64,000 nt of DNA from Corythucha ciliata (lineage: Eukaryota; Arthropoda; Insecta; Hemiptera; Tingidae): assembly GCA_038030265.1 (NCBI GenBank), contig CM075941.1, positions 39,370,164 to 39,434,163 on the forward strand, given 5' to 3'. The notes beneath the pieces are model-generated. The model was given only the letters and a program-made list of their open reading frames with translations. It ran no database searches and was not told the DNA's origin. A program made the position numbers and the translations under genes. Below, in pieces: positions 1 through 64,000 of this stretch (positions are counted from its first letter, which is position 1; each line of letters begins with the position of its first letter).

Positions 1-419
1 CGCCCCAACTCAGTTCAGTCTTAGTTTAACCTTTAAGAATTTATCAGAACGAGCTACACGACAACACGAAAAACGGACAGGGCAGAAAAAATAACACAAC
101 CTTCCATACGGATAACCATCAGAGGCAGCGTTGAGGCACAGCGCCGCAAGGAGCGCTAGGTGCTTTTCGATTTACGACGTTTCGACGGGTCAACTGGGAG
201 GGAGCCTCATGATGCCCTCGAATTCGACGATTTCGATTTACCACGATTCGACGGTCGAAACTGACCATGAAGACCCCTAATGACTGTGCTTCAACCGAGA
301 ATATAAATGTAGAACGGAAAAGACAATGAAACATTTTGATAGGACAAATGCGTCGAAATTTTCGAAAACACCTGCTAGTAACGTGATTACTCACGTCGGA
401 TGACATAGTTACTAACACC

Positions 420-760
420 AATGAAGAGATTAACCGTAAAATCGACAAAATATCAAACAAGCAGTGTTCCATGGCTCTGACAGATTCTGTTGGAGTGAAA
501 GCTCTCATTGGACTTCTTTACTTGAGTGGACTTTTGAAGAACTCAGGTCTGAGCATACACGAAATGTTTTCGACATTGTATGAACCTTCTTTATTCCGCG
601 ACACGATGCCAAAGAGGAGATTTGAATTCCTTCTCCAGAGCTGGATCAGAGGTGTTTGACGATAAGAAAAACTAGAGAGGATCGTAGATCCATTCCAAAT
701 ATCGCGGAACCTGTTTGTACTTATTGGAGGAACACTTCTGAATGACGAAAGTCCGCGTAC
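420..760 (+). pseudogene. piggyBac transposase N-terminal fragment
   Basis: The translation resembles the N-terminal part of piggyBac-like (PGBD/DDE_Tnp_1_7) transposases. An IGLLYLSGLLKNSGLSI stretch is followed by FRDTMPKRRFEFLLQSWIRG, which matches the family pattern of 'LLGLLYLxG' and then 'FxxTMxxxRFxFLLxxLRFDD'. The frame breaks at a stop just before the expected DDK-TRE segment, which continues in another frame to about 760. No catalytic aspartates are present, so this is a dead fragment. It could be older than the better preserved piggyBac remnant near 55.5 kb. The family call rests on pattern recognition of about 90 residues. Confidence 0.55.
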
Positions 761-924
761 CGAACTCCGTTAAAAAGCCTATAACGTCACAGATCCGAAA
801 TTGGATAGTGAGAAATTTGAAGTCATTTTTCATGAGGCAATAATTCAAATGGAGGCCAATGAAGACACGAGAGCGTTTGGCCACTATTTCCATATGACGT
901 ATGGGCATTGGGCATTGCTCCAAA

Positions 925-1330
925 TTGCGGGCTTACTGCTACTGGAAATATATCGGTCTCAACACGAACATGCGCTTGGAGCGTGTCCACAGAAACATAA
1001 AATATGAACATTTGGGAGGTATGACACTCTCCATTTAGTTTGCTAATTAAGTTACTCTGTTAAAATTATCCTATGAATGATTCAGAAAGAGTGGTTATGA
1101 GACTGGACAAAACGGTCCACTGCTTGTTGAATGAAGTCCTACGATCAGCTCCAGAAAATGCTCATTTCTAGACGGAACAATCATTTCTAGGCACACGACG
1201 TCCTTGTCGGTGGAAAACGTTCCAATCACGACACAAAATCCTGGAGGAAAACTGTTGTTCCCTTGTGGCAACTGTAAGGTGTGCGTGCACAGATTTCACG
1301 GCACCTGCCCAGGGTACACAACGAAAATTA
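925..1330 (+). pseudogene. MULE-like transposase C-terminal remnant
   Basis: Two short pieces in different frames resemble the C-terminal region of arthropod MULE-type transposases. One reads LNTNMRLERVHRNIKYEHL (about 945-1015), similar to the 'NTNMxLERxHxxLKY' motif. The other reads CGNCKVCVHRFHGTCPGY (about 1264-1317), similar to the Cys/His-rich 'CxxCxxCxHxYxCxC' segment that follows it. A piece of the second motif recurs near 2248-2290. Stops and frame changes separate the parts. The call is tentative; the Cys-rich stretch could belong to another zinc-binding transposase. Confidence 0.3.
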
Positions 1331-1339
1331 CAGGAAGTA

Positions 1340-2330
1340 GTTGTTTTTCGTACCGTATACCTATGTTAAAATTAAATCAATTATAATGAGACTAGTGTAA
1401 CGATCCAGCTTCCTAAATCCTCAATTTTCCCAATAGATCAAAATGAATAAATTAGTAACCCTCCCCTTCGTCCCTTCATAAATTCCCAAGACAAAGAAAC
1501 CCCCCCGATTCCCCGCCATCTCAAACTGTGCGAATTGAGGTCAAAGGAAATTCGGCGGCGTGACAATCTGCAACGGTCAGCGGACCGAAAAATATAATAA
1601 GCGGGTGTAGCTTTGGACTCGCTCTCGCTTCGGTCTGGCTCGTTAAGTCGTCGCCCCACGCTGCTATCCCCCAGTCATCCTCCAAGTCACCCCATCCCGT
1701 TCCAAGTTTCCCGCGGTTTAGGAATTTTGTGTGAATTGTACAAATAGTTTACCCAAGCGAAGTCGTTTCGTAATTATACTCAGTCAAATCTTTCGAGTCC
1801 GTCAAGTCGTGTCCCTTACCGGTCACCCTCTTCCCGCTTTCCTTTCCTGTGCCGGGCCTAACGAGTCCCCTTCGTTTCCACCCGTTACATTGGTGGCAGG
1901 TGCCTTACGTGGGACTTTTTAGTTCCCACATCCTGAACCCAACCCCCACACGCTCCCGAAGCCATCCCCAACGCTGTCCCAATATCCCTTTACCCACTCA
2001 GAAAACCAACGCACGCAAAAACGAGGTGAGTGAAATTAATATTCATTATAAATAATTATCATAGTTCTATTCCAACTTAAATAAAATGTTTAAATAAAAG
2101 TAGTGTCGAAATATTGTTGAACACGAAGTCCGTTTCTTTGCTTTCGAAGGACGGGCTCACAAAATGACCAATATTGGAGAGCGGAGCATCAGGCCAGTGA
2201 TGAATAGGGACGTGACTCCCTTATCTGAGGCTACTGTATGGTGAGCGTGGTGTGCGTGCACAGATTTCACTGCACACAGGCTCAGGCACAGGCACATATA
2301 CACTACATGGCAAGGTATTAAGGGCCTAGA
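1340..2330. other. Unassigned; possible LTR end near 1890
   Basis: No gene is recognised here. A C-rich stretch (1440-2000) ends in TTACA followed by TTGGTGGCAGG near 1885-1900, which looks like the 3' edge of an LTR next to a primer-binding site. I could not find the matching LTR start or a second LTR. Confidence 0.2.
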
Positions 2331-2639
2331 TTTTTGTGTGCGAAAGCATACATCAAGGTTTAATTTTTAAATGCATTAATACGCATTTAATTGAATTTTT
2401 TAGATGGCTGGGGAGTGCCAATCAGAGTACAGGTGCTCAAGTGACAAAAAAAAACGAGGCAATGAAGTTGTTGAAAGACATGGGCTTGGTTGGAAAGACT
2501 TCGTCGTCGGCAGCTAGGGCGTTACACTCAGTAATTTCCACACAAAATGAGAGCATTATTAAAGTACTTTTACTTTTGTATTTACTTCAATTGTTTACTT
2601 TCGCAAAACGAACTAAGTACTAGCCAAAACGTCCTATCC

Positions 2640-3092
2640 TACAATAAAACTGCTAATTGGCTGTTCTGTGGGTCAAGTCCACAGCTAAAATTGAGAAAAA
2701 TTGCTAATACGTACCAAAATTCGAGAAAATGCCAATTCGTGGTATTTAGAGACAACTTCGTGGCTGAAATTGAGAAAAAACGCTAATTCAAAACTATCAA
2801 AAATCGCTAATTCCCGGATAAAATTGAGGAAAAACGCTAATTTTCGGAAACAATTTTGAAAAGAGGTAACTCAGCTGAAATTCTGAAAAGCGCTTATTCG
2901 CGATCAACGATCAAAATAGAGGAAATTCGCGGCTAAAATGGAGGAAAACGCTAATTTGCGGATAAAATTGATAAACAGCGCGAATTCTGGCCAAAAGAAT
3001 TTAGGTAAAGCGATCGTTCGCAGATAGAATTTGGAAAACCTCAAATTCACGGTTTCTGGAGGCAAATTCCAGGCTAAAATTGAGAAAAGGGC
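2640..3092. repeat. Degenerate short-period repeat (GCTAATTCGCGG family)
   Basis: Imperfect monomers of about 27-30 bp repeat a CGCTAATTCGCGGC - AAAATTGAG - AAAAA theme. The theme resumes at 3463-3540 after the MITE and reappears at 10040-10480. Divergence between monomers is high, so this is an old array. Confidence 0.6.
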
Positions 3093-3096
3093 TTAA

Positions 3097-3455
3097 GGGG
3101 GGATTTCAGGCGGGTTTCCTCGACCCCTTCAAGTCAACCCTCGCCTAAACTTCGCACATAAATTTTGGCTCCATTTCTGCACCAATATTCGATTTCAAAG
3201 TCGAATTGTAATAATTACAGGAAGTTCTACAGTCAGAAATTACCTTAAAACACATTCGAATTCCAAAGTGTTTTGGGGTTATTTTAGAGATAAAATTTGA
3301 AAAAGCAAGATCTAACGTCACTGTAGAACTTCCTGCAGATTAAAATTCGACTGTGAAATCGAATATTGGTGCAGAAATGGAGCCAAAATTTATGTACGAA
3401 GTTTTGGCGAGGGATGACTGGGAAGGGGTCGAGGAAACCCGCCTGAAACCCCGCC
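3097..3455. mobile_element. TTAA foldback MITE (copy 1)
   Basis: The element is nearly palindromic. The left arm (GGCGGGTTTCCTCGACCCC, later GCACCAATATTCGATTTC) recurs inverted on the right to about 3455. It is flanked by TTAA at 3093-3096 and 3456-3459, the duplication typical of piggyBac-type insertion. It has no coding capacity and lies inside the degenerate repeat, which resumes on the other side. Confidence 0.75.
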
Positions 3456-3788
3456 TTAATTCACAACCAAAAGTGAAAACATCGCTAATATTTACTGCTG
3501 AATCAAGAAAAGCGGTAATTCGCGGCTAAAATCGAGGTCTGATTCAAAGGTTACTTAATTGTCACTCAGTATCCGTGAACGCAGATTTCGCTTCAACAAT
3601 AACGTCTAAATAAGAAATGAAATTCAAAATTTTTGAATATCAAGAATAATTGTTTCCCGAAGGTTAAGCCCGAAAATAAGGAAAAAATGCTTTTACAAAT
3701 TCTACAATGAATTCTTCCAAAAGAAATTGCCGAGAAAAAACAACAAAAACTTGGCAAGGAGAACTGGATCATCCAACAGAAACCTTAA

Positions 3789-4175
3789 CGGGGAACTGCA
3801 GTGATGATTCCTCGACCTCCCTCCAATCAACCCTCGCACTTCTCGGCATACATTTTCTGTTTCTGCACCAATCCAGGTTTTTAAGGACTCGTTTTAATCT
3901 TCAGGAAATTCCGCATATGCAGTAGTTTTCCTTTTTTCAAATAACTCGAAAAAAAAACGGTGAAATTACAAGGTAAAAGTTCAAGGCGAATTTAAAATAA
4001 CTTCTGGGATGAAATTTGAAAAAAGGAAAACTACTGCATATGCGGAATTTCCTGAAGATTAAAACGAGTCCTTAAAAACCAGGATTGGTGCAGAAATAAG
4101 GCCACAAAATGTATGCCGAGAAGTTGGCGAGGGGTGATTGGAGGGGGGTCGAGGAATCACCCGTGCAACTCCCCC
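3789..4175. mobile_element. TTAA foldback MITE (copy 2)
   Basis: Long imperfect inverted arms include GATTCCTCGACC at the ends, TGCACCAATCC, and GGAAATTCCGCATATGCAG near the centre. TTAA lies at 3785-3788 and 4176-4179. It is related to the element at 3097 (shared 'TCCTCGACC' and 'TTTCTGCACCAAT' blocks) but is a distinct subfamily, also seen as fragments at 5.9, 9.7, 33.2 and 34.0 kb. Confidence 0.75.
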
Positions 4176-4179
4176 TTAA

Positions 4180-5907
4180 AGTGGACGACTTGTGTTTCTG
4201 ACGCTAAAACACCAGGGAGAACGTATTTTTGTTAAAAACCTAAGCATTTTTGCAACCTCAATCATCTCTTTTATCGGGGAGAAGGCGCCTTTGTATCGAA
4301 GACAGAGGCTTGACAGCTATGTAACTTGTTCATAGTGAGACAGATAATCGTTAGTCATATTAGGACCCACCGATCATAATGTGTGAAGAAAGACACAGGG
4401 AAATTCGTTAAGATCAAACACTTAAAATTAATTCTTAATGTCGCAGTGAAAAAATGTCAGTGAGTAAAATACGCCTTTTTCTTAGGTAAACCATCACATT
4501 TAGTGCCTTCGGAGTCCTACATTAGTCTCAATCAACTTCCTACTCACTTTTGAAATGAGTGAATTCGAAGATTTCACCGAAATTACAGGAAATAGTTATT
4601 TTCGTACCGTATTATGTTACAATTAAATCATTTGTAATGAGACATGTAGGTACTCACGATTTGAAGTTCTACTTCACCATAGCTCACGAAGCGATGATCC
4701 AGGGCAGTACTGTTAAATTCTCAGTTATATCGGCAGTTACTGACTCTGGAGAAGTTTTCACTACATCGGGTCTGAAAATGCATTCTATTAATTTATGTAG
4801 AAACGATCAAATGATTTGAAGTCACGCAACATACCACCAAAATATGGGATTGGTACAAAAACTGTACACCTTTTTCGAAGCCCCTCGCACGTCGTTTACT
4901 CTTTACTTGCCACACAGGCAATTTCAGTTTTCTTCAGTTCGACACCAGGACGCACTCAAGTCATGTTCAACAGATCCTGTGATCTGTGTGTGGTGTGTAT
5001 CGTCGTTCCAAACTAGACATTAAGCGAGAGATAATTAGAACACGAAATCTATACTCGAAATATATTATTGTGTTTAAAACACTGGACTCACTCAAGTATG
5101 CGTCCATTTCAAGTGCTGAAGTTCTCAATGAATGGGTGTGGGTGGAGTTACACGAGATTCGTGGGGCGTTATAGGTCTGCATCACTCTGAAACAAGTATA
5201 ATACACCTTATTTTTGAATAATTCAGAGGAAACAACGTATAAATCATCTTAAATACCTAATAAACAAAATGAAAGAAGAATAAAAAATGCTTCAAGTTTG
5301 TTAAATTTAAGAACGGTCGCTTTGGATGGCGAACTGACCTTATTAAAACACATACAAACTCGGTAACTGGATGAGAACCCTGGGAAGCTGATAATTCAAT
5401 CAAGCAATTCTCGGAAATCTGACCAGCCAATCACAAAACCCAAGAAATCAACCCATGGAAACAGTTAAATTACAACTATTCGAGTACTTCGGGGATAATC
5501 CGTACCACGCGGTTAGCCCACGTGCATCCCAACCAAGTGACCAAGGAGACTACAGGATCAATATTATGTACAGTGCTACGTACTTTTGTGTGTGTTAAGC
5601 AAGGGCGTCACCAGGAGCCACTGTGGCTACGAAGAGGCTGGCCGAGAACGACGGCAACGGCGGCACCCCTCAACCTTGAATTGCCCCCGGGGTCTGAATG
5701 GACCGTTTCAATTGCGGATTCCCCGTGTTGAGAAACCCCGAGATACGCGGTTCCGTCCAATTTTAAATTTTGGTCATTTTTACCAAAACTACCAAGTGCT
5801 CAATCGGGCGGTTTTCAGGGCCACTTTTTCCGAAACAGGCCAAAACGCCGTTATAAGGGCGCCGTCAGCAACGAAAATGAACAAATTTCCTTGTCGTTTC
5901 GTTGGTT
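4180..5907. other. Unassigned intergenic sequence
   Basis: No gene is recognised. A block of about 65 bp (AATTACAGGAA-TAGT, then TTCGTACCGTAT) near 4577-4640 repeats a block at 1322-1388, so part of the stretch is duplicated transposon debris. Short open frames here have no recognisable motif. Confidence 0.3.
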
Positions 5908-5990
5908 TTAAGGGGAAGCTGAAGTGATGATTCCTCAACTCCCCCCCCCCCGTCCAATCGATCTTGCCTCTACACCTCGGCATACACTTG
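5908..5990 (+). mobile_element. TTAA MITE, left-end fragment
   Basis: TTAAGGGG...GTGATGATTCCTC followed by a C-run and CTCGGCATACA matches the left terminus of the 3789-4175 element. The right half is missing. Confidence 0.6.
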
Positions 5991-6125
5991 CCACCGTGAC
6001 CACCCAGGCGAGATACATCACCCCCTATCTAGCGGTGGTACCGAAACTATCACTATCTTTTTATCTTTTTATACCAAACCCCCAAACCTTCATTCAGAAA
6101 GCGCCCTCTAACAGATAATACTTTA

Positions 6126-6250
6126 CAGTGGAACCCCGTTATAACGACCCCCGTTATTCCGACTCTCCGCATAATCCGACCTGCTTTTTGGTCAGAAACA
6201 CCCTCGTTAAAACGACCTATCGCTCGGCCTTTCCTCGCTTAATCCGACCT
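6126..6250 (+). repeat. Subterminal iterated motif of the Tigger element
   Basis: Five variants of a 12-13 bp motif (core TWATxCGACC) occur within the first 125 bp, for example GTTATAACGACC, GCATAATCCGACC and GCTTAATCCGACC. Related copies lie inside the 3' end near 8201-8262. Such iterations are plausible transposase-binding sites; that role is inferred. Confidence 0.5.
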
Positions 6251-6496
6251 TCCCTAGAAAAGAAGAAAACAAAATGTTGCTTGCTAATTTCTGTCGGTGT
6301 AGTTATTTCTCCGTCAAAAGCCGTATTTTTGCTGATGCATTTTTTTCTCCCTAACTAGTGGCCTTTGTGATGCGATGATCAGGGTAGGGCGAATTTCCCC
6401 TTTTTACTTTCATTATTTGTGTTTTGCTCTTCCTGTCTTTCGATTTCATTCAGTGTACGTACGTAAATTTAATTCCCAGTGTACATTCTTGTTTCG

Positions 6497-8090
6497 ATGG
6501 CTTCGAAAAGAAAGTCGTGCTCGGTTGCCGAGAAACTTCGCGCACTCGAAAGGCTGGACAGAGGTGAAAGTGTGGTTAATGTGGCGAAAGATTTAGGGGT
6601 CGGTGTTACCACTGTTAAAGATTGGAGGAAAAGTCGGGAACAGTTGGTGGCTTTCAGTGCATCCGCGGACGGCAATTTACGGGACCGTAAAAGGCTTCGA
6701 AAACCTCCCTCAGAGATTCTCGACGACGCGGTTTGGATTTGGTTTTGTCAGGAACGTGAAAAAGGTACGCCAATTTCTGGCCCCCTGATAAAAGGTAAAG
6801 CAAGGTCTTTCCATGCTGCGCTTGGTATTGAGGGTGATTTTAGCGCGAGTGAAGGCTGGCTTCATCGGTGGAAGAAGAGGCACGGGGTCCAACAGTTCTC
6901 CATTTGTGGGGAAAGGTTATCTGCCGATGAAGAGTCATCAAAGAAATTTATTGGTGTTCTGGAAGAGTTGCTCTCCACGGACAATTTATCAATGGACCAA
7001 ATTTACAACATGGACGAGACGGGCTTAAACTTCAAGATGTTGCCTAAAAAAACACTGGCTACAAAAAATGACAACAAAATTACAGGCTATAAAATGGCGA
7101 AAGAAAGGATTACGGTGGGGCTGTGTAGCAACGCATCCGGAACCCATAAATTACCCCTTTTCGTTGTTGGAAAATCTCGCAAACCACGCGCTTTTAAAAA
7201 CCTCAACTTGTCGTCTTTGCCAGTGTACTACCGGGCTCAGAATCAGCATGGATGGATCGCGAATTATTTCAAGACTGGTTTTACAATTTTTTTGTTCCGG
7301 AGGTTGGCAAGCATTTAAAAGAAAGAAATCTCGTCGCTAAAGCTGTTCTCGTGTTAGACAATGCTCCGTCACACCCTCTTGACATAGAAAAAGACGGTAT
7401 TCGTTGTGTGTTTTTGCCTCCTAATGTAACGTCGCTGATTCAGCCCATGGATCAGGGAGTAATCGAGAGTGTCAAGAGGCGATACCGCCTGAAATTAATG
7501 GGGACTCTCATTGAGAAAACGGCCACTGGTCACAGTCTTATGGATGCAGTTAAAAGCATAAACATAAAAGACGTCATCTACATGATAGCCGCTGCTTGGG
7601 ACGATCTACCAGCATCAACCATCACAAAATCTTGGCGTAAATTGATCCCTTCCGATGACAAAAATGATGAGACACCTGAAGAGCGGAATATTCTCGTGGA
7701 TTTCATGCGTGATTGGAACCAACTTCGTCGGATCACCCCTTTCGAAGCTCCAGATGAGCAGGACGTGTCGCAATGGTTGGATTCTGACGAGCCTCCCTTC
7801 TGCCTACAGATGAGGAAATCGTCAAACAAGTAACCGACGGTACCGATGGTAATGCAGAGGAGGACTTCAACCAAGAAGATGAAGAATCATCTCTAAATGA
7901 TAGCGAATAAAAAATACTTCACACTGATGCAGTGGAAGCGTTAGGTGTCGTGCTCAACTACATCGAACAGCAACCAACATCACAACCAGCAGACATAATG
8001 TTAGTTCAGAAATGGAGGGATTACGCCACATCAAAGAGGCAGTCGGCGCAACGGCAAAATAAAATTACCAACTATTTTGAACACAATTAA
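6497..8090 (+). pseudogene. Tigger/pogo (CENP-B/DDE_1) transposase, frameshifted
   Basis: This would be a cut-and-paste transposase acting on the element ends. An N-terminal psq/CENP-B helix-turn-helix (MASKRKSCSVAEKLRALERL, then VNVAKDLGVGVTTVKDW) is followed by a CENP-B-type second HTH (EGWLHRWKKRHGV) and a DDE_1 core. The catalytic triad is visible: YNMDETG (about 7000), VLDNAPSH (about 7355) and IQPMDQG (about 7440). The ATG at 6497 is preferred over 6479 because it begins the canonical MASKRK start. One frame break lies near 7240-7247 between the first and second catalytic residues and a second near 7800. After it an acidic tail and the usual C-terminal segment (about 7920-8090, ending in NYFEHN) continue in other frames. 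The triad residues are all present, so inactivation is by indels. Confidence 0.88.
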
Positions 8091-8275
8091 TTGTACATAA
8101 TTTTAAAAAACCATAATTATAACAATCAATAAATTAATTCTTATCCCGGCTTAGGAGTTTTCCTTCTGAATTAAAAACTTGAGGGAAGATAATGCGTGCT
8201 CCGCTTAATCCGACCTTTTCGAGGGACCGACCTAGTGCTCGGTCCCGCCAAAGTCGGTATAACGGGGTTCCACTG

Positions 8276-8783
8276 TACTTATTCTTTTATTAATTTTATG
8301 CGAATTATTATGTGCCATTACTTACCAGTTTAAACAAAGTATCTACAGAAATTAGTCAATCAGCATCAATCCTCCCCGAAATACATAAAAAACAAGAACC
8401 CCTAGTTTCTTTAAAAAACTTATATGTGCAATGTAAATAATAAGGGGCTTCTCGCCAAACTTTTCGAAAAGCCGCCACTAAAAGGGAAAAATTGTGGCTG
8501 GTAAAGTAAGAACCGCTATCATATCGCCTTCGAGCAAGTTGTCTGTTGTATATTTTGTGACTATCAGTATTAAAAGTGTGCATCGTTTTTGTGCGAGTTC
8601 AATCTTTCACTAAATTTTGGTTATTCTCCTCTCTCTTCCCCCCCCCCTTTTGATAATTCTCTGTGGCAACGCCGGGAGAAAAACCTTTGTCCTTTCCTAA
8701 GGTGTGGCTTCGCTGGCCTCTTTTCCGTTTAACTTATCTCATCTTTTCCACCCATCTCGTTCCCCTTTTTCCATCTAACCCCG
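8276..8783. other. Unassigned, pyrimidine-rich towards the right
   Basis: No gene is recognised in 8276-8600. From about 8620 the strand becomes C/T-rich, like the leader of the related ORF at 57.9 kb, but I do not see the hairpin series found there. Confidence 0.3.
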
Positions 8784-9430
8784 ATGAACTCGGACTGTTT
8801 AGACTATTTCGTTCCCCCCGTAGAAAATATTATCCCCTCCCCAGAACAAGATGTAAGGCGGCGTGATAAAGCCTGTAAGCGACAGCTAGCCGCGTTCACA
8901 AAAGAAACCCTCGTCGAAATTTATGTGGGTGCCCGCCCCCCTCCAGGGCTAATAAAACTCAGTGCCGTCTACTACCTCCCCGCAGGCCCAACTGCTATTC
9001 TTCCTGCCCACATTTATCCCCGTGATTCAGGAGTCATTTTCTTCCCCCCCCCCCAACACTCCCGGATTCAACACCAAGACGGGAATTTCCGGAACCGAAG
9101 TCGCGAGGTATCTGCACCACCACGCCCTCGGGGCAGAATATTATGAGATTAGGGACATTCGAGGGGACCGATTGCGCCCTGCCATCCTACCATTCCCAGA
9201 AGAACTACAAATCTGGGTGGCCTCTACGCAACTTCGATTCGACTGCGACAGTGTAACCAATGCGCCTTTCGGACTCGAATCCCCATCTGCTTCTGCCCCC
9301 AACCTGATTTTCGACGAATTGACCGGTGGACCTGCCGCCCCCAGGGATACCAGCCCGTGCTCAGACGAGAGTTAACCCTCGCCACCCTCACAGCACTAGA
9401 AAGAGCCCAAACCCCCCCCCCCCACGGACC
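8784..9430 (+). pseudogene. Divergent copy of the proline-rich Cys-motif ORF family
   Basis: Read across three frames, this is homologous to the ORF at 57960-58820. VYYLPAGPTAILPAHIYPRD and then GVIFFPPP align with LYFTPPEHLVPDNIHPNDP and NVIFIGQDP. SGTEVARYL aligns with PPGTEELGFVG, and further on CNQC-x8-CFCPQPDFRRI (9252 onward) aligns with CRNC-x8-CGCPQTNLRRL with identical Cys spacing. The middle Cys of the other copies is Ile here. Frame breaks lie at the C-run near 9047-9056 and near 9225-9250. The similarity is real but low, so this is an old diverged copy. Function unknown. Confidence 0.6.
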
Positions 9431-9697
9431 CAAGACGGTTCAAATATCCTCTAGCCGCCAGTTCGTCAAATTTCAGTTCCACGTTTCAAGACTGGTACAT
9501 CCCAGTTAGTCCCCCATATACCTCGTCCTCCTCTTCCTCTAGCGCTATAAGCCTAGACGTGCCTCCCTATTAAAAGCTCGACCAGCCATACCACCTTCTC
9601 CTCTTCCTACTACCCTAAAATTCCTTTGATTTATCCCTATCCCTTCCCCCTCCCCCAAATAATTCTCAAGAAAAATCAAGCCATGGCCACCGTCACG

Positions 9698-10034
9698 GTA
9701 ACACACTTTCTCGCCTTATTTCAGCACCAATCCGGGTTTTCAAAGATTCGTTTCAATCTATGGGGAATTCCGCACATGCAGTTTTATTCCTTTTTTAAAA
9801 TAACTCAAAGGAAGACCACGAAATTTCAAGGAAGTTCGAGGCGGGTTAAAGTCACTTCGGAGACGAAATTTGATAAAGTGATACGAACGCACATGAGGAA
9901 TTTCCTGAAGATCAAAACTAGTCTTTAAAAAGACAGATTGCTGCAGAAATAAGGCAAGAAAGTGTATGCCGAGGAGTAGGCGAGGGAGGATTACACAGGG
10001 GGGGGGGCCGAGGAATCATCACTGCAGCTCTCCC
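9698..10034. mobile_element. TTAA MITE, left-truncated
   Basis: It matches the 3789-4175 family from TTATTTC-GCACCAATCC on the left to GCAGCTCTCCCTTAA on the right, with TTAA at 10035-10038. The outer part of the left arm is missing or replaced. Confidence 0.6.
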
Positions 10035-10039
10035 TTAAA

Positions 10040-10480
10040 CGATTATTCTCGACTCAAACGCAAATCGACGAAAAACGCAAATATTCGAGGCTGAAATTAC
10101 GACAAAGCGGTCATCCGCCGCTAAAAGTGAGAAAAATCGATAATTAGCGTTATCTCGATGCAACTTCCAGACCAAAATCGCTAATAATTGGAGGTCACTG
10201 TTTATGGAAGTCCTATTACAGCTAAAATTAAGAAAAAATGCTAATGTGCTGTTATTGGGGCAAGTCCGGGGCTAAAATTGAGAAATGAAAGCGCTAATTC
10301 ATGTACTAATGTAAAAAAAATCGCTAATTCGCGGCTAAAATTGAGAAGAAGTGTTCATTTGCGGCTGTTAATTGAGAAAAAGCGATGATTAGCTGGTACA
10401 GTTGAGATAACGCCAATCCTCGGTATCGGAAGGCAATTTCGTGACAAAAGAGAGAAACCCCGTTAAAAGTGAAAGAATCG
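10040..10480. repeat. Degenerate short-period repeat, second block
   Basis: Same theme as 2640-3092 (CGCTAATTCGCGGCTAAAAT-type monomers with A-runs), strongly diverged. Confidence 0.55.
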
Positions 10481-10566
10481 CTGATTCACGCCTATTGAGA
10501 AAATCGTGTTTGGTACCGTCCAACCCCCAACATCTTCATCATTCATTATTTTCAAAAAAAATTACT

Positions 10567-12145
10567 TATCCTCACTCCTCAGGGAACTCTAAGCCAGCAG
10601 TGAAAGTAATAGGCCAGTCACTTAAGACATCGAAGGTCGCAAAAAATTTGGTAAATCTGAATTTTCAGAATGTTGTCAGAGGAGGTACCACTAGTGTAAA
10701 TCCGAGTTTGCAGCTTCGAAAACCATGTGCTAATTTCAGGGTGCTCAAAAAACCTCGAAATTTTCGGACTTGTTTATGATTTTGGCTTATATCTCCCTGA
10801 AAATGCGTGTTCTAATTATCTCTCGCTTAATATAACTTGGTTTTTGGCTGGAATATTCCCAAAAAATGCTCACGTCCAGCGTTTAGTAATGCAGTTCCGA
10901 AGATGTGATTTCTGAAGCAGTTTTTGGCGCTGAATCGAATGCATGGTAGCTCGTTTCTCTGCGATCAATATTCTTTGAGTTACTTACGAAAATACCCGAA
11001 AAAACGAGTTTTTCCCGATACTTTAATGTGCCATGAAAATGTGTATTAAGATTTTGGGCAGGGCTAACCATGTTTCTCAGATATTACGTAGTTTTATGTG
11101 CTGAATCGAATGAGCGTTTGCAGAAATCGCTGGGGGTCAATACTTTCAGAGATACGCCCACAAATGTAGGAAGAAATCATTTTAAAATCCCGTCTATGCT
11201 GGAGATGTTTGTCCGTAACTCAAAAAGTATTGTCACTAGCGATCTCGACTACAGCTCATTCAATTCAGCTCAAAAAACTGCGTACGATGAGAGAAAATGG
11301 TCAGTCCTGCCTAAATCGTGATACAATTTTTTAAGGGCACATTTAAGCACAGAAAAAATCGTGTTTTTCAGGTATTTTCGTTCATAACTCAAATAATATT
11401 GATCTCAGAGAATCGAGCTACCTCGCATTTGATTCACCACCAAAAACGACACATGGAACGACTTCATCACTGTAGGGCGTGAGGATTTTAATAAACTAGT
11501 CAAGCCAAAAACAACGTTTTTTTTTCGTACAAATTATGCCATAACTCGAGAAATAATCAGCCCACGGACTTGGGGCTTGTTTTTATCGACTTAGCACACA
11601 CAAGTGCATAAGATTATAGTCACTTCATTTGGGCAATTTTTTTCATACCTTGCAGCGGAGAGTTGGCCAACGGCTACCCGCCCTTTAAAAATAGGTTCGC
11701 CACCACGTATCGTTGCGGACTCTTCGAATCCTCAAAGTATACATCAAAAGGAATTTTTTAAGCCACATTCAAAATTGGGCCGAATTTGCCGCTATTCAGG
11801 CTTTATTTCCTGTACTAAATAACTGGTGAACTCCTAGAGCTATAGAGCTCCGCATGGGCTCAAAATTTAACACATTTGGTGTACTTTCATAAGTATAGTA
11901 GTGGTCCTTTTCGTAGGATGCATTTTTAGGGAGATAAAAGCCAAAATACTAAACAAGTCCGTAAATTCGAGGTTTTTCGAGCACCCTGAAGTAAGCACAG
12001 GGGTTTTCGAAGCTGCAAACTTGGACTTACACACTACAACTCCTCCCCTAACAACACACTAAAAATCCGGATTTTTTGCAATGTTTGCCTGTTTTTGTCT
12101 AGAATGACTGGCCATCTCGCTCGACGCCAACAACAAGCCCCTGAG
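10567..12145. mobile_element. Foldback element with long diverged inverted arms
   Basis: The left arm (10567-11012) recurs inverted on the right (11365-12145). GGCCAGTCA near 10613 pairs with its complement near 12108. ACCTCGAAATTTTCGGACTTG near 10752 pairs with 11966-11986, and a block with ATCAATATTCTTTGAGTTA (10964-10982) pairs with 11394-11412. Arm identity is moderate. No transposase frame is recognised between the arms and target duplications are not resolved. Confidence 0.5.
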
Positions 12146-12229
12146 GGTGTAGTTACGGGTTTTCTGACCCCCCCCCCTCCCACACATTATCAACTGCGTT
12201 CACTGAAAATTCAAAATTGAGAATTACAA

Positions 12230-13110
12230 ATAAAAATTAGCCCTACTATGGAATAGCCTAAATCGCGGGATTTTTAATTCGGAAACGCCCAACTCGCTGA
12301 TATTTCCATTTCATTTGCAGAACAGAAAAAAATTGTGATTTTTTTTTTAAGCCGCGTGACAGCTAAGCTCGCCAGTTTTTGTTGGTTTTAACCGAGGAGC
12401 AGCGCAATTTGCAGTTTCATCTCATTTGTTTCACACGGAACAGTCAAAATCGATATTTTTCAAAGTTTTAAGTCACGAAACAGTAAAACTCGCCGAATTT
12501 CTCGGTTTTATCCGCGAAACAGATAAACGAGAATCACGAATATTTGGAATTACAGCTACGAAATGGGCCAAAGTCACGGTTCTTCCCAGCCGAACTCGCC
12601 GGTTTTCTTAATTTTTATCGGCATTTTATCGGTGAAGCGACGCAACTCGCGGGATTTCTCATTTTCTTGCGCAGAACAGCCAAAATTTAGATTTTTGGGG
12701 GAATTTAGTCCGAGAAATGGCCAAACTCACCATTTTACACCACCTCTTAAAAACAGCAGAGCAGCCAGACACTCATGGTTTTCCTCAAATACCAGCCAAT
12801 TTTCCAAGCCAAACTTGCTAATTCTTTTAGAAGTATTGCCGCAAAACGCTAAACGTTCTGTTTTTCTCAATTATGTTCCCCCAGCAGGCAAAATAAAAAC
12901 TTTAGAATTCGAGCAGCAGACTGGCGATCAGCCAAAATGCCAAGATTTTTGGCAAAGTAGCTCAAGTCGTAAGCTTGCTCGATTTCAACCGCAGAACAGG
13001 CGCCACTCAGAACGCACCAAAATTGCAATAATTCTGGAATCGCGGGTTTTCGAAGTCTGAACCACCCAGCTCGCGGGTTTTTCACTTTTATTTGTAGAAC
13101 AGAAAAACAT
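12230..13110. repeat. Degenerate repeat array (CGCGG/TTTTATCCGC theme)
   Basis: About 45-bp imperfect monomers combine ACAGxxAAACTCGC with TTTCTCxxTTTTATCCGCG. The theme is the reverse complement of the arrays at 2.6 and 10 kb. Open frames here come from the repeat and show no protein motif. Confidence 0.5.
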
Positions 13111-14879
13111 TATGAGTATTTTTTTAGCCGTGAGACCGCCAATTTTGCTTGTAAAAAGTTAATTTCGCAGGGTCGAGCCACTCAAAAATCATATATCACT
13201 AGGTTCACTCTTTCAAAGGGGCAATTCCACGGCTTATTTTGACTCCAAATTTCGTACAGAACACAATTTCAAGGGTTTGGCTAATTCTATAACGGATTTC
13301 TCCTTTCTCCTGTGAACATTTCTCCCAAAAATATCTATTACGGACCTAGAAAATTTCTCTAGCCGTTCGTTTGGATTAGGCCACGCCAACAGTCAACTCT
13401 AGAGGTCTCTAATTCAACTGTTCCATCCAGGAAAAGACCCTGCACCCCGCCACCTGCCAACCCATCCACGCTTCGTGCGTGTCGCTCAATAGACGATTTC
13501 ACGGTCGGTGATACCCGAAGTTTTCCGAGCGTTTCCGAGGTCGGCCGTTATCGTATTATCTTTGTCGAACCATTTCTATCGTTTAGTGCATTGTTTACAG
13601 TGGTGATTTCTCAGTTTTTTCAATTTTTCTCCGGAATAATGATGACAGGGGCCTTATTCTCTAACGAGATTGAAACATTGCTTTGGTAGAAACATTAAAA
13701 TCTCATTCATGAAATTAAGAAAACTGAACATATGATTTTTGAAAAAAGCAGCGTTGAAAAAAGTTAGTGAATAAGGCCCCTGGAGTGGTCAAATATTGTA
13801 ATTTTATTATTGTATTGTCAAAAATATTGTAAAGTAAATATGACTTCAACACTATAGAACGGTACTCGAGCGGTTTAGACACACGGACGATTGACGGGTT
13901 TCTTGCTAAGGAAATCGAAGTATCAAACATTGTTCATTCATTCCATTCGTGTCATATTTCAAGGGCCCCATGGGCCCCGTACACAATCAATCTAGAAGTC
14001 AACTTAGTTTACAAAATTGCGAGTTGACAACCAAGTTGACTGTCTGTGGGGGGTTGTCAACACACGGGCGACTTACAAAAGTTACAAATTTGTAGGAAGT
14101 TCACATAGCAAAATGAGCTCAACTGGCTTAAAATCTACACAACTTGCAAAATTTGGAACTTTTTTAGGTTTGGAGGGCCGCCCGAAAAGAGCGAAAAGAA
14201 TTTGTAAACTAAAGTGGCCCTTACACGATCAACCATCAACCTGGTTGTCAACTTAGTTAAATATAATATTCGTGTTGACAACAAAGTTAACTGTTTGTGA
14301 GGAAGTTGATGGTTGAAATTTTGAATTCCCTTGCCCACAAACAGTCAACGTTGTAAACGCAATGTTGTAAACAAGGTTGAGAAGCCATGTCGGGTATGGC
14401 CCATTTTCACCAGCAAAATTGATCGCGATTAAAATTGATAGACATTGGTTTCCGATAGCTCACGTAGGACACGGCCTTAGACTGTTAGGCTTGAAAATTA
14501 ACCGACGGCAACAGAAACTTGTCGGTGGCATTCGAAACGTAACTGTGAATATCGTTTTCCACCACGTTTTCAGCTGCACCCCTTCGACAATTCCAATAAA
14601 TTTATGAATTTTTGTAAAGAAATGATTCATTAGGGATTATACTTTGCTTCCTAAGTTCCTAAGTGAAAAATAGTACCCTCACCCACACACACTCTGCGGC
14701 CCTCGGATTGGGCTTACGAGCTGATAAAAAATTGTATATTTTCATGTACAAAATTACTCATATGAACTCACCAATTCTTCTTTTCTTCCTGTCCAGTGAT
14801 GAAGTCCTAGAAGGGAGAGATGAACAAGCCTGAGTGTAATCACGTGGTTGTCCATTGTTTATTATTATTATTTTTCTAA
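13111..14879. other. No gene seen; MITE-like debris
   Basis: The stretch contains repeated and inverted GTCAACTTGGTTGTCAACTTAG-like words at 13990-14370 (short copies in both orientations around 'GTTGACAACxAAGTT'). Near 14397 lies a GGCCCATTTTCACCA end like that of the MITE at 50753. No complete element could be delimited. Confidence 0.35.
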
Positions 14880-15209
14880 ATACCAGTTGAATAAACTCAT
14901 CAAGCGAGAGTTGGTTCTAGCCTATCTCACAGACCACTCATCAAAACTAATTAAAAAGTTAAATACGGACGGCGAAACATGCTACGCAGTACACAATGAC
15001 AATCACAAAACTAATGACCTCTCTGGCTCTGAAAACGGCGGCAAAGCACGCTTGTGATTTCCTGACTAAATATTCCCCTTCCCGGAGTACATTGCCTTCC
15101 CGTATTTCACCACTGGATGCGAACAGCAAAGCCGAGGCTCTTGATTTTTTAATGGTGGTGCGGGAGCGACGTTGTGAACGTTACGTGAACATAAAAAATC
15201 ACTGGATGA

Positions 15210-16060
15210 ATCACTGAATGCAAGGTTTGAAATTGAAGACGAATTAGCGGAGAAAAGGATTAGGATTGAAAAGCAGCTTGTGGAATTAAGAAAGGAAATT
15301 AAAGTTTTCAAAGGGGAAATATGCAATAAGAATAAAGAGATTGATCTTCTAAAAGAAAACCTTAAAAGCTCAGAGTCCAGTTTGAACGTAAAATTTACTG
15401 AAGCTGCGTTTGTAAACAGGGATACACAAACTGACTCTCTCGAAATGAAAGGTCATCTATGGAGTCTGTTCTTCTGGAAATAAATTCTAATCCTATCAGG
15501 AGTCAGAAGCTATACAGGAGACTGGAAATGTTTGGTGACCAAAATGGAAGGGGAATGGGTAAAAATGTATATGACATGGATAAGAAGGAATATGATGTAA
15601 TTTCGTGGGTCAAACCGTATGTGCGAAGGGATATAATCAGTTCAGAAGACATAAATAGGAATAACTAGGGAGTGAAGATATTGCACGAGACGATTCAGCT
15701 AGTGTTTTTGATTTAATAGTGAAATGTTTATTTGCCTCTAATGGAGATCCAATTATAGTAAGTGCAATACCTGGAAGACGTGACCTTCCGTCTTGGTCGA
15801 TTGTTAATAGGGAAATCCGGAAGTTGAATAAGTTAATATCTGGATTGGGAAGCCACTTTGGTAACCTGATTTTTATTCCGCACCTTTTTCGCCGACACCA
15901 TTTCACCGGAAATGGTGATGCGTTGAACAAAAAATGTGTGCGATCACTTGCTAGCGTGCTGGACGCAGTTGTAATGTGTTTCATTTTGCCAAGTGAAAGG
16001 TTGTTTGACGTGAATCTAGCAGGGAATAGTTATTTTTTATAAAACCTTCTGACGATTTTT
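15210..16060 (+). pseudogene. LINE ORF1: coiled coil plus SGNH-like domain
   Basis: A charged heptad-rich segment (RIEKQLVELRKEIKVFKGE, then KNKEIDLLKENLKSSES; 15260-15375) predicts a coiled coil. It is followed by an SGNH/GDSL-like block I (MFGDQNGRGMGKNV, about 15527-15570, where the family has GDSxGRGM). VSAIPGRRDLPSWSIVNREI (about 15758-15817) and a terminal block with FTGNGDALNKK (about 15902) follow. The catalytic His of that terminal block appears replaced by Ala, and the nucleophile Ser of GDS is Gln. Stops and frame changes near 15480 and 15665 break the ORF. In this family ORF1 acts as a nucleic-acid-binding partner of the retrotransposition complex. Confidence 0.5.
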
Positions 16061-16345
16061 TCTGTCAAAAAAAATGATTGTAATGCTCGGTTACCTTATT
16101 TAAATCCTATCGACGAACCTACTGGGGCGAGCAATATTGTGAATTCCATTAAGTTGAATTCCTTAAGTCTAAAAGATACCTTCGCTAAGCGCAACGGTAT
16201 AATTGATGGCAACATTGGTGTCGTTTCAAATATGTTCAAATGTTGAGTGGTAAAAACAAACGTAAACGTGTACGTGTACGATTTAACAACGATAAGTCTG
16301 CTCTTGACTGCCAAATCTCATTGGAAGAAGTAAGGAAAACCAAGT

Positions 16346-17280
16346 CAATGTCATTAACATTTTGACTCATAATGTTCAGAGCTTAACAAATAAGATAGAT
16401 CAGATTAATTTATTAATAAAATCAAAGAGCTTCAAGTACGATGTGATTTGTGTGAACGAACACTGGCTAAGTAAGGAACAATTAGGAAGCTGTTGCTTGG
16501 AGGGTTATAATCTAGTAGCACAATTTTGCCGAGAGAGAGGTACACATGGAGGAACGGGGATCTACGTAAAAAATAGTACAGAAAGCAAATTCGTTGTTAC
16601 AAATCGCCAGGATCTACAAAATAAGTTCGGTTGTCCCCATGAATTCGAAGGTTCTTTTATTGAATTGACTGGCAGGTTCAATAAAAAAGAAAGATTCTTA
16701 ATTGTCACTGTGTACAGATCTGGTAAGACAGGCGACCCTGATTCCTTTTTGTCAAAATTGGAGGCATGCATCAGGGAACTTGTGTAGAAAACCCGCGTAA
16801 ATCTGATCATAACTGGAGATTTCATTAAATTAATGCGTTGGAAAGTAGCAAGTCAAGGGAGGAAATGTTTACAATGTTTGATAGTTATAAAATTGTTAAT
16901 TCCGTAACAGAGCTACAAGAGTTGGAAAGGAAAGCGCGACAGGCTGTGTATCAAATATGGAACCAACTGCCGTTGAGACTCGTGTCATTTCACAGGTTAT
17001 TCCGACCACTGTGCGCTAGAAACTTCTGTTTGGGGCGTGCCTGAGGGACACAGGAAGACTATTACTAAACTGAAAGAAAAATATCGAGTAGTGAATGATC
17101 TTTCTCTTGCTAACCTCCTTAAGAATCTCGAGGGCGAAAACTGGGAGAGCCTTTACACGGAAAAAAAGTATGTTAAAAATACGAAAAATTTGAGGATATG
17201 TAACGAGGCGGCCCCAATTTTTGGCTTCATTTGTATAATTTCATTCCCCAGTATAAGAAGGAAAACCTTCAGTTGAGCGA
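16346..17280 (+). pseudogene. LINE ORF2 endonuclease (EEP) fragment
   Basis: LTHNVQSLTNKIDQINLLI, DVICVNEHWL and GGTGIYVKN match the first three blocks of the exonuclease-endonuclease-phosphatase fold (the N of HNVQSL, the E of NEHWL). VTVYRSGKTGDPDSFLSKL fits the VYRxP segment. In the usual VYRPP position the prolines are lost. A stop follows at about 16785. A later piece (about 17080-17180, VVNDLSLANLLKNLEGENWE) fits the linker ahead of the RT, after which the element ends. No RT motifs are present. Confidence 0.6.
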
Positions 17281-17359
17281 GTTTGTTTACCAGATGATAA
17301 ATAAAGGAAACCCCTAGCAACGGGAGGAAAGGGAAAGAAAAGGCACAATTTGGGGGAAA

Positions 17360-17902
17360 TCAAGCCCATATAAAAAGGCGTGCAGAGCTCGTCTCGAAGC
17401 ATCATTTTGACAGTTTTTGGCAGTTTTCACAGTTTTCTTAACGCCAGTGTCATTTTGTGAGTTTAGTTCACTCAAAAGGGCAGGGAGTGATTCACGGGGT
17501 GAATTGTCGCGTTTGTGCGTTTTTTTTTTGTACGTTGTGCGTCTTCTTTTTCGTTTTTTTTGCTTCTAAATTCTTTCGCTCGTCGCCGTGTACGAGTTTT
17601 CAACGGTGTGCCCGTTCGAGTTACAATACACTCGCACACACCACTCACAAGTTGTCTCCGACGTTGCCGCCACTCACCGTAGTTGGACCCGGCACGCATT
17701 AAAGACACATTTCGTCGTTCGTTGTTGCCGCCACTCACCGTAGTCGGACCCGGCACGCACAAGACGTCACTCGCCGTTCGTTTTCGCCGCCACTCACCGT
17801 AGTCGGACCCGGCGGACTCTGTTCATCGAAGTGGACACACGGACACGCACACGTACACGCACAAACACAACGCGCGACTACACCCAGAAACGCAGAAGCG
17901 GA
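17360..17902 (+). promoter_or_regulatory. TATA-box promoter and GC-rich transcribed leader
   Basis: TATAAAAA (17369-17376) is followed about 25-30 bp downstream by a TCGAAGCATCATT start-like region, then a GC-rich stretch with tandem repeats. The leader appears to continue after the Transib insertion (21218-21515) up to AACGGGTGAGTG, a good splice-donor context near 21514. It may be the 5' leader of a retroelement or of a host gene split by the transposon; no downstream exon was identified. Confidence 0.35.
17660..17820 (+). repeat. Three tandem units of about 60 bp
   Basis: GCCGCCACTCACCGTAGT starts at 17666, 17727 and 17786, each followed by GGACCCGGC. The second and third units are most alike. 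It lies in the leader interrupted by the Transib element. Confidence 0.8.
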
Positions 17903-17907
17903 CATCG

Positions 17908-17935
17908 CACAGTGGGGCAAAGGTGGAAAAAACTA
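17908..17935 (+). repeat. Transib 5' end: heptamer, 12-nt spacer, A-rich nonamer
   Basis: CACAGTG (17908-17914), then a 12-nt spacer (17915-17926), then AAAAAACTA (17927-17935). CACAGTG equals the consensus heptamer of V(D)J recombination signals. Confidence 0.75.
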
Positions 17936-18806
17936 TATTTTTGAAAGTGAGAATTTCGTTCGTTCAAAATTCGTTTCCCATAGTATATGGCATGCAGAAT
18001 CAAGATATGATATTCGTTTTTCAATTAAATGGTAAAATGATGAGTCAATTGGGCTTCAAAGTTGAAAGTCGACAAAATGAACAAAATAGGATTGATTCAA
18101 ATTATTTTCCGCAGGTTTCCGTTTTTGTTGAAATGGAATTAATTGGTTGTTAATGTGACCGTACGCCTCTTAAGAGTAACATGAGTGCATCAATCAAGTG
18201 AAACAGGCGGGTGAAACTCATGTCCTAAGGCCAAGAACTATTAGGTGATTATGTCCTCTAGTAGTTCACATACGAAAAAAGCTCCGCCTTCCTCCGGCAT
18301 GAATGCTAAATTGTTGTTATCTAGATGCATTTGAGGTTGTGCTGTACAATTTTCATCTGCATCCAGCTACAACTCTGGTATCTACAACCACTTTCATGCA
18401 AGAATAGCCAAATGTGTGTTTTTTGTTGTTTTTCGTTTTAATAATGAAACGTTAACTATGTACCTTAGAGGTTAACTATCGTAAATGCATTTTCATAAAT
18501 TTTAAAATTTGAAATTAAAAAATTTAAATTAATACCTAAAATTTCGTCTAACTTTCCATGATTAGGCAAACTGTGTGTGTAAAAGTATGATGATTGATTG
18601 GCAATAAAATAATCTACTGATGGAGGCAAAAAGAAGAGAAGAGAGAAATACTTTCTATAGAGAATAAAGTCCAAATCAGATTCTATAAATATTTATCAAA
18701 TTTAAAATATTTCATTTTATAAGAATACTTTGATCAGTGCCAGAAATATTTCCCTTTGTTTTTCCATTCGGGATACGTACTTGCTGTGAAACGTCTGAAA
18801 ATTACA

Positions 18807-20688
18807 ATGGAAACAGCTAATATTCGATACCGGGACTTGTGTGGAGGACCATTGAAGAGTACATTTCCAGTATTTTCCCTGATTTGTCCGAGGAAAAAAC
18901 GAAGATACTTTGCGAACAACTGCGCAAACGTTTTATTGCCCACTTTAACCAAAAGTTTAATGCCGTTAATCGCAATAAAGTTAAGTTCTTAAAGAAACAT
19001 GAGACTTGGATGGAAGGTAACTTCTCGAAAACAAAAATCAATAAGAATCAATTTTAAAATATAAAACCAAATTAATAATTAGGTGAGTTCTCCGCTTATT
19101 TTGGTAACACCAACAACGATAGTTCATTCCACCGAGGGGGACGACCAGAAAAAAGTTTTGAAGTCTGTGGAAAAAGAAGTCAAAAAAATAAAATTCGCGA
19201 GCTACGATCGTTGCACTCACAGGGTTTGATTAATGCTGCATCAACGTCAGAACCTCAGTTCACCCGTTTTAGTAAAGATTTCGCGTTGTCACTTTTCACT
19301 CAAGCCAAATTGACCAAGTACCAATACGAGGTAATCAGGAAGGCAACGAAAAGTATTGGATGCGACATTTTTCCTAGCTACAAGAAAATCACCGAATCTA
19401 AAAAAGAGTGCTACCCTGAAAATCTACAGATCAGCGAGACTTCGGCTCAGGTTCCCCTGCAAGACCTTCTAAACCACACAGCCAAACCGGATCCTGATGA
19501 CAAAAAGCACCTCAGGGCTCAAAAACTGGAAAGGACAGACATTGCAGCTTATTTCGAAGTGGGGGTTCGACGGAACCTCTGGGCAGAGTGAATTCTCCCG
19601 GAGGTATTCGACTGAAGCAACGAGTTTCGACTCCCACTTATTCATGACTTCCATGGTCCCTTTAAGAATAACTTCAAGCGATCCTCATAACGAAATAATA
19701 TGGGAAAATCCCCGTCCTTCATCCACGCGATATTGCAGACCAATACGTTTTCGATACGAAAAAGAGACTCTTGAATTGGCTCGTGAGGAGAAAGCATGTG
19801 TCGAAGCTGAATACAACGATTTGCGATCGACAGAAGTAGATTTCAGCGGCATAAAAATCTCGGTTCAACACCTCTTAATATTTTCAATGTTGGATGGGAA
19901 GGTAGCACAAGCTGTAACTGAGACTTCGTCATCTAGCAATTGCTTCATTTGTGACAGTCGTCCGTCAGAAATGAACGACCTAGCCAAAGTTCGACGGAAG
20001 CCAACGGATGAAGAAGCACTTAAATTAGGAATATCACCTCTTCACGCCCGAATAAAAACCATGGAATATATTTTGCATCTAGCTTACAATTTGAGTTTCG
20101 AAAAATGGCGATCGACAAAGACGACTAATGCAATGAAAGAGGCCGAGAAAAAACGCATCCAGGATGAATTCTTGGACGAATTGGGGATTCGAGTGGATTT
20201 TGTGAAACAAGGATACGGATCATCTAATACCGGAAATACTGCCCGGAGGTTTTTCGCCAACCCAGATTTAACTTCAGAAGTCACAAAAAATCGATAAACA
20301 CTTGATTGAGCGACTAGGTACCATCTTAAATGTGACCAACAGCAACCATGACATTGATGCCGTTAAATTTGGGGTCCACGCGAAAGAAACCGCTGAGATA
20401 GCCATTCAACTTTACCCATGGTACTACATGCCCTCAACAGTTCACAAATTGCTGGTTCACGGCTCAGAAATTATTACAGCTGCAGCTCTTCCCGTGGGAA
20501 TGCTATCTGAAGAAGCGCAAGAAAGTCGCAACAAAGACTACAAAATCTTCAGATTGAATCACGCGAGGAAGCACTCTCGCACAGTTACAAACGAGGACAT
20601 TTTTCATAAGATTCTGGAGACCTCAGACCCACCCACTTATTACGAGTTTGAGGCCGGAACTCAAAAAGAAGCACTTGCCAGTGAGTGA
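18807..20688 (+). pseudogene. RAG1-like (Transib) transposase, frameshifted
   Basis: A DDE transposase related to the RAG1 catalytic core. Visible landmarks, in order: KWGFDGTSG with the first Asp at 19569-19571 (RAG1 has CDGMGD), IFSMLDGKV with the second Asp at 19893-19895, and the zinc Cys pair in CFICDS about 25 residues later. GNTARRFF (RAG1 GNFARKL) follows, then the zinc His pair HKLLVH (20443 and 20458, same spacing as RAG1 HKTLAH) and EEAQESRNKDYKIFR with the catalytic Glu at 20521-20523 (RAG1 GNESGNKLFRRF). The start is the ATG at 18807. Frame breaks lie near 18845, about 19540-19560 and in the A-run near 20286-20291; the interval 19057-19080 needs an intron or another repair. All catalytic and zinc residues survive. 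No RAG2-like frame is seen. Confidence 0.85.
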
Positions 20689-21174
20689 GGACATACGGGA
20701 GTTGTTGCTTTGAAAAAGGTTTTTTTATTTTATTGTGTTTCACTACCCAAATTCCATTTCATTTTGTGCATAATTTTTGCAATAAGAAGCTGAATTTCAT
20801 TTCTTTGGTTTTAAGTTATTTTTTTATTAGTGAGAAGTTTTTTCTATTATTTCTGTAGCAAGAAGTTTTAAAGCGTTTTTAGAAAGCATACATATAACGT
20901 GGGGGTATCACCAATCTTTCTTTTAATTTCGTATTTTTCTATTATTATTGAGTTTAGAGTTTTCGTGAATACGCGTATTCGCTCATGGCTCATTTCACGC
21001 TATAGATCGTAAGAAATATGTTTGAAAATTTTTTAAACCAAATTTTTTTAACACATAATTATAGACAAATCAATGATCATGTGCGGCAAAGACTGTTATC
21101 CAACGTTAAATTTCACGCTGAACAAAAAACTTCCTATCAACAAGTGGCCTCAAACGCTTCGTTTCCGACTTATT

Positions 21175-21212
21175 TAGTTTTTTCCCATTTTTGCAACAAT
21201 TGCCCCACTGTG
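21175..21212 (-). repeat. Transib 3' end: heptamer, 22-nt spacer, same nonamer
   Basis: Read inward on the minus strand: CACAGTG (21212-21206), a 22-nt spacer (21205-21184), then AAAAAACTA (21183-21175). The nonamer-like block is identical to that of the left end. The spacers share only their outer six bases (GGGCAA). Confidence 0.75.
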
Positions 21213-21299
21213 CATCGTGAGTCAGTCCACTCCCTGCGCCTGCCGTCTTCAAGACCCCGTCTCCACCTCCTCTGCGGAAGCGAACCAGCTCGTCGGCTA

Positions 21300-21430
21300 A
21301 CGCCGCCGACCACTCACCACTTACACGCACACACACACCCCCACATACACACCCACCCACACACCCACCACTCACACATACCCCCCCTCACACCTTACTA
21401 CCCCACACCTACCCCCCCCCCCCCCCGACA
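21300..21430 (+). repeat. CA-rich and poly-C low-complexity tract
   Basis: CACACA/CCCACC microsatellite ending in a 16-17 C run. The His/Thr-rich open frame across it is a product of the repeat. Confidence 0.8.
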
Positions 21431-21879
21431 AGTTGATTCGCTTCCTCAACGGAACTTCAGGGACACAGGTCAAGGAACGGTTAAACGAACCGAGCGGTCC
21501 ACAGGGAATCAAACGGGTGAGTGCATTTTCTTTTTCTTTTCTCTTTAGCTTTCGTTGTTTAGGGTGTTTGTTTGTGTTCACAGAACATAACTCGCTCAAC
21601 AATCATCACCCTGAGTGTCGATCGCAGCACGCAACCCCACAACCGTTTCTTCAAATCATCGTTCTCAAATTCGTCTTGTTCTTCTAACCAATATAACTTT
21701 CAATTTTTCCATAAACTGTGTCAAAAACCTTTCTTTTGCAACCAACCCTCAACCTAAGCAAACCCCACGGAAAATACGTGTTCGGACCGAACCACGTTAT
21801 AGCCTTATTCTTTTTTTTAAACAAAAACATAAGGGAAGGGAATTATTATAATCAATTGGGAATTTTCATAACAATAGTG

Positions 21880-23075
21880 CAGTTATCGGGGCCACTAGCA
21901 TGGAGTAGTTTTTCACGAACCTACGGTAGTAGTTTGCGACTCTCAGAAACTGACGGACTGCTTTAAGGTGCGTTGGACGGGGGTACTCTGAATCGCCTTT
22001 GTCTTAGCCTCGCTCATTCTGAGGCCTTTGTCGTCTACAATGAATCCCATATACTCGATGCTGCTGTGACATATCTCAGACTTTTCCAAACTGACAGACA
22101 ACTTCAGCAATTTCATATGTTCTTCAAACGTTTTCACAACGTAACGGTCACTAAAACAATGTTGTCGAGGTAGACGAAACAGTAATTGTCCAGAAGAGGA
22201 CCCAACACACTATCCATGAGCCGTTGGATGTGCGGAAGCACATCCAATTCTTGGTGCAGGTGCTTGAGTACTGCAGGCGAAGGTGTGTACGCCCGCTGTC
22301 TGATTGGTCTCACCCCGGGTTGGATGACTATCTCGTGCTCAACCAGATCTGTGCAGCCCAAGATGTCCTCCCGACCTCCTGCTGCTATTTGTTCGAGCTT
22401 TCTCTTAAATTCGCTCACCGAGGATTAATCCCTGATCCATGGTGGGGAAAACTAGCACTGGGAAATCATTCTTACCTCGATCGGCAGCAGCTCCACAGCA
22501 TATGCTGCTACGCAGTGAGTCGAATCTACTGTTTGTATCACTCCCTTTTCTACGGTGATTTTTTCTAAGCCGAGCTCTTTAACAAGAAGCACCAACCTTC
22601 GTCCCATGATAGGTTTCCGCCCCAGAATCCAATAGTGCCGAGACCATCGTGCCTCCAACTTTAATATCAATGCTCGGTCTGCGATCTCCCGCTTTTTTAC
22701 TGAAACGATACCGGTAATTTGTATTCGGACTCGACCTGCCATTTCTCTTGAATGGCTTATTGGGGGTTTCTTACGCCTTCCAGCTGCTTAATTCCGGGCG
22801 CCCCCACTTCCGTTTCCCGACGCCTGTGGGTTACAATTTGGGCACCTTCTTCTGATAAAACCTCCTTTGCCACAGTCAAAACACTTTATCTGGCGCCTAA
22901 AACCGCTGCGCCGATTGGGATGGTCACCACCTTCATTTGTGTCACGCACTTGCGACGAGCCACTAGAGATTTGAGCGACTTGACCCTCAGGCCGTTGACT
23001 CTCATACCCCTGAGCACAAAGGTAGGCAAGAGCGCCTTCGATGATGGGGGGGGGGGGGTTGACGATACTCGTCAC
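21880..23075 (-). pseudogene. Ty3/gypsy pol: zinc knuckle, protease and partial RT
   Basis: In minus-strand order there is a CCHC-like knuckle CFDCGKGGFIRRRC (about 22880-22840) whose His is Phe, then a retropepsin block with LLDSGAE (about 22640-22620) in a different frame. The start of the RT follows (HEIVIQPGVRPIRQRAYTPS, about 22340). It joins directly to the later RT segment IQRLMDSVLGPLLDNYCFVY with YLDN in place of YLDD (about 22160). VEKSEICxxxxxYMGFIVDD-type sequence and AVRQFLRVANYYRRFVKNYS (to about 21890) come last. Roughly 130 residues holding the first RT Asp are missing, and RNase H and integrase are absent. Confidence 0.8.
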
Positions 23076-23665
23076 ACTTCCTTTCCATTTCTTGCATCTC
23101 TACGCCCACTCTCATCAATGTCTCAACATCATTAATGTCTTTCGTAAAAACACAACGCATGAGCCTGGGGTGAAAATTTTTCTTAATTTGCTTAAATTGG
23201 TCTTCTTTGGATATGACACGTGGCAATCTTGACGTTATCAACAAAATCTGCTATGGGCTCTCTTTCCCCTTGGCTCCTTTGCTTAATTTGGTCCATGAGT
23301 CTTTCACTAAATCCCATTGGAACAAATCTTGCCTCAAAAGCACCAATGAAGTCTTCAAATGTCTCCCATTCAGGCCTTCTTCGCCGATACCAGTGCAAAG
23401 CCACGCCTTCAAACAATTCTGACAACCAGTCCAACAATTCAGCATCGGAAATCGAACATTTTCCTTTCTTCTCCCGAAGTTCATAAATAAACTCAGACGG
23501 ACAGCACTGATTAGCGGAACCAAACCTGAGATTCCATGCTAGCATTTGCTCCTGGACGGACTTGGCAACCACTGCCTGAACTGTGATGTATTGAGAACTC
23601 CCCTCTATTCTCCTCCCAGGCGATCTTGACTGTTCTGACGCCGCTGACCCTTCATCCTCAGACAT
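23000..23665 (-). pseudogene. Ty3/gypsy gag
   Basis: The frame starts at the ATG ending at 23665. A retrotrans_gag-like segment (FEGVALHWYRRRRPEWETFE, then FIGAFEARFVP and DQIKQRSQGEREPIADFV) matches the 'AxxWxxxxxxxWxxFxxxFxxxF' pattern of gypsy capsids. The second half (KNFHPRLMRC, about 23150) continues in a neighbouring frame after a break near 23195, and the zinc knuckle follows. The capsid-like protein would package element RNA. No LTR is evident beyond 23665, so the 5' leader and LTR are lost or unrecognised. Confidence 0.75.
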
Positions 23666-23858
23666 CCTAGGAGTTGAGGTCGACCCTCACAAAATACGCA
23701 CATGGCGAATTCGTTAAAGTATACTTCTAGATTGATTCGCGACAGAACCAAACTGAACTTACTTGCCGACGCGACCGACCTTAAGTTGAAATTGTCAACA
23801 ACTGAGTTCGACGAACTGCGAGTTAATAGTTTCAAGACTCCAAATTTCCGTATCTGAA

Positions 23859-24257
23859 TTGTTGCCTTCGTTCAGTTGCAAATACAGAGACCAGAAGAAA
23901 TTAATAAAATTTAATTCCCGCGGTAAGTGGTTGGAGTTGGAAGATTGCGTAAAGCATTATCCCGACGTATACCCGGTTCACATCTTTGAAAATAAAAGGT
24001 TGGCGGATTGTTGCTACATTAAACTAAAAACCGCAAGAAGAGGTTTGAAGGGGAAAACTTTCGACTTAGTGGAAGCGGCGGATAGATTGTGGAGATGTTC
24101 GGTATCGCGCGCGGACATAGAAAACCACTATGGGCTGTTGTGGCTTCGCCAACAACACGGTCCAACACGTCACGTCACCAGCGTCACGTTAACATCGAGC
24201 CGAAGGTCGTACCTGATCCCCCCCACCCAAAGTGGCGCTACCGCCGACCGTGTGTGA
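23859..24257 (+). CDS. Unrecognised open frame, 132 codons
   Basis: A moderately long frame with ordinary amino-acid composition (basic/aromatic, IKFNSRGKWLELEDCVKHYP) that I do not recognise. A codon-like region continues to about 24260 where it becomes Thr/Ser-rich. It may be transposon-derived, as it lies between a gypsy remnant and a DDE pseudogene. No splice sites or start context support it. Confidence 0.2.
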   Translation: MLPSFSCKYRDQKKLIKFNSRGKWLELEDCVKHYPDVYPVHIFENKRLADCCYIKLKTARRGLKGKTFDLVEAADRLWRCSVSRADIENHYGLLWLRQQHGPTRHVTSVTLTSSRRSYLIPPTQSGATADRV

Positions 24258-24299
24258 ACCCTCCACTCAGCCTGAGAAGCCGGGTTTGTCCGCTTGGAA

Positions 24300-24812
24300 T
24301 CCACTGATCATGACAAAGCAGCCGGATAGTCCTTGCTGGTTTGTGCGGAACTACGGAGTGCCCTGGAGGAAGGAGGATTCACCGGGATGGTTGGGCATTA
24401 TATTTTCCTTCTTTAAATCCTTGCTTTCTCATCTTTTTTATCTTCTAAAGTATAATGGTAGTGTGTCTTGTTAAGTTGTTTCTGGTCAACGATTCCTAAG
24501 ATAAATTTTAAAATTTGATTCAAATACCTTCTCATCATGCGTTGGCGTCCTAGAATTCGGAGACCGCCCTATGTAAAACCTACTGTGACCTTCATTCAGT
24601 TTATTTTGGCTTTAACTAATCTACCATATTGGTGTACATAACGGTGTTTTTCGTCGCCATAGCCGCCAAGCTATAACAGTCCATAGTTATAAAATCCAAA
24701 CCCTCGAAGGCTTACTTTATCCAAGCACCGCAGTGAATGCATTCGCTGTTGGAGAACGCGCTATAGTAATAGAAATAACAATCAGATTTAAATACAATCT
24801 ATTAAAATCAAC
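24300..24812. other. No gene seen
   Basis: AT-rich sequence without recognisable coding or repeat structure. Confidence 0.3.
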
Positions 24813-25058
24813 ATGTCAGTTTTGTTACTTTTCTTTCTTCTTGCCGCAACCGGGGAAGTCTGGAGTTCTAACCCGCTAAAAGGTAACCTAATTGCGGCGG
24901 AAATATCGCTGGCAAAAGATTTCGCGCTTAACGCATCGATGACTGATCTTGTCGTTCTGCACGTGATTCACCCAGAGTTTCTTCCGAGCGACATGAAGGA
25001 TACACCGTTAATGAAGTACCTGCCTTCTGCAGGATATTTCATAATAAAGGCCTGTTGA
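24813..25058 (+). CDS. Short open frame with hydrophobic N-terminus
   Basis: 81 codons from an ATG, beginning MSVLLLFFLLAATGEVWSSN, which could act as a signal peptide. The rest shows no family motif. It stands just upstream of a DDE pseudogene and may be chance. Confidence 0.15.
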   Translation: MSVLLLFFLLAATGEVWSSNPLKGNLIAAEISLAKDFALNASMTDLVVLHVIHPEFLPSDMKDTPLMKYLPSAGYFIIKAC

Positions 25059-25261
25059 ACTCTGGAGTTCCGACAAATACATTCATTCAACTAAGCAGAT
25101 TACCTCTTCAGGGTAACCTAACTCACTTTTTTCTAATAAAGGGGCAATGCTTTCCCTAATTTTTCCATAAATTTTAAACTTTTGATTCGTTCAAATCTTA
25201 CATACTTACTAATCTTATATACTTTTTAATCTTGATTAATAAAGCCATAAAAAGCAAAACA

Positions 25262-26616
25262 TAAAAAGGGCTTGCGCGCAGCTCAATTCCAAAACTGTTA
25301 TGGAATTCTTCGATGAGCTGAAAGTTTCATTGAAAGACGTCAAACCGGAAGCTATTTTAAATTACCATGAGACTGCAATGACCGATGATCCAGGGCAGAC
25401 CAAAGTTATAACTCGCCGTTCATCCAAGCGCCCCAACAGAATCATGGACATTTCAAAAAGCTCGACCTCAGTTATGTTTTCTGCGAGCACATCGGGAGAG
25501 CTTTTGCCACCGTACATCGTGTACAAGGCGGAACACATGTACGAGTCATGACGGTGTCAGGGACCAGTAGGTGCTCTCTATAACAGAAGTTGGTCTGCAT
25601 GGTTCACTACAACTTCATTTGAAGATTGGTTCGAGTTTATTGCGTTGTAGTATTTCAAGACGCTTCCAAGCGAGGAACCTAAAGCCCTTATAAGAGATAA
25701 TCTGAGCTCGCACCTTACGTGAAAGTGATTAAACCTCTGCATTGAAAACAACATTAAGTTCATATTTCTGCCTCCGAACTCGAAGCACGTCATGCAGCCC
25801 CTCGACGTTAGCTTTTTTGGTCCTTTGAAGAAAGCTTAGCGGCGAGCTTTGGAGAATTTTAAAAAAAAAAACAATGGAGGAGTCATCCCTAAAACATATT
25901 TTCCGAAATTGCTGAAGGATACTCTGGATTCCATGCAAGAAAATGCTGTTGGTACGTTGTACCAACACCACATCAGGATTTGGGGCTAGTGGATTTGTTC
26001 CCCTTGATGGTGACAAAGTTGTCAAACAAGTTCCTCAAGTCGATCATGGAACCCGAGCAGAAGACGACAGCCAGATCCAAGCTATAATGGACGACGCGTT
26101 TGAAACATTTATGAAGAGGGAAACACAACCACTAAGAGTTAGAAGAAAAAAAATGAATGTGCCCCCTGGAAGAAGCGTAGTGAACTTGGAGGACGAAGAA
26201 GAAGAAGGTGCCTGCAAGAAGGTGCAAGTGATAAAGAAGAGGGCCAGGAAGACGATCTACCCATCTCTCAAGTGGATCCACCAGCACCAGAGCCAGGCTG
26301 TTCCAAAGACCAATTGAGCGTTTGAGACCTGAAGAGAGACGAGTACGTTGTGGTCGAATACACATACGAAGGCCAAAGAGGCCAGACAATACAAAAAAAA
26401 AGTATTGGTAAAATTATTTCTTTCCATGATCAGAAAGTAACGTGCTCTTTTCTTCGGAAGTCCAATAAAACTGAAAATACTATATTTATCCCAACATTCC
26501 AGATGTTGATTTGGTATCGGTTAAACAAATTATTAGAAGAACCAAGCCGATTTCGGAAAGAAGGAACAGATTTGTCTTCCCAGTTGAAATCTAGGGTAGG
26601 CCTATATTTCACGTAA
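25262..26616 (+). pseudogene. DDE_1-type transposase pseudogene
   Basis: Matches the arthropod DDE_1 family in which the core reads 'NYDETxxxDDPGxxKV'. Here it is ILNYHETAMTDDPGQTKV with the first catalytic Asp changed to His (25366-25368). SVMFSASTSGELLPPYIVYK follows, then in broken frames FEDWFEF, LIRDNLSSHL (second Asp, about 25698) and MQPLDVSFFGPLK (third Asp, about 25800). A linker with SGFGASGFVPLDGDKV comes next. The C-terminal piece 26340-26590 has the usual 'GKIxxxxxxxVxFLRK' pattern (IGKIISFHDQKVTCSFLRK). Several stops and frame changes are present. No terminal repeats were delimited. Confidence 0.75.
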
Positions 26617-26752
26617 AAGTCTGTTTTGTTACTTTTTTTGTGCTTCTTGATACGCACAATCTAGTTTTTTTTTTTTTAAATTATTATGTTTTTTCAATCT
26701 TTTAAATATTCAATTTCTAGAATATTTTATTTTCATTTTTTTGTGATATTAA

Positions 26753-27234
26753 GGCCCCGTGCACACTTGCGTTTTTTTAAGCTGTGGAGCCGCGGCGGCG
26801 GCGGTTGATTTGCGGCACATTTTGCCTAGCAACAGCAACGTCAATACATAGCGTTGAAAAATGCAACAGAGGCCTCTTTCAACACACGAAGTGTGAAGCT
26901 TTGTACTTTTTAAACCACTTTTGACCCGAAAAAGGTCCGAATCACTTACTAATTGACAATATTATAAGGACTAATATATCCCAAGATATATGCATAGCTT
27001 TGGCTATACCAACGCCAATTCATTTCTAAAAAGTGTAAAGAGCTTCAATCGAGTGGATATACATTTTGAAATTCGTGTTCCCTACAACTACTTATTTGAA
27101 AGCGGTGCCGCGACCAGAAAAACCGAATGTGTGCATTGCTTCATAGCAACTAATGTATTTCAAGACAATACAGACCGCCAGAGCGGTGCCGCCGCGGCGC
27201 CGCAGCTTGGAAAAACGCAAGTGTGCACTGGGCC
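26753..27234. mobile_element. Harbinger-type MITE (TAA target duplication)
   Basis: 482 bp with inverted ends GGCCCxGTGCACACTTGCG followed by AAGCTGxGG and GC-rich CGGCGG blocks on both sides. TAA lies at 26750-26752 and 27235-27237. It is non-coding. Confidence 0.8.
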
Positions 27235-27284
27235 TAAGGAGGTAAGAGAAACCACACTTCAGTCATTTCCCGGCTGTTCCCTAA

Positions 27285-27583
27285 CAAAAAAAATAAAGAT
27301 TCTGCTAACAATTCTGAAAATATTGAAAAACGGTTCCAGGAGCAGCATAACGAGATGCTAATCAAAATACCAAGTTACATTTGACGTCTACAACAAGCAA
27401 AAAGAATGCTAAATTACAATTACCACCATCAAACCATAGTAAATCTTATTTTGACGTGCTGGAAAACACTGCAGCACGAAGTACAAAATAAGCTTCAATA
27501 ATCTGAATCAATAATTTTTCACGAGTCGATTTGCCCCAAAATTTAACCAGAGGTCCCTAAAAGTATGCTGAGTCGAGTGATTG
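27285..27583 (-). repeat. 300-bp inverted repeat, left arm
   Basis: Inverted partner of 31334-31636 with high identity (for example the block ending CTCGACTCAGCATACTTTT on the other arm). The two arms enclose 3.75 kb. Confidence 0.8.
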
Positions 27584-27980
27584 CATTGTGTAAGAGCCCT
27601 CTTCAATAAACACCATCCTTGAAAAATGTGCAAGTTCCCCATTGCTCATTATTTCTTCATGCTTTTAGCGATAAAAACATGACGGACATTTGTAGTCCTT
27701 TTCTGACAGGCATATAAAAATCGTATTTTTTTCAATAAGGACGAATCAACTGCGCTGATGTCAACAATTGTTGATTCAAGAGTTCCCTCTTCCCAACAAG
27801 TTGTCCTCAACTTTATCGTCGTCATCGGTAACGTAGCTTTTCCAAAATTAATGTGAACTATTCTACTAAATGTGTTTATGGGAGTCCTTTTCGGCCTGGT
27901 CAAAACGTCAAACTTATTGAAATGAAATACCATGCAAACATCGACTACAGGGAGATAATTCATTTCATAAATATTTTCAG

Positions 27981-28879
27981 GTGAAAGAAGCTGAGCAAAA
28001 TGAAAGTGAGGTAAGAACTACATGATTTGAAAAGTAAAGTACCGGTGTACTGAAAATAATTTATCCTAAACTTAGGAACCGGGAATGGAAGGAGGACCGG
28101 GCACAAGCCGAGCGGCGGAAGCTGAAGTACAACAAAATGTTTTTCGTTCGTCGTTATGGTTACTAAAAATATTCTATTTTTAGCAGAACACAAGGTCGGC
28201 CGCTCCGGCCAAAAAGTCCCGACCACACAATCAGGTATTGAAAGATATATCAACAACTCAGTTCAACTGTACTCATCTCTTTCATTTCTAAATTAATAAG
28301 TATTGGGGACACAAATCGGAGTGGCTGACATCTAGTGTTATCAGTGAAAAGCTCCAGGAAGCATATAAGACATGATAAATCATTCAGAATGTCATGATTG
28401 TTTGGCTTAAAAGGACATACTGTGCGCGATAATAATTGGTAAGATGGTTTTTTATTTTTTTAATTAATGTAAGAATTACTCACTGAATAAGCGTATGACC
28501 GTTCATAATTGTTAAAACCTATCATTTCTTAATCTTGTTAACTACTCCAACAGCCATTTCTTAGTACTTCCATAATAAGGGCGATTTACCGAGTATTACT
28601 CGTTTCCATACTCTATTATCCACTACACGAAATGATTTATTTCAGATGGGCTTGGATATTGTTAATCTGCCTGTGATTATCCGCTGGATTGGCGATTTCC
28701 AGCGACCATTGATTAAGGGATCTGTTGTTCTCAAAGCGAAACATGTTGAGTGTGAAGTTGTCGGAGAAGATGACAATTCCCCTGAATTTTTCGCCCAATG
28801 CCTTCCAACGTTTGTCTTGGAAAGCCAACCTCATTTTCGAATACAAAAAATTCATTGTGATAGTGAAAGGCGCAATTAA
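27981..28879 (+). CDS. Four-exon frame with phase-0 GT-AG introns
   Basis: Exons 27981-28010, 28076-28138, 28184-28234 and 28646-28879 (30, 63, 51 and 234 nt) are each a multiple of three. They are bounded by AG/GT and read through in one phase to a stop at 28877-28879. The small exons encode an acidic, Gly/Ala-rich linker and a basic KKSRPH segment. The last exon (MGLDIVNLPVIIRWIGDF, then RPLIKGSVVLKAKHVECEV and FFAQCLPTF) weakly resembles the region before the SWIM zinc motif in arthropod SWIM/YqaJ-type transposon proteins. No zinc Cys remain. The 5' end is not identified, so the gene is partial. It lies between the two 300-bp inverted arms, which may make it an element-borne gene. Confidence 0.45.
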
Positions 28880-28904
28880 AAAATGCACGTGCACATAGGC
28901 ACGT

Positions 28905-29590
28905 CAGGAAGTTTTTCTTTCAACTTTATTGTACATAAGTACATTACAGTTGTGCGAGCCATTTTTAGGAACATTTAGCACGTAAGACAAGAAAGTGCAT
29001 GATGCCAACTTTATGGATTATTTCGCCCTTTTGAAGGAAAAATTTCCAGGGTGTTTGCTCATTTGTAAAGAGCAATTTATCGGATTTCGCTCCTTCAAAA
29101 AAATAAACGGATTTTAACATTGCAAAGCCCAAATTTTGCGGACTGTTTGGCTCTTACAGAACCAAATTTCACGGTTTTTACTCACTCAAAAGGCCAATTA
29201 CGAAAAATTGACTCTCTAAAAAGCCAATTTTGCGGGACTGGCTCAGGAAATAATCCAATCTAATTGGTTTGGGCTGTGACCGTCAAAAATGAAATTCTTG
29301 GATTTGGGCTGTTTCACAGTTAAAATCTCGAGGATTTGACACTTACTGAATATAATTTCAACCAAGGTTTTGGCTAATTGGAGGACTAATATAATTTCGC
29401 TCCCTAGAAAAAAAAAACTATCTTTCGGATTGGCTATGCCAAAACCCAAATTTCACGAATCTTGCGCAGTTGGCTCCCTAAAAAGAGGCCGTCTTATGGA
29501 TTTCACACGTTTAAATTCAAATTTGTAGGGGTGTTGGCTAATTTTAAAGAGCTATTACGCCGATCCGACTATCTTAAAATACTTGACCGT
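28905..29590. repeat. Degenerate repeat array (TTTCGCGGATTTGGC theme)
   Basis: Imperfect monomers of about 45 bp of the type 'GGCTC-xxx-AAAAAGCCAATTTxGCGGG'. Related arrays occur at 44.28-45.33 kb. Confidence 0.55.
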
Positions 29591-29596
29591 TTTTAA

Positions 29597-29733
29597 AGGC
29601 CCGTTCACAAGCTCTATGTTTGTGTTGTGTGGTGTCTATGCAACCAATAAAAATGCTTCATTTTTCGAGGGAACAAATTTGTTTGGTTGCATAGTCTCCA
29701 CAGAACGTAAACATAGAGCTTGTGAACGGGCCT
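29597..29733. mobile_element. Short Harbinger-type MITE, 137 bp
   Basis: Perfect inverted ends AGGCCCGTTCACAAGCTCTA continue into TGTTT, with TAA at 29594-29596 and 29734-29736. The near-perfect ends suggest recent insertion. Confidence 0.85.
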
Positions 29734-29850
29734 TAAAAGACTGACCGCTCTCTCATGGATACATGAAAAAATCTCAAATCTTGTTTCAAGTGTTACTTCC
29801 AAACAGTTATTGTTTTTCTGTCCAAGGTTTGCCCCAAAGGTCTGCCGGGA

Positions 29851-30112
29851 CCAGGGGGGTGATTCTGTAATTTACAAAATTTACGTGTCGTAACTGGAAA
29901 GGAGGGGGAGAGGATGTACCACGTTGCCTTGGTTTTTCCACTCAATTGTTTAAAATTTGTTATTTTTTCTTCGAGACCACACATTCTTGCATGAAAATTC
30001 CGCAGTTTCATTCACTAGGTTTCGTAAAAACCATGACAACGAGGTACCTCCCCTCGCCCTTCTTCCATTTTACGACACGTAAATTTTCCAAGTTACAGAA
30101 TCACCCCCCTGG
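29851..30112. mobile_element. MITE with CCAGGGGGGTGATTCTGTAA ends
   Basis: Inverted ends of about 45 bp (outer block CCAGGGGGGTGATTCTGTAA, inner AAATTTACGTGTCGTAA). The interior is partly palindromic (GTACC-ACGTTG versus CAACGAGGTACC). No clear target duplication was found. Confidence 0.7.
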
Positions 30113-31151
30113 AGCCCCCTGGGAAGAGAGGAAGTGGAAGACATTTTCAAATGCACCTGAACTCATCGAATTCCTTGTTGAAGGAGCTGGAGAATTATTT
30201 TTTATTTCTCCTGTACAGGTGTATGTACCCAGAAGGAAATGAACTTTTATGAGGAGGACGTCGTATTAACTGAAGCGATGCGGTAGGGATTGCGCTAAAA
30301 ACCAGTCAATACTTATCAGGCCTCAACCACAGAATGATTCAAAAGTCGCCGACTTCGAATTTCAGCGAGCAACGCATATAATTTGTATACCTACGCCCGT
30401 GGAAGCAGAAACTGTCCCCTTTTCTAGCGAAGGCTTCTTAGAGTAAATACTCTTCTGAAGATAGGGAAACGCGTTTCTGGTTATTGCAAAGACACATTGA
30501 TTTACTTCTAATTAAGCAAGTTGGAAATGTTCGGAGGAAACCCGCACGAATTTCGACACTTCTTTCCCGATCCTCAATTTTATTTTCGCTGGTTTTGCCA
30601 TAATTTTTTCAGGGGGTATACAATGGAAAGAAACATTGGGAGTCCGCTCGTTAGTTGGACATTGAGAGACACAACACACGAAGTGGGTTTCTGGGGGCTC
30701 CCTCTAAGCGTGAATAATTGTGGTCCACTTCCTCGCCCGCCAGCAGTCGTTTAATCTATAAATTAATTACATACATTGAGAACTGAGCTAAATTACCATG
30801 CCAAACTATTGCCTTATCTTCTGTTTATATGCCTTTCAGACGACATTTTGAAACGATCGTACCGCTCTCTATAGTTCGTTTGAGTTACCAATAGTAAGAT
30901 TTCTGATGAGTGACGCCCCCCACCACCGACACCGACAACACCAACACCGCCACCACCACCACCAGCAACACCATCCTTACAATAAAAACAATTTTGCATT
31001 CATTATTAAAGTTTTCATATTTCAAGATTAAAGTATTAATATAATTATTAAACATTTCCGATAAAGTGCAACAATCCCCAACTGACTACCAACTTGAAAT
31101 TTTTAGTTCATCAAACAATCATTTTCATCTTATATGGGGCCCTACCACTTC
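30113..31151. other. No gene seen
   Basis: Low-complexity (ACCACCGACACC)n-like tract at 30915-30970; otherwise unremarkable AT-rich sequence. Confidence 0.35.
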
Positions 31152-31333
31152 AGCGACCAATATCACTCGACTCAGCATACTTTTAGGGACCTCTGGTTAA
31201 ATTTTGGGGCAAATCGACACGTGGACGTGTCGCGAGAGGTCGTTCAAAGTCGGTAGACCTATTAAAACAGTCGTTTTTAGCCATTCCCGCAATTTTCACT
31301 CTCTTACATGGGAACTGACCACTTCAGCGACCC

Positions 31334-31636
31334 ATATCACTCGACTCAGCATACTTTTAGGGACCTCTGGTTAAATTTTGGGGCAAATCGACTAGTGAAA
31401 AATTATTCATTCAGATTATTGAAGCTTAATTTGTACATTGTGCTGTAGCGTTTTCTAGCACGTCAAAATAAGATTTACTATGGTTTGATGATGGTAATTG
31501 TAATTTAGCATTCTTTTTGCTTGTTGCAGACATCAAATGTAACTTGGTATTTTGATTAGCATCTCGTTTTGCTGCTCCTAGAACCGTTGTTTAGTATTTT
31601 CAGAATTGTTAGCATCTTTATTTGTTTTCCCTAGAA
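31334..31636 (+). repeat. 300-bp inverted repeat, right arm
   Basis: Inverted partner of 27285-27583. The inner 69 bp (31323-31391) also occur as a direct copy at 31152-31220, so a fragment of the same repeat sits just inside this arm. Confidence 0.8.
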
Positions 31637-31768
31637 TTTATTTTCTAAAAAGGGGCTAAAAGGGGGCCAATTTCATGCCCCTCAACGGTAGTAAATAAAG
31701 TTTTTCATTCATTTTACTCATTCAAGACATCATAATTTGTCCAGGGCTACACGGGTGCATACTTCATA

Positions 31769-31935
31769 CCCAGGGTTGGGCAAAATACTTGAGTATTTTG
31801 TAATTGTATTTAAATACTTTTGGAAAAGTATTTGTATTTCTGTAATTAAAATACATTTCTGAAAGTATTTTGGTCTTTGTATTTGAAATACATTTTCAAA
31901 AGTATTTTTTATTGCACACTCAACGAAAATACAAA
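31769..31935. repeat. AAAGTATTT-rich MITE-like fragment
   Basis: CAGGGTTGGGCAAAATACTTG is followed by many AAGTATTT/AAATACTTT words in both orientations, the look of a widespread hAT-type non-autonomous end. Only one end is clear. Confidence 0.45.
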
Positions 31936-32760
31936 TACAATTACTTTTAATTTCAGGGGGTTTGGGTGTTGATGGGTTGGAGCTTCACGCCTTTTTTTTA
32001 CGGAACGCGTTTAGGCACAGCAAAATAAGACGTAAATGAAAAGAATTATGTATTACTGAATAGAATACACATTCGTTTTAGTTTACATGAAACTCGGTGG
32101 TGGATTTACGGGTGGTGGAGGGGGTTTTATGGTGCAAACTCCTGCCAAGATCTCTTCTGTCAATAAGTCTTTCGAGTTTCAAGAAATTTCTTTGACCAAA
32201 TGACAGTCGGGGGAGCTGCATAGATGATTCCTCATTCGTCTACAACGCCGAACTCCGACTCGAACAAGTCCTGACTTCGTAGAATATTTGCTCCACTTGC
32301 GAAAAATAAATTTTCGGGGGCCAAGAAGACCATTGGCACATGGAAAACATGGTTTGATTGAAGCTCCCTCAAATTAAAATTTGAGCGAAGAGAAATTCGT
32401 GGCATCATGTTGGGAGACGGCGGATCCGCACAAACGCGTTACCTCTTCACACCTATTCTGAACCCCTACTGATGGTGAATCCGAGAATGAAAACGAAAAT
32501 TATGCCTTGTCCCCTGCACCACTAAATCAAATCAGCCCGCTAGCTAATGAGTTAGGATCGCTAATTCGAAGTCGAATTATTGAACAGCATTTCAATTAAT
32601 GTTAAAATAATTAGTTAATAAATTGTCCACCCTCAATTCCTTTGTAAAAATATCATCTTAAAACAACAATAAAATACTACTACTTCATTTCTAAAAAAGT
32701 TGAAATATTATTTTATTTCAGAGTTCTAGGTTTGTCAGAATTCTAGAAACTAGTAAAAAC
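31936..32760. other. No gene seen
   Basis: AT-rich sequence with no recognised coding or repeat structure. Confidence 0.3.
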
Positions 32761-32879
32761 CTGTAACAATGCATTTTGTTTTTTTAGAGCCTCCAGTTCG
32801 AGGGCCCACTTTCTTCGTAAGTACTCCGTCCCTTCTTCCTCAATTGAGAATGTTGCCTTCAATTTAGTTTCTACTACAA
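32761..32879 (-). CDS. Possible C-terminal exon of Myb/SANT-like gene
   Basis: A 119-nt minus-strand segment between an AG acceptor and a GT donor encodes EYLRRKWALELEALKKQNAL, a basic helical stretch like the tail of Myb/SANT-like (MSANTD3-type) proteins. It may belong with the exons at 34.1-34.4 kb, but the join is not shown. Confidence 0.25.
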
Positions 32880-33199
32880 CTGTGTACAATACATATAAGC
32901 ACCCTTGCCCACCAGACCTGAACAACGCGTTCTGACCGAGAGCGCTGGGTTGTTGGGCGCCCACTACCATGGCCTTTCGAGCTCCTGGTTGGTTTCTAAG
33001 TTAAAGACAAATATTTCAGAATGGTATTTGATGACCTGTTTTTGTTGATAAACTTTTCACTGAGATTTTTTTTTTGGCTGTGTTCCTGAAACTTTGGAAC
33101 TCTGGCTCCGGCTCACATTGAAACATTATTTTTAAAAATTTCATGAAAATAAATTACACGTGCAAACTTGAGAAGTAAAGCACCCTTTACATGCAAGTT

Positions 33200-33367
33200 T
33201 TAAGGGGGAACTGCAGTGATGATTCCTGGACCACCCCTCCAATCACCCCTCGTCTACTACTCGGCATACATTTTCTCGCCTTATTTCTGCACCAATCCTG
33301 TTTTTTAAGGACTTTTTTTAATCTTCAGGAAATCGCAGATGCAGTAGTTTTCCTTTTTTCATTTTAA
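33200..33367 (+). mobile_element. TTAA MITE, left half
   Basis: TTAAGGGGGAACTGCAGTGATGATTCC and the following CTCGGCATACATTTTCT, then TGCACCAATCC, match the 3789-4175 family. The right half is replaced by the MITE starting at 33368. Confidence 0.65.
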
Positions 33368-33507
33368 GGCCCCTTTTACACGAGTAAGTTTTTTGATCAA
33401 AGTAGCCATTTTTAAAAAAAATAACAGATGTTCCCTGCCTGAAACGGTGTGCTTGTGATCAGATTGAACATATTTTTGAACGAAAAACTTACTCGTGTAA
33501 AAGGGCC
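33368..33507. mobile_element. Harbinger-type MITE, 140 bp
   Basis: Inverted ends GGCCC(C)TTTTACACGAGTAAG, with TAA at 33365-33367 and 33508-33510. It is inserted at or beside the centre of the TTAA MITE fragment. Confidence 0.8.
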
Positions 33508-33907
33508 TAACAAATTGGTGGACAAATCCGACAATTGAAAGAACGTAATTTTCAACTCATTCGTAGGAAGCGGGAGAGTCCCACCATATTCGGGCCATGA
33601 GGAGGCAGTCGACTTCCTGCTCGAATGTGTCGCCAGCAAAATTCAGGGAGCAGTCGACAATGACACAGCAGCCATGGCCGGAGCTGTGAATTTTGTTCTC
33701 CAAGATGGCGGAGTACTTGCCCCGATGGAAAGTGAGCGTGAGGCAGGGGCGCTCCTCATTTCCTTCATTCCTCTAACGGTTCGTATTGTTGCTTTGCAGA
33801 TCCTTCTGAGAGAATTCCACCCCAAGAGGGCCAATCGAGCGCCAATTACTCCCGTATGCACCAATGCTTCCCGTATGCTATGTTTAAGCCGCCTTCATAT
33901 GCAAGCT

Positions 33908-34004
33908 TTAAAAAGTTGAGCTGTGGGCTTCAACCAATCAGAGCGCTCTGCGCTGTGGACTGGGAGTGCTCGCATTGGTTCAAGCCCTAAGCTCAGCTTT
34001 TTAA
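33908..34004. mobile_element. About 95-bp foldback MITE
   Basis: AAAAGTTGAGCTGTGGGCTT then CAACCAATCAGAGC recurs inverted on the right (GCATTGGTTCAAGCCC, AGCTCAGCTTTT), giving near-complete palindromy. A TTAA-MITE left fragment (34001-34062) follows immediately. Confidence 0.6.
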
Positions 34005-34105
34005 GGGGGAGTTGCACGGGTGATTCCTCGACCCCCCGTCAATCACCCCTCGCCTACTTTGCTATTAAGAAACATAAAAGATGGCATTTTATGAGGAAAT
34101 CTGAC

Positions 34106-34437
34106 CTGTTTTCATAATTTCTTTCTTGTGGTCATCCAGCTCCTTCTTTCTTCCCGATTGCATGTTGTCCCACAATTTTTTTAACTGTTTTGCGTTTATC
34201 TGGGAGAATAATTCAACAAAATGATAAACCGCAATCACCCATTTCAAGGGAAAAAATTAATATTTTAAAAGTTAAGCTTACCGGGGCATGCTCCGGGACT
34301 TCATTGAACTCTTGTTCAATTTTGAGCCACCTTGAGGCTTTCTCCTGAGATGACCGGGCATCCGTGTTTTTATTTTCCACGACGTCTTTGTATTTATCGA
34401 CCAACGATTTTAAAAAGTCTTTTAATCCTACTTGATG
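34106..34437 (-). CDS. Myb/SANT-like (MSANTD-type) gene, two exons
   Basis: Minus-strand exon 1 (34282-about 34437) encodes SLVDKYKDVVENKNTDARSS then WLKIEQEFNEVPEHAP, which fits the 'LVxKYKxxIExKxTDxxxxxxKxxxWxxIxxxFN' pattern of the Myb/SANT-like DNA-binding domain. It ends at a GTAAGC donor. Exon 2 (34106-34199) follows an AG acceptor and encodes AKQLKKLWDNMQSGRKKELD, the 'QLKxxWxNxKxxxKK' continuation, ending at GTCAGA. The N-terminal start is not clear. It lies just left of the complete Harbinger element and outside its ends. It may be a host paralog or an element-captured regulator. Confidence 0.5.
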
Positions 34438-35076
34438 TGAAAACGCGTGGTTTCATGACTCGCAACTGTCATGAAAATACGATTTTCATGTCTAGGTATG
34501 AAAATTTTTGCCAAAATTTGTCACCAAGATGCGCTTCGGATGGCTATCTCATTTTGTTTCCTATTCCTGCTGGGGTTTTTCTCGTTGCCACGCAACGCAC
34601 CTCTCCTCACTCCTCCACACCGACCGACGTCATTCCCACTCACTGAGGTAAGGCACTTTAAAGCCCTGTACACACGGAGACAGAAATGTCATAACACAAG
34701 TCATAACATCCCGAAGCAAGATATGGTACGCCATTTCTGTCAAGCCCCTTGTGTTCACACGAGGACATTTATGTCATGACATGGTAACCTGTTTGTAACC
34801 TCTGAGCTCTTGTGAGTGATGCTTTGTTTATCTCTGCCTTCACTACTTCACTCAGTCTCCAAACGCTTGTAATTTTAACCGTTCTTTTGAGGACGACATT
34901 CCCAGCAAGACTATATTTTCCTTTCGTTCGGAATCAAAGTGCGAACCTTCTTTTTTGAACCTTTTCCGCTCCACGTGCTCCAACGTTCAATAGCTTTGGT
35001 GAAATATATTACAAAACGCGTGTTTTCTATAAAGACCGTTTCTCATTCCAATTTATTTGGTGTAATTTCGGTGCTC

Positions 35077-36520
35077 ATGAAGCCAGTGGTGAAAGCGGTA
35101 GCTGCAGTGGCTGCAGCAGTTTCTACTCTTCACACAATAAAGACTGTCCAGAATAAAAGAAAAAGGTGGAGAAATAGACGGTAAGATCAGCTTTTTCATA
35201 AAATTCTTAATTCAATTTCATGGAACAGATCTAACTGTTTTATTCCAACAGCTGGTGGACAAGAGAATGGATACGGAGACGAGAACTCAATTCTCGCGAC
35301 GTTTTCAGCCTCCTAACTCGGGAGCTCCAGTTTGAGGATCAAGAATCCTTTAAGAAGTTCTTGAGGATGAACGAAACCTCATTCCATAAGCTGTTGGACC
35401 TGGTCAAGGACAGTATTCGTCGAGAGAATACGGTGATGAGGGAAAGTATCTCTCCTCAATTGAGGTACTGGTCAAAGCTAACAGTTTCATTTCCTTGCGA
35501 ATGGGCCAAAGAGTACGAACATCTATCCAATTTTTCAGGCTGGCCGTTACTTTACGATTTCTAGCTTCGGGCGACAGCTACAGAAGCTTATCTTTCAGTT
35601 TCCGCATCCCACCGAGCACTTTATCAGGGATTATCCCGGATACGTGCCAAGCACTGTGTAACGCCCTCCTTCCGGAATACTTGAAGGTACGTGTAGGTGC
35701 CACATTTTGCTTTTATACAAAATGTACCACAACATAGTACTTTCAGATGCCCGACACGGAAGTTGAGTGGCTGAAAATATCGGAGGCTTTCAATAAACTT
35801 TGGAACTACCCGAACTGCGTTGGAGCGTTGGACGGCAAACACGTCCAATTTCAACCTCCCAAAAGTATGGGTTCCCATTTTTTTAATTATAAAGGGTTCC
35901 ACAGCATCGTTCTACTGGCCGTGGTTGATGCAAACCTCAAATTCGTGTACGTGGACGTGGGCTGTAATGGCAGGATCAGCGATGGAGGTGTATACAAAAA
36001 TAGCCGCCTCCAAGAGCTCGTCGGAACGAACTCGGTGAACCTGCCCCCAAGCCGTCCTTTACCCGGCGGTCACATCAACGTCCCGTTCCATCTTGTGGCG
36101 GACGACGCGTTCCCTCTGACCTCGAGGACTATGAAACCTTTTAAAGGACGTGCTTTGGAGAGAGCAGAAAAAATTTTCAACTACAGGCTCAGCAGAGCCA
36201 GAAGGACCGTCGAAAATGCTTTCGGCGTCCTATCAAATAGGTTTCGTCTTCTCCAAAAAAAAATTGAACTTAGTGCCGAGAAGACTGAACTGGTGGTGAT
36301 GACAGCGTGTGCTCTGCACAACTTTTTAGCCGTCGAGGATCCTGTTTCCTATTTCGGCGCGTCGGAAAGCCAAGAAAACCTGATGACAGGAGTTGAAGCT
36401 GAACGACAAACAAGACCTAAAGATGATGCCAAAGGAATAAGAGAATGTTTAAAATATTATTTCAATAATGATGGTGCCGTGCCCTGGCAAGATCAAGCTA
36501 TCGAAAGATTTAATTTTTAA
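35077..36520 (+). CDS. Harbinger (HARBI1-like) DDE transposase, 4 exons
   Basis: Exons 35077-35180, 35252-35464, 35539-35686 and 35747-36520 join through GT-AG introns to a 412-residue open frame, the usual HARBI1 size. The N-terminus is basic (NKRKRWRNRR). Exon 2 carries FKKFLRMNETSFHKLLDLV, the typical 'FRMxxxxFxxLL' segment, and exon 3 LAVTLRFLASGDSYRSL, the HTH region. Exon 4 is the DDE_Tnp_4 core with CVGALDGKHV (first Asp, about 35832), VDVGCNGRISDGGVY (second Asp, about 35970) and RARRTVENAFGVL (Glu, about 36214). It cuts and pastes the element, normally with help from the MADF partner. No stop or frame break is seen. The start ATG is chosen because it opens exon 1 in frame after a stop-free run. 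Confidence 0.88.
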
Positions 36521-36659
36521 GTTATAGTTTATTTTATTTAATTATTGTTTAGTTGTTAAATTGTGCTATTCAACAATTATTAAAACTGTTTTTATTACTT
36601 CTAAAACTACCCGCTGTTGTTACTATTCTCTTCTATTACACTTACTTTACTGAATAATG

Positions 36660-38406
36660 CAGGGTGTTTCAGGAGGAATGATCAAGACTTTAACCAGTCG
36701 TAGTACTAACGAGGATGAACCAAGATCACCATATGCGAAGGGTCGCAAACGCTTCGTTTCCGAGTTACAGGTATTTTTGTCATTTTTCGGCCAAACGCGT
36801 TCTTTTCGTCAATAATCATTTCTAGCGTCCTAGCCATTCGTAACAGAACAATACCGATTACATTTTTGAAAAGAACGGACATTTTGGGTTTAGGAAACGC
36901 TGTTGCAACTAACCGAACTAATGTTTTAAATATTTTCTTTAATTTCTTGAAAAAGTGAAAATTTGATTTTTACCGTTTCCTTCAAAGACGAATCTTCCGA
37001 AGACTTCGGTGGTAAAGGTACAATTAAATTATTGGAAAAAGATACCAGTGTTGGTAAGATATCCTGTTCTCACTTACCGCCGATCTCCCTGCACCCTTCA
37101 CGAATACCGTAGACAATGGTCCACGTTTCGTAAAAACACGGTTTTTGTGCATTCTCGTGACGTTTTTGTGGGAAACGTCAGTGGTAACATGAAATGTGAA
37201 CACGCCAAAAGTAAACTTAGAAGACGGGGAAGTTTTTATGATATACCGAAAATCTGTTGAGAAAGCTGTTTGGGTACAGCGACTTTTCGTAAAACGGACA
37301 AATTTTAGAGGACACTTAAATTTATGGAAAAAATGCCAGATTTCTGGCTGTTGACGATTATTTCCAGCAATAAACTGGCCTCTATCCTAAAGGAAATGTT
37401 CCGTAGTTTCTGAAAATGGCATCACTTTTTTGGATTTGGTGCGATGTAAGCCGAGAAATTGTGGATTTTTTGAATCAAGCATTGGTTACTTTTTTAAACA
37501 CAAAAAAAAATCGTAACTCCGGAACGGATCGTCGTAGGACACTTCCGAAGGTACCATTTTACTCCACTTTTAACGTATTTTTACCCAAAAATTTTTGTCA
37601 CACTTATACGGATCCACCCTATATATTATATATATCCCTTTTTTGTTAGCACGATCACGGTCGCAATTTTGGACTTAGGTCAATCAAATTCGGCCTAAAA
37701 ATCAATATCGTGAATATCTCGGACGAGTTCGTGATCCAGATGAATCGGTCCACGCGAACGGTGTGATGTCATTCATAATTGATTGATATCGTTCTAACTT
37801 ATGAGGTTTGAGTCGATTGTCGCATGAATGAAGTGCACTTTTCCCGACAGACTGCTGTCGGAACAAAACTTTTTTTTTTTTTTTTGTGGTTGGTGCAATA
37901 TGGCTTAATTTGATGATTTGATCAGGAATTTCTGAACGTTCGCTGTTGAATCTCAGTCAAAAATGCGTCGATTTTAAAATTTAAAAAGCAATTTTGTAGC
38001 TAACAACACTAGCATGTTTTTCCAATAATTTAACCGTACCTTTACCACCGAAGACTTCGGAAGATTCGTCTTTGAAGGAAACGGTAAAAATCAAGTTTTC
38101 ACTTTTTCGCTTTTTGAAGAAATAAAAGAAAATACTTAAACATTAGTTCAGTTAGTTGCAACCGCGTTTCTTAAACCCAAAATGTCCGCTCTTTTCAAAA
38201 ATGTAATCGGTATTGTTCTGTTACGAATGGCTAGGACGCTAGAAATGATTATTGACGAAAAGAACGCGTTTGGCCGAAAAATGACAAAAATACCTGAAAC
38301 TCGGAAATTAAGCGTTTGCGACCCTATGTTCATCTGGTGATTTTGGTTCGTCCTCGTTAGTACTACGACTGGTTAAAGTCCTGATCATTCCTCCTGAAAC
38401 ACCCTG
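36660..38406. mobile_element. Nested foldback element with 360-bp inverted arms
   Basis: CAGGGTGTTTCAGGAGGAAT at 36660 is mirrored at 38406. The arms run 36660-37018 and 38034-38406 with high identity, including an inner GAAGACTTCGGTGGTAAAGG block. The 1-kb centre has no recognisable transposase. A TA-like duplication is possible (TG on the left, TA on the right) but not exact. It lies between the two Harbinger genes, so it inserted after that element formed or was carried by it. Confidence 0.8.
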
Positions 38407-38434
38407 TATATTATACTTTTGGTGGACTTCACCA

Positions 38435-38485
38435 TAAATGCATCGATGCACCGAAAATGCATTGATGCATCGAAAATGCATTGAA
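38435..38485. repeat. Short tandem of TGCATCGA/TGCATTGA
   Basis: Alternating self-complementary words (ATGCATCGATGCA, ATGCATTGATGCATCG) over about 50 bp. Confidence 0.7.
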
Positions 38486-39123
38486 TTTTATGTAAACTAG
38501 GCTCGGCTTAAGCCAAGGTGGTGAAATCCACCATTACTAAATTATTGCCTATAAAGCGCTTAATGGCCCGTAACCCCTTCCCCCCCCCATTTTCTAGGAC
38601 ATTTTCTGCGGAAAACGCCCGTAGTATTCTATTGCGCGTTTTCGATTAAAATCGCGCGCCCTTTACAAACGCTGAAGCCGCTCTAAACGCTATCGCGTAG
38701 GGCCTCAGTTTCGCTGGCTATTATTACCTTCAAAAGTGGAATATGTTGGGGTGTGAAATAAATGGCGTTGCCTTTCTACACATTCATCTCAAATTTGGAA
38801 TAGTAGTTTCAACAGCTTCTTTCCGGTCGTGTTTTTTGCTGTTATTCGAGCGCCGATATTGCCCCTCTACTCCAATCCACATGGAATTAAAGTACAACAA
38901 AATAAAAGCACCACACACCTATTATAGTGCATTTCAGTTTTGTTCGGAATGCGCGGAGAGTCCACTCGGCTTGGGAAACACTATTCTGGGTAGTGAAAAC
39001 AAGTCCGAGATCCAAAGAAAACGCGCGAATCTTTGCATTTTGCAGTGACAGTAAATGGGTTAAGCGACGGAGTATTACTCAAAAATTATTTATAAATGCA
39101 TTATTTTAAACAGTCATTTGATT

Positions 39124-40717
39124 TTAATCTTCCTCTTCGCTTAATTCAGCCTCCATTACAATTTTTAAGATTTCATGTCGGGCCTTTAAGGCCTTTTTCT
39201 TATTTTTTATCGCCTTCAGCGACGAAGCAACGTAAATTCCAAAAGCCTTCCACGGGCAGGAGTCGTCTTCTAAGCATGAGGAGGCCGAACTCAAAATAGC
39301 TTCAGCCCGGCCAAGGAGGTCTGAATTACCACTGCTGGATTCGCTCGCAGACCTCTTCTTCCCTCGACGCATCCTTGGCGAAATGAGGGATTGCCCTGCA
39401 GTCGTGTGGGTTTGCGAATTCGGTGAGAGGAAATGTTGGCTAGCAAGGAACGTGTCATTTGGAACCTGTACAAACGAATACATACGATATATGAATACAT
39501 GGGCGATGATAATCGAGTTAATACTATGAGGGGTGTACAATAACGAGGTGCTCAGAGAATGAAAGAAATAAAACAAATTTAGGACCAAAATTACAATGTA
39601 ACATTTTTGAATATTCCTTATCGTTTTCTCATATTCAGAATTTGTCTTTTGGCTTGTTGCAACTTTTTCGAAATATACTTTTTAAGGCCCGTTTACACTA
39701 GCAACTTTTTTCTCGGCAATGAATATTGCTCCATATTGCCGAGAAACTTTTTTCATTTCGGCAATATTGCCGAGTGTTGCCCGATATTGCCGGCAATAAT
39801 TGCCTCGAGTGGAGCAACATTTCCGGGCGTTGAACCCACTCAGGCATTTTTTTTGTGTTCATGTTGCCAATGAAGTCCGGCCGGCTTGGAAAACTTCGGG
39901 CAACTTTTCAAACCTGAACTTTCAGAGTGCAGAGTTTCAGAGTCAAATGGAATGGAGCACCCAAACAGACACACACAGTGCCACGACAACAACAGTTTTC
40001 ACCAGCGTGGAATTCTCTTGCTAATGGGAAACTCTATTGAATAACATTCAACATGTTTTATCTTACCTCGATTGAAATCGAGTCCAGCGGGATAGACATT
40101 TCTTCCTCCGGCTGCGAATCTCCAGGTGTGAAAATCTAGAATAGAGATGAAATAAAATCACACAATGTGTCGCGTTGTAATTCTCGCCACGAAACTTACG
40201 ATGGAAGTGCTCTGCGACTCACTCGTAGGAGCATTCGTCGTCCTTTTCCTGGTTTGGACGTTGTCCTTCAAAAAGGACAACGCCTCGAAATACCACAGTG
40301 AAGGTGTGTAAATCTACACCGACACAGAATATTACAACTCTAGCATAAGAAAGGTAGGTACGTATTTCAAACTAAAATCTTCCTACCTCGTCAGTTCCGA
40401 CACCACTTCGAGAACTCGCCGCGACTTTGTTCAGTTCGGAGACGAAGGCCGACCTCAACGATTTTATTTTATTCAAAACTTCTTTCTCCGTGACGATTTT
40501 TATCTTTAGAATTAGCATGAATTAGTAGGCGAATTATCAACATTATTTGCAGTTTGTTATTCTTATTACTTACAGAACTCATGCTGTTTACGATCGACTC
40601 CAGGGCCTCCTTCCTGGCATGCTTATTGGAATAATTGTGATGCCGCGTTTGGTAAAGGCACTCATGCAGCTCATACTCTGCGATGAGTGCCATTACAGCC
40701 TCACGACTCCAATCCAT
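39124..40717 (-). CDS. Harbinger MADF-domain partner protein, 5 exons
   Basis: Minus-strand exons 40717-40574, 40503-40387, 40313-40200, 40135-40067 and 39465-39124 all have lengths divisible by three and canonical splice borders, giving about 261 residues. The N-terminus (WSREAVMALIAEYELHECLY, then KHARKEALESIV) and exon 2 (VLNKIKSLRSAFVSELNKV) form a MADF/Myb-like DNA-binding domain. Exon 3 continues with SLWYFEALSFLKD, typical of MADF proteins. The C-terminus is KKxALKARHEILKIVMEAEL, the BESS-like end. Such proteins bind subterminal repeats and bring the transposase to DNA; that role is inferred from Harbinger biology. The last intron (39466-40066) holds a GGCCCGTTTACACTAGC MITE-like piece. 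Confidence 0.82.
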
Positions 40718-40984
40718 ATTTTATTTTTTCTTAATTTCACTCGAAAAAAAAACAAGAGCACTCAACAAGTTGTCTCACTTACTTCACGGATTGAACGTGA
40801 AGGTTGGGTTACAAGGGAAGGTTACAAGACATTTCTGTCTTGAAAGATGTCACCGTTGAATTCTCAAAATTTGTTATGACAGATATGGTACGACATCAAA
40901 TGTTATGACTTTTTCGTGTTCACACGGAGACTTTTCTGTCATGCCACGGATGTCATAACCGAAAAGTCTCCGTGTGTACAGGCT

Positions 40985-41384
40985 TTAAAACACGAGTACT
41001 GCACCACGCAAATCGGCGCCATTCTTGGTCCCTCATATGATTATAATTATCACCTGATCTCATTGACAAGTAGGATATATTTATTTATTTCCACCGCGTT
41101 CCCAGTTTATTTGCTGTTACGATGACAATTTTTTCATTCATGATATTTTGTTTACCCTAAAGCTTGGGTTTCCTAGGAAAGCGGTGCCGTAATATTGCAG
41201 TAGAAAACATCCCCTTTTAAATCATGCCAGTAGTTGCCTTGGGAACGGTCCACTGGCGTAATTCAAAAGGAGATGTTTTCTTCCGCAATATTACGGCACC
41301 GCTCTCCTTGGAAACCCAAGCTTAACGACTAAGGGACCAAACATGGCGCTGAAATCCGTGTTGCAGTACCTGTGTTTTAAAGGT
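40985..41384. mobile_element. MITE with GTACTGCAxCACG ends, interrupted
   Basis: TTTAAAACAC-xx-GTACTGCA, then ATCxGCGCCAT and TTGGTCCCT on the left, recur inverted at 41328-41384. A second MITE (41161-41322) is nested inside, and the Harbinger element inserted at its left edge. Confidence 0.55.
41161..41322. mobile_element. Harbinger-type MITE, 162 bp, nested
   Basis: Inverted ends AGCTTGGGTTTCC followed by GCGGTGCCGTAATATTGC on both sides, with TAA at 41158-41160 and 41323-41325. Confidence 0.8.
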
Positions 41385-42057
41385 TCTCTAACTCTGTGTT
41401 TTAAAGGTTGCTGTTTGTCTAGATGCACTTTTATTCTGTATTTTGACAGATGGGCAAACGTTTTCTTTTTAATCCACCTTTCAGTTTTAAACTCAGTACT
41501 ATAGTTGAACAAAACTCTGATGGAATTTTTAAACAAAATTTCCAGATGTAAACGAACCTAATCATATGTAAAACAAATCTTTATTGATTATTAGGTTCCA
41601 TTGGGAAGTTGTTGAACTATAATTTATTAATTTTTTCCTCTTCTTGCGTAGGATAAAAAATGATGTTTACACTTTGGCAGAAAGGCGCATTCTGGGCCTC
41701 GAAAAATGGTCAGCCTCATGCACGTGGACCTGGCGGCGCACATATCACTAAACACGAAAAAAATGGCGCCATTCGTTCGTTTACTGTTTGTTTACGTTTA
41801 TTTAGCCCAAATTTTCGTTCGTTTAGCCCTGCAACATACAATTTTTTAAAAAACAAAATGTGTGCCACCAACTTCACGCAACGGCACACATGTCCCAAAT
41901 CGTTTGTTTCGCTACATATTCAGACAGAACTTCGTTTGTTTAGCTTATAATTTTGTTTGTTTAGCCCTGCAACAAACAATTTTTCAAAAAACAAAATGTG
42001 TGCTGCCAACTTCACGCATCAGCACACATGACCCCAATCGTTTGTTTCGCTACATAT

Positions 42058-42372
42058 TGTAAGGAAAGGAGACCCCCCCCCCCTACCTTCAACAACCCAA
42101 GGCGGCGAGCCAGACCGCCCCCGACGAAAAGGATGAGAATAAAAAGGAATTAGCCGGGAGCAGGGAGGACGACCCGGGGGGTGGGCCAGGGAAGCGGCGG
42201 AAATAAAAGTGAAAAGACAAGAAGGAGGGAGGACTGTTTTTTGGTGGTTTTGCGAAGTGTTATGTCGTTCGGTGTATTTAAAGTAATAAAAGGATTTGTG
42301 TTCGTCTTGGAACAACAGCAATTCTTTACCGATCCCCTATTCCCGTCCTGGCTACGCCGGAGGGGCGTAACA
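42058..42372 (+). mobile_element. Solo LTR, 315 bp
   Basis: Starts TGTAAGGAAAGG and ends GGGGCGTAACA (TG...CA), flanked by a 4-bp duplication ATAT (42054-42057, 42373-42376). It contains an AATAAAA signal near 42284. There is no internal region, so it is the product of LTR-LTR recombination. It interrupts a tandem unit of the surrounding foldback element. Confidence 0.7.
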
Positions 42373-42626
42373 ATATTCAGAAAGAACTTCGTTTGTTGAC
42401 GTTTGTTTAGCCCAGCAAATCATTTATTTATAAGAAAATACATCATGTGTGCCGAAAACTTCACGCAACGGCACACATGACCCCAATCGTTTGTTTCGCT
42501 ACATATTCGGACAGAACTTCGTTTGTTTACGTTTGTTTAGCCCAGCAAAACATGTATATATAAGAAAATACGCACTTACGCCTTAACGAATGTTCGTCAA
42601 CGTGCTCAGGATCCAGTAAAATATGG

Positions 42627-42998
42627 ATGGAAGGAGGTAGCCACATCATAATAGACGTAGACTACCTGGGATCACCCATTCCTTCCTGCAAAAATTTAAA
42701 GCTCAACGGGCCACACAAGCTGGAAGATATTCCAGAAAAAGTAGAATATGCTGAGAAGACCCTGAGAGGTTGTGGCCTATCGGCCAGGTCATTACATTCT
42801 TTATTCCCGACGAATAAGAAAAGAATCATGGGACATGCACGACGGCCTTTCAAAAAAAGTAATGAGAAACGTCAGAGAAAATTGTACAATTTTACCTCAT
42901 ATTTTATTTTATGTTTCCATAGCGTAAGTAAATTAATAATTCTTAACAGAAACCGGAAAATACAAAAAAATAATTTTTGCATATTAAAACATTCATGA
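42627..42998 (+). CDS. Unrecognised frame in centre of foldback element
   Basis: The first part (IIIDVDYLGSPIPSCKNLKL, then KVEYAEKTLRGCGLSARSLH) looks like ordinary protein and ends near a GTAATGAG donor-like site at about 42860; beyond that it is low-complexity. A similar short motif (ALHSVIS after a Gly/Leu stretch) is encoded near 2470-2540. I do not recognise the family. It may be the remnant of the element's own gene. Confidence 0.25.
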   Translation: MEGGSHIIIDVDYLGSPIPSCKNLKLNGPHKLEDIPEKVEYAEKTLRGCGLSARSLHSLFPTNKKRIMGHARRPFKKSNEKRQRKLYNFTSYFILCFHSVSKLIILNRNRKIQKNNFCILKHS

Positions 42999-43690
42999 GA
43001 AGTTGTGTGGACACCTTCTTGTGATTTGAGGCCTGGAAATCCATCACTCCCTAATGCCGGGCTCCCAGACAAAAAGAATGAATTCGACATATTCTGTTTT
43101 TCGACGCGTACATGTCTTCCGAGTGATTTTCAATTGTTTCCCGTCGTCCCCTAATTCGTGGCTAAATGTGTCAATAAACGAAAAACTTTTCATTCCGTAA
43201 CTTATGATGGCTGGCCCCCGGAGCGAGTTGGGTGCTTGTTGGGGCAGAACATAAGAAAATTAGGCCAGAAAGATAGTGAAACAGAATATACCGCTTTGTT
43301 TTGCACGGCTAAACAAACGAAAATTTGGGCTAAACAAACGAAGTTCTGTCTGAATGTGTGGCGAAACAAACGATTAGGGGCATGTGTGCCGTTGCGTGAA
43401 GTTTGCGGCACACATGGTATTTTCTTATAAATACATGTTTTGCTGGGCTAAACAAACAAATATTTAGGCTAAACAAAGGAAAATTGGGGCTAAACAAACG
43501 TAAACAAACGAAGTTATTTCTGAATAATGTAGCGAAACAAACGATTGGGGTCATGTGTGCCGTTGAGTGAAGTTGGCGGCACACATTTTGTTTTTTCAAA
43601 AATTGTATGCTGCAGGGCAAACCAAACAAAAATTTGGGCTAAACAAACGTTAACAAACGAAGTTCTGTCTTTCAGTGAAATGTTCAGTCA

Positions 43691-44279
43691 TAAAATGATT
43701 TTATATTCAAACCAGATGATTTATTTCACTACTGTACTGGAGCAATAATGACTCGACGCTTTTCATAGGTTGAATCGGCGTCTAGGGAAAACTCGGTAGT
43801 AAATCGTTCCTTCAAATCTTGGTTTCAATGTTTTATTTACCTTTAGTCTGGTATCAATGATTAAATTGGACCTGGCGAATCGAATTCACATTATAAGGTT
43901 TTCGTGGATGGTTCGAGTGGGGGAGTAGCCCCTCTGGATTACTTGTCATTAATGTATCTTTTTATATTATTTACGTGGGTAATCTTTTATAAAACGGATA
44001 ATACACAATACAAACTAATTTTACCTGGTGGGTTTATACATTAATAAGGTACACAACAAAATTTATTAATAAAGAAATAATAAAAGTTGATTTAATACGG
44101 ATTTTCTAATGTAGAGCGCGCTGGAGGAGGTTTTGACACGTCACGAGTTTTTCTACCGTGCGGTTGTGTTTCGGAATTCTTCGACACTTAAATACTTTCA
44201 CTGTATCCCGGTAGATTGCTTACGTTGTATCTGTCGAAGAATAGTTTGGAGCTTGGAGCTATACGGTAGCATCGTTTAA
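43691..44279. other. No gene seen
   Basis: AT-rich sequence without recognisable features. Confidence 0.3.
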
Positions 44280-45330
44280 AATAATAGTTTCTAGGGTGTT
44301 GGCTCATTTTAAAGCTAAATTTCGCGGGCTTCGTTCCATATACAAACGAAATTTGGCGGGTTGGCCATTTCAAAGCACCGATTTTACTCCCTCAATAAGA
44401 CAATTTCGTTTTAACGACTATCTCTAAGAAAACAATTTTGAGGGGCTGAATCTTAGGGAAAAAAAAACAAACAAACAAAAAACAGTCTAACGGTGTTGGG
44501 ACCGTCAAAAATGCAATTCCACGGGCTAGTCTCTTTTCGAGTCCAAATTACACAGATTCGATTTCACGGATTACGCTTATTCAAGAATTAATTTCGCTTT
44601 CGGCTTGCTTGAAAAAAATTCTTTCAAACACTAAATTCAGCTAATCTTTCTCGTCAGATCTCGCGGGGATTGGCCCCCTTAGGGTATGTTTATATAAGTG
44701 GGGACTAAAGAGGAGAGCATAGCAGAGAATCCAGTGGAAATGTTTATGTCGAAGTTGCGTGACCCAAAGGAGAATGGTGTAATTTATAGGCCCACTTTAT
44801 CAGCCTAGAGGGGCTCTTTTCTTTAGTCACCGCTCCTACATAAACATACCCTGAAAATGGCCTTATTTACGGATTTCACACGGCTTCAATTCAAATTTTC
44901 CAGTGTGCGGCGGATTTGGCGAGTCTGGCTATTTTTAAAAACAGGAATTCCCAGGGTTATCCCATTCAATACAACGATCACGGGATTGGCTCGTCAAACA
45001 CTCAATTTTGTGATTGAGGCCCACTCAAAAAACCAGATGGGTCCTGCTGTTTTAAAAATGCAATTCCGTGGACTTGGCTAATTAAAAACCCATATCGTGG
45101 GGCTGGCTCATTGAGAGACCAATTTCGGGGATTTTGCCCACTCGAAAAGCCCATTTCATAAAAAAAATGTGGCGCTGACGGCCATCTCACTACCAATTTT
45201 GAGGAGCTGGTGGATACCTTGAAACACACAATTACGTGGGGTTGACAAATTAAAACCCAATTTTGCGAAAACACCGCACGTAAAAAGACAATTTCGTAGA
45301 TTTTGCTGCATCAACTACAAAATGTTGAGC
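44280..45330. repeat. Degenerate repeat array (CAATTTCGCGGGxTTGGCT theme)
   Basis: Imperfect monomers of about 45 bp like those at 28.9-29.6 kb. A GGGTATGTTTATAT/ATAAACATACCCT inverted pair (about 44680 and 44838) marks a short MITE inside it. Confidence 0.55.
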
Positions 45331-45418
45331 TTTCTAAAAAAGCTTTTTCAAACGTTTTGAAGAACATTTTATATCAAAGCGACGGTGCGAGGCGAGGTAG
45401 TGGAGGTTGAATACTAAT

Positions 45419-46451
45419 TATTCTGAGATAGGGATAATCTCTCCACGTTTAAAGTCTTCTTTATTCCAGTGTGACCATGGTTTCGGTCGAATCTAGACCA
45501 TCTTCGGACACTTTTTTGTTAGGTGCGTAAAATCACCCCGTCACAAGACTTCACTAAAACAATAACGATGGCCTTATGATACTACTAACAACAATCAGAA
45601 CTAAATAATAAAAAACAACAACCAAAAATAAAAATAAAAATAAAAAACCAACAGAACATTACGATAAGACTAAAACAACCAACAGAACATTACGATAAGA
45701 CTAAAAAACCAAGGCACAACATACCTAAAGTGAGTGAGTGAAGATCACAGTCTACTGACTAGAGGGAAACTTTTAACTGACTCTACAGAGAGATGCGGAA
45801 GACATTGAAGGAGAAGGGAGGAGCTGCCTTCCAACCGATCATTTAAACATTGTGAATGCCCAAATTCTTTTGCAATGCATATTGATTCCAGGGCATTAAG
45901 CTCTCTGACCCGATTTTCAAAAGCGAGAGGCTGAGCCACATGCTCCCCCCCCCTCCCGAAAAACCTGCAATGTGCCCACGAAACGCAGAGTCTTCTCGCC
46001 TGAGATGTTCCTTCCAGCGTGTCTTAAACTTCCTAACAGTCCTACCTATGTACGTGGCCTGACAACCTCCACACATGAGTCTGTAAACGCCGCTGCGGTC
46101 GACGATATCGGTACTGTCTTTCCCTTTCGAAAGTGCGGAACTGTGGCTACCACTGCTTTTACACGCAACACGGTATCCATGTCGCGAGAGAGCTCTTTCT
46201 AGTCCGGGAGTCAACGCACCATCATAGGGTAGCGGCACCCAGCGCTTCGTCGTTGTTGGCTGCGCAGCCAATGGAAAAATACTGGACAGCAGCCTCTTCT
46301 TTTTTGCACGGGTGATGAGTCTGTCCACTTCAGTGGTCGAATAGCCGTTCACAACTGCCGTATGGTAAATTGCTTCCATTTCTTTCTTATAGGCATCGGC
46401 TTGCATGGGAACCGAGAGAAGTCTGTGAGCCAAAGCCCGGAAGGCTGCCAT
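45419..46451 (-). pseudogene. Penelope-like element 3' part with GIY-YIG domain
   Basis: Minus strand from 46451: FRALAHRLLSVPMQADAYKK and then EMEAIYHTAVVNGYSTTEVD, the connector that follows the reverse transcriptase in Penelope-like elements. GALTPGLERALSRHGYRVAC and a GIY-YIG endonuclease with GVYRLMCGGCQATYIGRTVR and RWKEHLR come next. The frame breaks near the G-run at 45945-45955 and its end continues to 45757. The 5' part with the RT is missing, as is usual for truncated copies. An inverted second copy begins about 100 bp upstream. The untranslated end holds a hammerhead-like motif. Confidence 0.8.
45468..45512 (-). ncRNA. Hammerhead-ribozyme-like motif (left Penelope copy)
   Basis: Minus strand: helix I AGTGT/ACACT, core CCGAAGA (consensus CUGANGA with U4 changed to C), helix II GGTC/GACC with a 7-nt loop, then GAAAC, and a 3-bp helix III ACC/GGT before the expected GTC cleavage site. 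Penelope-like elements are known to carry such hammerheads with very short helix III. The U4 change probably impairs activity. Confidence 0.6.
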
Positions 46452-46539
46452 TTTATGACGTGGGTGGTGATTGGAGCTCGAACTAATAACTATGTCCGTC
46501 GCCGTCGGTTTTCTATAAATTGAGTAGGTAATGTTACTC

Positions 46540-47345
46540 CCATGCCATGATGGTGCGTTGACTCCCGGACTAGAAAGAGCTCTCTCGCGACATGGACACC
46601 GTGTTGCGTGTAAAAGCAGTGGTAGCCTCAGGTCCGCACTTTCGAAAGGGAAGGACAGTACCGATATAGTCGACCGCAGCGGCGTTTACAGACTCATGTG
46701 TGGAGGTTGTCAGGCCACGTACATAGGTAGGACTGTTAGGAAATTTAAGACACGCTGGAAGGAACATCTTAGGCGAGAAGACTCTGCGTTTCGTGGGCAC
46801 ATTGCAGGTTGTTCCGGATGGGGGGGGGGGGTGGAGCACGTAGCTCAGCCTCTCGCTTTTGAAAATCGGGTCAGAGAGCTTAATGCCCTGGAATCAATAT
46901 GCATTGCAAAAGAATTTGGGCATTCACAATGTTTAAATGATCGGTTGGAAGGCAGCTCCTCCCTTCTCCTTCAATGTCTTCCGCATCTCTCTGTAGAGTC
47001 AGTTAAAAGTTTCCCTCTAGTCAGTAGACTGTGATCTTCACTCACTCACTTTAGGTATGTTATACATTGTGCCTTGGGTTTTTAGTCTTATCGTAATGTT
47101 CTGTTGGTTTTTTATTTTTATTTTTATTTTTGGTTGTTGTTTTTTCATTATTTAGTTCTGATTGTTGTTAGTAGTATCATAAGGCCATCGTTATTGTTTT
47201 AGTGAAGTCTTGTGACGGGGTGATTTTACGCACCTAACAAAAAAGTGTCCGAAGATGGTCTAGATTCGACCGAAACCATGGTCGCACTGGAATAAAGAAG
47301 ACTTTAAACGTGGAGAGATTATCCCTATCTCAGAATAATTAACAT
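46540..47345 (+). pseudogene. Penelope-like element 3' part, inverted second copy
   Basis: Mirror image of the left copy, beginning at GATGGTGCGTTGACTCC. The frame 46531-47034 is open from GALTPGLERALSRHGHRV through GVYRLMCGGCQATYIGRT to a stop, so the GIY-YIG nuclease (GVY at 46681, YIG at 46720) is intact in sequence. It has no RT and no connector. The two copies are head to head with roughly 95 % identity, and their common 3' ends run to 45419 and 47345. Confidence 0.8.
47244..47288 (+). ncRNA. Hammerhead-ribozyme-like motif (right Penelope copy)
   Basis: Same architecture: helix I AGTGT (47244-47248) with GCACT (47284-47288), where the A-U pair of the left copy is a G-U pair. Core CCGAAGA 47249-47255, helix II 47257-47260/47268-47271, GAAAC 47272-47276, GTC 47281-47283. 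Confidence 0.6.
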
Positions 47346-47389
47346 TTTATATCGTTCAAAAGTTTTTTTTTTTGACAGATTTATTTTTC

Positions 47390-47585
47390 GTTTTTCAACA
47401 TAGACCTTTTTTTCTGTCCGTGTGCTGCAGGGCAGAAAAAACGGCCTATATTGAAAAATAATTTGTCAAAAAAAAGAAAAAAATATTGAACAATGACTGA
47501 GGAAAACCCGGTTAACCTCTTCAGCGAGGAACACGCCCCGGCCGCACACGGACAGGAAAAACGGCCTATATTAAAAAATATCATT
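47390..47585. repeat. Inverted AAAAAACGGCCTATATT repeat
   Basis: TTTTTCAACATAGACC...CTGTCC is complementary to GGGCAGAAAAAACGGCCTATATTGAAAA just downstream. The second block recurs at 47550-47580 beside CGCACACGGACAGG. Probably a small MITE or foldback fragment. Confidence 0.5.
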
Positions 47586-48239
47586 TTATATATTTGGGAA
47601 ACGGTAACAATTTTGATCTCGTTTTACTGCTGAACAACAGCAGAGGTCGCGTCGTGGTGAAAGCGCCAGCGTGGTAGTTTAGAAAGTTCCTGGGGATAGC
47701 AAAATGACATTATGATATATAATATGTTGTAGTTGCAAACAGATCTACGAGACCGCTATCTGTTCCCAAATCATATCTGCACGACAATGGCAGCAAAAAT
47801 CTTGCTGATTGAGGTTTGTCGTTGATGTTAATCTGACAGATAGAATTTAAATTTATCGGGTCCGAAAGATATTTGAGATCAGTAATAGACATGGTGGTAG
47901 AAAGATAATGGTGAGAGCAAAAAAATATTTTCCGCTTCTTAAAATCAGCTCATATTACTTGAAGGTCGAGGGCCTGGTCCATTTGAATTTGTTGAATGGT
48001 AAACGCGAATTAGCCGCCTTTGCTGAAGGTGTTTTCGCAGTAACTTAGGGCTGCCATCTCCATTTGACACAAATCTGGACACTTCTAGCTAAAGTGCGGG
48101 ACAAACTTTCCCAAATAGAGGGACAGTATGTCATGATCAGCGTTTTCCATACTATTGTTTAAAACGTAAATTTAACTTTTATTGCCACAGTTTTCAACTA
48201 AAATAATATGTAAAAACGTTAACTTATTTAAATTTAATT

Positions 48240-48985
48240 AAAATTGTTGTCATATTTCTCTTTTCCGCCGATATCACGCAGAACACTTGGTTGTTCTTTT
48301 ATGTGACAGAAAAATTCTTCGCACGTCATGTTGAAGTATGTTTTTATAGTGACGAGAACTCTCACTGTTTGCGGGAGCAAGGGGTTCCTTTCCTTTGTTC
48401 ACTGGGCAGCTGACGAGCGACAAAATCCGTTCTATGAAGGCGTTTTGGGACGGAATAGCGAAGATGTATGCTGCGATTTTCCTCAATTCGGGATATTGCT
48501 GTTCGTATTTTCCCTGCTTGAAGAAGCTGGTCTATTTTAATGTGAAACCTTCTTTTAAAATCTATCATCTGAACGGTATTCCTCCATGAATTTTTTTAAC
48601 GTGACCCCTGACCCACTCCGAGAACAAGGCTGTGTCGTCAATACTCACGCCGTTTGTTGCCAAGTAATCAACGCTGTCTTGAACAGTCTCCCAGTCGCAA
48701 ATATTCTTAAAAAGACATCCATTTGAATTTTTTGAATATTTGGTACGAATAGCACCAGAAATCCAAGTAGGTCAAGGTCGTGTCGATGAATTCGTTTTTG
48801 GCATCGATGATGTTTTTCTACTTCTCACTCTCGCCGTCTTCCGTTAATCTCATAATTGCGTTATTTACTTTCGTCGGCAGGAACTGACTTTCCTTTCTAC
48901 TTGTCAATATATTTCTCACGCTGTCCAAAGTATTGCTATTGTCTTGGGAAGCGTAAAGTTCAATTAGGCAATTCACTCACAGCTT
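48240..48985 (-). pseudogene. hAT transposase C-terminal fragment
   Basis: Minus strand. An upstream piece (NILTSRKESQFLPTKVNNAI, about 48920-48860) and NGVSIDDTALFSEWV (about 48650-48605) lead into AYIFAIPSQNAFIERILSLV (about 48480-48420). The last piece fits the hAT dimerisation motif 'PxSxAxxERxFS', here with PSQNAFIERI. TYFNMTCEEFF-like sequence (frame-shifted) follows. Several frame breaks and stops are present and no DDE residues are preserved in this part. Confidence 0.6.
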
Positions 48986-49223
48986 GCTGTGGCTTATGAA
49001 AAAATGGTGCACGGGGGTGTGGATAATTTTTAGAGAAGCGCAAAGTGAACCAATTAAATATTGGTTAAATATTGGAAACTGTAACACAAGGGCTCAGTAA
49101 AGAAATAGGGCCATTTAGATTTTTCAACTGGATTTGCTTAACTGCCAGGAGCCACCTAGGAGGCCTATTGAGTTGATGTGCTCTTGAAGTTATTTACAAA
49201 AATTCTCTTGATAATTTCAACAG

Positions 49224-50115
49224 GTTCGAAGATCTTGGCTTGCTCCAAATAATAGGTGCAATTGACGGCACTCACGTCGCCATCGTGACACCTACTGGGA
49301 GGGAAGACGTATACGTCAATAGAAAGTTCTACCACAGCCTAAAAGTCCAAATAGTTAGTATTAAATATTTTTTAAAACTTAAAAAAAAAATCCTTGCGAA
49401 ATTTTCTCCACTTTTTCCTGTTCTAGATATGCGACGCGAATAGACGGATTTTAAATGTTAACCCACGATATCCAGGATCGTCGCACGATGCGTACATTTG
49501 GGCGAATTCGACTATTTATCAAATAATGCAGGCTAACCATAACTATGGAGAGCGAATTTTTTTTAATTGGTAGGTGTGACGGAAAAACGTTACGATTTTT
49601 CCATCAAGCAATAAATTAGGCAAAGCCGGGTAACTAAAAAATCCATTGTTACCTAGGATACAGTAGCTATCCTTTGCAACCATGGTTATTGGTGTCATTT
49701 TTGAAACCTCAGCCATGCCTCAGCTGAGGCATTTTTTAATGATTCTGTCGTCAAGGCACGGGGCGTCGTCGAAAGATGTATTGGGCTGCTCAAAGGGAGG
49801 TTAGGTACGTAGAAGTTAGGGAATACTTGTGGTTTGAACGAGTTATGTAATTCGATAAATACGTTCATTTCTTAGATGTTTGCTCAAGGACAGAACTTTA
49901 CATTACGGCATGCGCTGTACTACATGGCCTTCCAATATAACGGCGGGGAGGAAGTTGAAATAGCTCTCGATGAATTGGACATGGAACCGCGTCCATTCGT
50001 GGGGTTTGGCGAGAGTACTATTCGACATCAAGGGAGACTTGCCCGAGAAGAATATGTGAGGCGACATTTCTCGGATGGGTATTTCATGCCCGTTGAGAAT
50101 GATGTTAGTTTTTAA
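49224..50115 (+). pseudogene. Second PIF/Harbinger transposase, broken
   Basis: QIIGAIDGTHVAIVTP with the first Asp at 49264-49266, then an intron-like gap (about 49352-49429). NVNPRYPGSSHDAYIWANS follows with the second Asp at 49487-49489. After a further gap, PLQPWLLVSFLKPQP and, past a one-base shift near 49720, VVKARGVVERCIGLLKGR supply the Glu at 49771-49773. The last piece (HALYYMAFQYNGGEE ... RREYVRRHF-like) ends at 50115. GT-AG-like borders flank several gaps, so the original gene was spliced. It is a different lineage from the complete element at 34.7 kb. Confidence 0.7.
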
Positions 50116-50621
50116 ATTAGTTCTTTTTGGGGGAGTTTAGTTTGTCGTGAATATCGTTTGAATTTAGTGTATATAGTTTGTATATAGTGCATATTAAAAG
50201 GCTAAGGAAACTCGTACAGTGGCCCCATAAGTTAAAAAAAATTAAGACATCAAAATTAGAAAGACAGAAACAAGAAGGACGCTGCCTATCTTCGTTAAGG
50301 TGCTCGCACACTTTTTTCCGCGATGGATAAATACATAGAAATGAACGGGAGTCCGCATACTTGGGCGAAGCGAAGCGAAGCAGCGCGAAGAATTTCGCTG
50401 GAGCAGTTTCTGGAGGAACCAGCCGAATTTTTCCGTGCCTCCTCGCGACGCGCCGCTTCAGTGGGCGGGGGGTGCAGAAGAGAAGAGGCAAAAAATGAAA
50501 AGGTGGCGGGGTTGGGAATGCAATGAAAGCATCTTTTTCTCATCATTGACCGTCTCGAACGAAGTGTTTTATCTCGTGTGGTGTCTGTAAATTAAAAAAT
50601 AAGTAATTTCCAGTCATCACT

Positions 50622-50732
50622 ATGAACGACGAGGAACTGGTAACTCTTGTTCAGGAGTACCCATTTTTGTATGATTTGGAGGACAGCAGATACTGCAACC
50701 AATTGGTCCTTACTGAGGCTTTAGTTCGCTGA
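50622..50732 (+). pseudogene. MADF-domain fragment
   Basis: MNDEELVTLVQEYPFLYDLE then SRYCNQLVLTEAL matches the start of a MADF domain ('LIxxVxxxPxLYDxxxxxYxxxxxxxxxWxxI'). It stops where the Trp of the motif is expected and is followed by a MITE at 50753. Its position after the broken Harbinger transposase suggests it was that element's partner gene. Confidence 0.5.
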
Positions 50733-50752
50733 AACAAAAAAAAATACACTAA

Positions 50753-50900
50753 GGCCCGATTTCACCAACTTCTTAAACCAAGATCAACAACTAATCGCGA
50801 TTACAATGTAAACACTTATATCAGAATTCATATGGGTCGCTATTGGCAACTAATCACGATCAACTTTAAACGAGATCAATTTTGTTGGTGAAAATGGGTC
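50753..50900. mobile_element. Harbinger-type MITE, 148 bp
   Basis: Inverted ends GGCCCGATTTCACCAAC / GTTGGTGAAAATGGGTC with TAA at 50750-50752 and 50901-50903. Internal CTAATCGCGAT and its inverse near the ends. Confidence 0.75.
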
Positions 50901-51439
50901 TAAAAATTAAATATAAACCGACTCGGCCAGGTGGAGAGCTCCCCCAAACAAAAACAAAGAAAACTTCGTAAAAAGAAAAAAAATCAATAATAATAAAAAT
51001 TAATCTTGCTTAAACAAACTAAAATATTCTCACTAACAAATACAAGATAACGTGTAACGACGAATCTGCAGTCTCACATTGACATTGACCTTCGCGGTGA
51101 GAGGCGGGAGGATAAAAAAATCCGTTAGCGTAAGAAGGCCAATCCCAGGGTCGTTTAGAGCCCTATAATTTATAAAGTAATTGAGCTGCTGAGGACATCT
51201 GTGGAAGGACACACTCACCCAGGGTACGACGGAACCGATGTAGCAAATGTAATCCTCTCCTCCCCCCCCCCCACACAGACAACGTCCGAGTTTCTAATAA
51301 CAACGAGCGATCGTGCAGGAAACGACGAACAAGAGCTATTTATTCACCTCAGCATGATATTTTCCATGTGTCCTCTATTTTAGTTTAGGCATATCCGGCG
51401 AACCATATCTACTGCTCGTTCTGAAACCTCTGGAATCCG

Positions 51440-51640
51440 CCTTTCTTAGTCACTGCATATGTGAATCCTACCCAGCAGATCCTCGATCACAGGATGTTTT
51501 TCACCATAACTTATAAACACTAGTTTTAGGCCCCTCCACAAACGTAAGCTGAAAGGGGTGAGGTCCGGGCTTCTAGGAGGCCATAGAATTGGTCCTCTGA
51601 ATCCAATCCACATGTGAAAAAATGCATTCATTGAGGAGTA
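51440..51640 (-). pseudogene. mariner/Tc1-like transposase fragment
   Basis: Minus strand GPILWPPRSPDLTPFSLRLW and LLGRI fit the C-terminal mariner-type block 'WPARSPDLxPxDxFLWxxL' that holds the third catalytic Asp. The upstream catalytic residues are not found. Confidence 0.5.
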
Positions 51641-51969
51641 ATAAATCTCGTACTCGGAGCGCTCTACAGTAACTGTAAAACGCTGAGCATGATTATCTCG
51701 GAGTACAGTTTACCAAATAGGTAGAAAGCCATTTTAGAGGATCTGCTTGAGGATTAGCGTATTCAGTCGGCGATCAAATCAGGCAGAACTCTGGGGTTTT
51801 AGAACGGGTAGTGGGGCGGTATATGCATCAACCAACACGAAGGACACACTGAAATATGTCAAAGATAATAAAATAGCTCTTGCTTGTCTTTTCTAACTGT
51901 TACCATCTCAGACGTTTAATTCCCGAATTGCATCCTTTTGTAGAAACGGGATCCATTTTCAAAATATTA

Positions 51970-52036
51970 CACATGGTATTACTACCCCTACACCCCTAGC
52001 CTCCACTAATTCATGAGCGACGCTAGCACCACCACT
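51970..52036. repeat. Dispersed direct repeat, copy 1
   Basis: A block including AATTCATGAGCGACGCTAGC recurs in the same orientation at 54400-54455. Confidence 0.7.
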
Positions 52037-53034
52037 CGATTCAGCCACAGCAAAAACAGGCATAACCCACTCCGTATTCCACCAAACTGCAAAGATTTAA
52101 CAGTCATTAAATAATTGAGTAAAATAAATAAAAAAACATCTTTTTTTTGCAATAAGATGCGGTTTTTTCTCGCCTATTTGAATATTTTTAATTAAAAACA
52201 ATGACTAGACCTAAAGAAAGCTTAGGTTCTATGTCAACTTTTAAGATTGCAGTGTACGATTAACCGACAGATTCAGTCGGATTTGAAAACGTTTGAAAAT
52301 GCAGCAAACTTTCGAAATTTCGCACATTTTACTCCTCCGGCTCATTTTTCATCCCTTGACCTACATTTAAAATAATACGGTGCACTGGGATGATGGGAAA
52401 TTGAACGCTCTTTCCAACGGTGTGTTCAGATTTGATTTTCGGTCAGAAATAAGCGAGTTACAGTCGTTTTAGTAACGCAAGGTCTATAACACGAAAAAAA
52501 TCTTGAAAGTGAAAAAAGTCGGACATCGTGCGGGGTGAAATTTTTTTTGCAGAGGACAACTTTTGCCGCAAATGAGTTGCAGAATCGAACCCTGGCCGGT
52601 GGTGCGACCTTAACGTTAACATATAAGACTATTAGTCATGCGGTCTAGTGAGGGACTTGTTTCCCCGTCGTATCTTATATTAATATATCTCATAAGTACA
52701 GCAGCGCTCTTGCCGAGATAAGATGACTTAAAGATCTGGGGTTACATCTTACCGGTGTCACTTGCTTTGTTTTGATTATTGTGATGGCGAGAATCAGAAT
52801 TAGAAAGAGAATACTTGAACAATTATTTATTCAATTATTGAACAATTATTTATTCAATTATTAAAAATTGAAGGGTAACCCAAATGGTCGTTTCACCCAG
52901 TCGCCACATGAGCGCTGGTGTATTTATGAAAGTTACGAATACTTACTAATCTTTTATACTTATTCCAACGTGGGTTAGGTCGGAGGTTATTTTCCTGAGA
53001 GCGTGACCTCATAGGTGACAGCTGCTGTGTATGG
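52037..53034. other. No gene seen
   Basis: AT-rich sequence; short duplicated AACAATTATTTATTCAATTA at about 52819-52861. Confidence 0.35.
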
Positions 53035-53210
53035 GTTGATCGGTGTCGTGACGGATTCTATCGCTAATTGTGAATTCGGAACAAATTCTTAAGACTGTGG
53101 TAATTCCAAGTTCGGATCGGGCACGAAAGTTGTAAGGGAATCGCTTTGAAGAAACATGTCGTCTTTCATTGGGGAATGCAATATGGTGGTCTGGAGTTGG
53201 GGGTTGTGAT

Positions 53211-53429
53211 TTAGCAGGAATCCCGGACGGTCCAGTGAAATATCATTTTCAGACTTTTTTCGAGGCCGTAGTGCCAGTATTCTTCGTTCTTTCCAACATG
53301 CACAATGTCTATGGTTGTTGGAGTCCGCCGATCAGATCGACGGGCGTTGATCATTTTCATCAGTTCTTTCAGAGCGTCACGTCTGATGTTATAATTCGTA
53401 GCCCATTTCCTCAAGTTGGACTGAAGCAA
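53211..53429 (-). pseudogene. Transposon-protein fragment of an arthropod repeat family
   Basis: Minus strand NLRKWATNYNIRRDALKELM and EEYWHYGLEKSLKMIF resemble the N-terminal region of a repeated arthropod transposon-associated protein in which 'LRxWAxxxNIxxxALxxLL' precedes a GGxYxHxGL segment. I cannot name the superfamily with certainty. It ends where the tRNA-containing palindrome begins. Confidence 0.3.
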
Positions 53430-53524
53430 ACGATTTTGTCTGTTAATAAATTAATTAGTCTGATATTATCCGGACGACGATGGAAGGGCATAGCCCAACA
53501 CGATTCGAGTTTCGAGAAAAAATG

Positions 53525-53597
53525 GCTCCCCGGCGGGATTTGAACCCGCAACCTCTGAATTACCAGTCCAGCACGCTGCCATTTGCGCCACGGAGAC
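53525..53597 (-). tRNA. tRNA-like sequence, anticodon GGT (Thr), copy 1
   Basis: Minus strand: acceptor GTCTCCG with CGGGGAG (six of seven pairs counting G-U; 1:72 mismatch), box A TGGCGCAAATGG, anticodon arm CTGGA/TTCAG with loop CTGGTAA, box B GGTTCAAATCC in arm GCGGG/CCCGC. Both pol III promoter boxes are intact. It lies in a repeated unit, so a SINE-like or duplicated pseudogene origin is as likely as a working tRNA. Confidence 0.6.
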
Positions 53598-53847
53598 GCC
53601 TATGGGAGTCGTACTCCGAGGGATAAGCTAAGCCGAACCCCACCCAGGTCCATTGTTTCTCGAAACTCTAGGCGCTTCTCCTGATCGGTAAACCACGCCG
53701 AATTTTATCTTATCTAGATGTTGTTAGATGGATATTAATGAATAAATCTGTCGCCGGTATTTTAATTAATAAATTAATTAGTCTGATATTATCCGGACGA
53801 CGATGGAAGGGCATAGCCCAACACGATTCGAGTTTCGAGAAAAAATG

Positions 53848-53920
53848 GCTCCCCGGCGGGATTTGAACCCGCAACCTCTGAATTACCAGTCCAGCACGCT
53901 GCCATTTGCGCCACGGAGAC
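53848..53920 (-). tRNA. tRNA-like sequence, copy 2
   Basis: Identical 73-nt sequence to copy 1 on the same strand, with the same downstream flank and a shortened upstream flank. Confidence 0.6.
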
Positions 53921-54122
53921 GCCTATGGGAGTCGTACTCCGAGGGATAAGCTAAGCCGAATACCGGCGACAGATTTATTCATTAATATCCATCTAACAAC
54001 ATCTAGATAAGATAAAATTCGGCGTGGTTTACCGATCGGGAGAAGCGCCTAGATTTTCGAGAAACAATGGACCTGGGTGGGGTTCGGCTTAGCTTATCCC
54101 TCGGAGTACGACTCCCATAGGC

Positions 54123-54195
54123 GTCTCCGTGGCGCAAATGGCAGCGTGCTGGACTGGTAATTCAGAGGTTGCGGGTTCAAATCCCGCCGGGGAGC
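54123..54195 (+). tRNA. tRNA-like sequence, copy 3 (inverted)
   Basis: Identical to copies 1 and 2 but on the plus strand, with both flanks complete. Confidence 0.6.
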
Positions 54196-54869
54196 CATTT
54201 TTTCTCGAAACTCGAATCGTGTTGGGCTATGCCCTTCCATCGTCGTCCGGATAATATCAGACTAATTAATTTATTAATTAAAATACCGGCGACAGATTTA
54301 TTCATTAATATCGATTTTGTCTGTGTCATCTTAGTCTTTGCCTTCTTTGCTCGATCCATCATCTCTAACGTCGAACGGTTCTCTGGTGTAACTATTTCCG
54401 CATTACTACCCCTACTCCCCTAGCCTCTACTAATTCATGAGCGACGCTAGCACCCTCACTCTCAGAACCTGAACTAACCTCATTCACACCGTTTCCATAA
54501 AGTTTCTATTGATAATATTTACGCCTATTAAGGAAAATCCAGTGATTACCTCGATTACAGAATCTCCACATCTTCGCAACTTTAATGCAAGTTACTCCTC
54601 CCTATAAATTAGTTTACCACTCTACCGAAACTTAACGAAAGGGCTAGTAGCAGCTTCGGTATTTTTTTATTTTATAGAGAGGTTATAGAGCCACCAGTTT
54701 CGATTATACCTCATTCATAAGTGTTATACAATCATCGAACTCATCGTGATAGGTTACTTTGGATTTGACTTTCTAATAAGCCTATCACAGGCTGCTACAG
54801 CATCTTCGTTTTCCATAAAAAAACTAATATTTGGAAACAAATTTATCAGACAAACTAAAGAGGCTGAAC

Positions 54870-55110
54870 ACCTTCGGAGCATTGGATTACGAAAGCTAAA
54901 ATATTGCTTGTGTAAGGCCCATGAAGACTCACGATTATGCCATCAGGAGCAATTACCGACTGGTACTTCAAACAGTGCACCCTCTTACGATCGGAGTAGT
55001 ACTCTTGTTAGTCAACCGTAGATCGGCAAATGGCACGGGCTGTCCCATCGATAAAACCAATACAGTTTTTGATAATGGAGCCTTTGGCTTCCACTGCCTG
55101 TCCCAAATAA
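54870..55110 (-). pseudogene. DDE_Tnp_4-type transposase fragment
   Basis: Minus strand GSIIKNCIGFIDGTARAICR (first Asp in IDGTA) and, in another frame, VHCLKYQSVIAPDGIIVSLH, the 'HxLKxQxVxxPDGxIxxxxGP' block that follows in nuclease-HARBI1-like proteins. The frame is shifted between the two, and the second and third catalytic residues are absent. Confidence 0.5.
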
Positions 55111-55506
55111 AATAATATTAAAATTTTGGCTTCTGAGTTGGTTATTATAGGCGTTAAGAACAATAATCATGATCCTGGGCGGTTATTCTGTACCCCTTTT
55201 TCACGAGTAAATTTTTTGTTGATTTATTCTCCTTCCTCGGCGGTTTTAACGTTTTTCGAGGGATCGTCTTCATTGGAGGCAGCTTGAATGTTGTTGATGA
55301 TGTCGTTGATATCCAGAGCACAATATTCGGTTTGCACGTTCGAGTCTATATTTCTGTGTGCAGTGCCAATTTAAGCCGTAGCATCATGCACTTTTATCAG
55401 ATGCCATCACAGAGACATTCGCTCATGATGTTTCGAGTCATCCATGCTTTCCGATTGACTTCCATTCAACGCTGGGAATGTTCAAAATAATTGCTTTTGA
55501 AACAAC

Positions 55507-56276
55507 GTGGATTTTGAAATTTGCCGATCACAAGAGGCTTTTCGAAGTCTCCAGCCATGTTCGCACACAGTGTTTTTTCTTTGTGGAAAAAGTGGGTTGC
55601 CCTACAATTTTATAATCCACCAGGGAGAAACAATTGAAATTAATCCGACTGCCAAAAAACTACTGGGGCTGGGTGAAGGTGTAGCTTACACTCTATCCAA
55701 ACGAATAAATGATGGTGCAAAGCACCGGCTCTTCCACGAAAGCTACTTCTCCAACTTCCACCTAATGAAAGTGCTGAAAATCAGAGGCATTTAGACTGCA
55801 GGGACGATTCGCCTCAACCGATTTTTCAATCCCCCGCTCACAAGTGACAACAACTTTATGAAAAACCCACGGGGAACGTCAGAAGAATACACATCCGACG
55901 ACAATGGAGCAACGGTCATCAAGTGGTTGGACAACAAGTGTGTGTTGTTAGCATCTAATTTTGTTGGTATTGAAAAAGTATACAAGGCGAAAAGGTGGGA
56001 TAAAAACAAAAAGGAGTACATCGCAGATGACCGGCCTGAAATTGTCAGAGAATATAAGCACGCCATGGGAGGGGTAGACCTCCTTGACCAGTTAGTTTGA
56101 ATTGTACCGAATATCTTGCCGCTCTAAAAAGTGGACGGTGAGAATGATCTCTCATGCCTTCGACCTCGCTACTGTTTGCAGCTGGATCGAGTATCGGAAG
56201 GACGCCGCAGCAGTCGGAACACCTCGCCAAGAAATATTGCACCTTTTACACTTCCGCTTGAAGTTAGCAGATCTCC
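55507..56276 (+). pseudogene. piggyBac (PGBD-like) transposase remnant
   Basis: LGLGEGVAYTLSKRI, then RLFHESYFSNFHLMKVLKIR corresponds to the 'LYxDNxFTSxxLxxxL' region with the catalytic Asp-Asn changed to Glu-Ser. After a stop, TIRLNRFFNPPL, the segment VLLASNFVGIEKVYKAKRWD and REYKHAMGGVDLLDQL follow, with the GGVDxxD motif (third Asp) intact near 56070. A further frame change precedes RKWTVRMISHAFDLATV-like sequence to about 56270. The N-terminal third is not found. The sequence ends where the Penelope end at 56277 begins. Confidence 0.75.
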
Positions 56277-56579
56277 GGTTGTTTTTGGATGAGGCCATAA
56301 TGAATCTGAGGGTTTAAATGTCCAACCAGGCCTCTTTTTGATTAATTTATTAACAAGCGCCCGACGTTTCGCCCCTGTTAGGGCATGTTCACGGGTACAT
56401 CTAAAACCATATAAAATTATTATCACCACAAATGGCAACACATACATCTGCTACAGCTGATCCCTCTTACTTTATTATTAGGGGCGAAACGTGGGGCGCT
56501 TGTTAATAAATTAATCAAAAAGAGGCCTGGTTGGACATTTAAACCCTCAGATTCATTATGGCCTCATCCAAAAACAACC
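56277..56579. repeat. Inverted Penelope 5' ends around a 105-bp spacer
   Basis: The left arm 56277-56375 and right arm 56481-56579 are inverse copies (blocks AATGTCCAACCAGGCCTC, TTATTAACAAGCGCCC and CGTTTCGCCCCT). The right arm leads directly into the plus-strand frame at 56558; the left arm is the start of an opposite copy that ends at 56277. Such paired ends resemble the pseudo-LTR arrangement of Penelope-like elements. Confidence 0.6.
56360..56395 (-). ncRNA. Degenerate hammerhead-like motif
   Basis: Minus strand: CCC helix I, GTGAACA (consensus CUGANGA with two changes), helix II GCCC/GGGC, GAAAC, minimal helix III ACG/T, GTC, GGG closing helix I. The order and helices fit a Penelope hammerhead, but two core substitutions suggest it is inactive. 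Confidence 0.4.
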
Positions 56580-57036
56580 GGAAATCTACTTTCAGGCAGT
56601 CCAAAAAGTCTGACGCTGACCACAAGTGGCTTGACGCCTTCATCAGAAGTTTCGACTGCGATCCTTCGATCAAAAAGACAATGTTCCATATGAAAAGGTA
56701 TCAAATCAGTATTTCTAGTCAACAGTCCAAATTGCTTTATCTAAAGCGACACAAAGAACTTAATCGTGTACCCAGACATATTAACCGCCCGTTAGGTAAA
56801 CTAATGACTATCTTTGAACCATACTTTGCCAATTCCAATGAAGTAACGAAATTAGTTGAAGAAATTGGAGAAAAACTAGTGAAATTAGACGTTAAGCAAG
56901 CGTTCCAAAAGAAGAATTGTATGCAACGTAAAATGGACGCATGCTGTGCGGAGGTGGCGTTTGCGGTGGGAGAAGATAAGTTTGATGAAATCATGAGTAA
57001 GTGTCACGGTGCCCGAACCACCTCCAAAGGAAGAAT
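56558..57036 (+). CDS. Penelope-like N-terminal frame (truncated)
   Basis: The frame opens at ATG 56558 shortly after the putative 5' end. A basic N-terminus is followed by QSKLLYLKRHKELNRVPRHI, similar to the N-terminal helical segment of Penelope-like proteins ('FLxxCxxxxxxPxxI'). A Lys-rich helical region (VEEIGEKLVKLDVKQAFQKK) comes next. At 57037 it runs into the tandem 1.79-kb unit and the remaining residues to 57118 are out of context. The RT at 60.87 kb could be its separated continuation, or belong to another copy. Confidence 0.4.
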
Positions 57037-57518
57037 CTTCTGGCGGGCTCAATTTTCAAAACTACATCCTCGCGCCCTCTATCGTCTTTACCCTTCACCT
57101 CAATATTTCCTCATTTGAAACCTACTTCAAAACTTTTAGCTCCCATTTTCTTAACGACCTCTATCTTGCAACATTTCACACAACTCTTATATTTCTCTCC
57201 CTTGAGTTCTCGTTTCAGTTTCCGAATTTTCCCTTTAATAGAACCAAATCTTTTGTTTCCTAATATCAGTTTATAATAAATCTTAACACTAACCCCAGTA
57301 CCAATTTTAAACTACTACTTCAACTTTCTCTATTCCCCTTCTCTATCGCTTGTGTACTTTCTTATTTGATTACACCCCCTTTCTTGCCTTCACTAGATAT
57401 GAACTCGTTGTCAATTTAGCGTCTTGTCTCGTTCAAGTGTGATCAATTTGTTAAATCGTTTTAAAGTCTTTATTTCACCCAGTGTGTCTTGTCTTACTTC
57501 CTACCCCCCATCCTTACA

Positions 57519-57789
57519 CTTTGTTTGGCCTCGCCAGCAAAGGGTCTATTCCTCTTCTCTACTGGCCTCGCCATAGAGAAGATTCCTCCCGTTTCGTCAG
57601 GTTTTTATTTTTTTTTTAGGCTCCTTTTCCTCCCAAATACCCCGCATCCTTGACTCTGGTCGGCCTCGTCCCCAGAGGGTCTATTTTTCTTTTCGGCCTC
57701 GTCGAAAAGAAAATTCTCTTCTCTTCTTAACGTGTGGCCTCGTCCTCGTTAAGATCTTTCCCCTTGACCAAGGCCTCGTCTTGGTCAAG
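57519..57789 (+). promoter_or_regulatory. Six-hairpin leader array with common loop GGCCTCGYC
   Basis: Six hairpins, each with GGCCTCGCC or GGCCTCGTC in the loop and a different stem. H1 57519-57542 (CTTTG/CAAAG), H2 57553-57582 (TCTTCTCTA/TAGAGAAGA), H3 57654-57677 (CTCTGG/CCAGAG), H4 57685-57713 (TTTTCTTTTC/GAAAAGAAAA), H5 57725-57754 (TCTTAACG/CGTTAAGA), H6 57763-57789 (CTTGACCAA/TTGGTCAAG). A further hairpin with a GTTT loop (57879-57904) lies just before the ORF. Constant loops on unrelated stems point to a structured RNA or DNA element, perhaps protein-binding. Confidence 0.75.
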
Positions 57790-57959
57790 CCCCAATACCC
57801 CCCTCCTCTCGTCACCTGGTAGCCAAGAATTTATCTCTCACCTTTCTCTTTTCCCCCTTTCCTCCAAAAGTGACCCGGCTTTCCCTGGTGTTTACCAAGG
57901 AAAGTAAATTTTAGGAAATTTTCGAATTTCAGTTTTCCGTGGTCACTTTTCCTTGTCTT

Positions 57960-58820
57960 ATGTCCCCTCTACTCCAGCCACCTCCCCCTCGATATATTCC
58001 GCATCACCTTCCGCCTCCTCCCCTTAAAGGTGAAACTGGGCCATTTCGTCCCGAACGTTGCACCACCGTACCGTTAGTAAAAATTAAAAAGCGGTATTAC
58101 GCCGGCACTCACGGGGTGTTCGGTACCGGTCCCCCCCTGAAACGGGATATAGTATTTGGACCTCAGAGCGCCTCTGGATTTCTCCCCCTCAGGGCCTTGT
58201 ATTTTACTCCCCCGGAACATTTGGTTCCCGATAATATACACCCAAACGACCCCAACGTTATTTTTATAGGTCAGGACCCCATCACTTCCCCGCCCGGAAC
58301 CGAGGAATTGGGATTTGTCGGATCCGATCTTCGGTATTTCCGAAATAAACCTCCTTTCCCAAAAAGGTGTTTCGAAATCCACCTCGCGGGAGGAGGAATA
58401 ATTGTCCGTGGAGACGGATTCCCCCCTTACTGCACCCCCCATGTCTTTCTACCGCCCCCGGGACAGAAACTCTCAAATCGTCCCTTAAAGTGCAGGAATT
58501 GTGACGCCATTACCCGTTGTGGTGTCTGTGGGTGTCCTCAAACAAATTTACGTCGGTTAAAAAAGGGGGAACCAAGCTTGTTCCCTCCGTTGCTCTTTTC
58601 AGAGCCTCCCCCTCTAAAATTTACCCGGAAAGAACGCGCCATTCTACCCCCTAACGACCCCCGTCGATTGTTTTACCCCCGAGAGTTGTCTCAGACCAGT
58701 TCCGACGCGTCTGATTTGAGCCAACTCTCAATCCTCCTCGAACCCTACGTCTTAACCCCGCCCGACTACGACAATCTATCTCCCCCGACGCCTCCGCCGT
58801 CGACATCCCGGAAGACGTAG
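57960..58820 (+). CDS. Proline-rich Cys-motif protein, copy 1 (3' frameshift)
   Basis: 286 codons from the ATG at 57960; the upstream in-frame GTG at 57939 is less likely. The sequence is Pro-rich (LLQPPPPRYIPHHLPPPPLK). A middle region reads LYFTPPEHLVPDNIHPNDPN and LGFVGSDLRYF. A CRNC-x5-CGVCGC motif (Cys at residues 178, 181, 187, 190, 192) is followed by PQTNLRRLKK and a Ser/Pro-rich acidic tail. The last residues are frame-shifted against copy 2 by one C fewer at about 58789. The Cys cluster could bind zinc and nucleic acid. I recognise no family; the divergent copy at 8.8 kb shows it is repeated. Confidence 0.55.
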   Translation: MSPLLQPPPPRYIPHHLPPPPLKGETGPFRPERCTTVPLVKIKKRYYAGTHGVFGTGPPLKRDIVFGPQSASGFLPLRALYFTPPEHLVPDNIHPNDPNVIFIGQDPITSPPGTEELGFVGSDLRYFRNKPPFPKRCFEIHLAGGGIIVRGDGFPPYCTPHVFLPPPGQKLSNRPLKCRNCDAITRCGVCGCPQTNLRRLKKGEPSLFPPLLFSEPPPLKFTRKERAILPPNDPRRLFYPRELSQTSSDASDLSQLSILLEPYVLTPPDYDNLSPPTPPPSTSRKT

Positions 58821-58825
58821 ATATG

Positions 58826-60615
58826 CTTCTGGCGGGCTCAATTTTCAAAACTACATCCTCGCGCCCTCTATCGTCTTTACCCTTCACCTCAATATTTCCT
58901 CATTTGAAACCTACTTCAAAACTTTTAGCTCCCATTTTCTTAACGACCTCTATCTTGCAACATTTCACACAACTCTTATATTTCTCTCCCTTGAGTTCTC
59001 GTTTCAGTTTCCGAATTTTCCCTTTAATAGAACCAAATCTTTTGTTTCCTAATATCAGTTTATAATAATCTTAACACTAACCCCAGTACCAATTTTAAAC
59101 TACTACTTCAACTTTCTCTATTCCCCTTCTCTATCGCTTGTGTACTTTCTTATTTGATTACACCCCCTTTCTTGCCTTCACTAGATATGAACTCGTTGTC
59201 AATTTAGCGTCTTGTCTCGTTCAAGTGTGATCAATTTGTTAAATCGTTTTAAAGTCTTTATTTCACCCAGTGTGTCTTGTCTTACTTCCTACCCCCCATC
59301 CTTACACTTTGTTTGGCCTCGCCAGCAAAGGGTCTATTCCTCTTCTCTACTGGCCTCGCCATAGAGAAGATTCCTCCCGTTTCGTCAGGTTTTTATTTTT
59401 TTTTTAGGCTCCTTTTCCTCCCAAATACCCCGCATCCTTGACTCTGGTCGGCCTCGTCCCCAGAGGGTCTATTTTTCTTTTCGGCCTCGTCGAAAAGAAA
59501 ATTCTCTTCTCTTCTTAACGTGTGGCCTCGTCCTCGTTAAGATCTTTCCCCTTGACCAAGGCCTCGTCTTGGTCAAGCCCCAATACCCCCCTCCTCTCGT
59601 CACCTGGTAGCCAAGAATTTATCTCTCACCTTTCTCTTTTCCCCCTTTCCTCAAAAAGTGACCCGGCTTTCCCTGGTGTTTACCAAGGAAAGTAAATTTT
59701 AGGAAATTTTCGAATTTCAGTTTTCCGTGGTCACTTTTCCTTGTCTTATGTCCCCTCTACTCCAGCCACCTCCCCCTCGATATATTCCGCATCACCTTCC
59801 GCCTCCTCCCCTTAAAGGTGAAACTGGGCCATTTCGTCCCGAACGTTGCACCACCGTACCGTTAGTAAAAATTAAAAAAGCGGTATTACGCCGGCACTCA
59901 CGGGGTGTTCGGTACCGGTCCCCCCCTGAAACGGGATATAGTATTTGGACCTCAGAGCGCCTCTGGATTTCTCCCCCTCAGGGCCTTGTATTTTACTCCC
60001 CCGGAACATTTGGTTCCCGATAATATACACCCAAACGACCCCAACGTTATTTTTATAGGTCAGGACCCCATCACTTCCCCGCCCGGAACCGAGGAATTGG
60101 GATTTGTCGGATCCGATCTTCGGTATTTCCGAAATAAACCTCCTTTCCCAAAAAGGTGTTTCGAAATCCACCTCGCGGGAGGAGGAATAATTGTCCGTGG
60201 AGACGGATTCCCCCCTTACTGCACCCCCCATGTCTTTCTACCGCCCCCGGGACAGAAACTCTCAAATCGTCCCTTAAAGTGCAGGAATTGTGACGCCATT
60301 AACCGTTGTGGTGTCTGTGGGTGTCCTCAAACAAATTTACGTCGGTTAAAAAAGGGGGAACCAAGCTTGTTCCCTCCGTTGCTCTTTTCAGAGCCTCCCC
60401 CTCTAAAATTTACCCGGAAAGAACGCGCCATTCTACCCCCTAACGACCCCCGTCGATTGTTTTACCCCCGAGAGTTGTCTCAGACCAGTTCCGACGCGTC
60501 TGATTTGAGCCAACTCTCAATCCTCCTCGAACCCTACGTCTTAACCCCGCCCGACTACGACAATCTATCTCCCCCCGACGCCTCCGCCGTCGACATCCCG
60601 GAAGACGTAGATATG
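58826..60615 (+). repeat. 1.79-kb tandem unit, copy 2
   Basis: Direct repeat of 57037-58825, offset 1,789 then 1,788. It continues beyond the duplication end into TCAGGGACTAA, the natural stop of the ORF, which copy 1 lacks because of the junction. Confidence 0.9.
59307..59577 (+). promoter_or_regulatory. Six-hairpin leader array, copy 2
   Basis: All six stems and loops are identical to those in copy 1 at an offset of 1,788. Confidence 0.75.
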
Positions 60616-60633
60616 CTTCTTCTCAGGGACTAA
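59748..60633 (+). pseudogene. Proline-rich Cys-motif protein, copy 2 (5' frameshift)
   Basis: Same protein as copy 1 with the natural C-terminus (AVDIPEDVDMLLLRD) but one extra A in the run near 59874-59879, which shifts the frame after residue 43. Without that base the frame would be about 294 codons. Each tandem copy therefore carries a different single-base break, and neither is fully open. Confidence 0.55.
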
Positions 60634-60652
60634 ATCAATCAATAATCAAAAA

Positions 60653-60849
60653 AATGACGTCCCCCTACTATTCCCCCCGTCCAGTCACTCCGGGACTTTT
60701 CCAACAGGACCCGCGCACGGTGACATAAGTTTGACTCGTTTGGGCAGCGATTGTGGACCACGCATGAGGGAAAAATTGTTAAAAAACTTGGGAAAAGTGA
60801 GGATTCTCATGTGGTGAGAGGTGCTTCAGTTTCAAGAAAGGGACCTACT
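60653..60849. other. Short spacer before the Penelope RT
   Basis: A 25-codon frame (MTSPYYSPRPVTPGLFQQDP) follows the ORF stop and has the same C-rich style. After about 60725 base composition turns AT-rich. Confidence 0.3.
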
Positions 60850-61920
60850 GAGGGCTGGCCCAGTTCAGAGATTTGCATAAAAAAGGTTTCGTGGTGAATT
60901 TGTCAGGGGAAGAAGTACCCACTGGCGTGTTGAATGTGCTTAGTTTGGGAGACTCATTTAATGTAAACGAATTTAACAACAATAAAAACTTTTTTCGATT
61001 TTTAACGGGGATAGAGGCAATGTTGGGGAGGTTGGACACTTCTGACAACCACAAAAACGCGATACGTAACAAAATCGTACGACAGATTGCAGGGGTGCAG
61101 CGTAATATAGGGGAAAAGAAAACTTCTAAAGGGATAATTGGTACATTAGATAGAGAAATCAAAAATAACCTCCGAATGGCTAGGGATTTATTCAAAAATA
61201 AAACTGATTTGTTCGTAGTAAAGTCAGATAAATCAAAAACGTGCGTTATATTACAACGCAAAACCTATAATTCGAAGGTCTCAGAAATGTTGGACGATAA
61301 AAACAACTATAGGAAACTCAGAGAGGATCCCATGAAAACCACCACCAAAGAGGTCGATAAGTACCTAGCTAAATTAATTAGGTATAAATTTATCGATAAG
61401 ACAAACAAGACCAAACTTAGCCCCTTGCATGCGGCCCCTCCCCGACTGTATGGTCTCGTGAAGACCCACAAGCCGGATCAACCATCACGCCCCATTGTAA
61501 GCAGCATTGGTTCCCCGACAGAAAAGATAGGGAAATATTTGAATCCCTGCCTTAACAGTCTATGTCGGAATAACAAGTACGACGTAGTTAGTTCTTTAGA
61601 CTTCATTAATAAAATAAAAGATTTAAAAATTCCAGAAGATAACATCCTTATTTCTTTTGACGTAGAGTCATTATTTACAAACGTTCCGTTGAACGACGCA
61701 TACAAGATTATTAATGAAAATTGGGACCAAGTCGCTCCATACCCTGACATGAGCAAACAAATTTTCCTAGAAGGTCTAAAAATTGTGTTGTAGCAACGGG
61801 TTTCTTAAATGGAATGGTGAATTTTACCGGTAACTATGGGGAATCCCTGTGGGGGGCCCATGGAGCCTCAACATTGCTTCTATCTATTTCAATAATCTGT
61901 TGAATAAAGTTTTGGAGAAG
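60850..61920 (+). pseudogene. Penelope-like reverse transcriptase, truncated
   Basis: KGFVVNLSGEEVPTGVLNVL then SLGDSFNV matches the segment before the Penelope RT. PPRLYGLVKTHKPDQPSRPI and VSSIGSPTEKIGKYL are the RT1-2 region. ILISFDVESLFTNVPLNDAY holds motif A with the first catalytic Asp at 61659-61661. After a stop and frame change at 61793, LWGIPVGGPWSLNIASIYFN supplies motif B. The element is cut at about 61920 before the YADD box, so motif C, the connector and GIY-YIG are missing. The open part is 306 codons. It is a separate copy or family from the one at 45-47 kb. Confidence 0.85.
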
Positions 61921-61928
61921 GCACCCAA

Positions 61929-63210
61929 GCTAACGGTCCGTTAGCGTCCTTTGGTGCTGTCCGTAGTGTCTGCTTCGCCGGGTTCGGCAAGGACAGGGAA
62001 AGGTTCGGACAGGATCGGTCTTGCTCGATGAATTCTGGGGCAGACACAAGTGTCGCTAAGCCCCGTAGTATCTATCGAGTTCCACCGGGGGTGAGGGAAC
62101 GAGAGGAACTGTTGACCGGAGTCGTCCCAACGGTCTGGCACGAACGCCTACCGGTGGTCACGTCCACAATAGGGGTTTCCTTCAACAAGCGTCCGGAGTC
62201 TTCTCAACGGATGTGTCGAACTTGGAAGGTTCCCGCAAGGTTATCCTGCCGGTCCGGTTTTATATATGCGTCAAGTGTATGACGACTTTAACAGTGACGG
62301 TCTAATCCACAATAGGGTTTTCCTTCAACAAGCGTCCGGAGTCTTCTCAACGGATATGTCGAACTTGGAAGGTTCCCGCAAGGTTATCCGACTGTTCGGT
62401 TTTGCTCTATGCGTCAGGTTACTGACGACTTGAAAAAAATGACGGTCTAATCCCCAATAGTGTTTCCCTTCAACAAGTGTCCGGAGTCTTCTCGACGGAT
62501 ATGTCGAACTTGGAAGGTTCCCGTAAGGTTATCCGTCCAATTTACTTGGAGCTATGCGTCCGGTTTAGGACGACTTGAGCCAGGGGCGGTTTAATCCACA
62601 ATAGGGTGTCCACTTCAACAAGCGTCCGGAGTATTCTCAACGGAGTAGAGCTTGGAAGGTTCCCGTGAGGTTATCCGCACCACTGGTCAGAAAAAAGAAA
62701 AAAATACACTGGCTATGGGTAGCCTGTTGGGCTAACCGTCCGTTAGCGTCCCTTGGTGTTGTCCGCAGCGTCTTCTTCGCCGAGTTTGGCAAGGATAGGG
62801 AAAGGTTCGGACAGGATCGGTCTTACTCAATGAATTCTGGGGCAGACACAAGTGTCCCTAAGCCCCGTAGTATCTATCAAGCTCCACCGAGGTTAAGGGA
62901 ATGAATATAAAGAATAACCGGAGTCTTCTCTACGGTCTGGCACGGATGCCTATCGGCGGTCAGGTCCACAATAGGGTTTCCACTTCAACAAGCGTCCGGA
63001 GTCTTCTCAACGGAGTAGAGCTTGGAAGGTTCCCGTAAGGTTATCCTGCCGGTCCGATTGTATAATATACGTCAGTTCACTGACGACTTGAAATAATGAC
63101 GGTTTAAGCCCCAGTAGGGTGTCCCCTTCAACAAGCGTCCGGAGTCTTCTCAACGGAGTAGAGCTTGGAAGGTTCCCGTGAGGTTATCCGCACCACTGGT
63201 CAAAAAAAAA
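61929..63210 (+). repeat. GC-rich tandem repeat block with conserved hairpin
   Basis: A higher-order unit (GCTAACGGTCCGTTAGC start at 61930, related start at 62731) contains submonomers of about 145 bp. Their shared words are AACAAGCGTCCGGAGTCTTC, CTTGGAAGGTTCCCG and AAGGTTATCC. Submonomers begin near 62167, 62311, 62451 and 62597, and again near 62965 and 63107. Four carry a 5-bp-stem, 6-nt-loop hairpin (62269-62284, 62412-62427, 62557-62572, 63070-63085). Confidence 0.8.
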
Positions 63211-64000
63211 CAAAACGGGTTAAGAGGCCTCGGTCAGGGTCAGCCTTATACCAACCGGTCAGGATCGAATCACTGAAGGGCCGGAAAGGTTCCCAATAGG
63301 CTTTGCCCGTGGATGCCTTGGTAGGGTGTGACGTCACGAACGGTCAAGAGTCGTCTCAATTGACCGCTGGACGTTTTCCCGTACGGCGTGATTTTTGGTG
63401 AGCGATCCTTCGCTTCGGGAAGACTGCGTCGCCGCTGTTGTACTTCCGGATCGTCGTGGGTTCTGGAGTTTCCAGTCGTTGAAGCCGCTGGAGGGTCGTA
63501 CTGTTTCCCAGTCGAGTGGTCCAATGGCAGGCTGAAGATCTGGTCCAGGTTGCTGGGGTGTTTCCCGTTTGACTTCTCGACACGAAGTGGAGTGCCGGCG
63601 CTCGGGTTATATAGTCGGTGGGTGGTTTCCGCCCACTCCCACCCGCTCGGGTGGCTCAGTGGGTTGACCGTTGGGTGGTGGGTGGTTCCCTTTCCGACTT
63701 TTCCCCCACCTGGAGGGCTCCTTTTTTTTTTGTGTAGGAATCTCTTGGAAAATTGTTTCCCCTGGGAGGGGCGACTTACATAATTAATTGTTAGCGGAAT
63801 TAATTACCCGACGTCATCCTCCCCCCAGCCGATCCCCAGGGATAAAATTTTATAAAAAAGAAACGCCGGTGGTTTACAAAATTATTATTGTTATTATATA
63901 TATATGTCGCATCCATATCGAGTAATTGTCCATTTCACGAAATGGATGTCCATTTCACGAAGTGGCTCCACTTGCCGTAACTTCAAAAAATTACGACACC
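63211..64000. other. GC-rich non-coding tail, unassigned
   Basis: Continues the style of the tandem block with GGTTCCC-type words to about 63770. It includes inverted GGTGGG/CCCACC words at 63615-63660 and a TTATATAG near 63607. From 63780 it is AT-rich, with a palindromic tandem GTCCATTTCACGAAATGGAT / GTCCATTTCACGAAGTGG at 63928-63968. No gene is seen. Confidence 0.35.

Follow-up and report, generated by a model that had tools for sequence, protein, structure and literature searches.

Asymmetric RSS-like ends in a Transib transposon family of Corythucha ciliata

Transib transposons with unequal ends have been described before. Citing Kapitonov and Jurka 2005, PMC8355894 lists Transib5 of Drosophila melanogaster, together with Transib2, N1, N2 and N3 of Anopheles gambiae, as 12/23 asymmetric, and other Transibs as symmetric with spacers of 20 to 22 bp. 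All Subgroup I Transibs of another study have asymmetric ends and its Subgroup II contains both kinds; the same study describes a GRP-type nonamer-binding domain (NBD) in Transibs (PMC9435367). Most Transib families are called symmetric in PMC8289069. Some Transib ends carry RAG-type heptamers and nonamers with varying spacer lengths, and GGRPR is the nonamer contact (PMC6941560).

We analysed a Transib in a 64,000-nucleotide (nt) stretch of Corythucha ciliata DNA, hereafter the window. Like the window family, Transib5, Transib2 and TransibN1 to N3 have one short-spacer and one long-spacer end, of 12 or 23 ± 1 bp (PMC8355894). They differ by description from the two families presented here, which have 12/22 and 13/23 layouts (10-bp offset) and were checked over many copies. 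HzTransib of Helicoverpa zea, a 3518-bp element with a 5-bp target-site duplication (TSD) (PMC1852546), shares the transposase core with the window element. In contrast to the ends of the window element, those of HzTransib are described as symmetric and as bearing hardly any or no resemblance to the nonamer (PMC8289069). The 12/23 recombination signals (RSSs) of RAG1/RAG2 resemble the window ends in the heptamer CACAGTG, an A-rich inner block, unequal spacers and the GRP motif, but have an 11-bp offset, the nonamer ACAAAAACC (matched at 6/9 positions here), RAG2 and no routine transposition. RAGL transposons such as ProtoRAG and AanRAGL also have bipartite asymmetric ends and a 5-bp TSD (PMC8289069, PMC9435367), but their spacing is 27/31 in ProtoRAG (PMC8289069) and 4/13 in AanRAGL (PMC9435367), their blocks are different, and they carry a RAG2-like gene.

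The preliminary description of the window had pointed to a near-12/23 layout. The 12/22 spacers and a kept offset were confirmed, but the element is not the first of its kind: near-12/23 lopsided Transib ends and a Transib NBD are already published (PMC8355894, PMC9435367). A literature search, with most subscription papers outside it, returned no test of Transib spacing over many copies and families. In the present genome the lopsided layout is kept across many copies and is found in a second family as well.

The window element, its transposase and its ends

The element spans positions 17908 to 21212 of the window (3305 bp) and, as read from the sequence, is adjoined on both sides by the pentamer CATCG. 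It thus combines CAC ends with a 5-bp TSD, as Transibs do. In the following list, spacers are also based on copy comparison, and blocks on shuffle tests and copy comparison.

17903..17907, no strand: target-site duplication CATCG, 5' side, same as 21213-21217
17908..17914, + strand: 5' heptamer CACAGTG
17915..17926, + strand: 5' spacer, 12 nt, GGGCAAAGGTGG
17927..17935, + strand: 5' nonamer-like block AAAAAACTA
18807..19016, + strand: likely first coding exon of the transposase, its frame broken in the window copy; limits estimated by reading
19017..19082, + strand: likely intron, GT...AG, estimated likewise
19083..20713, + strand: main transposase exon with the GRP (NBD-like) motif and the catalytic core; frame changes near 19486, 20287 and 20630
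21175..21183, - strand: 3' nonamer-like block AAAAAACTA
21184..21205, - strand: 3' spacer, 22 nt, GGGCAATTGTTGCAAAAATGGG
21188..21192, - strand: A5 tract within the 3' spacer; it begins at spacer 13, close to position 12, according to the tract positions in the end
21206..21212, - strand: 3' heptamer CACAGTG
21213..21217, no strand: target-site duplication CATCG, 3' side

With its three changes of coding frame, the window copy is dead. It lies between a 59-bp tandem repeat (2.5 copies, 17663-17813) on one side and a CA-rich low-complexity stretch (21317-21418) on the other. Remains of other DNA transposons were found at 6473-7833 (DDE_1 with a Tc5-type DNA-binding domain, in two overlapping frames) and at 35738-36520 (DDE_Tnp_4). 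Open frames at 57915-58820 and 59869-60633 code for an almost identical protein stretch; the former gave no match in a Pfam scan.

The transposase pieces lie on the + strand, and a 274-aa piece matched HzTransib (6pqn) with an E-value of 6.5e-59, which bears out the earlier assignment of the element to Transib. At locus L009 the main exon is open for 542 codons, and exon 2 matched the same structure with an E-value of 2.4e-117. The + strand ORFs of at least 70 aa at this locus are one 81-aa end ORF and two transposase ORFs only. A search for related proteins returned 768 at E ≤ 0.001, indicating a Transib-type transposase. The motifs WGFDG, MLDGK and SEEAQESRNK were found in the window pieces. 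In the transposase alignment A1, D164 and E481 were invariant and D272 was nearly so; we take these to be the DDE residues, by alignment with HzTransib/RAG1.

In the N-terminal part, the G and R of the GRP motif were invariant and the P nearly so among 40 transposases; in a wider set of 63, G and R were nearly invariant and P was conserved in less than 90%. The motif aligns with GGRPR of the RAG1 NBD, in an alignment that is weak taken alone (i-Evalues 0.15 and 330). The Pfam RAG1 model scored 23.8 bits on P0001, under its 25-bit cut-off. A structure comparison was uninformative for the NBD-like part, because the RAG1 rows start at model residues 138-142, except for 6cik at 97.

Read inward, the 5' end is CACAGTG GGGCAAAGGTGG AAAAAACTA (17908-17935), and the 3' end, the reverse complement of 21175-21212, is CACAGTG GGGCAATTGTTGCAAAAATGGG AAAAAACTA. 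Both ends thus start with the exact RSS heptamer and carry the same block after spacers of 12 and 22 nt, as had been noticed before. The outer 13 bases are the same at both ends. Past them the longest common word is the 11-mer GGAAAAAACTA. A shared word of at least 11 nt occurred in 76 of 20000 dinucleotide-shuffled pairs of ends; among about 20000 window 42-mer pairs drawn at random, with pairs lying near each other skipped, there were 16 such cases. These tests rule out a chance origin of the exact shared word; the A5 tract at spacer 13 may be due to chance. The 11-mer matched at 11/11 positions when shifted by 10 and at only 6/11 without a shift (P 0.31, unremarkable), and a plain symmetric 12/12 layout was rejected on this basis. 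The two ends also align well without gaps (26 nt, 85%); the reason is that the 3' end bears the A5 tract at spacer 13 in addition to its block at spacer 22.

The RSS nonamer ACAAAAACC was not found at the window ends: its best score was 6/9, reached at spacers 10 and 11 (5') and at 11, 20 and 21 (3'). The designation 12/22 therefore depends on the chosen start of the block, and the 10-bp offset does not. Nor do the ends have the RSS spacers 12 and 23, since the values are 12/22 counted to AAAAAACTA and about 11/21 in RSS register, with an offset of 10 bp rather than 11. Judged by their letters, the window ends are RSS-like and are not an RSS.

Spacing across copies and in a second family

The 13-mer CACAGTGGGGCAA occurs at 42 exact places in the 400.9-Mb genome (2 for the reversed pattern), and the 28-nt 5' end, when at most 3 mismatches are allowed, at 17 places (control 0). 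Both ends were readable in 14 copies: family A, to which the window element belongs, accounts for 10, and a related subfamily, B, for the other 4, one of which is B/C-like. Among the 14, the 5' spacer was 12 in 12 and 13 in the other 2, with a bias toward 12 at L062, L064, L067 and L068, whose 5' ends came from the 28-nt query holding a 12-nt spacer. The 3' spacer was 22 in 9 copies, 21 in 2, 23 in 1 and 24 in 1 (taking the block with one mismatch); the block was lost in 1, the subfamily B copy L014. The heptamer was exact at both ends in 9/14. In 7 copies an exact TSD directly adjoins the element, in 4 it becomes exact once shifted by 1-2 nt, and in 3 there is none. TSDs differ between copies, showing that these are separate insertions. 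At the 5' ends of L027 and L067, matching the TSD requires two additional bases within or ahead of the heptamer (CACGCAGTG, CACAGAGTG). Variable or equal spacers, or a block that is not conserved, were named in the preliminary description as refuting its reading; the comparison of the 14 copies did not refute it.

Two loci, L012 (201-1868; 1.67 kb) and L039 (501-1650; 1.15 kb), are internally deleted with both lopsided ends present, as non-autonomous derivatives would be. Ends whose partner was not found were excluded from the 14 (5' ends of L015, L020, L026, L063, L065 and L066; 3' ends of L029 and L032); where readable, they had spacers of 12 or 13 (5') and about 22 (3').

Several other repeats were set aside. 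Family C (CACAGTGGGGCAATAGCGG..., spacer 25) comprises 11 loci (L016-L019, L023, L025, L030, L031, L036, L040 and L041; heptamer at 501 or 4513) with the same outer flank in all, indicating one Transib 3' end embedded in another repeat, roughly 2 kb long, and was dropped from the counts. Ends with CACAGTGGGGCAAAAGTACGC (L028, L042 and L043) and the one-off matches L021, L022, L024 and L033-L035 were dropped as lying outside the window family. Family D consists of four equally scoring matches, in each of which a 692-aa Transib frame is open (genome G000, C1:28136812, C3:5060195, C4:110225 and C5:24420816). No ends were found in 1.3 + 1.0 kb around the C4 copy, so this family may lie inside a larger repeat. 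Relatives were sought in viral contigs and genome contigs, and none was confirmed.

A search with the Helicoverpa protein P0014 returned at least 77 Transib matches in the genome. One group of them, 48-53% identical to P0014 over the best stretches, constitutes a second family, in which two complete copies were resolved, on C2 and C5; its block differs from that of the window family. The C5 copy has the TSD CGCCG and the ends CACAGTG-13-AAAAAGTCG (5') and CACAGTG-23-AAAAATTCG (3'). In the C2 copy the TSD is CCCCG, the spacers are 13 (5') and 22 (3', counted to the A tract), the 5' heptamer is one base short (CAAGTG) and the 3' heptamer is CACTGTG. Two more 3' ends had a spacer of 23; no end was found where the 5' ends of L078 and L080 and the 3' end of L081 had been guessed to lie.

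The core GG[AC]AAAAA lies at +10 (5') and +20 (3') in the window copy and the C5 copy alike, and at +10 and +19 in the C2 copy. Of the two complete copies in the second family, one thus has an offset of 10 and the other of 9, which supports the lopsided layout described for the window. When the C5 ends were shuffled 20000 times, 13 shuffles had the core at +10, 84 had it at +20 and none had it at both positions, a figure that is also compatible with ends that share an ancestor but are not under selection. A shared word of 9 nt was common when the second family was taken by itself (1408/20000 shuffles), so it is the agreement between the two families that carries the weight. The spacers of the window and C5 copies are alike at only 6/10 (5') and 8/20 (3') bases. 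Spacer length is kept while the sequence drifts, which, by analogy, is the behaviour of vertebrate RSSs. At the level of sequence, the comparison across copies and families is good evidence that the spacing is held.

Proposed mechanism and rival explanations

We consider it probable that this cut-and-paste Transib has ends that serve as bipartite transposase signals: the outer CACAGTG would be cut, and the A-rich block inside it (core GG[AC]AAAAA) lies one helical turn deeper at the 3' end than at the 5' end. If it works as RAG1 and HzTransib do, a transposase dimer would hold the heptamers in its catalytic cores and the A-rich blocks in its N-terminal GRP (AT-hook-like) domains, nick and hairpin the flanks, and insert the element elsewhere with a 5-bp duplication. 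If both N-terminal domains move together, a short and a long end would fit better than two equal ends, and unlike ends would be favoured, as under the 12/23 rule. The wandering of the 3' spacer (21-24) and the second A5 tract at spacer 13 count against this mechanism, as do the 3' block that is no better kept than the spacer between A and B, the common 9-nt words within the second family, the +19 position in the C2 copy, the looser GRP conservation in the wider transposase set, the weak NBD alignment and the description of most Transib families as symmetric (PMC8289069). Since the two families share the heptamer and the A-rich core at +10/+20 while their spacers vary freely, one may go further and read a 12/23-type pairing rule as a long-standing, functioning trait of the lineage, imposed through the GRP domain in transposons that have a single transposase gene. 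We put this forward tentatively, as a possibility that is on balance doubtful.

The asymmetry may instead be incidental, with a transposase that reads the outer ~13 bases and blocks that are remnants of symmetric inverted repeats, displaced by a one-turn indel fixed in an ancestor. The identity of the outer 13 bases and the ungapped 26-nt match would fit this, as would the argument that the terminal 15-17 bp are what RAGL transposases of invertebrates depend on (PMC7204232). Between family A and subfamily B, moreover, the 3' block was not better kept than the 3' spacer (2-7/9 versus 18-19/22 positions alike, with alignment gaps that blur the block), and L014 has no 3' block, which may be decay after insertion. 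Against such an accident stand the spacing that is almost fixed over separate insertions and a second family whose core sits at the same +10/+20 despite diverged spacer sequences, and we regard it as unlikely. HMGB bends RSSs, and the lopsided ends could likewise be bent by phased A tracts that require no sequence-read nonamer, the extra 3' tract, perhaps with a host HMG-box protein, replacing the role of HMGB at the 23-RSS. Tracts of at least five A begin at spacers 12 (5') and 13 and 22 (3') in family A, and at 2 and 13 (5') and 3, 14, 23 and 40 (3') in the second family, so that the ends of both families are also readable as phased tracts with one more at the 3' end. The shared words, however, exceed the A tract (GG before it, CTA in family A, CGG before it in the second family), and the 3' tract found at spacers 13-14 does not exceed A4 in subfamily B; bending as the whole explanation is improbable.

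The vertebrate 12/23 signals could also be homologous by descent, an asymmetric Transib of this sort being the ancestor or seed of the RSS. The heptamer is the RSS consensus, one end is shorter by one turn, and a seed of such a kind has been proposed from other Transibs (PMC8355894). Against this stand the offset of 10 rather than 11, the 6/9 match of the block to the nonamer, and the layouts of ProtoRAG (27/31, PMC8289069) and AanRAGL (4/13, PMC9435367). We hold descent to be very improbable. With RAG1-RAG2-type transposons that have such other layouts, the asymmetric Transib ends and the 12/23 rule may have arisen in parallel, and the suggestion in the preliminary description that the element bears on the origin of that rule is not supported as it was worded.

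The preferred reading remains that of bipartite signals at which the block would be bound by the GRP domain. An offset kept over many separate insertions and in two families, while the spacer sequence drifts, is the pattern expected for a recognised signal. The question at stake is whether the 12/23 rule was born with RAG2 in vertebrates or inherited from a transposon. If the pairing rule holds, short-plus-long pairing would be open to dissection in transposons without RAG2; if short and long ends do pair preferentially, a 12/23-type rule could be studied with one transposase.
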